Shown: positions 1 to 64,000 of the stretch, in pieces | Position numbering within the stretch: the stretch's first letter is position 1 | Layout: each line of letters opens with the position of its first letter | Source: Acetomicrobium thermoterrenum DSM 13490 | Lineage (GTDB): Bacteria > Synergistota > Synergistia > Synergistales > Acetomicrobiaceae | Assembly (NCBI RefSeq): GCF_900107215.1 | Contig: NZ_FNPD01000003.1 | Span: 186,001 to 250,000, forward strand | Length of the DNA stretch: 64,000 nt | Direction of reading: 5' to 3' | Notes under the pieces: generated by a model | Told to the model about the DNA's origin: nothing | Database searches by the model: none | What the model saw: only the letters and a program-made list of their open reading frames with translations | Translations under genes and position numbers: made by a program

Positions 1-516
1 GCCGCCTTCTGCAAGTTGATCTATCCATGTCTCCTCTATTTTGCTCGCTGCTGCCGTTACAATGACGCAGTCGAAGGGAGATTCTTCTGCCCAGCCCAAC
101 CTTCCGTCGCCTATCTTTGTCCGGACCTTATCTGCAATTCCAAGCTTCTCAAAGACCTTTTTCGCCCTTTCCGACAAAGGGGCGATCCTTTCTATTGTGT
201 ATACCTCGCATCCTAAAAATGCCAAAACCGCTGCCTGATAACCCGATCCAGTGCCAATTTCAAGGACTTTGTCACCCTTCTGAGGATCCAGCAATTCTGT
301 CATCTTGGCCACGATGTAAGGTTGCGATATTGTCTGGCCTTCGCCGATAGGTAGAGCGCAGTCCGCATAGGCAACGCGTCGCAAATTATCGGGCACAAAA
401 AGATGACGCGGCAACTTCGACATCGCTTCAAGCAATGCTTCGTTTTTTATATTACGACTTTTTATTTGAGTTTCCACCATCACTCTTGCTTCCTCATGCC
501 AATCTGGGGATGCCAT
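1..516 (-). CDS. pcm: Protein-L-isoaspartate O-methyltransferase, 3' end cut by window
   Basis: SAM-dependent methyltransferase that repairs isoaspartyl residues in damaged cytosolic proteins. I translated it from the ATG at 516; about 172 residues are present and the C-terminus runs off the left edge. The family signature GEGQTISQPYIVAKM lies near residue 58, and SAM motif I (LEIGTGSGYQ) follows near residue 85. The start is preceded by a GGGTGA Shine-Dalgarno. An ATG five bases upstream (521) is in another frame that stops after 13 codons, so it is not the start. The gene is separated from the tRNA-Arg upstream by a strong terminator, so it begins its own transcript. Confidence 0.9.
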   Translation of the reverse strand, partial: MASPDWHEEARVMVETQIKSRNIKNEALLEAMSKLPRHLFVPDNLRRVAYADCALPIGEGQTISQPYIVAKMTELLDPQKGDKVLEIGTGSGYQAAVLAFLGCEVYTIERIAPLSERAKKVFEKLGIADKVRTKIGDGRLGWAEESPFDCVIVTAAASKIEETWIDQLAEGG

Positions 517-573
517 TTCATTCACCCTATATATGAAATGTTTGTTACCAGTATACTATAGAATAGAATAGCG

Positions 574-626
574 CATAAAAAATAATAGACAGATCGAATT
601 GAAAGACCTGTCTATTATTTTTTATG
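574..626 (-). terminator. Perfect 19-bp inverted-repeat terminator after tRNA-Arg
   Basis: Arms 574-592 and 608-626 are perfect reverse complements (core AATAATAGACAG / CTGTCTATT) around a 15-base loop. Both ends are A/T-rich, so a U-tract follows the stem on either strand. It lies just downstream of tRNA-Arg on the minus strand and upstream of pcm, so it most likely ends the tRNA transcript. Symmetry would let it act in both directions. Confidence 0.8.
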
Positions 627-655
627 TCATCATTAACTCGACGAACTACATTAAA

Positions 656-732
656 TGGCGGGCCTGGCCGGACTCGAACCGGCGACCTACGGCTTAGGAG
701 GCCGTCGCTCTATCCTACTGAGCTACAGGCCC
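656..732 (-). tRNA. tRNA-Arg (anticodon CCT)
   Basis: Minus strand begins GGGCCTGTAGCTCAG, with 7-bp acceptor GGGCCTG/CAGGCCC, D-arm, anticodon stem ACGGC/GCCGT around loop CTCCTAA (anticodon CCT, codon AGG), a T-arm with GGTTCGAGTCC, discriminator G and an encoded CCA at 656-658. Confidence 0.96.
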
Positions 733-750
733 GTCAAGGACGGAGTTAAT

Positions 751-778
751 ATTATCATGAACAACGGTTGTGATTCAA
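751..778 (-). promoter_or_regulatory. Promoter of tRNA-Arg
   Basis: On the minus strand TTGAAT (773-778) and GATAAT (751-756) are spaced by 16 bases. The predicted start falls about 12 bases before the tRNA 5' end at 732. The rest of the 733-974 gap holds nothing I recognise. Confidence 0.6.
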
Positions 779-974
779 CTACCTTTGAGAGAAATCCCAA
801 AAATTACTAGATGGTTAAGAGGTAAATGAACACTTCTCTCGCAATCTGTGAAATAATATTTCTTGTATTTATTACGTATCTCTGCTGACAGCATTAAATA
901 TAACGGTCAAGCAGAAGCAAGTTTATATACACGCTGATAATTTGCGAATATATTGCAACATCATAATTAAGCCT

Positions 975-1955
975 TTATCTAGAAATTCTATTATAATTCG
1001 TAACCTTCAAGCGATACTCATAACTTTTCCAGCATCCTTTTAGCGAAAACAACAGCCCCTCCCGCCTATAAAACCAAGGACGGCAAATTTCTCTTACCCT
1101 GTCAACATCATCTTTCATTTGAACAACTAGCCCTTCTGCTGATTCAAACTTTTTTTCTTCTCTTATATGGGCCAACAACAGAACAGCGATCATTTCACCG
1201 TAGAGATCGCCTTCGAATTGATCCAAATGCACTTCTATCCGAATTTCATCTCCTCTTTCAAAAGTGGGATTATATCCTATGTTTAAAGCTCCACACCACC
1301 ATCTGTCATGAGCCAAGACCGCCGTCGCATACACCCCTTTAGGCGGTAGCAGTTTAAGTTCTGATGCAAGTAAATTAGCCGTAGGAAATCCCAGTTTCCG
1401 CCCCCTGTGATCGCCTTCCGTAACTGGCGCTATGATGAAATAGGGATATCCCAACATTGCTTCGGTTTGTTGCATATATCCTTTTTTCACGAGTTGCCTT
1501 ACCAGGGAACTACTCACAACCGAACCGTCAATTTTAAACGGCGGTATAGCCGCGAAAAACCAGCCTTTTTTTGTTAAGTAACTTTTCAAGAATTCGACAT
1601 CACCGGAGCGATTTTTACCGAATTTGAAGTTTTTACCCACTACTATTCCTCTTACTTTATATCGAGATCCTAACTCCTCGATGAAATCTTTTGGGTTTAA
1701 ATCTTTCACGTCGCTGAAGGGGATTTTTATAAAATCCGGAATATTGAGGAAAGAAGCTATAAAATCCCTCTCCGAATCTGTAAAAAGGGGAACAAAACAG
1801 CCGTTTCCCAATACGATTTGGGGGTGTGGCACAAAGGTCATTACCCCCCAAGGCATATCCATCCTGTCCGATGCATCTCTGGCAACTTCAACCAAAGCCT
1901 GATGTCCCTTATGAAATCCGTCAAATGAACCCAAGACAACTATCACAGACACCAC
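975..1955 (-). CDS. ribF: Bifunctional riboflavin kinase / FAD synthetase
   Basis: Makes FMN from riboflavin and then FAD in the cytosol. 326 residues. The N-terminal nucleotidyltransferase domain carries GSFDGFHKGH (9-18), the VGKNFKFGKNRSGD stretch (107-119) and SSSLVR (148-153). The C-terminal riboflavin kinase domain carries GRKLGFPTANL (185-195), NIGYNPTF (225-232) and EVHL (241-244), the last with the usual catalytic Glu. Both domains look complete. The tail after about residue 300 is a little longer than the family norm. It is the last gene of the rimP-to-ribF operon, 21 bp after truB, the common bacterial truB-ribF order. Confidence 0.95.
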   Translation of the reverse strand: MVSVIVVLGSFDGFHKGHQALVEVARDASDRMDMPWGVMTFVPHPQIVLGNGCFVPLFTDSERDFIASFLNIPDFIKIPFSDVKDLNPKDFIEELGSRYKVRGIVVGKNFKFGKNRSGDVEFLKSYLTKKGWFFAAIPPFKIDGSVVSSSLVRQLVKKGYMQQTEAMLGYPYFIIAPVTEGDHRGRKLGFPTANLLASELKLLPPKGVYATAVLAHDRWWCGALNIGYNPTFERGDEIRIEVHLDQFEGDLYGEMIAVLLLAHIREEKKFESAEGLVVQMKDDVDRVREICRPWFYRREGLLFSLKGCWKSYEYRLKVTNYNRISR

Positions 1956-1976
1956 CCCGATCGCGTCTGGTAAAAA

Positions 1977-2891
1977 TTAAAGAACAATGTTAGTGTCTGG
2001 TTTAATTGCACAGCCACCATTGAGCCACCTGATCTTACAAAACGATATTGTTCTACATCCTTTTACCACAAAGGCCTTTGAGGGTTCAATTATGCCCCAC
2101 CATTTTATTCTCGGGATGTTTGTTAACTCCTGTCCATTCAATAACCTGTCTTCCTCGGTTTCATTCGCTTCGCAGGTACAAAAGTTTTTGAGCATTTCTT
2201 GAGGAGGGATTATCATTTCTTTTGCAGCATCATTCGAAAGTTGTCTAATAAAATCAAGACTAAGGGCATCCTGCAACTTAAAGGAGCCTATTTCAGTGCG
2301 TTCCAAGAAGGCAACGTGGGCCAAACTGGCCAATTTAGAACCTAAATCTCGAGCTAGGCTTCTAATATATGTACCCTTAGAACAAACAACTTCAATGGTG
2401 AACTTACCCTCTTTCGTGATAGGGCTTATTCTTTTGATGCTCTGTATGAATACCGCCTTTGGCTGTAAGAGGACTTTTTTATTTGCGCGGACAAGCTCGT
2501 AGGCACGACTCCCTTTTACGGACACGGCAGATACGTTAGGAGGAACCTGTAACCTGTGCCCTAAAAAACTCAGCAAAGTTGAGTCTATATCGCTTTCTTT
2601 GATATGCCGCCATTCGGCTGTGCCTATGACCCTTCCGCTTGCATCGTCGGTGTCCGTTTGTTCTCCAAGTTTTATTGTAGTTATATACTTTTTGGGAAGC
2701 TCCATAACGTAAGATGAAGCACGAGTCATTTTACCTACGAGTAAAACGAGCAGCCCGAAAGCGGGTACATCTAAAGTTCCGGCATGCCCCACTTTAGTCT
2801 TTCGCCCGACTTTTTTCTTGAGCAGGGCAACACATGCAGCACTGCTTATACCTTTAGGCTTATTTATCAAAAGAAAACCCGATTTACACAT
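1977..2891 (-). CDS. truB: tRNA pseudouridine-55 synthase
   Basis: Converts U55 in the T-loop of tRNAs to pseudouridine. 304 residues. The catalytic motif GHAGTLDVPAFG has the nucleophilic Asp at residue 41, where the family usually reads GTLDPxAxG; the Pro is replaced by Val here. KGTYIRSLARDLG in the second half is the expected conserved block. The start overlaps the end of nrnA by 8 bp, so translation is probably coupled. The C-terminal part (after ~240) resembles a small PUA-like extension. Confidence 0.95.
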   Translation of the reverse strand: MCKSGFLLINKPKGISSAACVALLKKKVGRKTKVGHAGTLDVPAFGLLVLLVGKMTRASSYVMELPKKYITTIKLGEQTDTDDASGRVIGTAEWRHIKESDIDSTLLSFLGHRLQVPPNVSAVSVKGSRAYELVRANKKVLLQPKAVFIQSIKRISPITKEGKFTIEVVCSKGTYIRSLARDLGSKLASLAHVAFLERTEIGSFKLQDALSLDFIRQLSNDAAKEMIIPPQEMLKNFCTCEANETEEDRLLNGQELTNIPRIKWWGIIEPSKAFVVKGCRTISFCKIRWLNGGCAIKPDTNIVL

Positions 2892-3879
2892 TTTTGACGT
2901 ATTCCTCGATCGATTTCGACACTACATCCAAAGCTTTCTCCATGGGAAGGTATATCTTACAGGCTGCAGCCTGAGGATGACCTCCGCCATCCCATTTCTG
3001 TGCCAATTCTCTCACGGACACGCCGGTCACCGCTCTGAAACTAACCCTTACTTCTTCGCCGTCTTCTCCTTCTGTCATCAGAGCGCTTATTATAACTCCT
3101 TTGACATATAAAAGTTGATTCACTATACCTTCTGAATCGTAAGGATCAGCATCGAGCTTTTCAAAGTCTTCTTTTTTTAGCCAGCTGACAACCGCCTTCC
3201 CATCGGGCGTGGAAAAGGCTCGCATAAAAGCTAAACCCCAAAGCTTAAGGCCTTCGAGTCTCCTGCTGGCATATATATATCTAAATATTTGTTCGGGATT
3301 TATCCCGGAGCTCAAGACGTCCTGAGCAATTAAGTGGGACTTAGGCGTAGTATTTGAATAGGTAAAATGACCCGTATCAGTAATTATTCCGGTGTAGATT
3401 CCAATACGGGCGTCCTTTGGAATAGGAAGCTTGCTCTCATTAAGCAAGTCCCAAATGATTTCAGCTGTAGCCGATGAAGATGTATCTATATAATTGAGCC
3501 GACCGAACCTCTGATTATCCATGTGGTGATCGATGTTTACAATTAAAGTAGAATCATAAAGATCAAGAATGCCCTGGACGGTCCTCTCGAGATTGCTAGT
3601 ATCTAGCACTATTATTGCTGTATCCGGCTCCCTTACGACATCGGGCACAAAATTCATAACTTGATATTCCTCGACAAAGGGCAAATATCCATATGCTTTG
3701 GGCACAGGATGAGTACCTCCCCAAATGCACCTTTTACCAAGAGCCACGCCCCAAGAATAGAAAGCACTGCCCGAACCGATAGCATCGCCATCGGGCCGCT
3801 CGTGAACAAAAATAGCCCATGTTTTTTTAGTCAATATGGCATTTAAGATTTCTTTTAAAGAATCCCCATTACCATTCAT
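2884..3879 (-). CDS. nrnA: DHH-family bifunctional oligoribonuclease / pAp phosphatase
   Basis: DHH/DHHA1 phosphoesterase of the NrnA type, which degrades short RNA fragments and 3'-phosphoadenosine 5'-phosphate. 331 residues. Metal-binding motifs visible are HERPDGDAIGS (26-36), VLDTSN (91-96, Asp ligand) and DHH (117-119). The C-terminal DHHA1 domain ends with GGGHPQAAAC, the glycine-rich substrate loop. It lies between rbfA and truB, the usual place for nrnA in Firmicutes-like nusA-infB operons, and overlaps both neighbours. A RecJ single-strand exonuclease would be much longer, so NrnA is preferred. Confidence 0.9.
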   Translation of the reverse strand: MNGNGDSLKEILNAILTKKTWAIFVHERPDGDAIGSGSAFYSWGVALGKRCIWGGTHPVPKAYGYLPFVEEYQVMNFVPDVVREPDTAIIVLDTSNLERTVQGILDLYDSTLIVNIDHHMDNQRFGRLNYIDTSSSATAEIIWDLLNESKLPIPKDARIGIYTGIITDTGHFTYSNTTPKSHLIAQDVLSSGINPEQIFRYIYASRRLEGLKLWGLAFMRAFSTPDGKAVVSWLKKEDFEKLDADPYDSEGIVNQLLYVKGVIISALMTEGEDGEEVRVSFRAVTGVSVRELAQKWDGGGHPQAAACKIYLPMEKALDVVSKSIEEYVKNV

Positions 3880-4264
3880 CGTCTGACAACTTTTCGTCTC
3901 TCTTCGGTTTTGAATGTTTTTGGGCTATTTTATCGAGCAGCTCCTCAATTCTTTGAGCTCTGTCTTCGGTATCGTCCACGACAAAGACCAACTTTGGCGC
4001 AAATCTGAGTCTCATTTGCCTACAAACAATTCCACTCAAAGCTCCTGCCAAGCTATTCAATGAATCGCCGATCTCTTTTAGATCGGATTTATCGATCGAG
4101 GTGAAGTATACTTTGGCAATGCTCAAATCGTTTGTACATCTTACTTCTGTGATGACCGCCTTTTTCAACATTGGATCTTTGGCATTGTTCACTAAAAATT
4201 CGGATATCTCTCTCATCATCTCCTTGTTGACCCGTTCAATTCTCAATTTGTCCATAACATTCAA
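3869..4264 (-). CDS. rbfA: 30S ribosome-binding factor A
   Basis: Late 30S subunit maturation factor with a KH-like fold that binds near the 16S rRNA 5' end. 131 residues. Diagnostic segments are RIERVNKEMMREISEFL at the N-terminus, DLSIAKVYFTS in the middle and LRFAPKLVFVVDDT toward the C-terminus. The tail (after ~115) is charged and probably disordered. The start overlaps the end of the YlxP-like gene by 29 bp. An internal ATG three codons in (MDKLRIERV) is an equally reasonable start. Confidence 0.93.
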   Translation of the reverse strand: MNVMDKLRIERVNKEMMREISEFLVNNAKDPMLKKAVITEVRCTNDLSIAKVYFTSIDKSDLKEIGDSLNSLAGALSGIVCRQMRLRFAPKLVFVVDDTEDRAQRIEELLDKIAQKHSKPKRDEKLSDDEW

Positions 4265-4565
4265 CCTCTCGATCGAAATTAATTATTTCAAAACCGTTTT
4301 TGGCTTCTGCCAAAAGGACGTGGCGTTCCACAGCATCGAGAAGAGACTCGGCCTCCTTAGCGGAAGCCGATGCCGAAACAACAGCTATATAGGCCAAATC
4401 CCATATATTATCAGGACCGAGATCGACAACCGATACGTTTAACCTCTTTTTCAAAAGATCGGTCAGAGATTTCACGATTTGACGTCTGTCCTTCAGGCTG
4501 CCGGCAGAGGGTATTTTTACGGTCATTATTACAACGGCAACGAATAATTTTGGGATATCTCTCAT
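4236..4565 (-). CDS. ylxP: YlxP-like DUF503 protein
   Basis: 109-residue DUF503 family protein. The family sits between infB and rbfA in many Gram-positive-type operons, and its molecular role is poorly defined, with ribosome assembly or translation the usual suggestion. Visible features are a compact alpha/beta pattern beginning with IMTVKIPSAGSLKDRRQIVKS, where the SLKxKR-like segment is typical. It overlaps infB by 4 bp (ATGA type) and rbfA by 29 bp, so it is translated with them. The function is taken from context only. Confidence 0.82.
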   Translation of the reverse strand: MRDIPKLFVAVVIMTVKIPSAGSLKDRRQIVKSLTDLLKKRLNVSVVDLGPDNIWDLAYIAVVSASASAKEAESLLDAVERHVLLAEAKNGFEIINFDREVECYGQIEN

Positions 4566-6568
4566 GAAACATCACTTAGATGTCTTTTTTCCTCTAGAAT
4601 CTCGAAGGCCTCTATCATGTCGCCTTCCTTTATGTCTTGAAATCCAGCGAGAGCTATTCCGCATTCGTATCCGGCGTTTACTTCCCTTACGTCGTCTTTA
4701 AACCGTTTGAGGCTGGATAGCGGTCCTTCCCATATGACAATGCCGTCCCTTATAATTCTTGCTTTGGCATTTCGCCTGATTGTTCCTTCTTTTACGTAAC
4801 AACCGGCGACTTGTCCTACTTTGGGAACCTTGAATACTACCCTGACCTCCGCTTCTCCGAGGATGTGTTCCTTTAGTTTTGGAGCAAGCATCCCTTCAAC
4901 CGCTGCTTTAACGTCGTCGATCACGTCATATATGGTACGATAAAGTCGTATCTGGATGCCCTTTTGTTCGGCTAATTTTCTTGCATTTCCGTCAGGCCTT
5001 ACGTTAAACCCAATGATGATGGCATCCGACGCGTCGGCGAGCATCACATCGGACTCTGTAATCCTTCCAACGCCCTCATGAACGATCTCAATACCTACTT
5101 CTTCAACGGAAAGACGCTGCAAAGAGGACTTTATAGCTTCCAAGGTTCCTTGCACATCAGATTTTAATATTATCTTCACTGTGGGCATTTCGCCTTTCTC
5201 CATCTGTTCAAAGAGCTCTTCTAATGAGGCTCTTTTTACAGCTTGCATTTCCTGCTGTCTTTTCTTTTCTAAGTATTTATCGATGGCATCGCGCGCTTCC
5301 TTTTCGTCTTCAACCCTTACAAACCGTTCACCGGCTTGAGGAACTTCGTTTAAGCCCAAAATTTCAGCAGGCAAGCTTGGCGTGACCTCTTTTATGTTGC
5401 GCCCGAGATGATCTATCATAGCCCGAACCCGTCCCCACGTGGTCTCAAAAAGGAGTATATCTCCTCTCCTTAGGGTCCCTTGTTGGACTATCACCGTCGC
5501 CACCGGACCTTTGCCTTTATCTAATTGTGCTTCTATGACAACCCCCTCTGGATTTGCTTCGTAGTCAGCGACCAGTTCGTTCATTTCTGCAACGAGGAGT
5601 ATCATTTCAAGAAGTTCGTCTACGTTGAGCCCCGTTTTTGCGGATATCTCAACCATGATGGTGTCCCCGCCCCACTCTTCAGGGATAAGGCCGAGATCTG
5701 CAAGTTGTTGTTTTACCCTATCGGGCTTTGCGTTTGGTTTGTCGATCTTGTTTATAGCTACTACTATAGGCACATTTGCTGCCTTAGCATGATTTAATGC
5801 TTCAACGGTCTGTGGCATAACTCCATCATCTGCAGCCACTATAAGTATTACTATGTCGGTAACTTGCGCCCCTCTGGCACGCATAGACGTAAATGCTTCA
5901 TGCCCCGGAGTATCCAAAAAAACTATTTTTTTGCTGTTGTGTTCAACGACAGAAGCTCCTATGTGTTGTGTTATACCTCCTGCCTCTTTTGCGGTGACGT
6001 TGGTCTTTCTTATGTAGTCCAAAAGTGTCGTCTTGCCGTGATCCACATGGCCCATAACCGTGACTATAGGGGGCCGTGGCAATAATTTTTTGGGAGGTTC
6101 CTGTTGTCTTTTTCTCTCAGATTGTATTGCCACTTCCTTTTTCTCTTCATCAGACACCTCTGCTTCGACAGGAACTATCGATAAAACCACATTAAATGCT
6201 TTGCCGATTGCCTTAGCTATTTCATCATTCACTATCGCGCTAGCAGGAACCATGAAACCTGCCGTTATAAGCTCTTTTACCACCAAATTAACGGGCTTTC
6301 CCAAAATTTTTGCGACCCTTTCAATTGTAGAGCCTTCATCGATCCTTATAACTTCCTTTGCAGTTACAGTAGCTTCTTTTGAATCGCCATGTTTTGCTTC
6401 CTTGTCTTCCCGCAACGTTTCCTCAACTATTTGTGCAATATCTGTATCTATGGAGCTCATATGGCTCTTTGCCTCCACCCCTAAGTCTTGTAAAATTTCA
6501 AGCAGATTTTTATTTTCGATGTTTAACATCTTTGCCAATTCATATATCCTTATCTTTCTTTTTCCCAA
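4562..6568 (-). CDS. infB: Translation initiation factor IF-2, TTG start
   Basis: GTPase that delivers initiator tRNA to the 30S subunit. From the TTG at 6568 it is 668 residues: an IF2-N module ([12 protein letters not shown] at the N-terminus, a second copy near 80-130), a G domain with GHVDHGKT (173-180), DTPGHEAF and NKID, then beta-barrel, domain III and C2 domains. I chose the TTG because AAGGGGGGG lies eight bases upstream and the protein then begins exactly as IF-2 does ([13 protein letters not shown]). An ATG at 6640 in the same frame would add 24 unrelated residues inside ylxR. The linker between the IF2-N modules and the G domain is short. Confidence 0.95.
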
Positions 6569-6590
6569 ATGCCATTCCCCCCCTTGAAAA

Positions 6591-6884
6591 TCATTGGCCG
6601 GCATTTCCTGATTCGCCAATCTTTTGCGACAACTCCTCATAGATTTCCGCCGGAACTTTTGTCCTCAAAGCTTTGGACAGAATGTCCTTTTTCTTTGCCT
6701 GTTCAATGCAATTTTGATCGCTACAGACGTAGGCTCCCCTTCCCTGGCCCTTGCCGGTAGGATCGACATAAACGTGCCCTTCGGGGGATCGTACGACTCT
6801 AATGAGCTCTTTCTTTGGTTTTTCTGTTTTGCACGCCACACAGGTCCGAGGACGCCTTTTCGTCATCATTCCTCTTTTTCCCAT
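6591..6884 (-). CDS. ylxR: YlxR (DUF448) RNA-binding protein
   Basis: 97 residues. The family core RPRTCVACKTEKPKKELIRVVR, the VDPTGKGQGRGAYVC segment and the helix with SKALRTKVP are all present. YlxR proteins have been proposed to bind RNA and are nearly always encoded between nusA and infB, as here. The assigned ATG (6884) has an AAGGGGG Shine-Dalgarno and lies 19 bp inside nusA. Two further ATGs at 6869 and 6866 overlap the nusA stop (ATGATGA) and could also be used. Confidence 0.88.
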   Translation of the reverse strand: MGKRGMMTKRRPRTCVACKTEKPKKELIRVVRSPEGHVYVDPTGKGQGRGAYVCSDQNCIEQAKKKDILSKALRTKVPAEIYEELSQKIGESGNAGQ

Positions 6885-7996
6885 TCTTTGGGCAATTCCC
6901 CCTTAATTATATCCTCGAATAGATCTTGAAGTGTTGGAAGTCGGTCCGGCTCCATTACATTTATATCTATCTTCCATCCTGTAAGTTTGGCCGCCAGCCT
7001 AACGTTCTGCCCTCCCTTCCCGATGGCCAAGGATAACTGATCGGGCCTTACGTAAACGTTGACTGCCTTATCCTCATCGAGCCTCGGCTCTATTTTGACT
7101 ACTTTTGCAGGCGAAAGTGCGTTTTTGATATATGCTATTGGGTCGTTACTCCAAATAATAACATCAATTCGCTCGCCCGCAAGTTCGTCGCTGATAGCTT
7201 TAATTCTATTTCCCTTAGTGCCAATACAGGCACCTACCGGATCGACGTTTGGGTCCAAGGTGGTCACGGCAACTTTGCTTCTTACCCCCGCTTCCCTTGC
7301 GATGTTTTTGATATCTATTACGCCTTCCTTTATTTCCGGGACTTCCAATTCAAGAAGGCTCTTCAAAAGCCCAGGATGAGATCTTGACAATACTATTCGA
7401 GGACCTTTGGAAGTTTTGCGCACATCCAATACATAAAATTTCTTTCTGTCTCCCGGCCGATACGACTCCGTAGGAATTCTCTCCTCGCGCGGAAGCATGG
7501 CATCTATCTTATCTCCTATGCGCACTAAAGCCTGGCCGCCTTCGTCCCTGAAGACCACTCCGGTGACAATCTCTCCCACTTTTCCCGAAAAGTCGTTGTA
7601 AATGATCTGCCTTTCGGCATCTTTTAACCTTTGAGTTATAACCTGTCTGGCCGTCTGAGCCGCAATCCTGCCAAAATCCCGGGGGGATACCTCTATTTTG
7701 ACCATCTCCCCTTCTTTCGCATCATCTAACCCCATAGATTGAGCTTCTTCTACGGAAATTTCAAAGGCAGGATTTCTAACCGAATCTACTACCTCTTTTA
7801 TTTCATAGATCTTTATAATTCCGTTATCCGAATCGAGTTCTACCTCGACATTTGAATTGGTCCCTTTATATTTTTTATATGCCGAAACCAGGGCTGCCTC
7901 TATGCTGGAAATTATTACTTGGAGAGGCAATCCTTTTTCGGTTTCTATTTGTTTTAAAGCTCTCATGAAATCTCGTCCCAACTCCATCTCAACCAT
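6866..7996 (-). CDS. nusA: Transcription termination/antitermination factor NusA
   Basis: RNA polymerase elongation factor that influences pausing, termination and antitermination. 376 residues: N-terminal polymerase-binding domain (MRALKQIETEKGLP, IEAALVSAYKK), S1 domain (about 130-200, GEIVTGVV), KH1 (VDPVGACIGTKGNRIKAI) and KH2 (LAIGKGGQNVRLAAKLTGWKIDI). It lacks the C-terminal acidic repeats of the E. coli protein, as in most non-proteobacterial NusA. The real start may be the second Met (MELGRDF). It follows rimP by 17 bp. Confidence 0.96.
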   Translation of the reverse strand: MVEMELGRDFMRALKQIETEKGLPLQVIISSIEAALVSAYKKYKGTNSNVEVELDSDNGIIKIYEIKEVVDSVRNPAFEISVEEAQSMGLDDAKEGEMVKIEVSPRDFGRIAAQTARQVITQRLKDAERQIIYNDFSGKVGEIVTGVVFRDEGGQALVRIGDKIDAMLPREERIPTESYRPGDRKKFYVLDVRKTSKGPRIVLSRSHPGLLKSLLELEVPEIKEGVIDIKNIAREAGVRSKVAVTTLDPNVDPVGACIGTKGNRIKAISDELAGERIDVIIWSNDPIAYIKNALSPAKVVKIEPRLDEDKAVNVYVRPDQLSLAIGKGGQNVRLAAKLTGWKIDINVMEPDRLPTLQDLFEDIIKGELPKEWEKEE

Positions 7997-8013
7997 CTCC
8001 CTCTTTAATACGA

Positions 8014-8499
8014 TTACTCGCCGTCATCAATTTCTGGCACTAATCTTGCCTTTGATATGTTCTGAAAGGGAATTAATATTTCCGTTCCGTCATCCAGCCC
8101 TAATTTGATATCGTTATTAGCTAATATTTCGATAATTTTTCCTTTAAAATTTCTGCGCGATCCAACGGGATCATGAGTTTTTATACGCACTGTTTTGCCA
8201 ACGTAATTTTTGAAGTCTTTTATATAAAATAGAGGGGCGTCCAGTCCGGGAGAACTTACTTCCAGATAGTACCTCCCTCCGAAGATTTCTTCTCTGGAAT
8301 CCAAAAATTTATCGACTTTTCTCGACACGGTTTCGCAATCCTTAACGTTTATTCCTCCGAGTGTATTGATATAAATCCTTAAAACCATTCTTCCCTGTTC
8401 GTGGACCAATTCCATTCCCACAAAGTCATATCCCAATCCTTCTATTATTTCCCTTATTTCGTTTTCTATTGACATCAATTCGTCATTCTTACGTTGCAT
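8014..8499 (-). CDS. rimP: Ribosome maturation factor RimP
   Basis: 161-residue 30S assembly factor and first gene of the rimP-nusA-ylxR-infB-ylxP-rbfA-nrnA-truB-ribF operon. The N-terminal domain has LGYDFVGMELVHEQGRMVLRIYI and the CETVSRKVDKFLD helix; YYLEVSSPGLDAPL is the most conserved block of the family. The C-terminal SH3-like domain covers about 90-155. The ATG at 8499 could be replaced by an internal one at codon 9 (MSIENEIREI), which begins as most homologues do. Confidence 0.93.
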   Translation of the reverse strand: MQRKNDELMSIENEIREIIEGLGYDFVGMELVHEQGRMVLRIYINTLGGINVKDCETVSRKVDKFLDSREEIFGGRYYLEVSSPGLDAPLFYIKDFKNYVGKTVRIKTHDPVGSRRNFKGKIIEILANNDIKLGLDDGTEILIPFQNISKARLVPEIDDGE

Positions 8500-8544
8500 T
8501 GCCCTTATTCCCCCAAAAGTAAATTAACGAGGCGTTTTTGCTTT

Positions 8545-8574
8545 AAAAAAAGAAGAGTGGGATTTGCCCACTCT
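8545..8574 (-). terminator. Intrinsic terminator after the HU gene
   Basis: 8-bp stem AGAGTGGG/CCCACTCT (8554-8561 and 8567-8574) with a 5-base loop. On the minus strand it is followed by TTCTTTTTTT. It lies about 110 bases after the hup stop and just before rimP, so the rimP operon must have its own start between 8500 and 8545 or be fed by read-through. Confidence 0.85.
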
Positions 8575-8686
8575 CCAAAAGATATGCCTCAAAGCCCGTT
8601 GTGTATTGAATTTTATCATCGACAGAATTTATTTTCAAGCACTACACGTAACACACAGGCTTTAAAAAGCTGCCAAATAAGGATAA

Positions 8687-8965
8687 CTACTTGGCGACGG
8701 CGTCTTTCAGCATCTTCCCTGCTCTAAAAGCGGGAACTTTTTTCTCGGGGATCTCTATGATCTCCTCCGGATTTTGTGGGTTGCGGCCCTTTCTTGCAGC
8801 TCTATTGCGCACCTCGAAGGTACCAAAACCCATGATTTGAACCTCTTCCCCCTTAGATAGGGCATCCACTACAGATTTGATAAAGGCATCGACTGCGACA
8901 GCTGCGTCTTTCTTGCTCATTCCCGTAGCTTTCGCCACTTCACTAACGATGTCGCTTTTTGTCAT
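8687..8965 (-). CDS. hup: DNA-binding protein HU
   Basis: 92-residue nucleoid protein of the HU/IHF family. N-terminal dimerisation helices ([21 protein letters not shown]), then the beta-arm signature [19 protein letters not shown], in which the arm Pro inserts in the minor groove, and the C-terminal helix [11 protein letters not shown]. Length and sequence are typical of a homodimeric HU. It is monocistronic: its own promoter overlaps the end of der and an intrinsic terminator follows. The Shine-Dalgarno is AAAGGGGGTG. Confidence 0.97.
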
Positions 8966-9009
8966 TTCCTACACCCCCTTTGATTTATAAAAAATACATC
9001 TCGACAATA

Positions 9010-9038
9010 ATTATCAACGCTTTAATTGCTGTGGTCAA
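9010..9038 (-). promoter_or_regulatory. Promoter of the HU gene
   Basis: Minus-strand TTGACC (9033-9038) and GATAAT (9010-9015) with a 17-base spacer, both five of six to consensus. The -35 overlaps the der stop region. This fits separate, strong expression of HU. Confidence 0.8.
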
Positions 9039-10366
9039 GCGAGTTTTCGCCTGTTTTTCCAAAAAACCCTGATTGGGACTCCTCTAAAATCACCGATCTT
9101 TACAAGTTCATTTATAACTTTTCGTTCAAATGGTTTATCGACCAGATTTTTATCGTTTACGAAAAAGAGAAAAGACGGCGGTGCCGTTCCAACTTGTGTC
9201 ACGTAAAATATCTTTAAAAACCTCCCCTTTCCATCCGAAGGAAGCCTTTGGAAAGATATTATATCTCGAATTATATTATTTAAGTTTGAAGTAGAAATCC
9301 TGGTCTGCCAACGAGTGTAAACCTCTCCGCAGACATTAAAAATTTTAAAAAGATTTCTTTTTGATAGAGCTGATATAGTGACTATAGGGGCGTCATTTAT
9401 AAAATACAGCTGATCTTTAACATCTTTTATGATATTATCTCCCAATTTTGGTTGCCCCTCCGGCAACAGATCCCATTTATTGATCGCAACGGCAATCCCT
9501 TTGCCCTTTTCCAGAGCGATGCCGGCTATACGCTTATCCTGATCAGTGACTAGTTCCGTTACATCCAAAACGAGCAAAACTACATCGGATCTGTCGATTG
9601 CACGTTCCGCCCTAAGGAGAGAATAAAACTCTATATCATCTTTAAGCCTGCTTTTCTTTCGCAATCCTGCGGTATCGATGAGCAGATATTTTTTTCCTCC
9701 AAAAGTAATTTCCGTATCAATAGGGTCTCTTGTAGTTCCCGGTAAATTACTGACTATTGCTCTCTCTTCCCCGATCATAGAATTGAAGATACTGGATTTA
9801 CCAACGTTAGGCCTTCCTACTATTGATATTTTTATTGTTTCGCCGTCCTCTTGAAAAGAGACTTCGCTTTCTATATACATAACAACTTTATCAAGCAAAT
9901 CCTGGATGTTTCTGTTGTGTTCTGCGCTTACTCCAACCACATCCTCAAAACCCAAAGCGAAAGCTTCGTATAGGAGAGGTTCATGCATGGGTTCGTCTAT
10001 CTTGTTGACGGCCACAATCACCCTGCGATTACTTCGCCGAAGGATCTCGGCTATCCTGAAATCAAGGGGTAATATTCCCTCTCTACCATCGACAACAAAT
10101 ATGATGACGCTGGCTTCTTCTATAGCTCGGTCTATTTGCTTTCCCACCATATCAAAAAGCGGTTCATCTTCGTTGGGAAACCCTCCCGTATCTACAAGAT
10201 AAAAACTCTTCCCTGCCCATTCTACTTGGGCGTAGAGCCTGTCCCTAGTTACACCGGGGATATCGTCAACTATCGCCATACGCTTCTGTATGAGCCTGTT
10301 AAAGAGTGTAGATTTGCCTACGTTAGCTCTTCCGATTATCGCAACTACATTAGTATTCCTGTCCAT
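9035..10366 (-). CDS. der: Ribosome-assembly GTPase Der (EngA)
   Basis: Tandem-GTPase factor for 50S subunit assembly. 443 residues. The first G domain has GRANVGKSTLFNR, DTGG and NKID; the second has GRPNVGKSSIFNS, DTAGLRKKSR and NKWD. The C-terminal KH-like domain starts near 355. All nucleotide-binding motifs are intact. It is separated from priA by 24 bp and ends at the HU promoter. Confidence 0.97.
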   Translation of the reverse strand: MDRNTNVVAIIGRANVGKSTLFNRLIQKRMAIVDDIPGVTRDRLYAQVEWAGKSFYLVDTGGFPNEDEPLFDMVGKQIDRAIEEASVIIFVVDGREGILPLDFRIAEILRRSNRRVIVAVNKIDEPMHEPLLYEAFALGFEDVVGVSAEHNRNIQDLLDKVVMYIESEVSFQEDGETIKISIVGRPNVGKSSIFNSMIGEERAIVSNLPGTTRDPIDTEITFGGKKYLLIDTAGLRKKSRLKDDIEFYSLLRAERAIDRSDVVLLVLDVTELVTDQDKRIAGIALEKGKGIAVAINKWDLLPEGQPKLGDNIIKDVKDQLYFINDAPIVTISALSKRNLFKIFNVCGEVYTRWQTRISTSNLNNIIRDIISFQRLPSDGKGRFLKIFYVTQVGTAPPSFLFFVNDKNLVDKPFERKVINELVKIGDFRGVPIRVFWKNRRKLA

Positions 10367-10390
10367 TTTTACTCACCGCTTTTGCCCTTA

Positions 10391-12190
10391 TTAGTCTCTC
10401 CAAATTCTTATCTTTGGGAATCCGATTTTAGAACGCGAGATATGGAAGTATGGTTCCAACAGCTCTCTAAGAACTCTTACATCTTTCACTTTGACCCATA
10501 TTATGCCTTTATCAGCTATTGGCTTATACACGGCAAATCCGGATTTGTCAAGTAACAGAAAGATCTCTTCGATTACTTTTACCGGAGCAGATATTTCGAT
10601 CAACAGGGTGAAAGGGGGGAAATTAAGCTCATACCTCTCTTTGAGTTCATCCTCCCAAAAAAAGTTCCATCCATCTTTCAGTCCCCTTTGCCAACCATGA
10701 TATGGCCTTCTGGACTGAATTATAACTTCTCTGCTTTTGGGATTAATACCTCTGAAGCGTGATTCCCACATCATGCTGAATGCCATAAATCGAGCGTTAT
10801 AATTTGGCCTCCACGTTTCGGCATCAGCATCGATCCATCCTATTAAACCTACATTGCAATCATCGCAAAGAGAAAGAGCCAACCTAGAGCCAACAACAAG
10901 ACCGCCTTTTCCTATTTCTTGCAACATTGCAGTTTTACGTTTTTTTCCACTTTTCTCCTTGTACCACATATAAACCGATGTTACGTCCCCAGCCAAAGCT
11001 TGAGCTATTCCATGAAGCGCCTCCAGACCCGGACGTTTACCAGTCAAAAGCCTAGACATGCAGGATGGACATATCGTAGGCATTTCATATCTTTTTCCGC
11101 AAAAGGGACATATTACAATATTTTCGCTGATCCTGCAAATACTGCCGCAATGACTACAGGCAAAGGTCCAGCCACACTCCTCGCAGGATATCTCTCCGGC
11201 ATAGCCTTTGCGGTCCAAAATCCACATCGCAACTTCTCCGCGGTTTACAACTTCTAAGGATGATTTTAAAAGAGACGAGCTAATGGGAAGGCCTTGAGAA
11301 ATCCCCGGAATAATAATTTTATTCGCAGTCTTTATGTTTACGAATCGAATCTGTTCTTTAACATTTTTGCTTAATTTTGGCTTTTTTAGTAAATACAATC
11401 GGGATGATGGCAGCCTGCCTCCCAAGATTAGCTTCGCCTTCCACATTTGAGCTCTTTTGGCTGCTACATGGCGTAAGGATAAATTAGGATATCGGGCTAA
11501 ATTGTAGGAAAAGCTGGCATCTTCCTCCACTACAATGAACTTAATTGGGGTTAATGGAGCGAAGAGCAACCCCACTGACCCCACCAAGAAAGACACTTCG
11601 CCCCGCCTAGCCTTTAGCCACGCTTCAAAGGCTTTTTTGCCCCCGCCGGATGGCCATAACAGGCCTTGCTTTTTAATGTCTTCTGGAAGGTCATTCCAAA
11701 AAGTTCTGGCCACCGATTCCTCGGGAAAGAAGACGAGACCGCATTTGCCTTCGCCGATTGTTTCCCTGTAGCGTCCATATCTTTCATTATCGTATACCTC
11801 GTAAAAGCAATATTCGCTGTAGCCTTCTTTCGGCGGGTTAAAAACAAGGGGAGGAATATCATTCACTTTACTACCCTCGATGATGGGAGTAGGGCACATT
11901 AATTTTAATATCTCACCTTGGCTGCATAGATATTGTCGGGATATCCACTCGCTTAAGCTCCACAGTTCTTGCCCCAAAAGAGGCACATCGTCCAATATCT
12001 CAATTACCTCTTTTACCTCGTAATCAATCTTATTTTCGATATTTTCTTTTATCGCTGAAAGAAATCCCAATCTCTTGCTGTCTCGCGAACCCATGGGGAC
12101 CAGAACTCTGCTGCCAATTTTCGCGGGTGCCGATATTTTGTAAGTTAATGAATGCCACCAAACACCAGGCACAAGAACATCGGCATACAT
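10391..12190 (-). CDS. priA: PriA-like primosomal protein lacking helicase motifs
   Basis: 599 residues, shorter than typical PriA (about 730-830). The N-terminal DNA-binding domain (about 1-105: VLVPGVWWHSLTYKI, GSRVLVPMGSR) and the zinc region (CEECGW, CSHCGS, CPFCGK, CPSC) are preserved. So are the VLIQT-like EVIIQS segment and the NFPPFTLL block near the C-terminus. The Walker A region, normally GVTGSGKTEVY, is replaced by sequence with no GKT or GKS. The DEEH box reads VEEDA, GSATP reads GGRLP, and the QVAGRAGR motif VI is gone. It probably binds forks or primosome partners without unwinding DNA. It sits 2 bp after coaBC, the common coaBC-priA order, which supports orthology. Confidence 0.82.
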   Translation of the reverse strand: MYADVLVPGVWWHSLTYKISAPAKIGSRVLVPMGSRDSKRLGFLSAIKENIENKIDYEVKEVIEILDDVPLLGQELWSLSEWISRQYLCSQGEILKLMCPTPIIEGSKVNDIPPLVFNPPKEGYSEYCFYEVYDNERYGRYRETIGEGKCGLVFFPEESVARTFWNDLPEDIKKQGLLWPSGGGKKAFEAWLKARRGEVSFLVGSVGLLFAPLTPIKFIVVEEDASFSYNLARYPNLSLRHVAAKRAQMWKAKLILGGRLPSSRLYLLKKPKLSKNVKEQIRFVNIKTANKIIIPGISQGLPISSSLLKSSLEVVNRGEVAMWILDRKGYAGEISCEECGWTFACSHCGSICRISENIVICPFCGKRYEMPTICPSCMSRLLTGKRPGLEALHGIAQALAGDVTSVYMWYKEKSGKKRKTAMLQEIGKGGLVVGSRLALSLCDDCNVGLIGWIDADAETWRPNYNARFMAFSMMWESRFRGINPKSREVIIQSRRPYHGWQRGLKDGWNFFWEDELKERYELNFPPFTLLIEISAPVKVIEEIFLLLDKSGFAVYKPIADKGIIWVKVKDVRVLRELLEPYFHISRSKIGFPKIRIWRD

Positions 12191-12192
12191 TT

Positions 12193-13407
12193 CTATGATA
12201 AAAACTCCGCCTCAACGATATCCCATAGGCCCCATGCAACCTCTTCCTTTGAACCTTCGAGCCTCGAGGTGCGTCCTGTCTTGCATATGACCGTTACGGA
12301 ATTGGTATCCGATTCGAATCCGCTTCCCCTGGCTGTGATATCATTGGCGACTATCATGTCCATATTTTTTTTGTTGAGCTTTGAAAGTGCGTTTTCTACT
12401 ACTTCCGTCGATTCGGCTGCAAATCCAACCAGAATTTGCCCTTGTCTCTTTCTTTTCCCCACTTCCGCCGCAATATCGGGGTTTTCTTCTAAGATTACCT
12501 CTAGGTGGCCCCTGCCTTCGCGTTTAAGCTTTTGATCTAAAGTATGAGCAAATCTATAGTCACCTACAGCTGCTGCCTTTACTACTATATCCGCGCCATC
12601 ACTCTCTTTTAATACGGCATCGTACATCTCTTGGGCAGTGGTAACGTCTATTGTTCTTACACCAAAAGGAGGCTCGAGATATGTAGGGCCTTTTATCAAC
12701 GTGACATCGGCACCCCTATACCATGCCGTCCTTGCTACAGCGTAACCCATCTTACCGGAGCTTGGATTGCTGATAAACCTGACGGGGTCCATGAATTCCC
12801 TGGTAGGCCCTGAGGTCACAATTATCTTTTTGCCAATTAAATCTCTCTTAGGGGACAATACCCTCCACAAAATTTCGAGTATGACTTCTTTTTTTGGGAG
12901 CCTCCCTTTGCCCTCATATCCACAAGCCAAGAACCCTTCTTCAGGCGGTATCACGATGTAGCCAAGTTCACCTGACATCTTAACATGACGCTGAGTTGCG
13001 GGATGTTCCCACATATGAATGTTCATGGCAGGAAAAATTACTACCGGTGCTCTCGTTGCAAGCATGGTAGCCCCTAAAAGGGTTTCTGCTTCTCCGAAGG
13101 CAGCTCTCCTGATCACATTAGCTGTTGCCGGCGCAATGATGAAGACTTCCGCCCAATCGGCCAAAGATATGTGGGGTATTTTCCACCCACGTTGATCGCT
13201 TAAGAAGTCCTCCTCCATCCAGGTTTTTTTGCCCGTCAATGTGGAGAGGGACAAGGGTGTCACAAAAGAAGAGGCAGATCGAGTCATTATTACCTCGATA
13301 TCGCTTTTATACTTCATTAACGTGCTAACAACATCAGGAATCTTGTATGCCGATATACCCCCCGAAATACCAAAGAGAACCTTCCTGTTGGTCTTCCATT
13401 CGAGCAT
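12193..13407 (-). CDS. coaBC: Bifunctional phosphopantothenoylcysteine decarboxylase/synthase
   Basis: Two consecutive steps of coenzyme A synthesis. 404 residues. The CoaC flavoprotein half (about 1-185) has GISGGISAYK, PATANVIRR, PAMNIHMWEHPATQ and the catalytic Cys in ACGYEGKGRLP. The CoaB half has TSGPTREFMDPVRFISN, SSGKMG and the usual VGFAAES segment. Both halves look complete. It follows rpoZ by 12 bp and precedes priA by 2 bp, the widely conserved rpoZ-coaBC-priA arrangement. Confidence 0.96.
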   Translation of the reverse strand: MLEWKTNRKVLFGISGGISAYKIPDVVSTLMKYKSDIEVIMTRSASSFVTPLSLSTLTGKKTWMEEDFLSDQRGWKIPHISLADWAEVFIIAPATANVIRRAAFGEAETLLGATMLATRAPVVIFPAMNIHMWEHPATQRHVKMSGELGYIVIPPEEGFLACGYEGKGRLPKKEVILEILWRVLSPKRDLIGKKIIVTSGPTREFMDPVRFISNPSSGKMGYAVARTAWYRGADVTLIKGPTYLEPPFGVRTIDVTTAQEMYDAVLKESDGADIVVKAAAVGDYRFAHTLDQKLKREGRGHLEVILEENPDIAAEVGKRKRQGQILVGFAAESTEVVENALSKLNKKNMDMIVANDITARGSGFESDTNSVTVICKTGRTSRLEGSKEEVAWGLWDIVEAEFLS

Positions 13408-13419
13408 GATTTTCCCCTT

Positions 13420-13641
13420 TTAAATTATTTGGTTATTTTTTGTTTTTACAATAAATGCGACCTTACCCTCTTTAATTTCTTCTATGGCCGTATTTATTGG
13501 CTTATCTCTATCTCCGCCAAAGAGACGCTTCGAAGCGTCCTCGCTAAGAGCTCTGGCCCTTTTTGCGATCAGCATGGTTAAAACATATTTATTCGGTATA
13601 TTGTATTTTTTCATGATCTGATTTACATCAATATATATCAT
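13420..13641 (-). CDS. rpoZ: RNA polymerase omega subunit
   Basis: 73 residues. Small subunit that helps RNA polymerase assembly by clamping the beta' C-terminus. Visible family features are YVLTMLIAKRARALSE in the first half and INTAIEEIKEGKVAF in the second. It lies 5 bp after gmk, the usual gmk-rpoZ pair. Confidence 0.92.
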   Translation of the reverse strand: MIYIDVNQIMKKYNIPNKYVLTMLIAKRARALSEDASKRLFGGDRDKPINTAIEEIKEGKVAFIVKTKNNQII

Positions 13642-13646
13642 TTCTT

Positions 13647-14252
13647 CTAGCCTCCCTTCCTGTAGCTTTTTATTAACCTGACAATCTCTTCTGCAGCACG
13701 ATTTACATCATCGTTTATTATCGCATGGTCGTACAAGCCTGCCAATTTCATCTCCCACGCTGCGTTATTTAACCTGGTGCGCAGAGATTCCTCGTTCTCT
13801 GTGCCACGGGATATAAGCCTTTCCCTTAAAGCCTCCTCTGACGGGGGTAGTATAAATATCAATACTGCTTCCGGGAATACCTTTTTCACATTTAGAGCTC
13901 CCTGGACATCTATCTCGAGGATGACATCTTTTCCCTCTTCCAGGTTCTTCAAAACCTCTTTTTTAGGAGTTCCGTAGTAATTCCCGTGGACAAGGGCCCA
14001 CTCTAAAAAATCTCCCGACCTTTTTCTCTTTTCAAATTCCTCGGCCTCGACGAAACAATAATCTACGCCGTCTTGCTCCCCCTCCCTTGGTTGACGCGTC
14101 GTGCACGATATGGAATAGACCAAATCGGAGAGCCTTTTAAAAAGCTCCCTTCGTATGGTCCCTTTTCCTGCCCCGCTGGGCCCGGAAATTACGAAGAGAT
14201 GCCCTTTTTCCCTTTTGCCATTTACATTGCTATATTTCGTCATTTTGTGCAA
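13647..14252 (-). CDS. gmk: Guanylate kinase
   Basis: Phosphorylates GMP to GDP with ATP. 201 residues. P-loop [12 protein letters not shown]-binding STTRxPR-type segment ([17 protein letters not shown]) and the lid region [14 protein letters not shown] are in place. The ATG at 14252 overlaps the remA end by 23 bp; an internal ATG (MTKYSN) is possible. The N-terminal extension before GHLFVISG is about 16 residues and probably unstructured. Confidence 0.96.
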
Positions 14253-14487
14253 TTCCCTCGAAACGATGAGCTATTGTCTCAGGCTGTATAGCCGAGAGTA
14301 TCACATGATTACTGTCGGTTAATATGACTGCCCTTGTTTTCCGGCCCTGAGTGGCGTCTATAAGCTGTCCCCGTTCCTTTGCTTCGTCTTTGAGCCTTTT
14401 AACGGGCGAGGAATCGGGATGAATGATTGCGATTATCCTGTTAGCTACGACTACATTTCCAAATCCTATGTGAACTAATTTATACAT
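14230..14487 (-). CDS. remA: RemA-like DUF370 regulatory protein
   Basis: 85 residues from the ATG at 14487. Family hallmark: [16 protein letters not shown] near the start, then [12 protein letters not shown] and [15 protein letters not shown]. In Bacillus, RemA is a DNA-binding activator of biofilm matrix genes; in other phyla the role is unknown. I chose 14487 rather than 14508 because GAGGG lies ten bases upstream and homologues begin M-x-KLxxIGFGN. The yicC-remA-gmk-rpoZ order is the one found in Firmicutes. Confidence 0.88.
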
Positions 14488-14500
14488 GTAAGATCGACCC

Positions 14501-15400
14501 TCATTCAACGTTTTGGATTTGCTCTCTCATTTGCTCCAACAAGCACTTGCTTTCAACGACATGCCAACGAATTTTGGCGTTTTTCACTTTAGAAGCTATT
14601 GTATTGATCTCCCTCAACATCTCCTGCAACAAAAAGTTAAGTTTTTTGCCCTCCGAAACATTCGATTTAAGCGTTTCGCGAAACTTTTCAATGTGAAACT
14701 TGCTTCTCGTGATTTCTTCTTTTATGTCCCACTTATCTGCTAAATGTGCTACGGCTTCAAAATGAGATGGGTCGTCCTCTAAGGCAATGTTTGAAACTAA
14801 TAAATTTATTTTACTCTTTAGTTCCAGAAGCTCCTCTTCAAATGCAACGTCCCACTCCCCAGCTATCTCATCTACCAACTTTTCAAATTTATCAAGAGAT
14901 TCGTTTACAAAAGAGGATATGTGTTCACCCTCGCCCTTTCTCATTTCGTTCCAATCAGACAAAGCTTTATCCAGCAAGGCTATAGCGTCCTTATTTATTT
15001 GTTCGTAAAGATCCAATATTCTTCCTTCGGGTTGTTCTAGGACGCCGGGCAAATCGAGGAGAAGTTCGAGCTGTATTTCTTCCAGGAGCTTTAACTTACC
15101 GTGGATTGACATTAATTCCTCGAAATAATTCCCGAGAACCTTGCCGTTAATGCTTGCCATTTTCAGTTCTGGGGCAAAAGTTGAATATAGGGTAACGATT
15201 ACCTTTCCTCTTACATAACGATTTTTAAGTTCCTCTCTTAAAGAGTTCTCCAACATGGAAAGCTCCTTTGGACAACGAACAATTATATCTTTGTATCTGG
15301 AGTTGACGCTATAAACGTCTATACGCAATGTACCCCAGTCGAAGGTATCATAGGCACTACCAACCCCTGTCATGCTTATCAGCAAAGAGGCTCCCTCCAT
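14501..15400 (-). CDS. yicC: YicC family endoribonuclease-like protein
   Basis: 299 residues, full length. The N-terminal YicC domain opens with [27 protein letters not shown]. The C-terminal DUF1732 domain includes [19 protein letters not shown] and [18 protein letters not shown], the most conserved parts of the family. E. coli YicC has been reported as an RNase acting on small RNAs, but the role here is not shown by sequence. It is the first gene of the yicC-remA-gmk-rpoZ group and follows hflX by 32 bp. Confidence 0.93.
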
Positions 15401-15432
15401 TCAATGTGCATTGTCATTATATAAGCATTTAA

Positions 15433-16578
15433 TCATGCTAACTTATAAGTATCTGTAAACAACTTTACATCGGAATCAATATGAGACAAAGAAGATTCTA
15501 TTCTTTTTAAAAGCGTCGATATGTTTATATTTTTGAGCGCACTTACAGGCACTGCCTCAAACCCCGAAGGCAAGGACAACCGCTCAAGTAATGATTGTAA
15601 CTGATCTTTTTCTATCATATCAATCTTATTTACTACTATAATCCTCGGTATGGAGGCTGCCCCTATTTGTTTTAAGGTCTCCTCTACGACGGTTAAGGAT
15701 TCCAGTGGATCTTTGTCAAGGGGATCTATGACGACCAATAGTAAGTTTGCTTCATTTACTTCTTCTAGTGTCGCTCGAAAGGCGGCAACCAACTCTACCG
15801 GCAGTTTGCGAATGAAGCCGACAGTATCGGCAAAAAGGACATGCTTGCCTCCGGGAAGTTTTACTCTCCTTACCTTGGGATCTAAAGTAGCAAAAAGCTT
15901 ATCTGCGCAGTATATTTCATCGTCGTGACTCAATGCTCTAAGAAGGGTGGATTTGCCGCTGTTCGTATAACCTACAATGGCAACTGTAGAAATATTGCTC
16001 CTTTTTCGCCTCTTTCTGGAGTTGCAACGTCTTTTGCGCACCTGTTCGAGCTTGCGCTGAAGCGATACAACTTTCCGTTCCAGCTTGCGACGATGTCTTT
16101 CGAACTCTGTTTCACCTGGGCCTCTTGTGCCAATACCTCCCCCTGTTTGAGACATTTGTTTACCCAGACCTTTTAATATTGGAATTTCATATTTACACAT
16201 AGCCAGTTCCACTTGAAGTTTGGCCTCAGCGGAATGCGCTCTTGATTCAAATATTTTCATAATGACAAAGGGCCTGTCCCACACTTCAACGCCCAAGAGA
16301 GAGCGCAAATTGTGCAATTGCGTGGGCAGTAAAGAGTCGTTGCACACAACGATATTAACCCCGAGAAGATTTATCAACTCCCTTGCTTCTAAAACCTTTC
16401 CCTTTCCCAAAAAAGTTGCAGGATCGGGAGATATCCGCTTTTGATCGATCCTGCCTACGACTTTTATGTTTAAATTGGCAAGAAGCAGTGCCAGTTCATC
16501 GGCAAGTATATCAGGGTCTTCGTCGCTTCTTTGTCTATCTAAGCAAAGAAGCAGGGCCTTATTATATCTATTTTCCAA
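15433..16578 (-). CDS. hflX: GTPase HflX
   Basis: Ribosome-associated GTPase that splits stalled or stressed 70S ribosomes. 381 residues. The HflX domain has the glycine-rich loop TGGGIGTRGPGETEFE followed by a long helix of Arg/Lys-rich repeats (ERHRRKLERKVVSLQRK). The G domain has GYTNSGKSTLL, DTVGFI and NKID. The N-terminal RxDxxxLG segment (GRIDQKRISPDPATFLGKGK) is also typical. It overlaps plsC by 11 bp. Confidence 0.95.
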   Translation of the reverse strand: MENRYNKALLLCLDRQRSDEDPDILADELALLLANLNIKVVGRIDQKRISPDPATFLGKGKVLEARELINLLGVNIVVCNDSLLPTQLHNLRSLLGVEVWDRPFVIMKIFESRAHSAEAKLQVELAMCKYEIPILKGLGKQMSQTGGGIGTRGPGETEFERHRRKLERKVVSLQRKLEQVRKRRCNSRKRRKRSNISTVAIVGYTNSGKSTLLRALSHDDEIYCADKLFATLDPKVRRVKLPGGKHVLFADTVGFIRKLPVELVAAFRATLEEVNEANLLLVVIDPLDKDPLESLTVVEETLKQIGAASIPRIIVVNKIDMIEKDQLQSLLERLSLPSGFEAVPVSALKNINISTLLKRIESSLSHIDSDVKLFTDTYKLA

Positions 16579-17212
16579 GTTCGTACATCATCTCCTCCAT
16601 CTGTTTTTCCAACTGCAAGAGCAAATGGAAGCGTTTCTGCTTGTCCTTCATATCCGTTGGCAAATCCAAGGGGTCGATTAGCTTTCCAAACAGGACCTCT
16701 ATCTTCTTTGGTTTTGGGAAGGAGGTACCTCGAGGCATTGCCTCGAATGATCCTTTAACGTATACTGGTAAAATAGGAGCTTTTGAGTGTAAGGCCAACA
16801 TGGCCACTCCACCCTCAAGGGGTTGTAGCTTTCCGTCTAATGACCTGCTTCCTTCGGGAAATATCAATACATCTTCTCCACTGAGCAAAATATCTAGCAT
16901 GGTTCTCAATACGACCCCGGCTTTAAGCTCATCTTGCCTTGAAACGGGAATTGCTCCAAGGTGCCTTATGATAAAGCTTAAGAAAGGCACTTTAAATAGC
17001 TCTTCCTTTGCCAGGTAACTCAACTTCCTTGGATAGGCCACGCCCACGATTACCGGATCCAAATTGCTATTGTGATTCGAAGCCACGATAACAGCCCTCC
17101 CTTCGGGGAGAAGGGGAGCGTTATTGATGCTGAGTCTATTGTATAAAGCCAAAAACACTCTACACAGACATTTGGAGAAGGCATAAAAAAGGGGGCTGCG
17201 CTTAACAGTCAC
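16568..17212 (-). CDS. plsC: 1-acyl-sn-glycerol-3-phosphate acyltransferase
   Basis: Membrane-associated acyltransferase making phosphatidic acid. 214 residues. Motif I is NHNSNLD (H-x4-D catalytic pair), followed by a block with GAIPVSRQDE and motif III FPEGSRS. An N-terminal hydrophobic segment (VFLALYNRL region) fits peripheral membrane anchoring. It overlaps cmk by 11 bp; the cmk-plsC pair is common in Firmicutes and Synergistota. Confidence 0.93.
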   Translation of the reverse strand: MTVKRSPLFYAFSKCLCRVFLALYNRLSINNAPLLPEGRAVIVASNHNSNLDPVIVGVAYPRKLSYLAKEELFKVPFLSFIIRHLGAIPVSRQDELKAGVVLRTMLDILLSGEDVLIFPEGSRSLDGKLQPLEGGVAMLALHSKAPILPVYVKGSFEAMPRGTSFPKPKKIEVLFGKLIDPLDLPTDMKDKQKRFHLLLQLEKQMEEMMYELGK

Positions 17213-17894
17213 GCTCTTTCACCTTTAAAACGCACTCTTTTATCAGGTTTTTAACAGCTTCTACGACCTCTTCCAGTGTTAAGTCGCTTGTATCCAATAT
17301 TATCGCGTCCTCTGCGGGCAACAGAGGGGATAACTTCCTTTTGCTGTCCAACTCGTCCCTTTGAATGATTTGATAATATACATCATCGTAGGATATTTCT
17401 ACCCCTCGTTCTGCCAGTTCTTTCCATCGCCTTGCCGCTCGCGTCCTAGCATTGGCCTTCAGAAAGATCTTTAGATCAGCATTGGGAAAGACAACCGTTC
17501 CCATATCTCTTCCTTCAGCTATCAAATTCTGTCTATCCCCTAGCTTTCTTTGAATAGAAAGAAGCCGGTGCCTGACTACCGGCAAGGAAGAATAAAAAGA
17601 GACAACTTCATCCACTTTAGGAGAGCGTATTTCCCCCGTAACGTCGGCACCGTTCACGAAAATACGCTGCTGATAGTCGATTTGAATTGTCAGTTTCTCG
17701 AGCTCCACTTCAATTTTTGCAACATCATCCGAAGAGATACACTTTTGAGATAAATAGAGAGACACAGCTCTGTATATTGCCCCGGAATCAAGATAGGCAA
17801 ACCCCAATTCTTCGGCAACCCTTCGAGCGACGCTGCTTTTTCCTGAACCCGCAGGACCATCTATGGCTATTATTATCGTTTTACCGCTCTTCAT
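17202..17894 (-). CDS. cmk: Cytidylate kinase
   Basis: Phosphorylates CMP and dCMP. 230 residues. IAIDGPAGSGKSSVARRVAEEL is the P-loop helix, followed by YLDSGAIYRAV, the CMP-binding AEGRDMGTVVFP segment and the ARRWKELAERG lid. All are intact. The start overlaps the HDOD gene stop by 4 bp, so it is coupled to it. Confidence 0.96.
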   Translation of the reverse strand: MKSGKTIIIAIDGPAGSGKSSVARRVAEELGFAYLDSGAIYRAVSLYLSQKCISSDDVAKIEVELEKLTIQIDYQQRIFVNGADVTGEIRSPKVDEVVSFYSSLPVVRHRLLSIQRKLGDRQNLIAEGRDMGTVVFPNADLKIFLKANARTRAARRWKELAERGVEISYDDVYYQIIQRDELDSKRKLSPLLPAEDAIILDTSDLTLEEVVEAVKNLIKECVLKVKERDC

Positions 17895-18781
17895 ATGATC
17901 TCCTCTGATCTTATTTCTTCGTCCAATTGATATAGTATGTTAACTGCCTCAGACATCAGAAGCTCAATTTCGTCCTTTAATTGCAGCCTTTCTAACGATT
18001 TTTCCGACATATAATGCTGGAGACCGTCAGCACCCAGTCCAAATCCCAACATAAGACATATAGAATTGGATGCATGCACGACATCGACAACAGGCCTATA
18101 GGAGGCCTTCTCGTCCGGCAAATCATCTGGTGTATGGTGATATCGAGCGGCCAAAGCGTATACTTCCGGCAAAGCCCATTGATCTATTATTATTTCGCCT
18201 ATTTCGGCGTGATCGAATCCTAAAACTTCCCTCTCTGCTTGAGTAAAGGGGACAGCCTCTTCTTCTACCATCTTGCTTATTATCGAATATCCGTATCTGA
18301 CGTATTCGTTGAGAACTATTTTCCCTATGTCGTGCAACAATCCGGCAAGGTACAATTCCTCCAGATCCAATCCACCCACCTTCTCACCAATATAGCGGGA
18401 AAGGTATGCCACACCCAACGAATGACGCCACAACTCGCCCTTATCGAGAGCATATCCCTTTTGCGATCCCGACATATAGGGATAAATACTAGCTGCCAAA
18501 ACTATGCTTCTAAGGGTTTTATATCCCAATATGGCAACAGCTTCGGTTACACTGGTAATTGTCCTTGGAATCCCGTAATAGGCAGAATTGGCCAGACGTA
18601 AGACACGAACGACCAACCCCTGATCCTTTGAGAGAGTGTTGGCCACGTCGGAGGCACTGCTTCTTTCGTCATCTAACTTCTTGAGTGTTAAAAGCACAAA
18701 CTGAGGCAGGGATGGAATATCTTTTACCTTTTTGAGTATGCGTTTTTTTACTATTTCCCTCGGACTTCCATCTGTTGGCAT
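17891..18781 (-). CDS. HDOD domain signalling protein
   Basis: 296-residue stand-alone HDOD protein. The domain spans about 15-215: SLPQFVLLTLKKLDD, LRLANSAYYGIPRTITSV, AVAILGYKTLRSIVL, and an HD-type LHDIGKIVLNEY. HDOD proteins are inactive or diverged relatives of HD phosphohydrolases used in signal transduction. The HD pair is kept here, so activity cannot be excluded. There is no receiver or other sensor domain, so the input is unknown. Placement between rluB and cmk in a housekeeping operon is unusual for a signalling gene. Confidence 0.87.
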   Translation of the reverse strand: MPTDGSPREIVKKRILKKVKDIPSLPQFVLLTLKKLDDERSSASDVANTLSKDQGLVVRVLRLANSAYYGIPRTITSVTEAVAILGYKTLRSIVLAASIYPYMSGSQKGYALDKGELWRHSLGVAYLSRYIGEKVGGLDLEELYLAGLLHDIGKIVLNEYVRYGYSIISKMVEEEAVPFTQAEREVLGFDHAEIGEIIIDQWALPEVYALAARYHHTPDDLPDEKASYRPVVDVVHASNSICLMLGFGLGADGLQHYMSEKSLERLQLKDEIELLMSEAVNILYQLDEEIRSEEII

Positions 18782-18812
18782 ATCCTGTCCCCCATATCTT
18801 AACTGGATTGAT

Positions 18813-19562
18813 TTAAACTACGCCCCCATTGCAAATCATTTTTAATAATTTATCTTTACCGAACTTCAAAAAACAACCTTCATCTAATGTTTTAAGCTCC
18901 AGGCGGCCTATCTTTATCCTGACCAATTCGACGACCTTATATCCGAGACATTCGGCCATTCTCCTAATTTCACGCTTCTTGCCTTCGTAAATCTCTATTA
19001 CGCACCATTTATCCGAGAGTATTTTAACATCTTTTGGTTTTATTAATCTATCGTCGAGATAAACTCCCTTACGCCATTTTTCCAAATCGCCTGAAGTCAT
19101 AGGCTTATTAAGCATTACACGATATGTCTTGGTTATGCCGTTCCTAGGATGTATTATATCTTGGGCGAAATCACCGTCGTTCGTTAATATCAATAGTCCA
19201 CTGCTGTTTTTGTCCAACCTTCCAACAGGAAAAAGGCGATACCCTATAAAATCTTTGGGAAGAAGGTCTATGACCGTAGTATATCTTGAATCCACAACGG
19301 CACAAACGCAATTGCGTGGCTTATTCATAACCAAATAGAGATTCCTTAAAGGAGCTACGATTTTCCCATCTACTTCCACATTATAACTTGTATTGACCAT
19401 GATCCAGGGACCTGCAGCGATCTCTCCGTCCACTTTAACCCTTCCGCTTACGATTAGAGCCTCTGCCTTTCTCCTGGAACCCAAGCCACACATGGCAAGG
19501 TACTTATTTAACCTTATTGGTTTATCATAATGTAAATTAGCATCAGCTGTTATTTCCTTCAT
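18813..19562 (-). CDS. rluB: Pseudouridine synthase, RluB/RsuA family
   Basis: 249 residues. The N-terminal S4 RNA-binding domain has RLNKYLAMCGLGSRRKAEALIVSGRV. The catalytic domain has GRLDKNSSGLLILTNDGDF with the nucleophilic Asp, and KKREIRRMAECLGYKV near the end. Probably makes pseudouridine in 23S rRNA (RluB-like), but the S4-containing RluB, RluE, RluF and RsuA subfamilies are not separable by eye. The scpA-scpB-rluB order favours RluB. It overlaps scpB by 20 bp. Confidence 0.9.
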   Translation of the reverse strand: MKEITADANLHYDKPIRLNKYLAMCGLGSRRKAEALIVSGRVKVDGEIAAGPWIMVNTSYNVEVDGKIVAPLRNLYLVMNKPRNCVCAVVDSRYTTVIDLLPKDFIGYRLFPVGRLDKNSSGLLILTNDGDFAQDIIHPRNGITKTYRVMLNKPMTSGDLEKWRKGVYLDDRLIKPKDVKILSDKWCVIEIYEGKKREIRRMAECLGYKVVELVRIKIGRLELKTLDEGCFLKFGKDKLLKMICNGGVV

Positions 19563-20103
19563 TTTTCAATTCCTCTTCAGTGGGCAATTCGCTAAGGGAA
19601 TTGATCCCAAAGACCTCCAAAAATTCCTGAGTTGTTCTGTATAGCAAGGGAGATCCTGTCCCCTTTTTGCGGCCTGCCACTTTGATCAACCCCGTTGATA
19701 ATAGGGTTTCCAGAACTTTATCGCTTCTTACGCCCCTTATTTCTTCTATCTCGGTCCTGGTGATAGGTTGTTTATAAGCAATTATCGCAAGCGTCTCCAT
19801 TGCGGCTTTGCTCAAACGAAGCTTATAACCATAGGAGTTGTTATACTCCTCTATCACATCTTTCAGATCGCCGGCCGTTGCCATCTGCCATCCCCCGGCC
19901 ACATTTATAAGGGTAAGACCGTGGTGAGATTTGTAATGTTCTTTGATGTCATTTAATCTTTCCTCGACAATTTTAACGTCGACTCCAAGTGCATTGGAAA
20001 TGTCTGCAGATTTCACCGGTTCCGACGATACAAATAAAATAGCTTCCACTTTTCTTGCAAGCTCATCCATTGCATTCCTTGAGTCGGACATGTATATCTC
20101 CAA
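19543..20103 (-). CDS. scpB: Segregation and condensation protein B
   Basis: 186 residues. Kleisin-associated winged-helix protein of the Smc-ScpA-ScpB condensin complex. The first winged helix has EAILFVSSEPVKSADIS; the second has ALAIIAYKQPITRTEIEEIRGVRSDKVLETLL, the family signature (one residue differs here: TLAIIAY). The start lies 41 bp inside scpA; an internal ATG (MSDSRNAM) is near. smc itself is not in the window. Confidence 0.94.
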   Translation of the reverse strand: MEIYMSDSRNAMDELARKVEAILFVSSEPVKSADISNALGVDVKIVEERLNDIKEHYKSHHGLTLINVAGGWQMATAGDLKDVIEEYNNSYGYKLRLSKAAMETLAIIAYKQPITRTEIEEIRGVRSDKVLETLLSTGLIKVAGRKKGTGSPLLYRTTQEFLEVFGINSLSELPTEEELKNEGNNS

Positions 20104-20794
20104 AATGCTGTCTTTGTTTTAAGTAAATAATACCAATACGGGCAAGTTCTAGCAATGCTATGATAGTGCTTACAACAAAGCTTTTATCCCTTTCCCCTTT
20201 AAGCAACTCATTCAGCGTCAATTCCTTATATTCGAGCAAAGAATTTTTGATGTCCTCCATCCTGGCCTCAATTGAATATCCTTGATTTTCTTCTATAGAT
20301 ATAGAGATAATGTCTTCCTCGGGCGAATTTACCTTAAAACTGAAGTTATTTATCAATCCCCACCAAAGAGAGGCCAAAAAATAAAGGTCACCGACTTCAT
20401 AAAAAGGTCTTGTTTCTCCTAGCTGTCTCGTAAAATATTTGGAGCGCCGGTAGTGTAAAACCTCCAAATAAATTGCCGCCAACTGGAAATGATGAAGTTT
20501 TTCGTTGGGTTCATCTTGATCATCCGATATGACATCCTCTTCCCCCTCGCATTTGAACACAGGGCGAGGAAAGATGGCACGGACTTTGGACAAAACTAAA
20601 GCGGCTGCCTGTGCCAAAAAATCAGCTACATCGCTTAAAGAAAAGTTTTCCGATCTAAGCAAATATGCAGCGTAAATTTTTATAACCTCGCTTACGCTGA
20701 CGTTTGAAGCTTCAACTTCCCTACTTTCAAGTAAACGAATCAAGTTGTTTATAGTATCACTAAAATTATTATAATCTTCTACTCCGGCAGCCAC
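20063..20794 (-). CDS. scpA: Segregation and condensation protein A (kleisin)
   Basis: 243 residues. Bridges Smc heads and recruits ScpB for chromosome compaction and segregation. The N-terminal region (SVSEVIKIYAAYLL, DVADFLAQAAALVLSKVRAIFP) matches the conserved ScpA helices. The C-terminal winged helix (VVSTIIALLELARIGIIYLKQ) is the Smc-binding part. It follows trpS by 33 bp and overlaps scpB, the usual partner. Confidence 0.93.
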   Translation of the reverse strand: MAAGVEDYNNFSDTINNLIRLLESREVEASNVSVSEVIKIYAAYLLRSENFSLSDVADFLAQAAALVLSKVRAIFPRPVFKCEGEEDVISDDQDEPNEKLHHFQLAAIYLEVLHYRRSKYFTRQLGETRPFYEVGDLYFLASLWWGLINNFSFKVNSPEEDIISISIEENQGYSIEARMEDIKNSLLEYKELTLNELLKGERDKSFVVSTIIALLELARIGIIYLKQRQHFGDIHVRLKECNG

Positions 20795-20827
20795 TTGGTC
20801 CTCCTATTGCGGGGATCGCTTTATCTT

Positions 20828-21829
20828 CTACAGGATGAAGCCTACGGCACTTTTTACTTCTTCGATAGTCTTATCTGCCACATTCGAAGCTCTCTCGGCT
20901 CCCTCCCGCAAAATATCCATCATCTCAAGCCCATGTTCTTCATAATATTTTCTTCTCTTCTGAATTGGTTCGAGTTTGAACCTGATCCATTCCATTAATA
21001 CCTTTTTGCAATCTATGCAGCCAATCCCTGCAGATCGACATCCATGGGCAAGCTCTCTTTTTTTCTCCTCGTCCTGGGTGAATATTTTGTGCAAATGCCA
21101 TACAGGGCATTTCTCTGGCTCTCCGGGATCCGACCTTCTCATCCGAGCGGGGTCTGTCATCATAGTTCTGATTTTGTCCCACATCTCGTTTAAATCCTCT
21201 GAAATGAAAAGGGCATTATTGTAAGACTTGCTCATCTTTCTGCCATCGATGCCTGGGACTCGGGGCGTTGGGGTGAGCAATATCTCCGGCTCTGGAAATA
21301 CCTCTTCAAAAGTACTATTGAATTTTCTCGCCAACTCTTTGGCAATTTCTAGATGTATTGATTGATCTTCACCCACGGGGACTTTTGTTGCTTTATACAA
21401 TAATATATCGGCCGCCATTAACACCGGATACCCAAGAAATCCATAGGTTTGAAGGTCTTTATCTGCAATGTTTTCGAGTTGTTCTTTATATATGGGGTTT
21501 CTTTCAAGCCTTCCAAGGGGAGCGATCATCGATAAAGCAAGATGAAGCTCGGCATGACCACTAACATGGGACTGTTGAAAGATCACCGCCTTTTCGGGAT
21601 CTAAGCCGACGGCAAGCCAATCCAGAAGAATTTCCCGGCAATAATCTTTAATTTTTGAGCTGTTCATGTATTCCGACATCAAGGCATGCCAATCGACGAT
21701 ACAGTAATAACACTCAAATTCGTCCTGAAGCTTCAACCAATTGGACAGGGCTCCTGCTAGATGGCCAAGATGCAATTTTCCGGTCGGACGCATGCCGCTA
21801 AACACGCATTCTTTCATTGTATGTATCAC
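20828..21829 (-). CDS. trpS: Tryptophan-tRNA ligase
   Basis: Class I aminoacyl-tRNA synthetase charging tRNA-Trp. 333 residues. SGMRPTGKLHLGHLAGAL holds the HIGH-type motif HLGH, and DGRKMSKSYNN holds KMSKS. Length fits the normal single-domain bacterial enzyme. An internal ATG (MKECVF) at 21817 is a likely alternative start, since homologues begin just before the SGxRPTG segment. There is no T-box in the 63 bp upstream. Confidence 0.96.
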   Translation of the reverse strand: MIHTMKECVFSGMRPTGKLHLGHLAGALSNWLKLQDEFECYYCIVDWHALMSEYMNSSKIKDYCREILLDWLAVGLDPEKAVIFQQSHVSGHAELHLALSMIAPLGRLERNPIYKEQLENIADKDLQTYGFLGYPVLMAADILLYKATKVPVGEDQSIHLEIAKELARKFNSTFEEVFPEPEILLTPTPRVPGIDGRKMSKSYNNALFISEDLNEMWDKIRTMMTDPARMRRSDPGEPEKCPVWHLHKIFTQDEEKKRELAHGCRSAGIGCIDCKKVLMEWIRFKLEPIQKRRKYYEEHGLEMMDILREGAERASNVADKTIEEVKSAVGFIL

Positions 21830-21892
21830 CCCATTATCAATATATTTCTCATACCAATTTTATAAATATATTACAAAGGCATCGTCTGTATT

Positions 21893-22687
21893 TTATTCTA
21901 TACAGATAATCTTTGGGTCATCGTAAGCTTTAATCTCCGTCAGATCGTATACCCTTATTTCCGGAAGTTGCTTTAATTTCTCCATAAATTTTGACAATCC
22001 GCCTCGCTCCATCTGTCCGTGATCGACGATTGCCAGGGTTAAATATCTCTGGGCCTCGGCTATTTGATGGTACTTCATATCAGCAGTTATATAAATATCA
22101 GCTCCTACATTAAAAGCATTGACCCAAAATTCTCCACCCGATCCGCCACAGAGGGCGACTTTTTTAAACCTTACCCTTTGCCCGTAAAAGGCTATCCAGG
22201 AAACATTCCAAGCCCTGGCCATCAGCTCTGCCAATTCATCCTTTGAAACTTCGGCTTCAAAATGTCCCCATGCCCCCAGTCCAAAGGCGTTTTCTTGGAA
22301 ATCGATCAATGGCTTATAGTCATGAATTTTAAGGGATTCAGCTAGGGTAACATTTATGCCATTATATGACATATCGAGATTTGTATGAGCTGAAATTACA
22401 TTCATTCCATAATGTGCAGATTTGTAAAATAGAGAGGCGCTGTAGTTTGAAACATCCCATTTCTTCATTGGAGAAATGATGGGGGGATGGTGGGTAATAA
22501 TTACATTGACGCCCAAATCGCGAGCTTTATCTATGACCTCCGGCGTCAAATCCAAAGCAAGTGCCAGGCCATCGACCTTGCAAGACAGATCACCTATAAC
22601 CAGTCCCGAGTTATCCCACTCTTCCTGCACATTGAAAGGAGCTATCTTGTCTACGGCTGCCAAGATGTCCTCAACGACATAGGGCAT
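21893..22687 (-). CDS. Nif3-like dinuclear metal-centre protein
   Basis: 264 residues from ATG 22687, chosen because AAGGAGAT lies six bases upstream. An in-frame start at 22705 would add six residues before this site. NIF3/YqfO family (sometimes called GTP cyclohydrolase 1 type 2 homologue): EEWDNSGLVIGD, VIITHHPPI and AHTNLD near the N-terminus, and LAIVDHGQMER toward the end, supply the His and Asp ligands of a two-metal site. The biochemical role is still unsettled in the family. It lies 63 bp upstream of trpS and may share its transcript. Confidence 0.9.
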   Translation of the reverse strand: MPYVVEDILAAVDKIAPFNVQEEWDNSGLVIGDLSCKVDGLALALDLTPEVIDKARDLGVNVIITHHPPIISPMKKWDVSNYSASLFYKSAHYGMNVISAHTNLDMSYNGINVTLAESLKIHDYKPLIDFQENAFGLGAWGHFEAEVSKDELAELMARAWNVSWIAFYGQRVRFKKVALCGGSGGEFWVNAFNVGADIYITADMKYHQIAEAQRYLTLAIVDHGQMERGGLSKFMEKLKQLPEIRVYDLTEIKAYDDPKIICIE

Positions 22688-22725
22688 AAAAACATCTCCT
22701 TGCATAGGTGGTTGTAATTAACAGA

Positions 22726-22750
22726 AAAAGCCACCTCTTCGGTGGCTTTT
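22726..22750 (-). terminator. Terminator after the CAT-anticodon tRNA
   Basis: Arms AAAAGCCACC (22726-22735) and GGTGGCTTTT (22741-22750) around a TCTTC loop. On the minus strand the stem is followed by TTTTTCTG. It ends the tRNA transcript about 40 bases before the Nif3 start. Confidence 0.88.
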
Positions 22751-22759
22751 GTTGGCTTT

Positions 22760-22836
22760 TGGTGGGCCCACCTGGACTCGAACCAGGAACCTTCCGGTTA
22801 TGAGCCGGTGGCTCTGACCTGTTGAGCTATGGGCCC
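22760..22836 (-). tRNA. tRNA with CAT anticodon, probably tRNA-Ile2
   Basis: 77 bases with acceptor GGGCCCA/TGGGCCC, discriminator A and encoded CCA (22760-22762). The anticodon loop is CTCATAA with anticodon CAT; the outermost pair of the anticodon stem is an A-A mismatch. By itself it could be elongator Met or the Ile(AUA) tRNA whose C34 is turned to lysidine. The window also holds clear initiator and elongator tRNA-Met genes, so Ile2 is the better reading. Confidence 0.9.
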
Positions 22837-22855
22837 GCCCGCTTGAGCATTTATG

Positions 22856-22884
22856 ATTATAACTACGAGTTTCGTTTAGGGCAA
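22856..22884 (-). promoter_or_regulatory. Promoter of the CAT-anticodon tRNA
   Basis: Minus-strand TTGCCC (22879-22884) and a perfect TATAAT (22856-22861) spaced by 17 bases; predicted start is about 12-13 bases before the tRNA. Confidence 0.75.
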
Positions 22885-22916
22885 GTAGTAGGTCGTATTT
22901 TTTATTAAAAATTTAC

Positions 22917-23099
22917 CTACTTTTCAACGGTTATGCAGCTGACAGGACAGCTTTCTGCTGCTTCCATGGCACATTCAGCACCGCTGGGCTTCACCACCTT
23001 GGCTTTGCCTAGTTCTTCGTCCAGCTCGAAGACCTCCGGACACACCTGGGAACAAACACCGCATCCAATACAAAGTTCCTGATCCAGTTCCACCTTCAT
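22917..23099 (-). CDS. Single-cluster [4Fe-4S] ferredoxin
   Basis: 60-residue cytosolic electron carrier. CIGCGVCSQVCP near the N-terminus and ESCPVSCI near the C-terminus supply the cluster Cys; the layout and length resemble the Thermotoga 4Fe-4S ferredoxin. Start 23099 (MKVELDQ) is chosen over 23123 because AAAGGGGGTGGA precedes it and homologues begin MKVxVD. It has its own promoter. It is a plausible acceptor for the pyruvate or aldehyde oxidoreductases of an anaerobe, including the one at 38406. Confidence 0.92.
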   Translation of the reverse strand: MKVELDQELCIGCGVCSQVCPEVFELDEELGKAKVVKPSGAECAMEAAESCPVSCITVEK

Positions 23100-23123
23100 G
23101 TAATTCCACCCCCTTTGGCACAT

Positions 23124-23151
23124 ACTATAGCAGCATTTTCGTTCTAATCAA
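23124..23151 (-). promoter_or_regulatory. Promoter of the ferredoxin gene
   Basis: Minus-strand TTGATT (23146-23151) and TATAGT (23124-23129), 16-base spacer. It sits between purR and the ferredoxin start. Confidence 0.6.
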
Positions 23152-23161
23152 ATATTTTTGA

Positions 23162-23953
23162 TCACAAAACTTTCACTAACGGTTCCCCCAAATTTTTTTC
23201 CAACATTAACAGAGCCTTATATTCTGTTATTGCTTTATTTTCAGGTAAAGCCGACACAATAAATACCCCTTTCCCCACTACAGCTGCATCGAACTCCCGC
23301 GTCATCATAATCATGCCCGCTATCGTACTGCCTCCACGCATGAAATCGTCGATGACCAAGACTTTGGAACCTTTCTTTAAATTACGAGTGCCCATGTACA
23401 TGGTTCGAACATCACCTGTGCCTGAAGGAAAGTGAAGCGCCACAGCCGGACCATCACTTGGTCTGTTTCTGAATCGACAAACAGCCAGGGGAAGACCTAA
23501 AGCCTGGGCAACGAATAAGGCTATGGGTATGCCCTTGACCTCTGAAGTCATAACTACATCGGCACCTGAATCGACGAACATGGAAGCCAAGGCCCAACCT
23601 AACCACTGTGCATAATAGGGATTAAATATGATATCGCTATAGTATATTAATCCTCCAGGCAGAAATCTTTCTTCTTTGGAAAGTTCTAAAGCAATCTCTT
23701 CTAGGAATTTTACTCTGTCCTTTTCGTTGAAGGAGGGAATTAAATATGCCCCTCCTCCCCTTCCCCTATCGATGATAATTCTGCTGTAGCCTTCATCGTT
23801 TATTGCATTTGATATGATCTCAACGTCATCGCTTAACACGGTTTTTGATACCTCAAATTCTTTTGCAATATCGCTTAAAGAAAAGGATTGAGACGGATTT
23901 TTTGCCAACCTCCAAACGATCCTTGCAATGCGTTCCGGCCTGGAAATTTTCAT
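23162..23953 (-). CDS. purR: PurR-type purine operon repressor
   Basis: 263 residues. Like Bacillus PurR: an N-terminal winged helix (MKISRPERIARIVWRLAKNP, FSLSDIAKEFEVSKTVLSDDV) fused to a phosphoribosyltransferase-fold effector domain with the PRPP loop VLVIDDFMRGGSTIAG. PRPP binding relieves repression of purine genes in Bacillus. The ispE-purR order is the Bacillus one. No purine biosynthesis genes or PurBox targets are in this window. It is separated from ispE by 6 bp. Confidence 0.92.
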   Translation of the reverse strand: MKISRPERIARIVWRLAKNPSQSFSLSDIAKEFEVSKTVLSDDVEIISNAINDEGYSRIIIDRGRGGGAYLIPSFNEKDRVKFLEEIALELSKEERFLPGGLIYYSDIIFNPYYAQWLGWALASMFVDSGADVVMTSEVKGIPIALFVAQALGLPLAVCRFRNRPSDGPAVALHFPSGTGDVRTMYMGTRNLKKGSKVLVIDDFMRGGSTIAGMIMMTREFDAAVVGKGVFIVSALPENKAITEYKALLMLEKNLGEPLVKVL

Positions 23954-23959
23954 ATCAGA

Positions 23960-24829
23960 TCACTCCAGCACAAAAGTTTTACAATCACATTCGAGCTTCG
24001 AGCTTACCAATTCTTGCGCTTTGATAGCCTCGTGCTTGTCTGTGAAAAGACAAAAAACGGAAGAACCGCTCCCGCTTAAACCCCAAGCCAGGCTATTGTT
24101 GAAAGTTGAATTGCATAGATCGAAAAATCCATCGTAAAAGTCGCTTTTTTTTCTCAAAACCGCTACGAAGTCATTTGGCAAAAACCCGATCCTTCTTTTC
24201 TTTTCAAGGTCAGCATAAAGGTTTAAAGCTTCGTATATAGCAAATGAGACGGGCACTATCTCGGCTTCGCCCCTTTTCCTGCTTTCATCGAGCTCTCTGT
24301 ATGCTTCAGCAGTAGAAATTTTTATATTAGGTATGGCAAGCAATGCATATATCCCTGTGAGGGGGTCCAAAAGTTTTAACCTTTCCCCAACGCCAGTAGC
24401 CAATGCCGTCTTTGTCTTCGAGAGAAAGAAGGGGATATCAGCACCAAATTTAGCAAGTTCTGCAGGATCTAGGATTAAATCGTAAATTGTCGAAGCCCAT
24501 TCTAATAAGGCAGCTCCGTTCCCGCTTCCGGCACCTATGCCGCTTCCAACGGGTAAAACTTTCCAGATATTGCATTCTATTGGAGGCAACTTTACAGATT
24601 TCGACCTCAAAAATTCGATTGCCCTTGAAATAATATTCGTCCCGGATATTTCAATATTATGGGAATTTATAATATCATCCCGATTTGATCCATTTAACCT
24701 TCTAATACCCAACCATTCGATTGGCCCAAGTTTATGGAATAACGTAGAGATTTCATGGTAGCCATCATCTCTGGGAACAAATACCCTTAAGGTAAGGTTA
24801 ATTTTTATATAGCTCGGTATATATATCAA
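23960..24829 (-). CDS. ispE: 4-diphosphocytidyl-2-C-methyl-D-erythritol kinase
   Basis: GHMP kinase of the methylerythritol phosphate isoprenoid route. 289 residues. SYIKINLTLRV at the N-terminus, the ATP loop PVGSGIGAGSGNGAALL near 90-107 and GLSGSGSSVFCLF near the C-terminus are the three GHMP motifs. The N-terminal Lys/Asn of KINL is retained. It works in the same pathway as dxs and ispA at 45-48 kb. Confidence 0.92.
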   Translation of the reverse strand: MIYIPSYIKINLTLRVFVPRDDGYHEISTLFHKLGPIEWLGIRRLNGSNRDDIINSHNIEISGTNIISRAIEFLRSKSVKLPPIECNIWKVLPVGSGIGAGSGNGAALLEWASTIYDLILDPAELAKFGADIPFFLSKTKTALATGVGERLKLLDPLTGIYALLAIPNIKISTAEAYRELDESRKRGEAEIVPVSFAIYEALNLYADLEKKRRIGFLPNDFVAVLRKKSDFYDGFFDLCNSTFNNSLAWGLSGSGSSVFCLFTDKHEAIKAQELVSSKLECDCKTFVLE

Positions 24830-25174
24830 TGTACTACCTCCAATCTTTGTATCGCAAATTGTCCGCCCAATTTAAGGCTTATTATAAGCTCTTCGTCTGC
24901 ATTTTAGCCATTCGGATGAAAATTAGTATAGATGTTTGAAATTATATTAGATATGTCCAATGATATCAAAGAGCACACAATGGCTATTTAGCCTATTGAC
25001 ATTACATCTCCTTAAGCGCATCATTTTATGTTTTCTCATGCTTGCTCTGTTCCCCCTAGCGGGATAAAATAAATAAAAGAATTGTTTAAAATTATCTGTC
25101 AAGTTTTTTATTGCGCTATAGAATACGAATGTCACTTTAGCTTAAGACACGTAATGCGAATGGGTGTGGTGGGT
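24830..25174. other. AT-rich divergent intergenic region, ispE / glcT
   Basis: No gene seen. It must hold promoters for ispE (minus) and glcT (plus). The best plus-strand candidate is CTGTCA (25096-25101) with TAGAAT (25119-25124), 17-base spacer. A consensus TTGACA at 24996-25001 lacks a good -10 box. No riboswitch or RAT is visible before glcT. Confidence 0.4.
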
Positions 25175-26032
25175 ATGCTTAAAGTTAAAAAAGTGTTAAA
25201 TAATAATGCCCTTATCGCAGAACACCCTGCTTACGACGAGGTTATACTCCTGGGAAAGGGTATAGGTTTCAACAAAAAGGCAGGCGAAAGCATATCTAAC
25301 GCTGATGCCGAAAAACTGTTTGTCCTCAAAAACCCTGAGGAAAGGGAGCAATACCTTCAAATGCTAAAAGAAATTGATGAAAATTTTATCGGCATCATGA
25401 ACGATGCTATATCTTTCATTGAAGACAAGCTTGGCACTACATTAAATGAACACATTCATACCAGCCTTACGGATCATTTATATTTCGCCTTAAAACGCCT
25501 GAAAAACGGTGTGGAGATAAAAAATCCTTTCAGATTCGAAATTGAGCTGGCATATCCGCGAGAATACGCGGTTGCTGCTGAATTGACGGAATGGCTTGAG
25601 AAAGAGCTCAGTGTAAACATTCCCGAAGATGAGGTGGGGTTTATAACGTTGCACATCCATAGCGCCATTTCAAAGGCAAGCATAGCTAATCTAACGAAAA
25701 GAACGCAAATCGTCTCCCAATTGATTTCTATCGTGGAGAACTCGCTAAAAGTAACTTTAGATAGAAGCGATATAAATTATTCGCGCTTCATCAGACATCT
25801 TCATTTTGCTCTCGATCGAATAGAATCGGGAAAATATGTGGAAAATGCGGAGTTCTTAAAAGATGTTTTGCAGAAAGAATGTTCGTTTTGTTATTCCATT
25901 GCCTGGAAAATGATAAAATATATGCAGAAGCAACTAAAGAAAAAAATTCCAGAGGCGGAATCAGTGTATTTGACATTGCATTTACAGAGATTGTATAATA
26001 TAGCTCAGGCTGGAACCGCTAAAGTGTGTTAA
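25175..26032 (+). CDS. glcT: GlcT-type transcriptional antiterminator
   Basis: 285 residues from ATG 25175. An N-terminal CAT RNA-binding domain (KVKKVLNNNALIAEHPAYDEVILLGKGIGF split over about 1-55) is followed by two PTS-regulation domains. PRD1 has LNEHIHTSLTDHLYFALKR and LHIHSAIS; PRD2 has SRFIRHLHFALDRI and LTLHLQRLY. All conserved His are present. It resembles Bacillus GlcT more than LicT or SacY, notably in the CYSIAWKMIKYMQ stretch. When not phosphorylated by the glucose EII it should bind the RAT ahead of ptsG and let transcription proceed. Upstream in-frame ATGs (25082, 25154, 25160) are disfavoured because the family starts just before KKVLNNN. Confidence 0.93.
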   Translation: MLKVKKVLNNNALIAEHPAYDEVILLGKGIGFNKKAGESISNADAEKLFVLKNPEEREQYLQMLKEIDENFIGIMNDAISFIEDKLGTTLNEHIHTSLTDHLYFALKRLKNGVEIKNPFRFEIELAYPREYAVAAELTEWLEKELSVNIPEDEVGFITLHIHSAISKASIANLTKRTQIVSQLISIVENSLKVTLDRSDINYSRFIRHLHFALDRIESGKYVENAEFLKDVLQKECSFCYSIAWKMIKYMQKQLKKKIPEAESVYLTLHLQRLYNIAQAGTAKVC

Positions 26033-26080
26033 AGCGCATTAGTTTCATTGCAGCAGGAGCTTTCATTGTCTCGTAATAAG

Positions 26081-26109
26081 TTACAGCATAAATAATAGAT
26101 AGCTAATAT
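26081..26109 (+). promoter_or_regulatory. Promoter of ptsG
   Basis: TTACAG (26081-26086) and TAATAT (26104-26109) with a 17-base spacer. Predicted start is near 26116, so the RAT would be at the very 5' end of the leader. Confidence 0.7.
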
Positions 26110-26120
26110 ACTCTTCTTGC

Positions 26121-26151
26121 GTGTTACTGTGTAAGCACAGGCATGAGCAAA
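26121..26151 (+). promoter_or_regulatory. RAT antiterminator target for GlcT
   Basis: Begins GTGTTACTG and continues to CAGGCATGAGCAAA, with a CTGTG/CACAG stem around TAAG. Pattern and spacing match the ribonucleic antiterminator sites bound by BglG/SacY-family proteins, closest to the GlcT type. Its 3' part (from 26140) is also the 5' arm of the terminator, so the two folds exclude each other. Confidence 0.85.
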
Positions 26152-26200
26152 GGAGTGTACGGTAAGTTATTGCCGTATCTCTTTTGCTCATGCCTTTTTT
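26140..26200 (+). terminator. Leader terminator of ptsG
   Basis: A 16-base arm GGCATGAGCAAAGGAG (26140-26155) pairs with CTCTTTTGCTCATGCC (26179-26194) with one mismatch, with an inner TACGG/CCGTA helix, followed by six T. It precedes the ptsG Shine-Dalgarno by about 20 bases, as needed for transcription attenuation. Confidence 0.9.
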
Positions 26201-26235
26201 AATGCTCGAATCCATAGGACAGGAGGTTGTGGTAG

Positions 26236-28323
26236 GTGTTCAAAAAATCATTTGGACAATTGCAAAGAATAGGTCAATCGTTGATGTTGCCGGTGGCTAT
26301 TTTGCCGGCGGCCGGATTGCTGCTTGCCATAGGTACCAGCATGAAAAGCCCAAACGTCGTAGCTCTCTTGCCTTTTTTGCAGAATAGCGCTTTCGCCGCC
26401 TTGGCATCGATGATGCAATCTGCGGGAGGAATAATTTTTGAAAACCTGGCTTTAATCTTTGCTTTGGGAGTTGCCGTAGGATTATCTGGGGGAGCAGGGG
26501 CTGCTGCTCTCGCAGCATCAGTAGGCTACCTGGTAATGAACGTCACTATGAGCGTGATGGGCGGAATATCATTAGATAGCGTCATATCGCAGACAAATCC
26601 GGCCTATGCCCTGGTTTTGGGCATTCCCACCCTGCAGACTGGGGTGTTCGGAGGTATCGTCGTTGGGGCTTTGGCAGCATGGTGTTATAACAGGTATTAC
26701 ACTATCGAGTTGCCGCCCTTTCTGGGTTTTTTCGCTGGCAAACGTTTTGTTCCTATTGTCACCGCTTTCAGCTCCTTTTTCCTTGGCATCCTAATGTTTT
26801 TTCTATGGCCTCACGTACAAGCGGGGATCAACGCCACATCGCAGTATTTAATGGGGTCAGCCTACCCTATTGCAGTGTTCTTCTTCGGGTTTGTAAAACG
26901 TTTGTTAATACCTTTCGGCCTTCACCACATCTGGCATGCTCCATTCTGGTTTGAGTTCGGTCAATACACAACCGCGGCAGGAAATATAGTGCGCGGAGAC
27001 ATGAATATTTTCTTTGCTCAGTTGCAAGATGGAGTAAATTTAACGGCGGGGCATTTCATGGCTGGCGAGTTTCCCGTAATGATGTTCGGCCTTCCGGCAG
27101 CGGCCTTAGCCATGTACAGATTGGCAAAACCGGAAAGCAAGAAATGGGTCGGTAGTTTAATGGCTTCCGCGGCGCTCACGTCTTTCTTGACGGGAATTAC
27201 GGAACCCATAGAATTTTCCTTCCTATTTCTGTCTCCTTTGCTCTTTTTATTCCACGCAATTTTAGACGGCATATCCTTTGTGGCACTCTATTTTTTAGAT
27301 ATCAACATAGGCTATACTTTTTCCGGCGGAGCCATCGACTTTTTCTTATTTGGAGTGGTTCCCGGCCGTGAGCCCTGGTGGCTCGTTATTGCTGTTGGCG
27401 CTCTTTACGCGCTCCTCTATTATTCTGTTTTTACCTTTGCCATCAAAAAATTTGATCTGCCGACTCCCGGACGAGAAAAGTCCGAGGCCAAACTTAACGG
27501 GGCTTTTATCCCCACATCAACTCCAAAAACGTCAGAAACTTTGCCCTACGACGTCCTGGAGGCCCTAGGCGGTCGAGAAAACTTGACTAAACTCGATGCC
27601 TGCATTACCCGACTGCGCGTTTCAGTCAAAGATGTTTCCAAGGTAAATAAAGAAAGCCTACGAGCCTTGGGAGCTTCGGGAATTATGCAGGTAGACAAAA
27701 ACCTTCAAATTATATTTGGGACCAAATCGGAAAAGATAAAAGAACAAATCGCAGACATCCTAAGGGGAGAAAGACACGAAATCTCTCCTTCGGAAGACGA
27801 ACAACTTGGAGAAGGAAGCAGCATTTCGGGCAAAGATATGATAATCTCAATGCCCATGACCGGAAAACTGATGCCTATCTCCGAAGTGCCCGATAAGACC
27901 TTCTCAGAGAAAATCTTGGGTGACGGCTTCGCCATATTGCCGAAGGACGGCACCGTCGTATCTCCGGCAGACGGAAAAGTGGCTGTCTTCTTTCCCACCA
28001 AACATGCCATAGGAATTGTTGCAGACAACGGACTAGAGATGCTTATTCACGTAGGCATCGATACGGTAAAACTCAACGGAGAAGGTTTTGAGGCATTTGT
28101 CAAACAGGGAGACGTCGTCAAACGGGGACAGGTCCTCCTTAAAACAAATCTGGAGTACATCTCTAAAAATGCACCCTCTACGATATCCCCGATAGTATTC
28201 ACAAATTTAAGCTCCGACGAAAGAATCGAGATAATCGAGGAAAGAGATGTGAAAATCGGGGAAACTGGTTGTGTGCGCATCATAAAGAGACAACCTGTAC
28301 CTCGGGAAACGGTTAACCTATAA
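26236..28323 (+). CDS. ptsG: PTS glucose-specific EIICBA permease
   Basis: 695-residue membrane sugar transporter-kinase. Start is GTG 26236 behind AGGAGG. IIC domain (about 1-400) is very hydrophobic and includes FAGKRFVPI, LIPFGLHHIWHAPF and FLTGITEPIEFSF. IIB has KLDACITRLRV with the phosphorylated Cys. IIA (about 535-695) has PTKHAIGI and MLIHVGIDTVKL with the active His. GLHHIW favours the glucose (PtsG) over the N-acetylglucosamine (NagE) subgroup, but specificity is not certain. HPr and EI are not in the window. It forms a module with glcT, as in Bacillus. Confidence 0.92.
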   Translation: MFKKSFGQLQRIGQSLMLPVAILPAAGLLLAIGTSMKSPNVVALLPFLQNSAFAALASMMQSAGGIIFENLALIFALGVAVGLSGGAGAAALAASVGYLVMNVTMSVMGGISLDSVISQTNPAYALVLGIPTLQTGVFGGIVVGALAAWCYNRYYTIELPPFLGFFAGKRFVPIVTAFSSFFLGILMFFLWPHVQAGINATSQYLMGSAYPIAVFFFGFVKRLLIPFGLHHIWHAPFWFEFGQYTTAAGNIVRGDMNIFFAQLQDGVNLTAGHFMAGEFPVMMFGLPAAALAMYRLAKPESKKWVGSLMASAALTSFLTGITEPIEFSFLFLSPLLFLFHAILDGISFVALYFLDINIGYTFSGGAIDFFLFGVVPGREPWWLVIAVGALYALLYYSVFTFAIKKFDLPTPGREKSEAKLNGAFIPTSTPKTSETLPYDVLEALGGRENLTKLDACITRLRVSVKDVSKVNKESLRALGASGIMQVDKNLQIIFGTKSEKIKEQIADILRGERHEISPSEDEQLGEGSSISGKDMIISMPMTGKLMPISEVPDKTFSEKILGDGFAILPKDGTVVSPADGKVAVFFPTKHAIGIVADNGLEMLIHVGIDTVKLNGEGFEAFVKQGDVVKRGQVLLKTNLEYISKNAPSTISPIVFTNLSSDERIEIIEERDVKIGETGCVRIIKRQPVPRETVNL

Positions 28324-28326
28324 GCA

Positions 28327-28353
28327 AAGAGGTCCCTACAAGGGGCCTCTTTT
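28327..28353 (+). terminator. Terminator after ptsG
   Basis: 11-bp stem AAGAGGTCCCT/AGGGGCCTCTT with one G-T pair and a 3-base loop, then TTTT (28350-28353). The same hairpin can also serve the Veg-like gene coming from the other side. Confidence 0.8.
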
Positions 28354-28381
28354 ATATTTGCCTGTAATGCAGATTGTCATA

Positions 28382-28639
28382 CTATCTGGCCTTGTGGGGC
28401 ATTCGATCATTGGATGACAGAAATTCCAATTCCACGTCATGCGTTAGGAGATCGGAATAGCGAAAAGAGACAGTGCTGTTTTGGGCCTTTACATACAGAG
28501 TAAATACATTCGGATAGGTCTCCATGATAACACCTTCATGTTCCTCTGTCTTTCTCCTGCCCTTGGCCTGTCGATATCTAACGCGATCACCGATGTGGGA
28601 AGCCAGTTTTTCGCGTATACAAAGTAACTTCTCAGACAC
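28382..28639 (-). CDS. veg: Veg family protein (DUF1021)
   Basis: 85 residues from GTG 28639 (Shine-Dalgarno AAGGAG). Family features: a basic segment GRRKTEEHEGVIMETYPNVF in the middle and FRYSDLLTHDVELEF at the end. Bacillus Veg is linked to biofilm control, but the molecular role is unclear. In Bacillus veg lies near ispE and purR; here those genes lie 4 kb away with glcT-ptsG in between, which looks like an insertion into an ancestral cluster. It has its own promoter. Confidence 0.87.
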   Translation of the reverse strand: MSEKLLCIREKLASHIGDRVRYRQAKGRRKTEEHEGVIMETYPNVFTLYVKAQNSTVSFRYSDLLTHDVELEFLSSNDRMPHKAR

Positions 28640-28671
28640 CGGACATCACTCCTTAAATGTCATTTGTACAT

Positions 28672-28700
28672 ATTTTACTACATATTTCTATAAAATACAA
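28672..28700 (-). promoter_or_regulatory. Promoter of the Veg-like gene
   Basis: Minus-strand TTGTAT (28695-28700) and TAAAAT (28672-28677) with a 17-base spacer. Confidence 0.55.
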
Positions 28701-28736
28701 GCAAAACAAAATTCACACATCAAATTGTTAGTATAT

Positions 28737-28773
28737 AAAAAACTACGGCCCCCACGTTCGACATTGGAGGCCG
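28737..28773 (-). terminator. Terminator of the liv-PEBP operon
   Basis: 9-bp stem CGGCCTCCA/TGGGGGCCG read on the minus strand (28773-28765 and 28754-28746, one U-G pair), then TAGTTTTTT. It lies 31 bases after the PEBP stop. Confidence 0.88.
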
Positions 28774-28804
28774 CTGCAAGACCGCCGATCTTCAGATGTT
28801 TTAA

Positions 28805-29356
28805 TTATTTCCTTTCGTACTTTCCAATCAATTCCCCATATGCCAATATATGGCCTTTGATCGCCTTTTCCACGGCAGACTTATGAGCCCCACTTTTAAG
28901 GTTGAGGGAAGGTATATCAAGGGCGTATACTTTGAAGTAGTACCGATGTGGTCCATGCCCCTTTGGAGGACAGGGACCGCCATACCCCAGCCGACCAAAG
29001 TCATTTACGCCAGCAACTCCTGGAGATTCGCCCTCTTCTATACCCTTTTTTTGGGGCTCTATATTGAAGAAAATTGCATGAGTAAAAGTTCCGCTAGGCG
29101 CATCCGGATCATCTACTATCAATACTAGGCTTAGCGTATTTTCCGGCACTCCCTCCCATGTCAGAGGTGGCATAATATCCTTCCCCTCACAGGTATATTT
29201 TGATGGGATGAACTCATCGTTATTGAAGGCCGGCGATGTCACTCTTATTTGCATTTCACACACCTCCGCCAAATAATCGCCTGTAGAATTTGCCATTAAA
29301 TTATGTACTGGCCATAAAATTATTATACAACACAAAATATATAGCACTTTTTTCAC
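28805..29356 (-). CDS. PEBP (YbhB/YbcL) family protein, probably exported
   Basis: 183 residues from GTG 29356. Residues 1-22 look like a signal peptide: MKK, then a hydrophobic run with two Cys, ending LMA-NS. The PEBP domain follows: VTSPAFNNDEFIPSKYTCEG, VDDPDAPSGTFTH and the ligand loop GPCPPKGHGPHRYYF. The ligand of bacterial PEBPs is generally unknown. GTG 29356 lies one codon after the livF stop with AGAGG ten bases upstream. A second ATG at 29254 has a stronger Shine-Dalgarno (GGAGGTG) and would give a cytosolic 149-residue form. It is the last gene of the liv operon, an unusual partner. Confidence 0.85.
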   Translation of the reverse strand: MKKVLYILCCIIILWPVHNLMANSTGDYLAEVCEMQIRVTSPAFNNDEFIPSKYTCEGKDIMPPLTWEGVPENTLSLVLIVDDPDAPSGTFTHAIFFNIEPQKKGIEEGESPGVAGVNDFGRLGYGGPCPPKGHGPHRYYFKVYALDIPSLNLKSGAHKSAVEKAIKGHILAYGELIGKYERK

Positions 29357-29359
29357 GTT

Positions 29360-30133
29360 TTAATAGCCTCTTTCCTCGTTATTTTTACTCTTTTTTGTCA
29401 CCGCACTCCCGCCTAAATAGGCAGCTTTCACTCTTTCGTCGCCTGCAAGTTCACTTGCAGGCCCTTCAATGCTTATCTTTCCCGTCTCGAGAATGTAGGC
29501 ATAATCCGATTCGGCCAAGGCTTTTTTCGCGTTTTGTTCCACAAGTAAGATGGAGGTCCCGCTTTCTTCATGAATCTTTCTTATGGCATTAAAAATTTCC
29601 TTTACTAAAATTGGGGCTAATCCCAAGGAAGGTTCATCTAACAAAAGTAAAGTCGGCCTCGCTATCAATCCCCTCCCTATGGCAAGCATTTGTTGCTCTC
29701 CCCCGGAAAGAGTACCGGCAAGTTGGTTTTTCCTTTCGGCAAGGACAGGAAAAAGCTCAAAAATCCATTTTTTTGTCTCCTCAACTTCCTCGTCCAACAG
29801 CCGCTTTCTCGCCCCATAAGCCCCCAGGTTAAGGTTTTCTTCAACTGTCAGAGTAGAAAATACCCTTCTGCCCTCAGGAACATGCGAAATTCCTTGAAAG
29901 GCAAGATCATGGGCGGAAAGAGAGGTCATATCTTTCCCTTTATAGAAAATCTTTCCCTCTTTTAAAGGAACTATTTTGGAAATCGATTTGAGCATAGTAG
30001 ATTTTCCCGCTCCATTGGCCCCTAGGACAGCTATTATCTGGCCTTCATTAAGTTTTATAGATACGCCTTTAAGAGCCGTCACGGCACCGTAGGACACTAC
30101 CACGTCTTTTAAAACCAGAAGCTCTGACATCAC
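29360..30133 (-). CDS. livF: Branched-chain amino-acid ABC transporter ATPase LivF
   Basis: 257 residues. ABC ATPase with Walker A GANGAGKST, signature LSGGEQQMLAIGRGL, Walker B LLLDEPSLGLAP and the switch His in VEQNAKKAL context (Q-loop partner). LivF-type features include the VPEGRRVFSTLTVEENL segment. It directly abuts the LivM-LivG fusion and supplies the second ATPase of the HAAT-family importer. Confidence 0.95.
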   Translation of the reverse strand: MMSELLVLKDVVVSYGAVTALKGVSIKLNEGQIIAVLGANGAGKSTMLKSISKIVPLKEGKIFYKGKDMTSLSAHDLAFQGISHVPEGRRVFSTLTVEENLNLGAYGARKRLLDEEVEETKKWIFELFPVLAERKNQLAGTLSGGEQQMLAIGRGLIARPTLLLLDEPSLGLAPILVKEIFNAIRKIHEESGTSILLVEQNAKKALAESDYAYILETGKISIEGPASELAGDERVKAAYLGGSAVTKKSKNNEERGY

Positions 30134-31942
30134 CTACTCCTCCCTGCCAAGATATGCCTCGATGACTCTGGAGTTGTTGTAAATATCCTGTGGTCTTCCC
30201 TCTGCTATTTTTATGCCCATATCCATTGCAACTACCCAATGTGAGATACCCATGACCAAGTTCATGTCATGTTCAATGAGCAAAATAGAGAGATCCATCT
30301 CGTCCAAAAGGTTTTCAAGAAATATCATGAGGTCTTCCGTCTCTTTGTCGTTTAGGCCCGAGGACGGTTCGTCGAGGATGAGCAACTTTGGCGAAGAGGA
30401 AAGAGCTCTGGCCAACTCCAGAAGCTTTTGCTTACCGTAAGGAAGATTTTTGGCAAGTTCGTCGGAAAGGCCGGCAAGTCCTGTCTTATCAAGCCAATAC
30501 ATGGCAGTTTCTATGGCCCACTTTTCTTCCAATATTTGAGATTCCGTTCTCATGATCGAAGAAAATACGTAAGAATTCATTCTATGATGAAGACCGGCCA
30601 TAATATTTTCAACACATGTAAGGCCAGGAAAAAGGCGTATGTTTTGAAATGTTCTCGCAATGCCAAGGCTCGCTACTTTGTGGGGCTTAAATCCCGTAAT
30701 ATCTTTGCCTTCGAAGTATACTTTTCCGGAGACGGGTTTATATATGCCGGTTACGACATTAAACACAGTAGTCTTTCCCGCACCGTTGGGACCTATTATA
30801 CTAGTTATCTTTCCATGGCCCACAACTAAATCTAAGTCCTTTACAGCAACGAGGCCTCCAAATTTCATGGTAAGTTTGTCGGTTACCAAGATATGTTTTT
30901 CAAACGAGCTGGCTTCTCCATTAACCGATTGTTTCGCCGTTGCCCGAGTTTGGTCGACGGCAACAGGTCTTATCATTTCTTCGGCTTCTTCTGCCGATCT
31001 GACGTTTGGTATCGCAATTTCCCTCTTACGTGGCCAAAGCCCACCGGGACGAAAAATCATGGCTAAAACCAAAGCGCCTCCAAAAAAGAGCATTCTGTAG
31101 TTTGCCACTACCCTGAATATCTCAGGAAACACTGTGATAATACCAGCTCCAAGTATTGAACCGGGAATAGAACCCAACCCTCCCAACATGACAATGCAAA
31201 AGAGCATGGAGGATTCCATGAAAGTAAAAGTGTCGGGAGAAACAATCATTAGTTTGCTAGCGTAGATGTTACCTGCAACCCCTGCCAGGGCAGCCCCCAA
31301 GACAAAGGAGAGCAGTTTGAAGTGCCTGACATCTATCCCGCTCATTTCGGCAGCTATTTCATCTTCCCTAAGGTAGTTCCAGGCCCTCCCTATGCGAGAC
31401 CGTTGCAATCTGACCAAGCCCAAAATTACTATAGCTAGTATGATCCAAACGTAAAAATAAAACCTCATAGATGTATCTATTGTAAACAACCCGAAGGAGG
31501 GTCTGCCTATTCCAGTGATCCCATTTGGTCCTCCAGTAAGTCCAAAGGGATTGTTTATTAAAGCCAGCCTGACGATTTCGCCAATTCCTATCGTAACTAT
31601 ACATAAATAGTCTCCCCTCAAGTGTATTATGGGAGAAGTCACAATATAGGCAAAAACACCTGCACATAGGGCACTTAAAGGTATTAACCATACGATTGGT
31701 ATGCCATATAAGGTATTTAAAATAGCAGTAACATAAGCACCAATGGCATAAAAAGCGGCATGACCAAGGTCAAATAATCCCGTTTCCCCCAGTACTATGT
31801 TCAAACTCAAACCGAGCAAGGCGTATACCCCAAAGAAAAAGGCGACATCAATCCAATAAAAATTAGAAAAAAGGGGAAATGCCAAAAAAAGGGCGATGAC
31901 CATCCCTAATATCAATTGAGATCTCTTATGTCTTTTATTCAT
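30134..31942 (-). CDS. livMG: Fused LivM permease - LivG ATPase
   Basis: 602-residue single chain. About 1-300 is a LivM-type permease: many hydrophobic helices, GETGLFDLGHAAFYAIGAY, and the cytoplasmic loop with REDEIAAEMSGID. A charged linker of about 50 residues (RSAEEAEEMIRPVAVDQ onward) leads to a complete LivG ATPase: GPNGAGKTTVFNVVTG, NIRLFPGLTCVENI, LLELARALSS in the signature region and LLILDEPSSGLND. There is no stop or frameshift between the halves. The pair normally sits in two adjacent genes. Livestock of the operon is otherwise complete (livK, livH, livF). Confidence 0.93.
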   Translation of the reverse strand: MNKRHKRSQLILGMVIALFLAFPLFSNFYWIDVAFFFGVYALLGLSLNIVLGETGLFDLGHAAFYAIGAYVTAILNTLYGIPIVWLIPLSALCAGVFAYIVTSPIIHLRGDYLCIVTIGIGEIVRLALINNPFGLTGGPNGITGIGRPSFGLFTIDTSMRFYFYVWIILAIVILGLVRLQRSRIGRAWNYLREDEIAAEMSGIDVRHFKLLSFVLGAALAGVAGNIYASKLMIVSPDTFTFMESSMLFCIVMLGGLGSIPGSILGAGIITVFPEIFRVVANYRMLFFGGALVLAMIFRPGGLWPRKREIAIPNVRSAEEAEEMIRPVAVDQTRATAKQSVNGEASSFEKHILVTDKLTMKFGGLVAVKDLDLVVGHGKITSIIGPNGAGKTTVFNVVTGIYKPVSGKVYFEGKDITGFKPHKVASLGIARTFQNIRLFPGLTCVENIMAGLHHRMNSYVFSSIMRTESQILEEKWAIETAMYWLDKTGLAGLSDELAKNLPYGKQKLLELARALSSSPKLLILDEPSSGLNDKETEDLMIFLENLLDEMDLSILLIEHDMNLVMGISHWVVAMDMGIKIAEGRPQDIYNNSRVIEAYLGREE

Positions 31943-31945
31943 CTG

Positions 31946-32857
31946 TTACACCTTTTCCGCAACTTTTTCGCCTATCAATCCGGTAGGCCTGAAGATCAAT
32001 ATCAATATGAGTATTAAAAAAGTAAACACATCTTTCCACGCGCTTGATATGTAGGCTGCTCCAAACATCTCTACCAAACCAAGGAGCAATCCGCCAAGCA
32101 TTGCCGCCGGTATATTCCCTATCCCTCCCAAAATAGTTGCAGTAAAGGCTTTAAGACCGTAGTTCCACCCCATGACGAAAGAGATCTGGCGATAGTACAT
32201 GCCGTTCATCACTCCTGCCATGCCGCCCAAGGCAGGGCCCAGAAAGAATATAAATAAAGTGATCTTCCCCACATCAATGCCTAGCAAGGTTGCCATCTCC
32301 TTGTCCAAAGCTGTAGCCCTAATGGCGGCACCAAAGGTTGTTTTTTGGACGATGTAATATAAAATCAGCATCAATATGAAGGATAAGATCAATATGAACA
32401 GTTGCATTGACGTAATATGAAACCACCCAAAAGAGATGGTATAGATGGGAACGACGGAAGCGGGATAAGCTTGATACCTGGGCCCCCATACAGCCATTAT
32501 CAAATTTTCTAGGAATATGGAAACACCCAAAGCCGAGACAACTAGCGGCAATCTTCCCGATTTTTGAACAGGCCTGTAAGCCACTCTCTCCATCAATACA
32601 CCTGCACAACCTACGGCGAAAAAAGCAAAAAGCAGGGCCGCAGCCATGCCTCCCCACAAACCAAACCTCTGGCTTACGGCCCCGGCACTCCAAACCAAAA
32701 GAGTATAGCCCAAGTAACTCCCTAGGGCGAATAAATCACCATGGGCAAAGTTTATTAATTTCATCACTCCATATACCATAGAATATCCAAGCGCGATAAG
32801 GGCATAAAATGAACCTATAGTCAGTCCGTTAAGCAACTGTTCCAGGATTATCGACAA
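31946..32857 (-). CDS. livH: Branched-chain amino-acid ABC permease LivH
   Basis: 303-residue inner-membrane permease with about eight hydrophobic segments. [35 protein letters not shown] (seen from residue 8 onward) is the LivH hallmark; [19 protein letters not shown] lies toward the C-terminus. It pairs with the LivM half of the fusion to form the pore. It is 3 bp from the fusion gene. Confidence 0.95.
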   Translation of the reverse strand: [303 protein letters not shown]

Positions 32858-32884
32858 GACGAGCCCCTTCTTTCCTGATCAGTT

Positions 32885-34039
32885 TTATGGTTGATAAACC
32901 ACCATGTCTCCCTCTCCGGTCACCACATACATCTTGTAAATAATTCCCTTTCTATCCCCGCGTTCCGTGAAGGCAATGCTTCCGGTTATCCCCTCGCAGC
33001 CTTCCATACCGGTTCTTAATACCTCCAGCACTGCATCGGTATCGGTCGAACCTGCCTTATCGATCGCCCAGGTAAGGGCAATAAGGGCATCAGCAGCATA
33101 CACAGGCCACGGACTAGTCGGTACGGTGTTATGTTTTTGTCTGTAAAGTTCCAGGAACCGCTTTGCCTTTGGAGTATCCAAATCTGTAGGCATGGGTTCT
33201 TGCGTCATCAGGCAACCTTTTGCGTACTCTATGCCCGCTATTTTAACAAAATCTTCATTAATGGCTGCGTTTCCTCCGACGAAGGGACACTTTATTCCCA
33301 ATTCTCGTCCCTGACGCACCAGCAGGCCGGCCTCGGGAAAGTATCCGGTAAAATACCATACATCGGGATTGGTCTCGCGGAGTTTCGTCAATATGGGCGT
33401 AAAATCTTTCTCGCCTGGTGTTATGGCATCATAGAAAACGAGTTCGGCTACTCCGGCATCCAGGTATTCTTGAAGAGCCTTTCTAGCTTCTTCGGCAACT
33501 CCCAAGGCAAAGGTCGTATTGTCATGCATGATGGCTATACGACGCGCCTTCATCGTCCCTACTGCATATTCACTAAAGAACTGACCCTGAGTGTCATCAC
33601 GTCCGCAGGTTCTGAAAAAGTATTTACGTTCTTTGGCCATTGTCAGCTTAACGGCGGTGCTTCCATAAGCTATATCGATCATCTTGCTTGCCTCGTAAAT
33701 ATCGGCAGCCGGTTCGTTCACGGAAGAACCGTAAGTACCGATAACCGCTGCAACCCGTTGGGATACTAACCTTTGAGCCGCCAATGCGCTGTCTCTGGGA
33801 TTGGAGGCATCATCGGCTACCACAATCTCAATCTTCCGCCCTCCGAGGATACCCCCCTGCTCTTGGATCATCTGAAGGGCTACTTCAACTGAATTTTTGG
33901 CCATTTCTCCTTCATATGCCCACTGACCCGTTATAGGCGCTTGCAACCCTATCTTTATGGGCTTCTCCTCGGCTGCAACAGCTCCAGCAGAAAGCACGAA
34001 CAAAAAAACTATAAACAGACAAAACCACGCCTTCTTCAT
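32885..34039 (-). CDS. livK: Branched-chain amino-acid binding protein LivK
   Basis: 384 residues. Signal peptide about 1-23 (MKK, hydrophobic core, AVAAEE cleavage region), then a type I periplasmic binding fold: IKIGLQAPITGQWAYEGEM, VVADDASNPRDSALAAQRL, AAVIGTYGSSVNEP. The outward part of the liv importer; the substrate could be leucine, isoleucine, valine or another amino acid. No lipobox Cys is seen at the cleavage site, so it is predicted soluble, fitting a diderm periplasm. It is the first gene of the operon. Confidence 0.95.
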   Translation of the reverse strand: MKKAWFCLFIVFLFVLSAGAVAAEEKPIKIGLQAPITGQWAYEGEMAKNSVEVALQMIQEQGGILGGRKIEIVVADDASNPRDSALAAQRLVSQRVAAVIGTYGSSVNEPAADIYEASKMIDIAYGSTAVKLTMAKERKYFFRTCGRDDTQGQFFSEYAVGTMKARRIAIMHDNTTFALGVAEEARKALQEYLDAGVAELVFYDAITPGEKDFTPILTKLRETNPDVWYFTGYFPEAGLLVRQGRELGIKCPFVGGNAAINEDFVKIAGIEYAKGCLMTQEPMPTDLDTPKAKRFLELYRQKHNTVPTSPWPVYAADALIALTWAIDKAGSTDTDAVLEVLRTGMEGCEGITGSIAFTERGDRKGIIYKMYVVTGEGDMVVYQP

Positions 34040-34192
34040 TTTTCCCCTCTCCTCCTTTTAGTTGTGTTCTTTATTATATTACTATGGATTTTGATTTGTT
34101 TACAAGCAAGTTGTAGTAATTATACAACATACTCTTCCCCAAAAAAGAGATGAACTCAAAACCAATTAGAGGAAAGGGGTTCAGGTGCAGTT
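34040..34192 (-). promoter_or_regulatory. livK promoter region with palindrome
   Basis: Leader of the liv operon. A palindrome GTTGTA-N7-TACAAC spans 34110-34128. Next to it, minus-strand TTGTAA (34100-34105) faces TAATAT (34075-34080) over a long 19-base spacer. The palindrome adjoins the -35, so it could be an operator. No terminator for lysC is evident here. Confidence 0.4.
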
Positions 34193-35401
34193 TTATGCTA
34201 AACTAAATTCTCTGGCGACTACTCTAACAGCTTTCTCTGCATCATATTTGGGAACCAATGTGGATATTTTGATCTCTGATGTGCTAGTGCCTAGCAAGCT
34301 AATGCCTTCTTTATCCAAGGCGGCAAAAAATCTTGCGGCCACTCCAGGCGAGGACTCCATACCGACGCCCACTGCCGTTACCTTTGCTACTTCGTCATCT
34401 TCTATGAGCCTATGTTCGCCGTATTGAGATAAGACCTCTTCAACTACCTCCCTGACCCTTTCGCTTGCACCCTCAACGACAGTAAACGTCAGGTAAGTAT
34501 CTCCGTTGTCCTTCACTATGGAGATCATATCCAGATTGATATTGTTTGAAGCTAGCATTTCGAACAGATGGACCTGGGCCCTTTGTCCACCCGACATCGG
34601 ACTGATCGTGAACTTGCGTTGGTTTTTGTCCATCGTCACCCCCATTACCACAGGTTGCTCCAGCCATTCAGGCAGGCTATCCACAACAAAAGTCCCCCCT
34701 TCGTCGGAAAAAGTAGACGCACAATAAAGCTCGACTTTAAATTTTTTGGCTATCTCGACAGCCCTTGAATGAACGACCTTTGCCCCCATGGAGGCCAGCT
34801 CCATGAGCTCTTCGTAGGTTATGTATTCGTGCTTTTTAGCAGAAGGAATAACCTTGGGATCGCAGGCAAAGACTCCGGCTACGTCGCTGTAAATCTCGCA
34901 TTTAGTATTAAGCTTGGCAGCTATTGCAACGGCAGACGTGTCTGAACCGCCCCGTCCCAGCGTCGTGATGTCCTTCAAGCTGGTTATTCCCTGAAAACCG
35001 GTTACGACGATAACGTCGTTGGTCTGAAATTCATCGAGCAACCGTTCGGCGTTTATGTCGATTATGCGAGCGTTGTTGAAATCGGAGGTGGTGGTCATCT
35101 CGAGCTGAAAGGCGTTGAAGGACACAGAGGGCACGCCGAGCTCATTGAGCGCGATGGAAAGTAAAGCCGCTGTAACCTGTTCGCCGGTAGAAAGTAACAT
35201 GTCAAGCTCACGCGGCTTAGGTGAGTCGCTAACTTTTTTTGCCAACGCAATTAGTTCGTCAGTAGTCTTTCCCATGGCCGAGACCACCACGCATACCTTC
35301 TCTCCCGACTCGACTGTCTTTTTTATCTTCTCTGCGATCTTTTTGATCTTTTCAGGCGTCGCAACCGATGAACCTCCGTATTTTTGTACGATCAAGGACA
35401 T
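34193..35401 (-). CDS. lysC: Aspartate kinase
   Basis: First step of the aspartate pathway. 402 residues. KYGGSSVATPEKI at the N-terminus, the catalytic FQGITSLKDITTLGRGGSDTSAV stretch and YSDVAGVFACDP are typical. Two C-terminal ACT domains (about 260-400, with DNGDTYLTFTV and LLGTSTSEIKIS) suggest feedback inhibition, probably by lysine and/or threonine. It is the last gene of the dapA-dapB-dapH-lysC operon and so falls under the lysine T-box as well. Confidence 0.95.
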   Translation of the reverse strand: MSLIVQKYGGSSVATPEKIKKIAEKIKKTVESGEKVCVVVSAMGKTTDELIALAKKVSDSPKPRELDMLLSTGEQVTAALLSIALNELGVPSVSFNAFQLEMTTTSDFNNARIIDINAERLLDEFQTNDVIVVTGFQGITSLKDITTLGRGGSDTSAVAIAAKLNTKCEIYSDVAGVFACDPKVIPSAKKHEYITYEELMELASMGAKVVHSRAVEIAKKFKVELYCASTFSDEGGTFVVDSLPEWLEQPVVMGVTMDKNQRKFTISPMSGGQRAQVHLFEMLASNNINLDMISIVKDNGDTYLTFTVVEGASERVREVVEEVLSQYGEHRLIEDDEVAKVTAVGVGMESSPGVAARFFAALDKEGISLLGTSTSEIKISTLVPKYDAEKAVRVVAREFSLA

Positions 35402-35424
35402 ATCCCTCCATTAATTTGTCGTTG

Positions 35425-36123
35425 CTATAGATTTCTCAATTCTTCGACGATTTTGCTCTTTTGGGCGACGTTTTCGTCCACTATTTTCACAACCCTCGCC
35501 GGGGCACCAATAACCACGGCATTTTCCGGTACATCTTTTGTCACAACGGAACCTGCACCCACTATGGCACCGTTTCCGATTCTTACTCCCTCCAAGATTA
35601 CGGCGTTGGCGCCGATTAACACTTTGTCTCCAATGATGACGGGAGTGGCGCTGGGTGGCTCTATGACGCCAGCTATGACAGCACCTGCTCCTATGTGGCA
35701 GTTGGATCCGATGATTGCCCTTCCGCCGATCACTGCGTTCATGTCTATCATCGTACCTGCTCCAATGACCGCTCCGATGTTTATCACTGCGCCCATCATG
35801 ATCACCGCACCTTTGCCTATATCGACCATGTCCCTTATTACCGCCCCAGGTTCTATGCGGGCATCGTATTGAGTGAGATCTGCCAATGGAATTGCCGAAT
35901 TTCTCGCTTTTACTTCGATATGATAACAGCTAATGCGTTCTTTATTTTTTTCCAATACATCTGTGATATCCTCGTAATCTCCTATCAAAACACCAAAAGC
36001 GCTACTACCAACGAATTTCGCCTTTTCAACTTCCAGGCCTTCGAGTTCACCTGCAATAAATGCCATGGAAGGGGTAGTTTTTTTTGATTCGCTTATCATC
36101 TTAATTATTTCTTGAGCTTGCAT
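35425..36123 (-). CDS. dapH: Tetrahydrodipicolinate N-acetyltransferase
   Basis: 232 residues. Left-handed beta-helix built of hexapeptide repeats, for example [19 protein letters not shown] around 125-145 and [20 protein letters not shown] later. The N-terminal DapH domain has [14 protein letters not shown] and [10 protein letters not shown]. It acetylates tetrahydrodipicolinate in the acetylase branch of lysine/diaminopimelate synthesis. Its presence tells that this branch, rather than the succinylase or dehydrogenase branch, is used. It overlaps dapB by 19 bp. Confidence 0.94.
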
Positions 36124-36758
36124 CGCAATACCTCCTCGAAGGTGTAAAATCCGGGATTGGCAGTTCGGGCAAATTCCGCAGCCTCTAGAGCACCATAGGC
36201 AAATACGGCTCTGGAGATGGCGCGATGATTGAATGAAAGCACTTCTCCTTCGTTTGCGAAAATCACCGAGTGGTCTCCCGGAATGCCACCCATTCTCAGT
36301 GAATGCATCACAGCAGGTTTTTGCAATGCATCCTGAAGCATGATGGCTGTGCCGGACGGAGCATCTTTCTTTTTATTGTGATGGATTTCGACGATCTCCG
36401 AATCCCAATCCTCAAGCAGCTTTGAATAGCTTGCTAAAATCATTTTTAAAATGTTAACTCCTACGGAAAAGTTGTAACTCTGCACGACCGGAACATCTTT
36501 CCCCAGTTCTCTTAACATCGAAAAGTCGTCCTCGTTCAAACCAGTGGTACCTATGACTAATGCGGACCCATTCTCTACACATAAATTGACGGTATTCGTA
36601 AGAGAACTTCTGTTGGAGAAATCAACGATCACCTCAGGCTGAGTGCCATCGCTCCAGGTCTTTTCGGCATCCACGGTCATACAGAGGGTGTGATCGGCAA
36701 AGGCCTTCTGAATTTCCTGTCCCATCCTGCCGGTCGATCCAACTAGGCCATAACGCAT
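36105..36758 (-). CDS. dapB: 4-hydroxy-tetrahydrodipicolinate reductase, short form
   Basis: 217 residues, shorter than the 240-270 usual in Proteobacteria but close to Thermotoga DapB. Rossmann loop GSTGRMGQ near the N-terminus; catalytic [18 protein letters not shown] with the His pair and the substrate-binding Lys. Deletions fall in the N-terminal cofactor domain; the active site is complete. Overlaps dapA by 16 bp and dapH by 19 bp. Confidence 0.94.
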
Positions 36759-37642
36759 TGTAGTACCCCTCCTTCTGTCATAGCCCTGTCAACTTCCGCC
36801 ATCGTCTTCTGCGATGCGGGAACCAAGGGAAGGCGCAGCTCGTTTTTGCACAAACCCAACTTGCTGGCAGCGTATTTCACGGGAATTGGATTCGTCTCGC
36901 AGAAAAGACCCTTCATTAAGGGGAAAAGCTGCAGGTGAAGACGCCGCGCTTCCTCCACGTTTCCCTGCAGTGCGTAGCGCATCATATCTGAAGTTTCCTT
37001 TGGTGCTACGTTGGAAAGGACTGAGATCACGCCATCTCCTCCGGAGTTTACTAGATGAAAGGCCTGATCGTCGTTACCGGAAAGCACAGCGAAGTCCCCT
37101 CTTGCCTTTTTCACCATTTTTATCAGCGAATCGACTTGCGCCTGATTGCCTGATGCCTCCTTTATCCCCACTATGTTTGAAATCTCGGCAAGCCTTAAAA
37201 CTGTCTCGGGCAGTATGTTGACGCCCGTCCTGCCCGGAACGTTATAAATAATTATTTGACCGCTTCCCAGACGCGAGGCAATAGTTCGGTAATGTTGATA
37301 TAGCCCTTCCTGAGGCGGTTTGTTGTAATAAGGCGTTACGATCAATACTGCATCAGCTCCTAAGGAAAGTGCTGCAAGTGATGTCTCTGTCGTTGTTTGT
37401 GTACAATTCGAACCCGTTCCGATCACAACAGGGATCTTACCGCTCACTTTATTGATGCAAAAACGTATGATCTCATTTTTCTCTGAGCTTGAGATCGTAG
37501 CTGCTTCTCCAGTGGTTCCAAGCACCACCAGAAAATCTACGCCGTTTCTGATCTGAAAATCAAGTAACTTTTCGAGGCTCTCAAAATCTACCTTTCCTTC
37601 ATTAAAAGGTGTTATCAATGCGGTACCAGTTCCCCTAAACAT
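36743..37642 (-). CDS. dapA: 4-hydroxy-tetrahydrodipicolinate synthase
   Basis: 299 residues from ATG 37642. Condenses pyruvate with aspartate semialdehyde. Motifs: [11 protein letters not shown] (pyruvate site), [10 protein letters not shown] with the catalytic Tyr, and GIKEASGN with the Schiff-base Lys. The start follows AGGAGGG by seven bases; a longer frame to 37720 would run into the T-box terminator and is rejected. First gene of the lysine operon. Confidence 0.96.
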
Positions 37643-37667
37643 GTCTATCCCTCCTATATTTGGATAT

Positions 37668-37703
37668 AAAAAAGCTCGTCCCAAAAAAACTGGGACGAGC
37701 TTT
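37668..37703 (-). terminator. T-box terminator
   Basis: 13-bp perfect stem AAAGCTCGTCCCA/TGGGACGAGCTTT (37671-37683 and 37691-37703), then TTTTTT on the minus strand. Its 5' arm follows directly after the antiterminator bulge sequence, so the two folds compete. It lies 26 bases before the dapA start. Confidence 0.93.
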
Positions 37704-37937
37704 AATACCCGCGGTACCACCCATCTTGAACATCTCTGCTATATGGGCAAAGATGTTCCTCTCTTTAGCCCTTTAACGGAGGCAACTCGGGCATGTACTC
37801 CGGCCAAACAACGCCTTTCCATGCCAGCTCTCGCAAGCTTTGGGCCTTACGGTGCATCAAGAGCGCCTCTCAGCTCGTTAAACGCTCCTCTCTGTTGATG
37901 CCTGAACCCTCCGGCCTCTTGCGTCATCGCCGTTACC
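37668..37937 (-). promoter_or_regulatory. Lysine-specific T-box leader
   Basis: Read on the minus strand. Stem I begins GGTAACGGCGATGAC (k-turn). Short helix GCAAG/CTTGC flanks the specifier loop, in which AAA (37839-37841) followed by G is the specifier, a lysine codon. The distal arm GCATCAA/TTGATGC carries AGAGAG and the GCTG-type apical loop. Stem II with a GAA/AGTA loop-E and the CCGTTA segment follow. Stem III is GAACATCT/AGATGTTC. The antiterminator bulge GGGTGGTACCGCGGG is at 37708-37722, then the terminator. Uncharged tRNA-Lys should switch on dapA-dapB-dapH-lysC. Confidence 0.93.
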
Positions 37938-37960
37938 ATATTAAAAAATGAGTTGCATGA

Positions 37961-37989
37961 ATCTTACAAGGATATTTTTAATTTGTCAA
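37961..37989 (-). promoter_or_regulatory. Promoter of the dapA operon leader
   Basis: Minus-strand perfect TTGACA (37984-37989) and TAAGAT (37961-37966), 17-base spacer, placing the start about 15-20 bases before T-box stem I. Confidence 0.8.
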
Positions 37990-37995
37990 TGGGTC

Positions 37996-38409
37996 TTACT
38001 CGCTTTTTGCACGTTCCAATCTTGTCCTTGCGCGCTTGCCATCGGGATCTCCAAACCACGGCACTATGCAAAGGAACCTAAAGGGTTTGTCCGAGGCGTT
38101 TCCGTAGGAATGAGGAACGTTAGGCGGCACGAAGGCCCAGGACTTTTCGGGCAGGTCCCACGTCACTCCTTCTATGATGACCTGACCGTGTCCTTCTAGG
38201 GTGATCAGGTAGTGCGGCCATTCGTGTTGGTGTTCAGAGATCATCCTGTTTGGCGGAAGGGTAAAGAAACGGACGACGTAGTCATTGAAGAAGCGTCCGG
38301 GCCCGAAGACTATTCGTTTTACCACCCCTTCGCCAAGGGAAAAGGCCTTAAGTTCTGGGAGATCTTCCAACTTTCCTGCCAAAGGTTCCCTTAAATCTTC
38401 ATCCCTCAT
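37996..38409 (-). CDS. Small cupin-domain protein
   Basis: 137 residues. Single cupin_2 domain: HQHEWPHYLITLEGHGQVIIEG supplies the first metal-binding motif and FVPPNVPHSYGN the second, so a metal site is likely. No catalytic family can be assigned. Its ATG overlaps the stop of the aldehyde oxidoreductase (ATGA), so the two are translationally coupled. It may act on a related substrate, stabilise the enzyme or respond to it; that is inference from position only. The lysine operon promoter starts right after its stop. Confidence 0.85.
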   Translation of the reverse strand: MRDEDLREPLAGKLEDLPELKAFSLGEGVVKRIVFGPGRFFNDYVVRFFTLPPNRMISEHQHEWPHYLITLEGHGQVIIEGVTWDLPEKSWAFVPPNVPHSYGNASDKPFRFLCIVPWFGDPDGKRARTRLERAKSE

Positions 38410-41201
38410 TTTTTAGCCTCCTCCAAAGCTTTTAGTATCCTATCTGAAGTTGCAGGAATCGTCTTTAGCCTGATGCCGCAGGCGTTGTGTATCGCATTTA
38501 TTATAGCAGCATGAGGTGCGGAGTGCGGAACTTCTCCCGTGCCGGAAGCGCCAAAGGGACCGAACTCCCTGGGAGATTCCATGTGTATCAGGCGGATATT
38601 GTCGGGTATATCCTTGATGTAAGGAAACCCGCAAGCTAATAGGTTGTTGTGCTTTTTTACGTCCTCGAAGTTTTCCTTCAATGCAAACCCTATGCCCTGG
38701 GCGATGCCTCCGTATAGCTGTCCTTCCACGACGGCGTAGTTATTGATCTTTCCCACGTCACATGCCAGCGTCATGCGATCGACCTTTACCTCTCCTGTCG
38801 TTACGTCCACCGACACTTCTGCTAAAAAGACGCCGAACATGTGGTTGGCAAAGGGATAGCCCTGTCCAGTCTCGTCGTCCATGCCCGTGCAGTGTTGAAC
38901 CTCACCATTTACGTTTCGCAAGGTAGCTTTATAGTAGCCCTCGTAGTAAGTGGGTATGCCTTCGGCGATCATCTCGTCGTAGGTCCTGTACGTGCCGTCG
39001 GGCTTTCGCATGGCGTCAAGCAGTCTTCGGCAGCTGTCCATAATGGCCATCCCGACCATGACCTGAGAACGGCTAGCTGCTGCCGCTCCGCTGTTGGGCG
39101 CTTTGGCAGTATCGTTGCAGACAAGCTTTATCTGGTCAGGCCTTAAGCCCAATGGCTTTAGTGCTTCGTGTGCCGTGCCGACACAGCCCATGTCTGCTCC
39201 CTGTCCGTGATCTTCCCATGTGTTGTAAAGTATCACGCCGTCTTTGGTAAGCTCGATGTGGCTGTTTGCCTCGTCGGGGCCGTCGTCGTTTGAGTTGTAA
39301 ATCCCTATGGCAACGCCCACGCCATGCTTTATCTTATCGGTTGACAGAGCGGCAGCTTGCTTTTTAGCCTCTTCGTAAAGTGGCCGTATATGGGTGACCA
39401 TGGCCTGGAGAGGATAAACTTCCGGCCTTTGACCGCTCGGTAAGGTATCGCCAGGCTGGATTAAGTTCTTCTCGCGAAAATCCAAGGGGTCCATGCCGAC
39501 CTTTTCAGCCAACATGTCTATGGCAAGCTCTCCTCCAAAGTAGGTTTGCGGTCCGCCGTAACATCTAAAGGCCGTGCACCATTTGTGGTTGGTAAAGACA
39601 GTGTAACCGCATCCGCGGATATTGTTTACTCTATATGAGGCAAGCATGAACTGTCCGCCCTTGTTGGTTAAGTCTTGGCTGGATTCGGAATATGGTCCAT
39701 GGTCTACGTACCAGGTATGCTCTAAGCCTACCAGCTTGCCATTTTCGTCAGCTCCAACCCGAATTTTCATCAAAAAGGGCGACCTCTTGGGCGTGCGAAC
39801 GATGTGCTCTTTCATGTCAAGCCTCATATAAACGGGTCTTCCCGTGGCAATTACGCAGGCGCCAATTAAGTGTTCGTTCGTGGGGCCGACCTTGTAGCCG
39901 AATGTGGCACCCATGTTATTTTGTATGACGCGTATCTTTGAAGGCGGCAATCCCAGACCGCGGGCTATCATGAGTTGATGGCGATACACGCAGATGCTTT
40001 TAGTCTGAAGCGTCAGACGACCTTCTTCGTCGAAATAGCCAAATCCGCAATCGGTCTCTATCGTCAAATGAGGTTGCCTCGAACTGTAAAATTCGTCTTC
40101 TACTACGTAGGGAGCTTTGTCTAAGTCTTCCTTTGGATCGTTGCCCTTCTTTATGGGCCTCTTGTTGAATACGTTAGGTATTCCGTCTATATCGGGTATA
40201 TCCTCATGCACCTTTACTGCCCCAGGTGCCATGGCGTCTTTGACGTTTAAAAGCGCTGGGAGTTCTTCGATTTCTACCTTCACGGCATCGGCGGCGGCCC
40301 TTGCGTGCTCTTCCGTGTCGGCGCAAACTATGGCGACTGCCTCTCCCCACTGGCGGATCTTATCTCCTTCCTCTACGAGGATTCGACGTTCCCAGCCGTT
40401 GGTCGTGGCGGTCTTAGATCCCACCTGACCCCTTATTCTGTTCGTGCCCTTGTTTGCGTAGATGTCTTTTGCCGTCACGACCTTATATACACCGGGCATT
40501 TTTTCGGCCTCGAGGAAATCTATCTTTTTGACTATGGCATGGTGAGTTTCAGGGCATACGCAGGCGGCAAAAAGCGTCTCGTCAGGCAGCTTTAACGCTA
40601 TGTCGTCACCGAAGTCCCATGTGCCGGTTGCCTTATATACCGCGCTTGGCCTCGGGTAATGGCTTCCCCATATTTTTCCATCTCGCGTCAGTTCCGAGAA
40701 ATCCGTCATCTCCTCTTCGCCTCGCAAGACTTTAGTGGCAAGCATGACGGCATCTACGATCTGAACATAACCTGTGCATCTGCAGGCGTTTCGGTTCTTC
40801 TGAAACCAATCGCGCACCTCTTCGCGGGTTGGATTTGGGTTTTCGTCGAGCAAGGCTTTGGAGCTCATGATAAATCCCGGCGTGCAAAAACCGCACTGTA
40901 TAGCTCCCGTCTTTACGTAAGCCCACTGAAGCGCGTGAAGCTTGTCGGGCCTTCCTAAGCCTTCAATGGTGAGAATTTCAGCGTCTTCCGGCACCTTATC
41001 CCATCTTACGATGCAGGAACGCACGAGCTTGCCGTTCATTATAACCTCGCATGCTCCGCATTGTCCCGATCCGCATCCAAGCTTTGTTCCCGTTAGCCCG
41101 AGTTGTTTTCGAATTATGTTGACCAGCATTGCGTCAGGTGAGGCAACTACGTGGTGGGGACATCCGTTGACCTTGATGCTTTTTCTCAAATACTGTTTCA
41201 T
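38406..41201 (-). CDS. mop: Aldehyde oxidoreductase, xanthine-oxidase family, Moco and 2x[2Fe-2S]
   Basis: 931 residues from ATG 41201. N-terminal plant-type [2Fe-2S] domain (GCGSGQCGACEV), then the helical [2Fe-2S] domain (QCGFCTPGF, NACRCTGY), then the molybdopterin domains with RQPHLTIETD, TAFRCYGGPQT and the catalytic Glu in GASGTGEVPHSAPHA. No FAD domain: layout and length match Desulfovibrio gigas Mop. Electrons would go to a ferredoxin or flavodoxin. ATG 41201 follows GAGGAGGG and aligns with the family N-terminus. An in-frame TTG at 41261 with AAAGGAGG just upstream could give a 20-residue longer form. Confidence 0.93.
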   Translation of the reverse strand: MKQYLRKSIKVNGCPHHVVASPDAMLVNIIRKQLGLTGTKLGCGSGQCGACEVIMNGKLVRSCIVRWDKVPEDAEILTIEGLGRPDKLHALQWAYVKTGAIQCGFCTPGFIMSSKALLDENPNPTREEVRDWFQKNRNACRCTGYVQIVDAVMLATKVLRGEEEMTDFSELTRDGKIWGSHYPRPSAVYKATGTWDFGDDIALKLPDETLFAACVCPETHHAIVKKIDFLEAEKMPGVYKVVTAKDIYANKGTNRIRGQVGSKTATTNGWERRILVEEGDKIRQWGEAVAIVCADTEEHARAAADAVKVEIEELPALLNVKDAMAPGAVKVHEDIPDIDGIPNVFNKRPIKKGNDPKEDLDKAPYVVEDEFYSSRQPHLTIETDCGFGYFDEEGRLTLQTKSICVYRHQLMIARGLGLPPSKIRVIQNNMGATFGYKVGPTNEHLIGACVIATGRPVYMRLDMKEHIVRTPKRSPFLMKIRVGADENGKLVGLEHTWYVDHGPYSESSQDLTNKGGQFMLASYRVNNIRGCGYTVFTNHKWCTAFRCYGGPQTYFGGELAIDMLAEKVGMDPLDFREKNLIQPGDTLPSGQRPEVYPLQAMVTHIRPLYEEAKKQAAALSTDKIKHGVGVAIGIYNSNDDGPDEANSHIELTKDGVILYNTWEDHGQGADMGCVGTAHEALKPLGLRPDQIKLVCNDTAKAPNSGAAAASRSQVMVGMAIMDSCRRLLDAMRKPDGTYRTYDEMIAEGIPTYYEGYYKATLRNVNGEVQHCTGMDDETGQGYPFANHMFGVFLAEVSVDVTTGEVKVDRMTLACDVGKINNYAVVEGQLYGGIAQGIGFALKENFEDVKKHNNLLACGFPYIKDIPDNIRLIHMESPREFGPFGASGTGEVPHSAPHAAIINAIHNACGIRLKTIPATSDRILKALEEAKK

Positions 41202-41241
41202 GGTTTCCCTCCTCGTTTTTTCGAACGCCCTAAAGCTCAAA

Positions 41242-41335
41242 TATGGCAAACTTCGACCCAAGTAACCTCCTTTCTTTAAATCAACTAATTTGCCATACCA
41301 GCCTTAAAGCATCTATCTAACGCTAAAGGAGGTTA
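41242..41335 (-). promoter_or_regulatory. Two interleaved inverted repeats over an SD in the mop leader
   Basis: Perfect 11-base repeat TAACCTCCTTT (plus 41263-41273) / AAAGGAGGTTA (41325-41335) and perfect 9-base repeat TATGGCAAA (41242-41250) / TTTGCCATA (41289-41297). The pairs cross, so they form either a pseudoknot or alternative folds. In the mop transcript the first pairing would bury the Shine-Dalgarno of the TTG at 41261. Confidence 0.5.
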
Positions 41336-41369
41336 AAAAAGCTGCCTCGCTTAAAGGAGGCAGCTTTTT
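41336..41369 (-). terminator. Leader terminator before mop
   Basis: 8-bp GC-rich stem GCTGCCTC/GAGGCAGC (41341-41348 and 41357-41364) flanked by five A and five T on both sides, so it is symmetric. On the minus strand the 5' half includes CCTCCTTT (41353-41360), which is complementary to the 3' strand of the putative riboswitch P1, as expected for an expression platform. In the other direction it follows no gene. Confidence 0.8.
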
Positions 41370-41412
41370 GCTAAAGACAACTTACGATAGACGTAAGCTT
41401 TCTTTAACATTT

Positions 41413-41512
41413 CCTCCTTTCCAAACATGGGAGGCATCCTCGTTTCCAAAGATACCCATTGGCCAGAAACCATGGATCTCATGAAGGATCTTTAGGTTAA
41501 ATGGCTCGGAGT
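41413..41512 (-). promoter_or_regulatory. Probable molybdenum/tungsten cofactor (Moco) riboswitch
   Basis: Minus-strand element starting ACTCCGAGCC and ending GGAAAGGAGG. P1: CTCC (41511-41508) with GGAG (41417-41414). Inner helix: CC-U-AAAGAT (41496-41488) with ATCTTTGG (41453-41446). Small hairpin GAGG-ATG-CCTC. The segments CTCCGAGCC, GGCCAATGGG, TTGGAAAC, GGATGCCTCCC and GGAAAGGAG look like the conserved parts of the Moco RNA motif as I recall them. It stands before a Moco enzyme and a terminator. A 60-codon frame across it has no Shine-Dalgarno and is not considered a gene. Confidence 0.68.
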
Positions 41513-41801
41513 TATTTGTATATTTTATACACGCAATCGTAACATCAATAAACATTTTATTCAAGATAGTTTATTAATTAAAAAGAAAATTTTTACCTAT
41601 TACAATAACAATAAATGCAACATTGTTGCAAAATATGGCCGATTATGAAAGTTTCGCAAGATACATGAGCAGCTTAAAAATATAATACGAAAAGGAGCCT
41701 TACAGGAATGAAGTGTCAATGAAGGAATTGGCATTTTTCGTAGTATTTTACTTCAATTACTATAATCGTTAAATAGGTAAAATTATATAAGTTTTATAAT
41801 A
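41513..41801. other. AT-rich region between mop leader and recN, with palindrome
   Basis: No gene seen. TGCAACATTGTTGCA at 41616-41630 is a perfect palindrome of 7-base arms around a T, like a dimeric regulator site. A weak promoter for the mop leader (TTATTG, then TATAAA, about 16 apart) lies near 41525-41555. An imperfect stem TACGAAAA/TTTTCGTA encloses about 40 bases near 41690-41740. No clear terminator for recN is visible. Confidence 0.45.
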
Positions 41802-43451
41802 TTATTCATCGCGAAGCCTGAGCAATCTCTCTGCGTGGACTACAGCTTCTTTTATTTCGCTAGTACCCGACAACATCCTCGCAATTTCCTGCACCCTTTC
41901 CTCTTCGTTTAACTCTTTAACGTAAGATTCCTCCCCCTCCTTTGTTACCCGAAAATGCTGGTCCGCAAGGGATGCGATGGTAGCCTCATGGGTTATGAGT
42001 ATAATCTGGCATTTAGTCGAAAGCTCCTTAAGCTTAAGGCCGGCCAACAGAGCAGCCTTGCCTCCCAACCCGGCTTCCACTTCATCGACTATCAACAATT
42101 TGGGCAGGGTTTCCTCCGGTAATGCCATTTGCAGTGCCAACAAAATTCGACTCAATTCCCCTCCTGAGGCTATTTTGGAAATAGGTGACGGCACATTGCC
42201 GTTTGCCTCTATCATAAAACTGATCGATTCCGCTCCGCTGGATCGAACCTTCTTCAATTCCTCAACTTTGATCGTAAGCACAGTAGTCTCCATTCCAAGA
42301 TCCTTTAAATGAGAATTGACGGCTTCTTCCAATTCCCTCGCTATTTTAATTCGAGAAGCGCGTAGATCAAGCGCGTGCTGGCTCACATCTTTTTTTAATT
42401 TACTTAGCTCGTCTTTTAATCTTTCCAGTTCGACGAGGCTTTCGGATAACCAGGATATTTCCTTTTGGGCGGTATTGTAATATTCTACAAGCTCTTCAAT
42501 AGATGAGGCTTTAGCAATACGCTTGCACTTTCTAAGCTTTCCGAGTTTTGTCTCCAATTCTTCTTCTTTGTGCTGCAACTCTTCGATTGTTGGGGTGTTT
42601 TCGAGAACTTCTTGTATCTTATGAGTCAATTGTTGCAGGCTTATTAAAAGATTTTGAACAGTACGATCTATTTCTTCCGAATTCAAGATCGCTTTAAGCC
42701 TCCCTGAAATACTTTCCACCTCGCCCTCCAAACCGCCTGAGGCAATACCGCCTTCTATAGCAATTAATATCCTTTCCAGCTCTTGCCTTCGACTTATCTC
42801 GTCTCTTATCATCCTCAGTTCATCTTCCCATTCGTATTCGCTGGAAAGCGAGGGATTCAACGACTTCAATAAGTTGGTTAGCTCATCTGCACCGTTATAT
42901 CTTTCCTCGACTGACTTACGCCTCTGAGTGAGCTCCTGAATACGCCTTTCCATTTCTACGGCCCTGTGGAATACCGTCGCCATATCCATCTTCTTTTGTT
43001 TCAATTCTAAGCCACCGTAACTATCGAGCAAGTCAAGCTGGCTGTTTTCGTCCAACAGATCCAATTGTGAAAATTGACTTTGAATATGGATAAAATGCAC
43101 CATTGACCTGGAAAGGATGTTAAGCGGCACGACATGTCCCTGAATGTAGGATTTGCTTCGCCCCTCAGATGTAACCACACGCTTTACTACCCACATTCCC
43201 TCCTGAGGCTGAAGTTCCTCGGGCAATGAGGGAATATGATCAGCCTGAAAGGCTCCCTCCACCTCGCCGTTATCTTCCCCTACTCGTAAATAATTAGCCT
43301 GTGCCCTTTTTCCTGCCAATAATTCAAGGGCCCTCACTAAGCTGCTCTTCCCCGACCCGCTTTCGCCAGTGATGGCTATAAAGTTGCCCCTGAGCCTCAA
43401 AGATGCTGTAGTTATACCGCCTATGTTCTTGACATGAAGTTCTTCGAGCAC
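41802..43451 (-). CDS. recN: DNA repair protein RecN
   Basis: SMC-like ATPase in double-strand break repair. 549 residues from GTG 43451. Walker A ITGESGSGKSSLV near residue 30, a central coiled coil (about 140-350, with paired heptad-rich halves), then SGGELSRILLALQMAL and Walker B LLIVDEVEAGLGG. GTG 43451 overlaps the nadK stop as TAGTG, has GAGGAGG seven bases upstream and gives VLEELHVKNIG, matching the family N-terminus; a start at 43493 would add 14 unrelated residues. It is the last gene of this operon. Confidence 0.95.
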   Translation of the reverse strand: MLEELHVKNIGGITTASLRLRGNFIAITGESGSGKSSLVRALELLAGKRAQANYLRVGEDNGEVEGAFQADHIPSLPEELQPQEGMWVVKRVVTSEGRSKSYIQGHVVPLNILSRSMVHFIHIQSQFSQLDLLDENSQLDLLDSYGGLELKQKKMDMATVFHRAVEMERRIQELTQRRKSVEERYNGADELTNLLKSLNPSLSSEYEWEDELRMIRDEISRRQELERILIAIEGGIASGGLEGEVESISGRLKAILNSEEIDRTVQNLLISLQQLTHKIQEVLENTPTIEELQHKEEELETKLGKLRKCKRIAKASSIEELVEYYNTAQKEISWLSESLVELERLKDELSKLKKDVSQHALDLRASRIKIARELEEAVNSHLKDLGMETTVLTIKVEELKKVRSSGAESISFMIEANGNVPSPISKIASGGELSRILLALQMALPEETLPKLLIVDEVEAGLGGKAALLAGLKLKELSTKCQIILITHEATIASLADQHFRVTKEGEESYVKELNEEERVQEIARMLSGTSEIKEAVVHAERLLRLRDE

Positions 43452-44332
43452 TACCAATCCTCCTCGCCCTGACGCACGCTCACGTTGCCCCACTGCAATT
43501 TCTCCCTTAAAAGGTCGAAGTAATTATCTTCTTTGAGCTCGATCGTTGAAACGCACTTATCTCGGGCAATTGATATGTCTATCCTATCCTTAACCATTAG
43601 CTCGTAACCCAGTTGTCCGTCTTGAGTGAGATATATCTCCTTCTGATCGCTTTTGGGTATAAGAGATATTGTGTCCTCCGAACCCAGCACTAAAGGTCGG
43701 GCATATAGCGTATGAGGGCATATGGGAACCATGACCATCGCATTTACATGGGGAGGTAAAATAGGTCCGCCAGCTGAGAGAGCGTAAGCTGTAGATCCTG
43801 TGGGAGTCGATACGATAATTCCATCCGCGGGAAGCAGACTCAAAAAGTAATCGTTTACTCTCGACTCGACCTCGATCAACCTGGCAAGCGGTCCCTTGGT
43901 TATGACTAAGTCATTGAGGGCGTACAACACGTGAACAAGGCTTCCCTTTCGCGTCACGCTGCCCTTGAGAGCCTGACGCTTCTGTATCCTGCATGCCCCG
44001 GATAAGATCTTTTCAATTTCTTCTTCAGCATTATCTGGATTGCCCGTCACCAAAAAACCCAGACGCCCGACGTTAATGCCGTACAATGGAATGTCATAAT
44101 CCATCACCATACGAGAAGCCCTGAGAAAAGTCCCATCTCCGCCAATAACAACGCCAAATTTCACCGGGTTGGTTTCAATGTTCCAATCGAATTCGGGCAA
44201 TCCAAGCATGGCAGACTCGTGGGATGGAGCCACAAAGCCGATCGTCCTTTTTTTACCCCATCCTATCAACCTGTATGCCAGGTTAAGTGCCGTTGACTTT
44301 CTAGTATTCACAATTAAAAGAATTTGATCCAT
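43451..44332 (-). CDS. nadK: NAD kinase
   Basis: Makes NADP from NAD. 293 residues. GVVIGGDGTFLRASR holds the GGDG motif, and STPTGSTAYALSAGGPIL is the second signature. Follows tlyA by 21 bp and overlaps recN by one base. The tlyA-nadK-recN order is widespread in Firmicutes and related phyla. Confidence 0.95.
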   Translation of the reverse strand: MDQILLIVNTRKSTALNLAYRLIGWGKKRTIGFVAPSHESAMLGLPEFDWNIETNPVKFGVVIGGDGTFLRASRMVMDYDIPLYGINVGRLGFLVTGNPDNAEEEIEKILSGACRIQKRQALKGSVTRKGSLVHVLYALNDLVITKGPLARLIEVESRVNDYFLSLLPADGIIVSTPTGSTAYALSAGGPILPPHVNAMVMVPICPHTLYARPLVLGSEDTISLIPKSDQKEIYLTQDGQLGYELMVKDRIDISIARDKCVSTIELKEDNYFDLLREKLQWGNVSVRQGEEDW

Positions 44333-44353
44333 AAAATGTACCTCATTTCGACG

Positions 44354-45157
44354 TCAATTAAGTTCGTCATGGGCAGCAAGGACAGCTTCATTAAAGTTCA
44401 AAGGGCTTTGCTGTATTTTCCTGAGAGTCAAATGTAATAGAAATTCGATGTTTCCCTTTGGACCCTTTATTGGAGAATGCGTCAGCCCCGATGCATTAAA
44501 GGCGACATTTCGTTCTATCCACAAAATAAGATCGCGTAAAACTTCTTCGTGAACCTTTGGGTCTGCTACAACTCCGCCTTTACCAATCCTATCTCTTCCT
44601 GCTTCGAATTGCGGCTTCACCAAGGCTATTATATCTCCACTTTTTGACAGCAGGTCGACTAAGACGGGAAGTATTAACTTCAACGATATGAAGGAAACAT
44701 CGACGGTAATTAAGTCGGCGTCCTCGTCAAAATCTTCTCTCCGCAAATATCTAGCGTTTGTCTTTTCCCTCACCACAACACGCTCGTCCTGCCTCAAAGA
44801 CCAGGCCAACTGGCCGTAACCTACATCAACTGCATATACCTTTTTTGCGCCCCTCTCGAGCAATACATGCGTAAAACCTCCTGTGGAAGCGCCAATATCA
44901 ATACAAACCAAACCTCCAGGATTCACGCCAAAAACGTCTAACGCCTTGAGTAACTTATGAGCTCCCCTGCTGACCCAACTATCCTGTTGGACTATTTCAA
45001 TATCGCAATCTATGTCGACGAAGGTGCCAGCCTTTGAAACAAGCTCACCATTCGCCTTTACCCTTCCCGCTAGAATCAATGCCGCTGCCTTATTTCTCGT
45101 ATCAACAAGCCCTCGATAGACGAGCAGTTTATCCAATCGCTCTTTCGAAGTGCTCAC
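44354..45157 (-). CDS. tlyA: TlyA family rRNA 2'-O-methyltransferase
   Basis: 267 residues. S4 RNA-binding domain (RLDKLLVYRGLVDTRNKAAALILAGRV) followed by an FtsJ-like methyltransferase with CIDIGASTGGFTHVLLERGA and VDVGYGQLAW. The family is often called hemolysin A, but TlyA proteins methylate 16S and 23S rRNA (C1409/C1920 in mycobacteria). It overlaps dxs by 29 bp. Confidence 0.93.
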   Translation of the reverse strand: MSTSKERLDKLLVYRGLVDTRNKAAALILAGRVKANGELVSKAGTFVDIDCDIEIVQQDSWVSRGAHKLLKALDVFGVNPGGLVCIDIGASTGGFTHVLLERGAKKVYAVDVGYGQLAWSLRQDERVVVREKTNARYLRREDFDEDADLITVDVSFISLKLILPVLVDLLSKSGDIIALVKPQFEAGRDRIGKGGVVADPKVHEEVLRDLILWIERNVAFNASGLTHSPIKGPKGNIEFLLHLTLRKIQQSPLNFNEAVLAAHDELN

Positions 45158-47006
45158 TAACCCTTTTCACCACCTCATCGCTGCTTAATCCAACATAACG
45201 AAGCTGTTCATCTCTTGTCCCTTGAGGAACATAAATGTCAGGAATTGCAATATGAATCCAATCCAGGCCTTTATTTACCTCATGGGCAAACTTGCTCAAT
45301 TGTTCGCCTATGCCCCCTATACTGTAGGTCTCCTCGGCAATTACGACACAAGAATGGGCAGAAAACAACCTCTCAAGCGTCTCTAAGTCCAATGGCTTTA
45401 TAAATCTCAAGTCAACCACAGTAGGATTGATGTGTAATAAATTATTGATTTTATCGCAAGATTCCAGAAGGATAGGTATAGTGCCTCCATAGCCAATCAA
45501 AAGGACCTCTTCCCCCTGTCTCAAGATTTCAGACCTTATCCATTCGAAGGGTTGATCCTCATCTCTTCTACCTAGAGAAAATGGGGCCTCTCCCTTTGGA
45601 TACCTTATTATGGCCGGCAAAGCACTATGCTCAATCAAATTGGCGAATATATATTCCAAATCTATTACATCCCGGGGCGACGCAATGAAAAGTCCCGGGA
45701 CCGATTTATACCAAGAGATATCGAGCAGCCCATGATGTGTTTCGCCATCCTCGCCAACAAGCCCGGACCTATCTAAGGCAATAAGAACCGGCAACCTTTG
45801 CATAGCTATATCGTGATATAGTTGATCTGCCGCCCTCTGTAAAAAGGTAGAATAAATGAAGACGACCGGTCGCAATCCTCCCGCTGCCAAGCCGGCAGCG
45901 TAGGTAAGCAAATGCTCTTCCGCAATACCTACGTCAAAAAATCTTCCGGGGAATTTCTTTTTAAATCCCGTCAAATTGCAACCTTCCTCCATTGCAGCGG
46001 TAAGACAAATAATTCTATCATCCTTTTCCGCAAGTTTCTCAACGCATTGAGCTGAAGCCTTGCTCCAGGATAAAGAGTTGGCCGAGGAATTCGGCTTTTT
46101 CGCAGACACTCCATGATATTTGGTTGGGTTTTCTTCGGCCGGAACGTAACCTTTGCCCTTTTGAGTTATAACGTGTATTAAGACTGATTCATCAAAGGCT
46201 TTGGCCAGTTTGAATACCTCTTCAAGCTCTTCTATGTTGTGTCCGTTGAAAGGTCCCCAATAGTTAATGCCCAAAGCTTCAAATATGTTGATCGGCTGAA
46301 ACATTGTCTTTACCTGGTATTTCATCTTTTTTAACGCCTCTGCGACTAGAGCGCTACCCAAGGGCAATCCCTCGCAAAGCGACTTTATAGCCTCCTTTGC
46401 CCTTCTATACGAAGGATTAGTGCTCAGGTGGCTAAGGTGTTTAGCTAAACCGCCAATTGGAACATTTATGGACATTTTATTGTCATTTAAGATTATTATC
46501 ACTTTTGTCTTAAGTTCATCGATCTGGTTTAACGCCTCAAAGGACATGCCATTCGATATGGAAGAATCTCCTACTACAGCAATTACCTCATGTTTTTGGC
46601 GCAAAAGATCACGAGACTTGGCATATCCCGTCGCGGCTGAAATGGACGTACCTGCATGGCCGGTGTTAAAGTGATCACAAGAGCTTTCCTCTCTTTTGGG
46701 AAATCCGCTAATTCCTTCCCATTGTCTCAGCGTGCTAAATCTATCCTTACGTCCCGTCAATATCTTATAGGTATAACATTGATGGCCAACATCAAAGACA
46801 ATCTTGTCCTCCAATGGGTCGTAAACTGATAGCAGCGCAACGGTTAATTCGACAGTCCCCAGAGATGAGGCTAGATGTCCTCCGTTTTCCGTAGCCACAT
46901 CTATAATCATTTGTCTTATTTCGTTGCAAAGCCGGCTCTTTTCTATATGCTTCAAATGGCGAAGGTCCCTGTAGTCTTTGATTTTACCTAAATAATTCAA
47001 TGACAA
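45129..47006 (-). CDS. dxs: 1-deoxy-D-xylulose-5-phosphate synthase
   Basis: Thiamine-dependent first enzyme of the methylerythritol phosphate route. 625 residues. GHQCYTYKILTGRKD, the thiamine motif running from VGDSSISNGMSFEAL to LNDNKMSI (third residue Ser instead of the usual Gly of GDG), the catalytic region GIAEEHLLTYAAGLA and DRSGLVGEDGETHHG. The domain order is complete. It forms an isoprenoid pair with ispA, 3 bp apart, and serves the same route as ispE. Confidence 0.95.
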   Translation of the reverse strand: MSLNYLGKIKDYRDLRHLKHIEKSRLCNEIRQMIIDVATENGGHLASSLGTVELTVALLSVYDPLEDKIVFDVGHQCYTYKILTGRKDRFSTLRQWEGISGFPKREESSCDHFNTGHAGTSISAATGYAKSRDLLRQKHEVIAVVGDSSISNGMSFEALNQIDELKTKVIIILNDNKMSINVPIGGLAKHLSHLSTNPSYRRAKEAIKSLCEGLPLGSALVAEALKKMKYQVKTMFQPINIFEALGINYWGPFNGHNIEELEEVFKLAKAFDESVLIHVITQKGKGYVPAEENPTKYHGVSAKKPNSSANSLSWSKASAQCVEKLAEKDDRIICLTAAMEEGCNLTGFKKKFPGRFFDVGIAEEHLLTYAAGLAAGGLRPVVFIYSTFLQRAADQLYHDIAMQRLPVLIALDRSGLVGEDGETHHGLLDISWYKSVPGLFIASPRDVIDLEYIFANLIEHSALPAIIRYPKGEAPFSLGRRDEDQPFEWIRSEILRQGEEVLLIGYGGTIPILLESCDKINNLLHINPTVVDLRFIKPLDLETLERLFSAHSCVVIAEETYSIGGIGEQLSKFAHEVNKGLDWIHIAIPDIYVPQGTRDEQLRYVGLSSDEVVKRVSEHFERAIG

Positions 47007-47009
47007 GGC

Positions 47010-47906
47010 TTATTTAGACCTCCTCGCAATATATTCGGCAATATCTAGAAAAACTTCGAAATCAGGCCCTAATGGAAGAATCGAGTCTATTGCTTTTTTC
47101 GTTTCTTCCATGGCCAACTCTTTCGCTCTTTCCAACCCGTGAAGGGCAACAAACGTTAGCTTGCCCTCCCTAGCGTCCTTTCCTGGCGTTTTTCCAAGCT
47201 CTGAAATGCTTCCCGTTACATCGAGTATATCATCAATGATCTGAAAGGAAATGCCGAGATGTGTCCCATAATTATGTAAACATGACATTGTTTTTTCACC
47301 GGCTCCGACAAGTGCTGCCGAAGCGGTGATGGAAGCACGAAGCAAGGTGGCCGTTTTAAGCTCGCACATTTTCCACAAAAACTCCCCTTCTCCTTCGTGG
47401 CCTTCCTGTGTTATGTCGAGAGCCTGCCCTCCACATATCCCACAGGGTCCAATGGCATGGGAGAAAATTTTAAGGGCGTTAAGTATGTTCGATTGGGTAA
47501 AGCCAAGTCTCGGCAGTTCTTGCAAGCATAGTTCAAAGCCGTAAGCCAACAACGAATCTCCTGCCAAAACGGCCATTGCTTCGCCATATACTTTATGGTT
47601 CGTTAGTTTTCCACGTCTATAGTCATCATTATCCATGCAGGGAAGATCATCGTGAATTAAAGACGCAGTATGTGCCATCTCTATGGCGGCCGCTAAAGGC
47701 AACACTCCATCGGGGTCAATGCCAAGTTTTTCGGCGGTTATTTGAGACAGGACAGGTCTTATCCTCTTCCCTCCATTCAAAAGCGAATAGGCAATACATT
47801 GACACAAGACATCCGGAATCTCGTCATTGTTGAGTATATTCTCCAAATAGGCATCTATTTTTTCTTTTTTCGACTCAAAGATTTGTTTTAATTCAACATT
47901 ACTCAA
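47010..47906 (-). CDS. ispA: Polyprenyl diphosphate synthase (farnesyl/geranylgeranyl type), TTG start
   Basis: 298 residues from TTG 47906. First Asp-rich motif HDDLPCMDNDDYRRG and second DDILDVTG; GGKRIRPVL near residue 45 and KTPGKDAREGKLTF follow the family. The xseB-ispA-dxs order points to IspA, making farnesyl or geranylgeranyl diphosphate. I chose TTG 47906 because AGGAGG lies seven bases before it and TTGA overlaps the xseB stop. A frame opening at 47933 would start inside xseB. Confidence 0.93.
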   Translation of the reverse strand: MSNVELKQIFESKKEKIDAYLENILNNDEIPDVLCQCIAYSLLNGGKRIRPVLSQITAEKLGIDPDGVLPLAAAIEMAHTASLIHDDLPCMDNDDYRRGKLTNHKVYGEAMAVLAGDSLLAYGFELCLQELPRLGFTQSNILNALKIFSHAIGPCGICGGQALDITQEGHEGEGEFLWKMCELKTATLLRASITASAALVGAGEKTMSCLHNYGTHLGISFQIIDDILDVTGSISELGKTPGKDAREGKLTFVALHGLERAKELAMEETKKAIDSILPLGPDFEVFLDIAEYIARRSK

Positions 47907-48127
47907 TTTTCGCCCTCCTCTCGAGGTTCCCAAGGGGTCTCATCACCTTCTTCGCTTACAAGCATTATTTTTTGCTCCGCCTCGGCAAGATAGGCCTGAC
48001 AACTTCTCACCAAGGCAACTCCCCGCTCAAATATACTCATAGCCTCCTCAAGAGGAAGCGCCTCCTTTTCCAGTCGTTGTATTATCTTTTCTAATTCTTC
48101 GATATCTTTTGAAAACGACATTTTCAC
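47903..48127 (-). CDS. xseB: Exodeoxyribonuclease VII small subunit
   Basis: 74 residues. Two-helix protein with FSKDIEELEKIIQRLEKEALPLEEAMSIFERGVALVRSCQAYL, the whole family core. The acidic tail (EEGDETPWEPREEGEN) is variable. The partner xseA, usually next to it, is not in this window. First gene of its transcription unit; an ATG two codons in (MSFSKD) is equally possible. Confidence 0.9.
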   Translation of the reverse strand: MKMSFSKDIEELEKIIQRLEKEALPLEEAMSIFERGVALVRSCQAYLAEAEQKIMLVSEEGDETPWEPREEGEN

Positions 48128-48149
48128 TCCCCCAAACTGGACTTTACAT

Positions 48150-48179
48150 TTGATTTTTTGCTCTCATACATGCTAAAAT
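48150..48179 (+). promoter_or_regulatory. Promoter of rpmB
   Basis: TTGATT (48150-48155) and TAAAAT (48174-48179) with an 18-base spacer; the start would fall about 30 bases before rpmB. Confidence 0.5.
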
Positions 48180-48217
48180 ACCCTCGCCGTTTCATATTGC
48201 AAAGGAGGTAACTCACC

Positions 48218-48412
48218 ATGTCTCGTGTATGTGATTGTTGTGGACGAGGTCCGATAACCGGGAATAAGGTTAGTCATTCCAATCGCAAAACCAGGCGTCG
48301 TTGGCTGGTAAATTTGCAGGTCGTTAACGTTGATCTCGGTGGTGGTATCAAGAAGCGGATGAAAGTCTGTACTCGTTGTTTGCGCTCCGGTTTGGTCAAG
48401 CGGGCAATTTAA
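48218..48412 (+). CDS. rpmB: 50S ribosomal protein L28, zinc-ribbon form
   Basis: 64 residues. [25 protein letters not shown] is the standard L28 N-terminus, and [10 protein letters not shown] at the end gives the second Cys pair of a zinc site (C+ paralogue type). AAAGGAGG lies eight bases before the ATG. The only plus-strand gene in the right half of the window, flanked by minus-strand genes; it has its own promoter and terminator, as is common for rpmB. Confidence 0.96.
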
Positions 48413-48425
48413 AAGCCCGCTTTTT
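48400..48425 (+). terminator. Terminator of rpmB overlapping the stop codon
   Basis: 6-bp stem GCGGGC/GCCCGC (48400-48405 and 48415-48420) and TTTTT. The 5' arm lies in the last codons of rpmB and the TAA falls in the loop. Confidence 0.85.
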
Positions 48426-48432
48426 ATAATAT

Positions 48433-49122
48433 TCATTTTGGGTCCAGACATATATATACTCCAACACAACCGCTATCAACCTTTAAATCAACTTCTCGTT
48501 CATCGCTTACCAACTCGTTGCTGACGGCAAAGGGTTCATCGAGCCTCAACGTAGCATTATCCAGTTCCCATTTAACTTTTTTTATGCTAACCCCGTGAGA
48601 ACACGGGGTTAAAGACAAAAGGGAGATAGCAAGAGGCTTATTGTTAAAATACAATTTCAATTCCTCACCGCCCCTTAACAGTATAAAGGATTCCTCTTCG
48701 TCAAGGAAACCAGCAGCATCCACTCCCCGTTTTTTTGCCCATTGCAAGCTAAAGATATTGCTCAAAGAGTGGTCCAGTCTGCCGCCTAATCCCGCCGTAA
48801 CAAAGACAGATACCGACCTTCCGTAACTGCTGTAAATTTGCATTAGGGCAAGCTGTAAGTCGGTGTAATCTTTGTCTTTCGGATACCTGTAGACTTTTGC
48901 TCCAGCCTCCTCAGCCCATGCCCAATCTTCCAAAGGAGAGCTGTCTCCGTCGCCGACAATCGCTTTAGGTATGACATTAAGTTTTCTGCAATAGGTAACT
49001 CCTCTATCGGCTACCCAAACATCAAAACATCTCGTCGTAGCTTTCAGCCATGCGTCACTTGGAGGCTTTCCGCCTGCTATCAGCAAAACCTTGCAGTCAC
49101 AAAAGGAGGGAGTTCTTAGCAT
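48433..49122 (-). CDS. thiN: Thiamine pyrophosphokinase
   Basis: 229 residues from ATG 49122. Adds diphosphate to thiamine, giving the cofactor used by dxs. VLLIAGGKPP, VADRGVTY, IVGDGDSS (GDxDS motif), KDKDYTDLQLAL and GGRLDHSLSNI are the substrate and metal motifs. The C-terminal beta-sandwich is present but diverged. Starts further up (to 49245) would lie inside ftsK and give sequence without family likeness. No TPP riboswitch is seen. Follows ftsK by 16 bp. Confidence 0.9.
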   Translation of the reverse strand: MLRTPSFCDCKVLLIAGGKPPSDAWLKATTRCFDVWVADRGVTYCRKLNVIPKAIVGDGDSSPLEDWAWAEEAGAKVYRYPKDKDYTDLQLALMQIYSSYGRSVSVFVTAGLGGRLDHSLSNIFSLQWAKKRGVDAAGFLDEEESFILLRGGEELKLYFNNKPLAISLLSLTPCSHGVSIKKVKWELDNATLRLDEPFAVSNELVSDEREVDLKVDSGCVGVYICLDPK

Positions 49123-49138
49123 CGAAAAAGATTTTACT

Positions 49139-51487
49139 TCAATCAATTCCACTGCTTTCACCACCCAACGCTTCGACCAAAACCTGCCTTGCCTTACCTT
49201 CATCGAGAAGTATTTCCCTAGGTTTAGATCCCTCCTGAGGACCAACTATGCCCAATTGTTCCATGGTATCGATAATACGTGCTGCCCTTGTAAATCCAAT
49301 TCTAAGTTGACGTTGAAGCCTGCTGGCAGAGGCTATACCAGTCGCCAAGACAACTTCAACGGCCTCTTCGAGCAAAGGATCGTCCAAATAGGCAGCCTCA
49401 TGGCTCGTCTGCCCCTCCTCCGATATGTTGATATATTCTGGCTCCCCAAAGATGTTAACGGTGTATTGTATAAAGCGATTTATAGTGTCCTCATCCACCC
49501 ATGGAGCTTGAATTCTGACGGGTTTTGCGTACTTTGGAGACAGAAAAAGCATGTCGCCCTTTCCAAGGAGCTTCTCAGCCCCTCCTACATCGAGGATTGT
49601 TCTTGAATCAGCCTGGGATGGCAATGCGAAGGCAACTCGAGCTGGAATATTTGCCTTAATCAAACCGGTCACTACATTGACCGATGGTCGTTGCGTAGCC
49701 AAAATAAGGTGAATCCCCGTTGCCCTTGCCATCTGAGCTAACCTGCAAATATAATCTTCTACTTCTTTAGGCGAAGTCATCATTAAGTCTGCCAATTCGT
49801 CTACTACAATCACGATATTGTAGAGCCTATCCTTCGGCAAAACCTTCTCGTTGTAAGACACGATATTTCTTACTCGTGCTTTTGCAAAGAGATCGTATCT
49901 CCGCTCCATTTCGTTAATAGCCCAAGCCAGAGCAGCCACTGCCTCCTTTGTCTCCACTATTGGCGATGCCAAGACATGAGGAAGCTTTTCGTAAAAGGTC
50001 ATCTCTACTCTTTTGGGATCTATGAGAAGCAGTTTAACTTCATCTGGACGCCTCTCGAAGCACATTCCTATCAAACAAGAGGAAATAAAAACACTCTTAC
50101 CCGATCCGGTTGTTCCCGCCACGAGCAAATGAGGTAGGCTCTCAAGTCCAACCACCATGGGAGTGCCGTCTACGTTCAAACCAAGCGGTAAAGGCAATTC
50201 ATATTTTGAATGAGTAAAGTTAGGAGACTCTATGACCTCTCTCAAATGTACAGCCCTTCGCTTAGGGTTCGGTATCTCTATGCCCACATAAGGTTGTCCC
50301 AGTATCGGAGCTTCCACTCTGAGACTGGGAACTGCTAAAGCCAATGCCAGATCGTTCGACAAAGCCGCTATCCTGCTGACTTTTATTCCAGGTGCTATTT
50401 GTATACGAAATTGAATTACCGTAGGCCCCTGTACTATATCCGCTAACTCCGCTTCTATTCCAAATTCGGCCAAAGTATCGACTATCTTGGTCCCGTATCG
50501 CTCCAACGTGGGCTTGATATCGGCAGTTATGTCGTTGTCAACGGCTGCCCCCAATATATCCAAAGGTGGAGGAAACTTCCCAGGTTCCACATCGGGAGGT
50601 AACACAAAACCATCTTCAGCGTCGTCGACTTCAAATGCATTAAAGCCAGCTTCGCTAATTTCGGAAACAATATCATCTGCTCTTTCCCCGATTTCAGACG
50701 ATAGAGGAAGCTCAATATCGGCAACTCTTTCGCTTGCCTCTTTGGTATGATCTCGAAAATCGATCGCATCATGGGACTGAAACCCATAATCGATGGATTC
50801 GGATTTGTCACGTCTGCTACTCTTTCCGAATAAAGATAGATAAAAATCTTTTAATTTACAGCGAAGCCTTGAAAAAGGTAATTTCAAGGCTGAAATGAAC
50901 TCCGTGAAATCTCCCTTTCCATGGAGAAAAAAAAGCATGATTGCCAACATCAATCCAAAAAGAGAAATACCAAGAGGTCCAACGCTTTGAAGCGATATTG
51001 ATGCAATAAAATAACCCCAGGTTCCGCAAAAGGTTATATCAAAAGTGTTTGGATTATTTATGTATACCAAACCGAGGAATAGCTCGAGAATCAAAAAAGA
51101 CAAAAACACTATACCAGTTTGAGTCAATAGGGCCGAAACCTTTCGCTTAGCCAAGAGCACAATACATATATAACTTAAATAAAACAGCGGAATTAATGAG
51201 GCAAGACCCCATTTTCCAGTTAGAAACTCCTTTGATCGCTCGCCTATAAAGCCTGTCCATGGAGTAAATATGCTTGTAATTAGGTAAATAGTGACGAAAA
51301 GAAGAAGGATCAAAAGAAATTCGAACATCATGGTTGCTCTTTGCATCCTAACACGGCATCTCTCTTCGTTAAAAAAGTCAACAAAGGCTGCTTTCAGGGT
51401 ATGAGTCAATCCGCCTACCCGCTCTTTAATTCCTCTTTTATTCGTTTTTGACCTGCCTTTTGTCTTTCTCGAATAGCGGTCTGACAT
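49139..51487 (-). CDS. ftsK: DNA translocase FtsK/SpoIIIE
   Basis: 782 residues. N-terminal basic tail, then about four membrane segments (55-190), a short acidic linker (about 220-300), the alpha and beta motor domains with Walker A VAGTTGSGKSVFISS and IVVVDELADLMM, and the C-terminal gamma winged helix (SASRLQRQLRIGFTRAARIIDTME) that reads KOPS-type sites. Pumps chromosome ends through the division septum. The linker is short compared with E. coli FtsK. It directly abuts tldD (0-1 bp). Confidence 0.95.
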   Translation of the reverse strand: MSDRYSRKTKGRSKTNKRGIKERVGGLTHTLKAAFVDFFNEERCRVRMQRATMMFEFLLILLLFVTIYLITSIFTPWTGFIGERSKEFLTGKWGLASLIPLFYLSYICIVLLAKRKVSALLTQTGIVFLSFLILELFLGLVYINNPNTFDITFCGTWGYFIASISLQSVGPLGISLFGLMLAIMLFFLHGKGDFTEFISALKLPFSRLRCKLKDFYLSLFGKSSRRDKSESIDYGFQSHDAIDFRDHTKEASERVADIELPLSSEIGERADDIVSEISEAGFNAFEVDDAEDGFVLPPDVEPGKFPPPLDILGAAVDNDITADIKPTLERYGTKIVDTLAEFGIEAELADIVQGPTVIQFRIQIAPGIKVSRIAALSNDLALALAVPSLRVEAPILGQPYVGIEIPNPKRRAVHLREVIESPNFTHSKYELPLPLGLNVDGTPMVVGLESLPHLLVAGTTGSGKSVFISSCLIGMCFERRPDEVKLLLIDPKRVEMTFYEKLPHVLASPIVETKEAVAALAWAINEMERRYDLFAKARVRNIVSYNEKVLPKDRLYNIVIVVDELADLMMTSPKEVEDYICRLAQMARATGIHLILATQRPSVNVVTGLIKANIPARVAFALPSQADSRTILDVGGAEKLLGKGDMLFLSPKYAKPVRIQAPWVDEDTINRFIQYTVNIFGEPEYINISEEGQTSHEAAYLDDPLLEEAVEVVLATGIASASRLQRQLRIGFTRAARIIDTMEQLGIVGPQEGSKPREILLDEGKARQVLVEALGGESSGID

Positions 51488-52858
51488 TTAAATATCGCTT
51501 CCTCCTACGACTAGCTCCTTTACGAGAACGGTTGGCTGGCCATCCGTCACTGGAACGGATTGGCCGTTTTTTCCACAAAAGCCGACATCAAGTTCTAGAT
51601 CGCTTCCAACGGCCAAAATATCTTTCAACACTTGAGGTCCGTTCCCAACCAGGATAGCACCTTTTACCGGAACGGTTATCTTCCCATCCTCGATGAGGTA
51701 TGCCTCTTCCACATTAAAGACAAAATCACCAGTTGTGGGATCCGTCTCACCGCCACCCATCTTTTGAGCGTAAAGCCCGAAAGAAACTCGCGAGATGATT
51801 TCCCCCTTTTCCATATTTCCCGGCAAGAGAAAGGTATTTGACATCCTGGTTATGGGATAAGAAGTATAGGATTCCCTTCTTCCATTGCCAGTCAGGGGAA
51901 GTCCCCACATTTTATTACAAAATACGTCTGCCATATACGCCTTTAATATTCCATCTTCGATCAAGATAGTCCTTTGGGCAGGCGTGCCCTCATCGTCAAA
52001 TTTATACGACCCAAAAGCACCTTCGATAGTGGCATCATCTATTAATGTAACAGCCGGATTGGCAACCACTTCACCAATCCTATCTTTAAAAACGGAGCGA
52101 TTTTTATAGACTATATCGCCTTCCAAAGCATGGCCACAAGCCTCATGAATCATCGTCCCCCCTGCCTCTCCTGATAGAACTACAGGTACCTTCCCTGCCG
52201 GACAAGGAGAACATTCTGGACCAAGCAAGGCCCTTTTGGCAGCTTTTAAAGCTGTTGACATTGTATCCGTTCTTTCTAAAAACTTTGCAAAGGGAAGGCT
52301 GAATCCTCTTGACTCGTACCCCGAAAAGAGCTTGCCGTCCTTTTCCACGACGATGTGGGCAGAAAAGCGAGATGAATACCTGGTATCTCTAACTAAATCT
52401 CCCCGACTGTTAATGATAGTTATTTCTTTTTCAGAGGTACTCAGCCTTAAGGTTACCTTTTTTATATATTTACTTTCTTTTACGAGATTATGATGTATTT
52501 CCCTTAACATAGCGCTATCAATTTGTGCATTCGTAAGCTGTTCCTGTTTTACAAGGGGTTCCGGTGCAGGCATGGGTAAGGGACAATTGATATTTATCGT
52601 TTTAATGACATCATCAACTAGCTTTACTGCCACATCGGACGTAATACCGTGAACGTGACCATAGTGAGTCATTCCATCGCTTAGGAGACGAAATCCGCTA
52701 CCTCCGGCGCTTCCTGATGTTATCTCTTCAGTTCTGCCATCTTCAACAGATATGCTATGGCCAAAAGAACTCTGGATATAAAGATCGCAAAAAATATCTT
52801 TTTTGCGTCCCAAGGATATTAGTGCTTCGGCAAGAGCATTAATAGACAAAGGGATCAC
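51488..52858 (-). CDS. tldD: TldD-type metallopeptidase
   Basis: 456 residues. Zinc motif in GTMIHEACGHALEGD (HExxxH with downstream Asp/Cys ligands), glycine-rich GGSGFRLL and GETDPTTGDFVFNVEEAYLIEDG near the end. TldD works with TldE (PmbA) to process unfolded or ribosomally made peptides. No tldE gene is found in this window. The start has a GGGGTGATC context and lies 2 bp after the DUF4911-like gene. Confidence 0.93.
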   Translation of the reverse strand: MIPLSINALAEALISLGRKKDIFCDLYIQSSFGHSISVEDGRTEEITSGSAGGSGFRLLSDGMTHYGHVHGITSDVAVKLVDDVIKTININCPLPMPAPEPLVKQEQLTNAQIDSAMLREIHHNLVKESKYIKKVTLRLSTSEKEITIINSRGDLVRDTRYSSRFSAHIVVEKDGKLFSGYESRGFSLPFAKFLERTDTMSTALKAAKRALLGPECSPCPAGKVPVVLSGEAGGTMIHEACGHALEGDIVYKNRSVFKDRIGEVVANPAVTLIDDATIEGAFGSYKFDDEGTPAQRTILIEDGILKAYMADVFCNKMWGLPLTGNGRRESYTSYPITRMSNTFLLPGNMEKGEIISRVSFGLYAQKMGGGETDPTTGDFVFNVEEAYLIEDGKITVPVKGAILVGNGPQVLKDILAVGSDLELDVGFCGKNGQSVPVTDGQPTVLVKELVVGGSDI

Positions 52859-52860
52859 CC

Positions 52861-53109
52861 CTATTCAATTCTTATACTTCCGCCTGCGACCTGAAAATCA
52901 TCTATTTCGCTTCTAAGCAACGATATCAACTCATAAACCTCTTCTTCCATATCGCCGGCATAATAAAACCAGACATGCCCATCGGGTGCTTCTTCTTTTC
53001 TGACATACCCTAAGTTATCATAACCGTCTACAACAGCACTCAAATAGAAAATATCGGATTCGTTTACGCGCAGCAAAAGTTTACATAGAGCCGATTTGTA
53101 TTTAACCAT
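52861..53109 (-). CDS. DUF4911-like small protein
   Basis: 82 residues from ATG 53109, chosen for the GAAGG upstream and an 8-bp overlap with rlmB. Sequence features: a hydrophobic strand (ALCKLLLRV), ESDIFYLSAVVDGYDNLGYVRK and an acidic helix EEEVYELISLLRSEI. I believe it belongs to DUF4911, which has no known function. Placed between rlmB and tldD, with which it is certainly co-transcribed. Longer starts (53133) lie within rlmB. Confidence 0.7.
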   Translation of the reverse strand: MVKYKSALCKLLLRVNESDIFYLSAVVDGYDNLGYVRKEEAPDGHVWFYYAGDMEEEVYELISLLRSEIDDFQVAGGSIRIE

Positions 53110-53878
53110 CCCTACCTTCTTCGCCTTTGACAACGCTTCTCATCCATTCATACATGCCTATGCTTGCCGCTACTGCAGCATTTAATGACCCCGTCTTCCC
53201 AAACATAGGTATAGATCTTATATCATCGCAAGCCCTCGCAACGATCGGAGAAATGCCAGCCTCTTCCGAACCAACCACCAGGGTGAGCTTACCTCTGATT
53301 GAAGGCTCATCCCAGAGGTATCTGTCAGCTCTCTGGTCCAACCCCACCACCCACATCCCGTTTTCCTGCAGCCTCTTTATAGCACTCACCAAGTTGCTCA
53401 CAGAAACCATCATAACACGCATACTCGCGCCGGCACTACTTTTATGCACCGCACTGCTTGGATAAGCACTGTTGCGCTTTGGGAAAATCACACCCAAAGC
53501 CCCAAAGACTTCTGCGCTCCTGATTATAGCTCCAAGGTTGTTAGGATCTTTTATTTTATCTGCAACTACAACAAGGGGGTTATCCTTTTTTTCTGTTATT
53601 CTGTCTATCAATTGATTGATATCACCCAAATTTCCTTGGGAAATATAGGCTAATACCCCTTGATGAGAGGCCCCTCCCGATACTCTGTCGAGAGTTTTAT
53701 TATCTACCCTAAGAACAGGAATGCCATTCTTGCGTGCCCTATCGTAAATGTCATCAACAAGCTTTTTGTTAATTCCTTCTGATATCAATATCTTATGACA
53801 ACGATGCGGCGATTCCTCCAAAAGAGCTATCACAGGATGGCGCCCGTAACATATATCTTCGATGCCGGAGTCTCTCAT
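53102..53878 (-). CDS. rlmB: SpoU-type 23S rRNA 2'-O-methyltransferase
   Basis: 258 residues. N-terminal substrate-binding domain (CYGRHPVIALLEESP, LRVDNKTLDRVSGGASHQGVLA) followed by the SPOUT knot: DKIKDPNNLGAIIRSAEVFG, VVGSEEAGISP and SLNAAVAASIGMYEW. The N-terminal domain identifies RlmB/TrmH group 3, which modifies G2251 in E. coli. Overlaps uvrA by 4 bp. Confidence 0.92.
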   Translation of the reverse strand: MRDSGIEDICYGRHPVIALLEESPHRCHKILISEGINKKLVDDIYDRARKNGIPVLRVDNKTLDRVSGGASHQGVLAYISQGNLGDINQLIDRITEKKDNPLVVVADKIKDPNNLGAIIRSAEVFGALGVIFPKRNSAYPSSAVHKSSAGASMRVMMVSVSNLVSAIKRLQENGMWVVGLDQRADRYLWDEPSIRGKLTLVVGSEEAGISPIVARACDDIRSIPMFGKTGSLNAAVAASIGMYEWMRSVVKGEEGRDG

Positions 53879-56715
53879 GATACTAAATACCTTCCCCCTC
53901 TAATATCTCCCAAAAAGGAAGATAAATATTTGCCTGTATAGCTACGTTCGTTCTCGGCCAACTCTTCAGGCGTCCCCACAGCAACCACGTAGCCACCGCC
54001 ATCTCCGCCTTCCGGTCCCAAATCAACTATGTAGTCACAGGAGGCAATAAAATCTAAATTGTGCTCTATCACCACAACTGTGTTACCTTGATCGACCAAT
54101 CTATGCAAAAGTAAGAGCAACTTTTTTACATCGCTATAATGCAATCCTGTTGTCGGTTCATCCAAAAGATATAGGGTGGAACCCTTGAATTGCTTGGCAA
54201 GCTCTGTGGCGAGCTTAACCCTTTGAGCTTCGCCTCCGCTCAAGGTAGGTGCTTGTTGACCGAGACGTATATAACCCAATCCGGCCTCTTTTATGACGGA
54301 AAGTTTCTTTTCGATCTTCGGAATATCCTTAAAGAACTCGCAGGCCTCATCTACCGTCATATCGAGAACGTCAGTTATGTTTTTACCTTTAAACTTTACT
54401 TCTAGGGTTTCCCTGTTGTAGCGTTTCCCCTTACATACTTCACATGTCACGTAAGCATCGGGCATAAAGAGCATGGGAACGCGCACTACTCCTTCTCCCT
54501 TACAGGCTTCGCATCTGCCGCCTTTGACGTTAAAACTAAATCTCCCCATAGAATAACCTCTCAGCTTGGCTTCCGGAAGCATGGAGTAAAATTCCCTTAT
54601 ATGAGTAAAGACGCCCGTGTACGTTGCAGGATTAGACCTTGGCGTCCGGCCAATAGGGCTTTGGTCAATGAGAACAACATTTTGAACTTGAGAGTACCCT
54701 TCGATAGTTCTATGTTTGCCCACTCTTGCCCTAAAATCGCTATCTATAAGTTTTTTGATGCCTTTAAATATTATTTCATAAAGCAAAGTACTTTTGCCTG
54801 ATCCAGAAACTCCGCTTATACAGACCAGGCCGCCCAGCGGAATCGAAACATCAATAGATTTTAAGTTATTCTCTTCGGCTCCGAAAATCTTTATATATCC
54901 TTTTGGCTTCCGCCTGCTGTTGCCGGGAGGGAAGACAACGCCAGAACTTTCTCCACGTAGGTAGCGGGCAGAGAGACAGCAGGAATTTTTAATCTCATCG
55001 CTAGAACCTTCAAATACAATCTCTCCCCCTCTCTCTCCTGCCTCCGGGCCCAGCTCTATGATATGATCTGCAGCCATCATTACTTCTCTGTCATGTTCAA
55101 CGACGATAATGCTATTGCCCAGATTTTTTATCGATTCCAACGTTTTTAGCAACCTGTTTGTATCTCTAGAGTGAAGTCCGATAGTCGGCTCGTCCAATAC
55201 GTAGAGGACTCCAGTCAACTTCGATCCTATTTGAGTAGCAAGGTGAATTCGCTGGCTTTCCCCGCCGCTCAAAGTATCAGCCCTTCTATTTAACGTCAAA
55301 TAGCCAACTCCTACATCAACGAGAAAGGAAAGTCTCTTAAGTAGTTCCTCGACGACAGGACGTACAACTTTTTCCCCTTTACTCTCCTCTGATCTTATTT
55401 TGTTAACTACATTGACTAAATTAGCGATCTGCATTTCTACCATGTCACCAATTGTATAACCCGCTATCTTGACCGCCAAAGCTTCCGGTCGTAGTCGCTT
55501 TCCACCACAGCTTTCGCATATATCTTCCGTCCTGAATTTGGAAAGTTCCTCTTTGACGTTGTCCGACTCAGTCTCTCTCCAGCGTCGTTCTAACCAAGGA
55601 ATTAAACCTTCATATCGCCCCATATAAGTAAATTCTTCGCCATGTTCTCGATATGTCATTGGGGCTCTATCGTTTGAACCGTTTATTACCGTCTCTACGA
55701 CATATTTGGGCAATGACTTAAAGGGGAGGTCTAAGTTCCATCCCTTCTTTTTCGCTATAGCCTCCAAGCGCCTTAACATGTAATGATTTTTGCCCCAAGG
55801 TATAATGGCACCTTCTAATACCTTTCTTTCAGGATCTATTGCAAGTTCTTTAGAAAAGTACTCATAACTTCCGATTCCCGAACAAGAGGGGCATGCGCCA
55901 TAGGGACTATTGAAGGAAAAAAGCCTGGGCTCTATTTCCGGGATTGATATTTCGCAATCGGGGCACACGAATTTATTGGTTAACAGTTCCTCCTCTATTT
56001 CGTCTATTAGAAAAAGAACGAACCCCTCGGCCAATTCGAAGGATTTTTCAACAGCCTCGCTCAAACGATCTCTTCTGCTTTCATGGGCTTTTATACGATC
56101 CAAAACAACTTCTATATTGTGTTGTCTGTTTTTATCAAGAGCTATTTCCTCTTCAAGCCAAAAAACCTGACCATCAACCCTAACTCTTACATAACCTGCT
56201 TGTCGTAATTTTAAAAAGAGATTTTTGTGTTCTCCTTTTTTCCCCTTGACCACTGGAGCAAGTATCGTAAGCCTTCTATCCTTCCATTTATTCAAGACCA
56301 AGTCTACTATTTCGTCCACAGTATAGCGATGCACTTCGTGACCGCATATGTGACAATATGGCACTCCTGCTCTGCCATACAAAAGTCTCAAATAATCGTA
56401 AATCTCGGTAACTGTTCCAACTGTAGAACGTGGATTGTGAGATATTCCCTTTTGTTCTATCGATATAGCCGGCGACAAGCCGGATATGTCATCTACATCA
56501 GGTTTATCTTGCATACCTAAAAACTGCCTCGCGAAGGCCGACAGAGATTCGACATACCTGCGTTGGCCCTCTGCATATATGGTATCAAATGCCAGCGACG
56601 ATTTGCCCGATCCCGATGGCCCTGTTATCACCACCATTTTGTTTTTGGGGATATTGACATTTATGTTTTTTAAATTATGCTGTCTTGCTCCTTTTACGAT
56701 TATGTACTGTTCCAC
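53875..56715 (-). CDS. uvrA: Excinuclease ABC subunit A
   Basis: 946-residue damage-recognition ATPase. First Walker A GPSGSGKSSLAFDT, second GVSGSGKSTLLYEI, two ABC signatures (LSGGESQRIHLATQIG; LSGGEAQRVKLATELA) and zinc modules CHICGH / CPDCEI...CPSC and CEACKGEG / CEVCKGKR. Full length and intact. Overlaps the end of uvrB by 41 bp, so the two subunits are coupled. Confidence 0.97.
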   Translation of the reverse strand: MEQYIIVKGARQHNLKNINVNIPKNKMVVITGPSGSGKSSLAFDTIYAEGQRRYVESLSAFARQFLGMQDKPDVDDISGLSPAISIEQKGISHNPRSTVGTVTEIYDYLRLLYGRAGVPYCHICGHEVHRYTVDEIVDLVLNKWKDRRLTILAPVVKGKKGEHKNLFLKLRQAGYVRVRVDGQVFWLEEEIALDKNRQHNIEVVLDRIKAHESRRDRLSEAVEKSFELAEGFVLFLIDEIEEELLTNKFVCPDCEISIPEIEPRLFSFNSPYGACPSCSGIGSYEYFSKELAIDPERKVLEGAIIPWGKNHYMLRRLEAIAKKKGWNLDLPFKSLPKYVVETVINGSNDRAPMTYREHGEEFTYMGRYEGLIPWLERRWRETESDNVKEELSKFRTEDICESCGGKRLRPEALAVKIAGYTIGDMVEMQIANLVNVVNKIRSEESKGEKVVRPVVEELLKRLSFLVDVGVGYLTLNRRADTLSGGESQRIHLATQIGSKLTGVLYVLDEPTIGLHSRDTNRLLKTLESIKNLGNSIIVVEHDREVMMAADHIIELGPEAGERGGEIVFEGSSDEIKNSCCLSARYLRGESSGVVFPPGNSRRKPKGYIKIFGAEENNLKSIDVSIPLGGLVCISGVSGSGKSTLLYEIIFKGIKKLIDSDFRARVGKHRTIEGYSQVQNVVLIDQSPIGRTPRSNPATYTGVFTHIREFYSMLPEAKLRGYSMGRFSFNVKGGRCEACKGEGVVRVPMLFMPDAYVTCEVCKGKRYNRETLEVKFKGKNITDVLDMTVDEACEFFKDIPKIEKKLSVIKEAGLGYIRLGQQAPTLSGGEAQRVKLATELAKQFKGSTLYLLDEPTTGLHYSDVKKLLLLLHRLVDQGNTVVVIEHNLDFIASCDYIVDLGPEGGDGGGYVVAVGTPEELAENERSYTGKYLSSFLGDIRGGRYLVS

Positions 56716-58699
56716 GCGTAATTTTTCCTCCCTTGATATCGCTGATCAAATCTCGCAATCTCGCAGCCTCTTCGAAGTTAAGTTTTGCAACAGCATCCCA
56801 CATCATGCGCTCCAGCTCTTCGAGAGACACTTCGCTGGGCCTTGGAACCGTCCCGTCATCTCCTTCGCCCTCACTCTTTTCCAAGAGCTCTTCCGGCAAA
56901 AGATGTACAATGGGTTTAACGATGCTCTTTGGCTCAATACCATGTTCGATGTTAAAAGCTTCTTGTATTTTTCTTCGACGTTTTGTCTCGCTTACCGCAA
57001 CCTTAATGCTTTCCGTCATTTCGTCGGCATAGAGAACTACCGTACCTGCCGCGTGTCTTGCTGCCCTTCCGATCATCTGAATAATCGAGCGAGAAGAACG
57101 CAAGAAACCTTCTCTGTCTGCATCGAGTATGGCCACTAAGCTTACCTCGGGAAGATCAAGACCCTCTCTCAATAAATTTACTCCCACCAAAATGTCAATG
57201 GTGCCAATCCTGAGATCACGAAGAAGCTCGGCCCTTTCAAAGGCATCGAATTCAGAATGGATGTACTTCACTTTATATCCCAATCCAGCAAGATATTCCG
57301 CCAAATCCTCAGCTGATCGCTTTGTCAAAGTATTGACCAATACTCTCTTGTTTTCCTTCAGACATACTTTAAGCCGACAGAGTAAATCGTCTAGTTGATT
57401 TTTTGCAGGAACTACCTCTACTTTGGGATCTAAAATCCCTGTGGGCCTAACAAGCAGCTCAACTACCTGTTCCGATGTCGATAATTCATAATCTCCGGGG
57501 GTTGCCGACACGAAAATTACTTTTTTCATATATTCTTCGAATTCCTCCCACCGGAGTGGTCTGTTGTCGAGACAGGAAGGCAATCTGAAGCCATGTTCCA
57601 CCAGCGTCTTCTTTCTTGAAATATCGCCATTGTACATCCCTCTGATTTGAGGAACGGTTATGTGAGATTCATCTATTACCATAACAAAATCGTCAGGGAA
57701 GAAATCCAGAAGGGTTCCCGGCGGTTCCCCCGGATTTCTGCCATCTAGATGTCTTGAATAGTTCTCTATACCTGAACAATAACCTACTTCGGACAACATT
57801 TGCATATCATAACGAGTCCGAGTCGACAAACGCTGCGCCTCCAATAGTTTACCCTCAGATTGAAGCTCCGCTACACGGAGATCCAATTCTTCTTCAATTG
57901 CTTTTAACGCCTTTTTAATTGAATCATGGGTTGTAACGTAGTGTTGGGCGGGAAATACGGCAGCGCAATCCTTTTCGACAATTGTCTTACCCCATAAGGG
58001 GTCAATCTCCTCAATTCTCTCTATTTCATCATCAAAAAAGAAAACACGTAACGCTGTATCGCTATAAGCTGGATAAACTTCGACTACATCGCCTCGTCCA
58101 CGGAATGTCCCAGGCTCTAACGTCGTATCGTTACGCTCGTAATAGTTGTCGAGCAATCTCTTGAAGAAGTCCTTTCGGTTAATATTATCGCCGACAGAAA
58201 ATCTAAAGATTGCTTCTTCGTAGGACTTTCGCCTACCCAAACCGTATATACAGGACACACTTGCGACTACAATAACATCTCTTCTTTCCAGCAAAGCCTT
58301 AGTTGTAGCCAATCTCAATTTTTCGATCCTTTCGTTTATAGAAGCGTCCTTTTCTATATAGATGTCCTGCGATGGTAAATATGCCTCGGGTTGGTAGTAA
58401 TCATAATAGCTAACGAAATAATGGACTTCGTTATTAGGAAAGAAATCCTTAAATTCACTGTATAGCTGTGCAGCTAGCGTTTTGTTGTGAGCTATTACCA
58501 AGACCGGCCTTTGGATCTTCTCGATCACATTCGCTATAGTGAAGGTTTTTCCGCTTCCCGTAACTCCAAGGAGAGTTTGATACCTCATGCCCTGCTTCAA
58601 GCCTGAAGCCAATTTTTCTATGGCGAGAGGCTGGTCTCCAGCCGGTTTCCAGGGAGCTACTAGCTCAAATTTTTTTTGGCCTTCTCCTTGGTACTTCAT
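56675..58699 (-). CDS. uvrB: Excinuclease ABC subunit B
   Basis: 674 residues from ATG 58699, the usual UvrB length. Helicase-like damage-verification subunit: GVTGSGKTFTIANVI, the beta-hairpin YYDYYQPEAYLPSQDIYIEKD, DESH-type VIDESHITVPQ, and a C-terminal UVR domain (LEELERMMWDAVAKLNFEEAARLRD) that binds UvrC. The start chosen has AGGTGG about ten bases upstream; a start at 58741 would add 14 residues. uvrC is not in the window. Confidence 0.96.
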   Translation of the reverse strand: MKYQGEGQKKFELVAPWKPAGDQPLAIEKLASGLKQGMRYQTLLGVTGSGKTFTIANVIEKIQRPVLVIAHNKTLAAQLYSEFKDFFPNNEVHYFVSYYDYYQPEAYLPSQDIYIEKDASINERIEKLRLATTKALLERRDVIVVASVSCIYGLGRRKSYEEAIFRFSVGDNINRKDFFKRLLDNYYERNDTTLEPGTFRGRGDVVEVYPAYSDTALRVFFFDDEIERIEEIDPLWGKTIVEKDCAAVFPAQHYVTTHDSIKKALKAIEEELDLRVAELQSEGKLLEAQRLSTRTRYDMQMLSEVGYCSGIENYSRHLDGRNPGEPPGTLLDFFPDDFVMVIDESHITVPQIRGMYNGDISRKKTLVEHGFRLPSCLDNRPLRWEEFEEYMKKVIFVSATPGDYELSTSEQVVELLVRPTGILDPKVEVVPAKNQLDDLLCRLKVCLKENKRVLVNTLTKRSAEDLAEYLAGLGYKVKYIHSEFDAFERAELLRDLRIGTIDILVGVNLLREGLDLPEVSLVAILDADREGFLRSSRSIIQMIGRAARHAAGTVVLYADEMTESIKVAVSETKRRRKIQEAFNIEHGIEPKSIVKPIVHLLPEELLEKSEGEGDDGTVPRPSEVSLEELERMMWDAVAKLNFEEAARLRDLISDIKGGKITRGTVHNRKRSKTA

Positions 58700-58819
58700 T
58701 TTTACAAAAACCACCTCATGTATATTATCAAGAAAAAGCATGACGCGCAGGATTATCTACGCGCCATTATCTAGTATATCTAAAGCATCCTATCCACAGT
58801 CAGTGATGTCAAATTATAC

Positions 58820-60733
58820 CTATGCCGGATCTATCCTAGGTTCAAGCTGAAGTGACGTTTTTTTCTCAACAGCTTGTGCCGCGGCAACTGACTCGGCATC
58901 AGCATCTCCCTCAGAACGATTCGTCACTTCATCAAGTTTTTCGTTGATTAAGCTATCTAATTCTTCGCCCTCCAAAACTTCTTTTTCCAGTAAAACCTCT
59001 GCAATTTTTTCAAGTACCGAGTCATGTTTAACCAAAAGATCTCTAACTAACTCGTAACAGTCGTCAATGATACGCCTGACTTCTTGGTCTATAGCGTATG
59101 CTATCTCTTCGCTGTAATTCCTATCTTCGACTATATCTCTTCCAAGAAATATCTCGTGTTGTTTTCGTCCCAATCTAACCGGACCCAATCGTTCGCTCAT
59201 TCCGAATTCGGTGACCATTTTCCTGGCTATTTGGGTAGCGCGCTCTAAATCGTTCTGGGATCCCGTAGTGATATCGTCGCTCTTGAGCTCCTCGGTTACT
59301 CTTCCGCCCAATAAAACACATATTTGATTTAATAGCTCCTTTTTGGATATGAGAAAGCGATCTTCTTCGGGCAGTTGCATAGTATAGCCCAAGGCCTGAT
59401 GCCCCCTGGGTATTATGGAGACTTTATGCACGGGATCGCAATCAGGCAAAAGCTTGGCCACAAGAGCATGACCCGACTCGTGTAATGCTATGACTCTTTT
59501 TTCCTTCGGGCTTATAACCCTGCTCCTGCGTTCCGGCCCGGCTATTACTCTGTCTATGGCCTCTTCAAACTCCTCCATCGTTATTTGCTTCTTATTGCGC
59601 CTTGCAGCCAATAAAGCTGATTCGTTAACCAGGTTAGCTAGATCGGCACCAACAAATCCTGGAGTCCTTTTTGCTATAATTTCCAAATTTACATTGGGAT
59701 CCACTTTTTTGTCTCGTAAATGAACCTTAAGTATGGCCAGTCTTCCATTGAAATCAGGCCTGTCGACGACGATCTGACGATCAAACCGCCCGGGTCGAAG
59801 AAGTGCGGGGTCCAATATATCGGGCCTGTTGGTCGCTGCTATTACGATTATTCCCGTCGACGCATCGAACCCGTCGAGCTCTACGAGCAATTGGTTTAAG
59901 GTTTGCTCTCTCTCATCGTGCCCTCCTCCAAGCCCAGCTCCTCTATGCCTTCCGACGGCATCTATTTCGTCTATAAAGATAATACAGGGCTGATATTTCC
60001 TGGCCTGCTCAAAAAGGTCCCGAACCCTGGCAGCTCCGACGCCAACGAACATCTCCACGAAGTCCGAACCGCTAATGCTGAAGAAGGGTACATCTGCCTC
60101 CCCTGCTACAGCTCTAGCCAATAAGGTCTTGCCCGTACCGGGATGCCCTAGCAGAAGAACTCCTCTGGGTACCCTAGCACCCAGGGCAGAAAATTTTCTT
60201 GGATTTCGCAAGAACTCTATAACCTCATGCAACTCTTCCTTAGCTTCGTCGCAACCCGCAACGTCATCGAAGGTTACCTTAGGACGATTATCCAAGAACA
60301 TCTTTGCCTTGCTTTTTGCGAAGGACATAACTTTGCTTCCCCCGCCTTGCATGTGATAGAGAATGAAAATCCATGCACCTATCAAAAGAAGGGTTGGGAA
60401 TAGGGAAGAGACCATCCCAGACCACCAAGGAGCCGCTTGTGGTGGTTTGACTTCCACGTTAACACCCCTTGCCGCTATCTCCTTCGCTAAATCTCCCACT
60501 CCAACGGCATAGGTATTAAACGCTCTACCATCCTTTAATTTACCCGTAATGCTGGATCCATCTATGGCAACCTCCGTAACGTTGCCCTTATCAACTTGTT
60601 CAAGGAACTCTGAATAAGATAGCGGCGCAACATCACGAGTTTGCTGCATTGGAGTTATGAACATGTTGACCAGACTAACTACGAGCACTATCAATATCAA
60701 ATACAACCCTAAGTTTTTCATCATTCTATTCAA
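58820..60733 (-). CDS. ftsH: ATP-dependent zinc metalloprotease FtsH
   Basis: 637-residue inner-membrane AAA+ protease. Two membrane helices (about 8-25 and 108-127) flank a periplasmic domain. The AAA module has [11 protein letters not shown] (the usual second Gly-Pro is His-Pro here), the pore motif [21 protein letters not shown] and second-region-of-homology arginines. Zinc motif HESGH with downstream Asp. C-terminal tail is charged. The tilS-hpt-ftsH order is the Bacillus one. Confidence 0.96.
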
Positions 60734-60772
60734 TCTATTACCACCTCTTTACCCTAAAACACGCTTTCCGCC

Positions 60773-61309
60773 TCATATAGAGGGCCTTACGACATATATT
60801 GACGGCAAATTTCTCCACAATCCCGCATAATCCAAGCCATATCCTACTACAAATTCATCGGGAATTGTAAATCCGCAATAATCGATATTTACCTCTGACT
60901 GATGCCTCTCCGGCTTATCCAAGAGAACGCATATCTTCAGTCCTCTCGGTTCCCTTTCCATCATGATTCTTGACAAATAAGAGAGCGTCAATCCCGTGTC
61001 CATGATATCTTCTACGATCAAAACCTCGCATCCCTTGATATCGGTATCTATATCCTTGATAATTCTCACGATTCCGCTTGTCTTTGTAGAGGCACCATAC
61101 GACGATACAGCTAAAAAGTCAATTTTCACCTTTACTGAGCTGTCTATATTTCGAACTAGATCTGAGAGAAATATAACTGCTCCTTTGAGAACGCCAACAA
61201 TTATCAACTCTTTGCCTGCATAATCTTTCGATATCTGCCGACCCAATTCCATTACCCTTTTTTTAATTTCTTCTTCGCTAATTAGAATTTCGCTCAACTC
61301 ATACGACAT
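60773..61309 (-). CDS. hpt: Hypoxanthine phosphoribosyltransferase
   Basis: 178 residues from ATG 61309. Purine salvage enzyme making IMP (and GMP). PRPP loop VLIVEDIMDTGLTLSYL, the flexible-loop FLAVSSYG, and PDEFVVGYGLDYAG near the end. The start lies 5 bp after the tilS stop with AGGA upstream; the frame to 61375 lies inside tilS and is rejected. Confidence 0.95.
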   Translation of the reverse strand: MSYELSEILISEEEIKKRVMELGRQISKDYAGKELIIVGVLKGAVIFLSDLVRNIDSSVKVKIDFLAVSSYGASTKTSGIVRIIKDIDTDIKGCEVLIVEDIMDTGLTLSYLSRIMMEREPRGLKICVLLDKPERHQSEVNIDYCGFTIPDEFVVGYGLDYAGLWRNLPSIYVVRPSI

Positions 61310-61314
61310 AAATG

Positions 61315-62724
61315 CTACATCCTTTCGTCTTTCTGGTAATGCACTTTTATCTGAACGGCTCTCGATGAAGGCCATATTACATTTTTGCCCTTGCCTTCAC
61401 CGTATATCGGTACCCACCACATTTTACAACTTAAAATGAATATTGGCCATCCTCGTTTGGCCCACCAAGACATAAATTCCAGGTTCCAACCAAAAGTTTT
61501 GCGAGCCTTAATAGCAGACATAACCCTAATAACAGCGCTCTCTTGATTGTCAATTATAAGACGACATTGATGAGTGCCAAATTTGCTTTGAGTGAACTTG
61601 CCCTCTAAAAGCTCCCAAGAAATTTCCCAACCATTCCAAGGAAATGTTCCGTTCGGCCTCGATTCCAAATCTATTGAGACATCGATTAATCTATCATTAA
61701 CATCCCAGTCAAGCCAAGCAATGAAATTTTTATCTCCACAAACCTCAACTTTGCCCTCCCACTGAAACCTCCAATTTATCTTATCTTTAATGAGCTTGAG
61801 CAACAATTCCGTTCTGTCGCTTGAAAGAGTGGTTAAATGCAAATCTCTTTGTTGTCTGCGCAGACATTCTGTTATTTGTAAAGCAGGAAGATTCAAAGAC
61901 CGCAGGGCCTTCCTGTCCCAAAGAGCCTTCGTATAAGGAAGAGGTTTTATCCCAACGAGGCCATTAATTTTAGCGGCCTCGTTCTCGAGCAAATTGGCCG
62001 TTTCGAAAGCTTGCCTGGAAAGAAAGGCGATATGTTTTCTAATCTTTGGGTTATACTCCCTTTCGAGCAGAGGAATCAGTTGTAATCTTATCTTGTTTCT
62101 AGCGTAATTGACATCTACATTGGTAGAATCCTCTCTCCAGTTGATACTAAGCCCCTCGAGGAGGTCGGTTATTTCCCTTCTGGTAAAATCTATCAAAGGC
62201 CTTACTATATAACCGCGCTTTTCCGGAATACCTTGCAGACCCCTCAATCCGGTACCTCTTATTACGTTAAATATAACTGTTTCGACAAGATCGTCGTTAT
62301 GATGGCCCACGGCAATGTATGCAGCTTTATTTTCGCTCCTAATTTTTTCAAGGAATTCATAACGAAGTCTACGAGCGGCTTCTTCGATGCCTTCTCCTTT
62401 TTGACGCAACTGAGGTACTGGGACGCTTTCCATAAAAAAGGGGCATTGAAAATTGAAGGCCAAATCACGCACGAATACAGCATCCTCGATCGATTCCCTG
62501 CCCCTTATTCCATGTTCAAAGTGGGCTACGATAACCTTACCTCGCCAGAGATTAACGAGCATCCAGAGGAGTGCCACCGAGTCCGGCCCTCCCGATATGC
62601 CGGCCACTACCGAATCAGCGATGTTCCACCATCCTTGTCGTTCTCCTGTAGCCTTGAATTTAGGATAGTACCGACCCATGATCCATTTAGGAATGTCTTT
62701 CGATAAATACACCTTTATAATCAC
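61315..62724 (-). CDS. tilS: tRNA(Ile)-lysidine synthase
   Basis: 469 residues from GTG 62724. Puts lysine on C34 of tRNA-Ile2(CAU). PP-loop SGGPDSVALLWML, HFEHGIRGRESIEDA, GHHNDDLVETVIFNVIRGTGLRGLQGI and REDSTN are the N-terminal ATP-pyrophosphatase motifs. The C-terminal half is more diverged, with the usual TilS substrate-binding and C-terminal domains only faintly recognisable. A start at the ATG of MGRYYPK is possible, since no good Shine-Dalgarno is seen for GTG. Confidence 0.93.
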   Translation of the reverse strand: MIIKVYLSKDIPKWIMGRYYPKFKATGERQGWWNIADSVVAGISGGPDSVALLWMLVNLWRGKVIVAHFEHGIRGRESIEDAVFVRDLAFNFQCPFFMESVPVPQLRQKGEGIEEAARRLRYEFLEKIRSENKAAYIAVGHHNDDLVETVIFNVIRGTGLRGLQGIPEKRGYIVRPLIDFTRREITDLLEGLSINWREDSTNVDVNYARNKIRLQLIPLLEREYNPKIRKHIAFLSRQAFETANLLENEAAKINGLVGIKPLPYTKALWDRKALRSLNLPALQITECLRRQQRDLHLTTLSSDRTELLLKLIKDKINWRFQWEGKVEVCGDKNFIAWLDWDVNDRLIDVSIDLESRPNGTFPWNGWEISWELLEGKFTQSKFGTHQCRLIIDNQESAVIRVMSAIKARKTFGWNLEFMSWWAKRGWPIFILSCKMWWVPIYGEGKGKNVIWPSSRAVQIKVHYQKDERM

Positions 62725-62734
62725 CTGTGAGGTT

Positions 62735-62775
62735 AAAAAGATATAACATGGGCGGGGTAACAGCCCCGCCCATGT
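62735..62775 (-). terminator. Terminator of the tRNA operon
   Basis: Perfect 12-bp stem ACATGGGCGGGG/CCCCGCCCATGT (62746-62757 and 62764-62775), 6-base loop, then TATATCTTTTT on the minus strand. Ends 11 bases before tilS. Confidence 0.9.
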
Positions 62776-62789
62776 CGAACGCTAAATTT

Positions 62790-62866
62790 TGGTGGCGGTG
62801 AGTGGATTTGAACCACTGACCCTGCGGGTATGAACCGCATGCTCTCGCCAACTGAGCTACACCGCC
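62790..62866 (-). tRNA. tRNA-Met (elongator, CAT)
   Basis: Starts GGCGGTGTAGCTCAG; acceptor GGCGGTG/CACCGCC, anticodon stem TGCGG/CCGCA around TTCATAC, discriminator A and encoded CCA. The normal first acceptor pair and TTCATAC loop mark an elongator. Confidence 0.95.
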
Positions 62867-62947
<81 letters not shown>

Positions 62948-62977
62948 ATATCACCTACGATTACCCTGGACGCCAGA

Positions 62978-63064
62978 TGGTGCCGGGCGCGGGACTTGAA
63001 CCCGCACGGACCTTACGTCCCCGGGATTTTAAGTCCCGTGCGTCTACCATTCCGCCAGCCCGGC
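62978..63064 (-). tRNA. tRNA-Leu (TAA)
   Basis: 87 bases with a long variable arm (class II), acceptor GCCGGGC/GCCCGGC, anticodon loop CTTAAAA with TAA, encoded CCA. First gene of the Leu-fMet-Met operon. Confidence 0.95.
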
Positions 63065-63075
63065 TGGCAAGAAAC

Positions 63076-63104
63076 ATTATAGGAATATGCGGAGCAGTAG
63101 TCAA
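63076..63104 (-). promoter_or_regulatory. Promoter of the tRNA operon
   Basis: Minus-strand TTGACT (63099-63104) and TATAAT (63076-63081), 17-base spacer, about 12 bases before tRNA-Leu. Near consensus, as expected for stable RNA. Confidence 0.88.
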
Positions 63105-63126
63105 GGGGAGGTTTCGTCAGTTTTTA

Positions 63127-63822
63127 TTATTTCTTTGCCATCGCCATCAATTTATTTAATTCTTTGACTAGTGGCTGCACATCGCTCTTCGTAGCCCTCT
63201 TTTTCAAAATCTCCTCAGGTGTCAACTCTTTGCCCCAGTATGCTATGTTGGCATTCTCGTCCGTATCAACAGATCCTCCGCTCAAGGAAACCCCTGCAAA
63301 AGCTCCCTTGGCGATCGAATAACTGTAAATTGAATTCGTTGCGGCGCCCGCTCTGCGACCAGCAGGACCGGCTGCCACGGAAATATCCGCACCCAGGCTA
63401 ACGTGTTCTTTTTTTAAAGCTTCCAGTCCGGCATCGTCCATTATAACTAATATCAAGCTCGTCGATTGAACCCCTATCTGAAGTCCTACGGATATGCCGC
63501 CAATACTTAAAAACGAAGGTCCGTACCATTGGTTCGTATTCGGATCCCTCCTTAACATCAATCCCTCGCCGAATTCAGCTCCAAATACAAACCCCGCCTT
63601 TGTAACGTTAGGGAATATTGCAATACCTTTGGAATCTTTAAGCAGGTCCGTCAATCCTTCTACATCGCTTTGCCTTCCCATTTCTTGCAGCAGTTCGGTC
63701 GATAAAGTTATCCTCTGTTCGGGCGTCTTGGCCCAAGCACCAGAGCCAATAAAAACTATGGAAAGCACAGACAACAAAACAACCACAACAATTTTAAAGT
63801 TTTTATATTCAACCTTTACCAT
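63127..63822 (-). CDS. Exported SYLF (Ysc84) domain protein
   Basis: 231 residues from ATG 63822 (Shine-Dalgarno GGGAGG seven bases upstream). Signal peptide about 1-32 (hydrophobic VVVVLLSVLSIVFIG, then GAWAK cleavage region). SYLF domain from about 50: KGIAIFPNVTKAGFVFGAEFGEG, WYGPSFLSIGGISVGLQIGVQST, and GADISVAAGPAGR. SYLF proteins bind lipids in eukaryotes; bacterial ones are periplasmic or outer-membrane linked with unknown role. It seems to be monocistronic, followed by the tRNA promoter. The 63823-64000 region upstream is AT-rich and shows no further gene. Confidence 0.88.
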   Translation of the reverse strand: MVKVEYKNFKIVVVVLLSVLSIVFIGSGAWAKTPEQRITLSTELLQEMGRQSDVEGLTDLLKDSKGIAIFPNVTKAGFVFGAEFGEGLMLRRDPNTNQWYGPSFLSIGGISVGLQIGVQSTSLILVIMDDAGLEALKKEHVSLGADISVAAGPAGRRAGAATNSIYSYSIAKGAFAGVSLSGGSVDTDENANIAYWGKELTPEEILKKRATKSDVQPLVKELNKLMAMAKK

Positions 63823-64000
63823 CACCTTACCTCCCTCTCCCTTTTAATATTATTTACTTTTATTGTACTACACGACAGCATCTCTATTTTCATTGTAACT
63901 ACCTATCCGCATATCCGTCATATATCTGAGTTAAACAATCATATTTACAGGTATTAATATAGTGTTGTTTGATCTAAATAATAACAATATACTAGAAATA

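Follow-up and report, generated by a model that had tools for sequence, protein, structure and literature searches.

The mop gene of the window, the whole 64 kb stretch of Acetomicrobium DNA analysed here, is preceded by a leader with a Moco RNA; its membership of family RF01055 and its P3-less subtype are both practically certain. The RNA is an additional member of an already known riboswitch class. On balance, it is probable that this Tuco-type aptamer represses mop at high levels of the cofactor it senses, most likely the tungsten cofactor (Tuco), which would make mop expression a response to tungsten starvation. Family membership, the absence of P3, the gene contexts and the mutually exclusive pairings with their conservation were computed; the ligand, the direction of regulation in the cell and the purpose of a metal swap are inferred. 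The elements of the leader and the genes behind it are the following.

41398-41523, minus strand: Moco RNA aptamer (RF01055), P3-less (cmscan, 74.5 bits; 74.0 bits with model R1, which comprises 46 P3-less, Synergistota-centred RNAs, the window sequence among them)
41413-41420, minus strand: 3′ strand of P1, AAAGGAGG, the predicted switching strand, held in P1 when P1 is closed and paired with a CCUCCUUU copy when it is open (sequence; constrained folds)
41370-41408, minus strand: intervening hairpin within the predicted anti-terminator loop (fold; pair changes in leaders)
41335-41369, minus strand: intrinsic terminator, AAAAAGCTGCCTC...GAGGCAGC and a T run (hairpin -17.9 to -19.8 kcal/mol; computed, as all RNA energies here, for 37 °C, although the genus is thermophilic)
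41325-41332, minus strand: copy 2 of CCTCCTTT, putative anti-Shine-Dalgarno that is predicted to pair alternatively with the 3′ strand of P1 (folds of five leaders)
41224-41313, minus strand: predicted long hairpin that places the second CCTCCT copy opposite the Shine-Dalgarno sequence of mop (z = -5.3 relative to dinucleotide shuffles)
41208-41214, minus strand: mop Shine-Dalgarno sequence, GAGGAGG (sequence)
38406-41201, minus strand: mop, molybdopterin-dependent aldehyde oxidoreductase of the xanthine-oxidase family, 931 aa (NF045668, 1480 bits, cut-off 1100 bits; MoCoBD_1/2, Fer2, Fer2_2)
37996-38409, minus strand: cupin of 137 aa, whose gene overlaps the stop codon of mop (Cupin_2, E 6e-15)

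An earlier note on this DNA had proposed a Moco-like riboswitch in this leader. The Rfam search (cmscan) bears this out, with a full-length RF01055 match (model positions 1-135) at 41523-41398 on the minus strand, which scores 74.5 bits (E 3.7e-16) against a gathering cut-off of 36 bits and represents the sole riboswitch detected by Rfam across the window. The conserved core lies at 41511-41414 on the same strand, and the five ordered segments described previously are all in place within 41540-41200. The RF01055 alignment reveals P1, P2, P4, P5 and the conserved junction bases; its inner helices are P2, P2b, which is small, and a P4 of 11 bp with a GAAA cap. This copy has mismatches halfway along P2, where an internal loop UUUA/UUUC forms. 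P4 carries the GNRA loop GGAAAC, and P2 its putative receptor, CCUAAAG...AUGG. Among the three helices reported as seen in the earlier note, P1 (CTCC/GGAG) was correct and the two inner ones are not helices of the family: CCTAAAGAT/ATCTTTGG (AAAGAT/ATCTTT) pairs bases on the tetraloop-receptor side of P2 with bases in the P4 5′ strand, and the GAGG/CCTC hairpin falls within the 3′ strand of P4. The covariation check on homologous leaders, which the note had called for, gave strong covariation of P4 among the 46 P3-less homologues and also supported the terminator stem. P1 is supported by covariation because its sequence varies by type while the pairing is kept: CUCC/GGAG, CCCC/GGGG in P3-containing mop leaders, and UUCC/GGAA in some WOR leaders. 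Stem P3 is absent, since only a few nucleotides separate P2 from P4, and the window RNA is therefore of the compact form proposed to sense Tuco. This absence had escaped the first reading, as had a predicted second, translational lock. No sigma-70-like promoter match was found directly upstream of the aptamer in the window.

The NF045668 match agrees with the gene identity proposed before, a molybdopterin aldehyde oxidoreductase. Aldehyde oxidoreductases of the xanthine-oxidase family are known as Mo enzymes, and the window MOP, judged by its family, would carry Mo rather than W. The overlapping cupin gene is probably in the same operon. In two other genomes (G016/G017; L208, L223, L015:3662-3759), a cupin 39% identical to that of the window adjoins mop in divergent orientation and is preceded by its own P3-less Moco RNA, which links the cupin to the same regulon. 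Beyond mop and the cupin lies a lysine-synthesis cluster, and a recN-like gene is located upstream. The window also encodes a compact DapB of 217 aa with an intact N-terminus (36105-36758, minus strand), whose length is the same in A. hydrogeniformans and other Acetomicrobium. A mop 100% identical to that of the window also occurs on a short contig (LGFQ01000104.1; L254 / L010) assigned to a genome from a different family, probably a binning error.

The termination platform depends on the two possible partners of the P1 3′ strand. As the earlier note had pointed out, AAAGGAGG is fully complementary to CCTCCTTT inside the strong terminator (41369-41335), where copy 1 occupies positions 41360-41353 of the 5′ arm. 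Folding predicts that P1 and the anti-terminator exclude each other, in keeping with the OFF-type platform suggested there. At 37 °C, the transcript that ends before the terminator folds as the anti-terminator (-57.6 kcal/mol), and in the full leader P1 with the terminator reaches -73.1 as compared to -61.6 kcal/mol for the anti-terminator, a difference of 11.5 kcal/mol. None of 20 other terminator arms of the window pairs better with the P1 3′ strand; one further arm ties at -12.8 kcal/mol and is taken to be the element's own terminator. Across 77 distinct leaders, the complementarity between P1 and the terminator arm averages -8.6 kcal/mol against -5.7 in shuffled sequences, and 24 of the 77 stand out at the 5% level; this excess is only moderate because the arms are short and C/T-rich. 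The window leader's own pairing is strong (-12.8 kcal/mol). In five leaders, the terminator stem contains three pairs with compensatory double changes and retains the GCCTCCT that meets P1, and the intervening hairpin keeps its pairing through one double change and several one-sided changes. The window leader is thus likely to follow an OFF logic by transcription termination.

A second lock appears to act on translation, where the duplicate CCUCCUUU would conceal the mop Shine-Dalgarno sequence unless captured by the P1 strand. In the folds of five leaders, forcing P1 closed leaves 1-3% of the Shine-Dalgarno sequence unpaired. Once P1 opens, its strand pairs with copy 2, and the unpaired share of the Shine-Dalgarno sequence rises to 43-53% in the four leaders from Acetomicrobium and to 19% in the leader of G176, a member of another family; for the window, the mean unpaired probability is 0.02 with P1 closed and 0.43 with P1 open. 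The predicted release is thus partial. The long hairpin is retained in Acetomicrobium and recognisable in G176, and a covariance model of the post-terminator region matches only mop leaders, including that of G176 at E 1.6e-6. This second lock is so far a thermodynamic prediction without covariation. The post-terminator region was also considered as a second aptamer and rejected; it matches no Rfam family and its model finds mop leaders only, and it is therefore read as part of the platform.

In the proposed mechanism, ligand binding would close P1, which holds AAAGGAGG and allows the terminator at 41369-41335 to form, and in any transcript that leaks through, the mop Shine-Dalgarno sequence would stay hidden against CCUCCU copy 2. 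In the absence of ligand, P1 would open and AAAGGAGG would first capture CCUCCUUU copy 1, blocking the terminator, and then, in the longer transcript, take copy 2 and free the Shine-Dalgarno sequence.

The genome (1.97 Mb, 99.95% complete) contains two copies of RF01055, the mop leader and a second one (L002) that also lacks P3. The latter precedes a TupA-like tungstate-binding protein gene (best match NF041772, 364 bits, below the 400 cut-off), and its terminator 5′ arm pairs with P1 in the same wiring as in the mop leader, so that both RNAs are predicted OFF switches. Genes expected behind Tuco-type RNAs serve MPT synthesis or W transport or encode a W enzyme; the TupA-like gene is of this kind, and mop belongs to a Mo-type enzyme family. 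Since the sole other genomic copy, wired in the same way, stands before a gene for tungstate uptake, expression of mop would belong to a tungsten-starvation response. No RF01055 copy was found on contig C12, which carries a ModAB-like transporter, or on the contigs with further xanthine-oxidase-family genes. The genome encodes five AFOR-type tungsten oxidoreductases, plus fragments, and five WOR paralogues have been reported for Acetomicrobium (PMC12096430).

Whether the P3 class follows tungsten enzymes was considered in 72 Synergistota genomes with a mop relative, taking AFOR matches of E < 1e-55 as strong. P3 classes were assigned from covariance-model matches, match lengths and reading of the P3 hairpins; an early text-pattern estimate, unreliable in several cases, was discarded. 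Strong AFOR genes are present in all 28 genomes whose mop has a P3-less RNA; the share is 5 of 14 where the RNA contains P3 and 11 of 30 where no RNA was found on mop, some of the latter being truncated contigs. For the P3-less class, the Fisher p is 4e-6 against the P3-containing class and 7e-9 against all others, with counts that are phylogenetically non-independent. P3-less RNAs in tungsten users are expected anyway, and the pattern fits, without proving, repression of the Mo enzyme under conditions in which W enzymes are able to take its place. The rule that equates P3 with the ligand has, to our knowledge, never been demonstrated by direct binding and has been a correlation since 2008. 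It defines two classes, with P3 for the Mo-cofactor and without P3 for the W-cofactor (Regulski 2008, PMC2408646), and the distribution described here fits its prediction on one orthologous gene. In the same work, P3 as a specificity determinant is correlative, the E. coli RNA lost control upon deletion of P3 and did not switch its specificity, and the Mo/W cofactor is unstable (PMC2408646).

RF01055 occurs in 92 of 188 Synergistota genomes. Of 196 matches, about 75 stand before a TupA-like gene, the commonest target, and about 38 before mop, followed by transporter parts, a DpiA-like response regulator, MoeA-like proteins, WOR and ModA; the P3-containing RNAs precede mop, MoeA and ModA. P3-containing mop leaders (the second RNA of each of L150, L192, L194, L207, L211 and L217, and L209 and L229) have a CCCC/GGGG P1 and an extended P5 hairpin. 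Several of them have a downstream strand whose complement is found in the 3′ strand of P1 and again in the Shine-Dalgarno sequence of mop, and these leaders are, from their sequences, apparently translational OFF switches. P3-less RNAs with a UUCC/GGAA or similar P1 precede tungsten aldehyde oxidoreductase genes (L101, L102, L116, L219), and in L101, L102 and L219 the P1 strand has a possible partner in a CCUAUCC just 5′ of the Shine-Dalgarno sequence. The leaders of the tungsten aldehyde oxidoreductase genes in L101, L102, L116, L219 and L170 showed neither a clear terminator nor a hidden Shine-Dalgarno sequence. In one Synergistota family, tandem Moco RNAs stand about 310-390 nt apart before TupA-like genes (L110, L119, L120, L121, L127, L128, L129, L134, L137, L148, L153, L175, L177), the second copy being lower-scoring and its P1 diverged where read. 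An unexpected target for the Moco class is the DpiA-like response regulator gene, preceded by P3-less RNAs in L150, L164, L173, L176, L183, L188, L190, L194, L201, L207, L211, L217, L221, L227, L228, L234 and L236. Other P3-less RNAs (L113, L182, L230, L212, L214) precede periplasmic binding proteins of the Peripla_BP_2 and PstS-like families, which are candidate tungstate or molybdate transporters. In L089 (1119-600, minus strand), a Moco RNA and terminator precede an apparently decayed tupA, and the next intact gene is of the aldehyde-dehydrogenase type. Metal-free aldehyde dehydrogenase genes were considered as support for an isoenzyme switch, an argument dropped after locus inspection because that of L089 lies behind the decayed tupA, that of L222 is 674 nt away, and those of L164 and L228 follow the response-regulator gene.

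The identity of the ligand separates the favoured reading from its strongest competitor. If the RNA sensed the Mo-cofactor, or either cofactor, despite its lack of P3, the repression of mop would be ordinary cofactor homeostasis with no role for tungsten. Such sensing would agree with mop being a Mo-family enzyme, with the correlative status of P3 as a specificity determinant, and with the OFF-wired appearance of P3-containing mop leaders elsewhere in Synergistota. However, the sister RNA in the same genome controls the TupA-like tungstate gene, strong AFOR genes accompany P3-less mop leaders in 28/28 genomes, and the contig of the ModAB-like transporter shows no copy of the RNA, so that this explanation appears rather unlikely and Tuco the likely ligand. 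Since the P3-containing mop leaders also look OFF-wired, apparently hiding the Shine-Dalgarno sequence when P1 is closed, a swap of W for Mo alone does not explain mop repression, and mop may generally be repressed by whichever cofactor its RNA senses.

Two further explanations concern the enzyme and the sign of the switch. Were the MOP of this lineage a tungsten enzyme, the switch would simply be part of the W-cofactor regulon; an OFF switch would then shut the enzyme down under an ample supply of the very cofactor it uses, and aldehyde oxidoreductases of this family are generally known as Mo enzymes, which leaves the idea improbable. Its appeal comes from the P3-less RNA, the genome rich in tungsten-type enzymes, and a case of this kind in Syntrophomonas wolfei that was not excludable according to Regulski et al. 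(PMC2408646). An ON switch, in which the cofactor permits mop expression, would be economical, an apo-enzyme being useless without cofactor; no computed result favours it. Closed P1 is predicted to free the terminator and hide the Shine-Dalgarno sequence, open P1 to do the reverse, and the same wiring precedes the tungstate-uptake gene, all of which makes an ON switch very improbable.

Under the preferred reading, repression of mop by plentiful Tuco, tungsten starvation would induce tungstate uptake and mop together, and mop would plausibly be the Mo enzyme that stands in for the tungsten aldehyde oxidoreductases. Such a metal back-up purpose is conceivable, at somewhat less than an even chance. 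The complete picture, a W-cofactor riboswitch that runs the back-up through tungstate uptake and a Mo isoenzyme, with a double lock built from one P1 strand and two octamer copies, is put forward more tentatively still.

The window RNA shares with the Moco RNA motif RF01055 (Regulski et al. 2008) the full-length match, the core, P1, P2, P4 with its GAAA loop and P5, as well as typical downstream genes and a terminator platform of the reported type. It differs from the motif overall in the absence of P3, as in the Tuco-type subset, in the internal loop UUUA/UUUC in the middle of P2, and in its host, Synergistota, a phylum that the 2008 abstract does not name. The E. coli moaA RNA belongs to the same aptamer family and shares the OFF logic via the P1 3′ strand, but it contains P3, has its ribosome site within P1, works at the level of translation and does not respond to tungstate, whereas the window leader is predicted to combine termination with a separate anti-Shine-Dalgarno copy. 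A parallel in arrangement, a P3-less RNA before a Mo-type enzyme, is found in S. wolfei before putative sulphite oxidases, for which repression by Tuco was suggested as one possibility (Regulski 2008, PMC2408646). In contrast to that case, the RNA considered here has a sister copy before a tungstate-uptake gene as well as an explicit platform, and the AFOR association was tested over 72 genomes. A library search of titles and abstract openings found no paper describing an association between a riboswitch and tungsten aldehyde oxidoreductases. Synergistota provide a natural test of the P3 rule on orthologous mop genes, since among mop leaders carrying the RNA it is P3-less in tungsten users and mostly P3-containing where strong AFOR genes are missing. 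A Tuco-type RNA before a Mo-type enzyme in a tungsten user suggests a testable metal back-up system, which, if true in cells, would be a riboswitch-run metal-for-metal isoenzyme switch comparable to the B12 riboswitches that control B12-independent enzymes.
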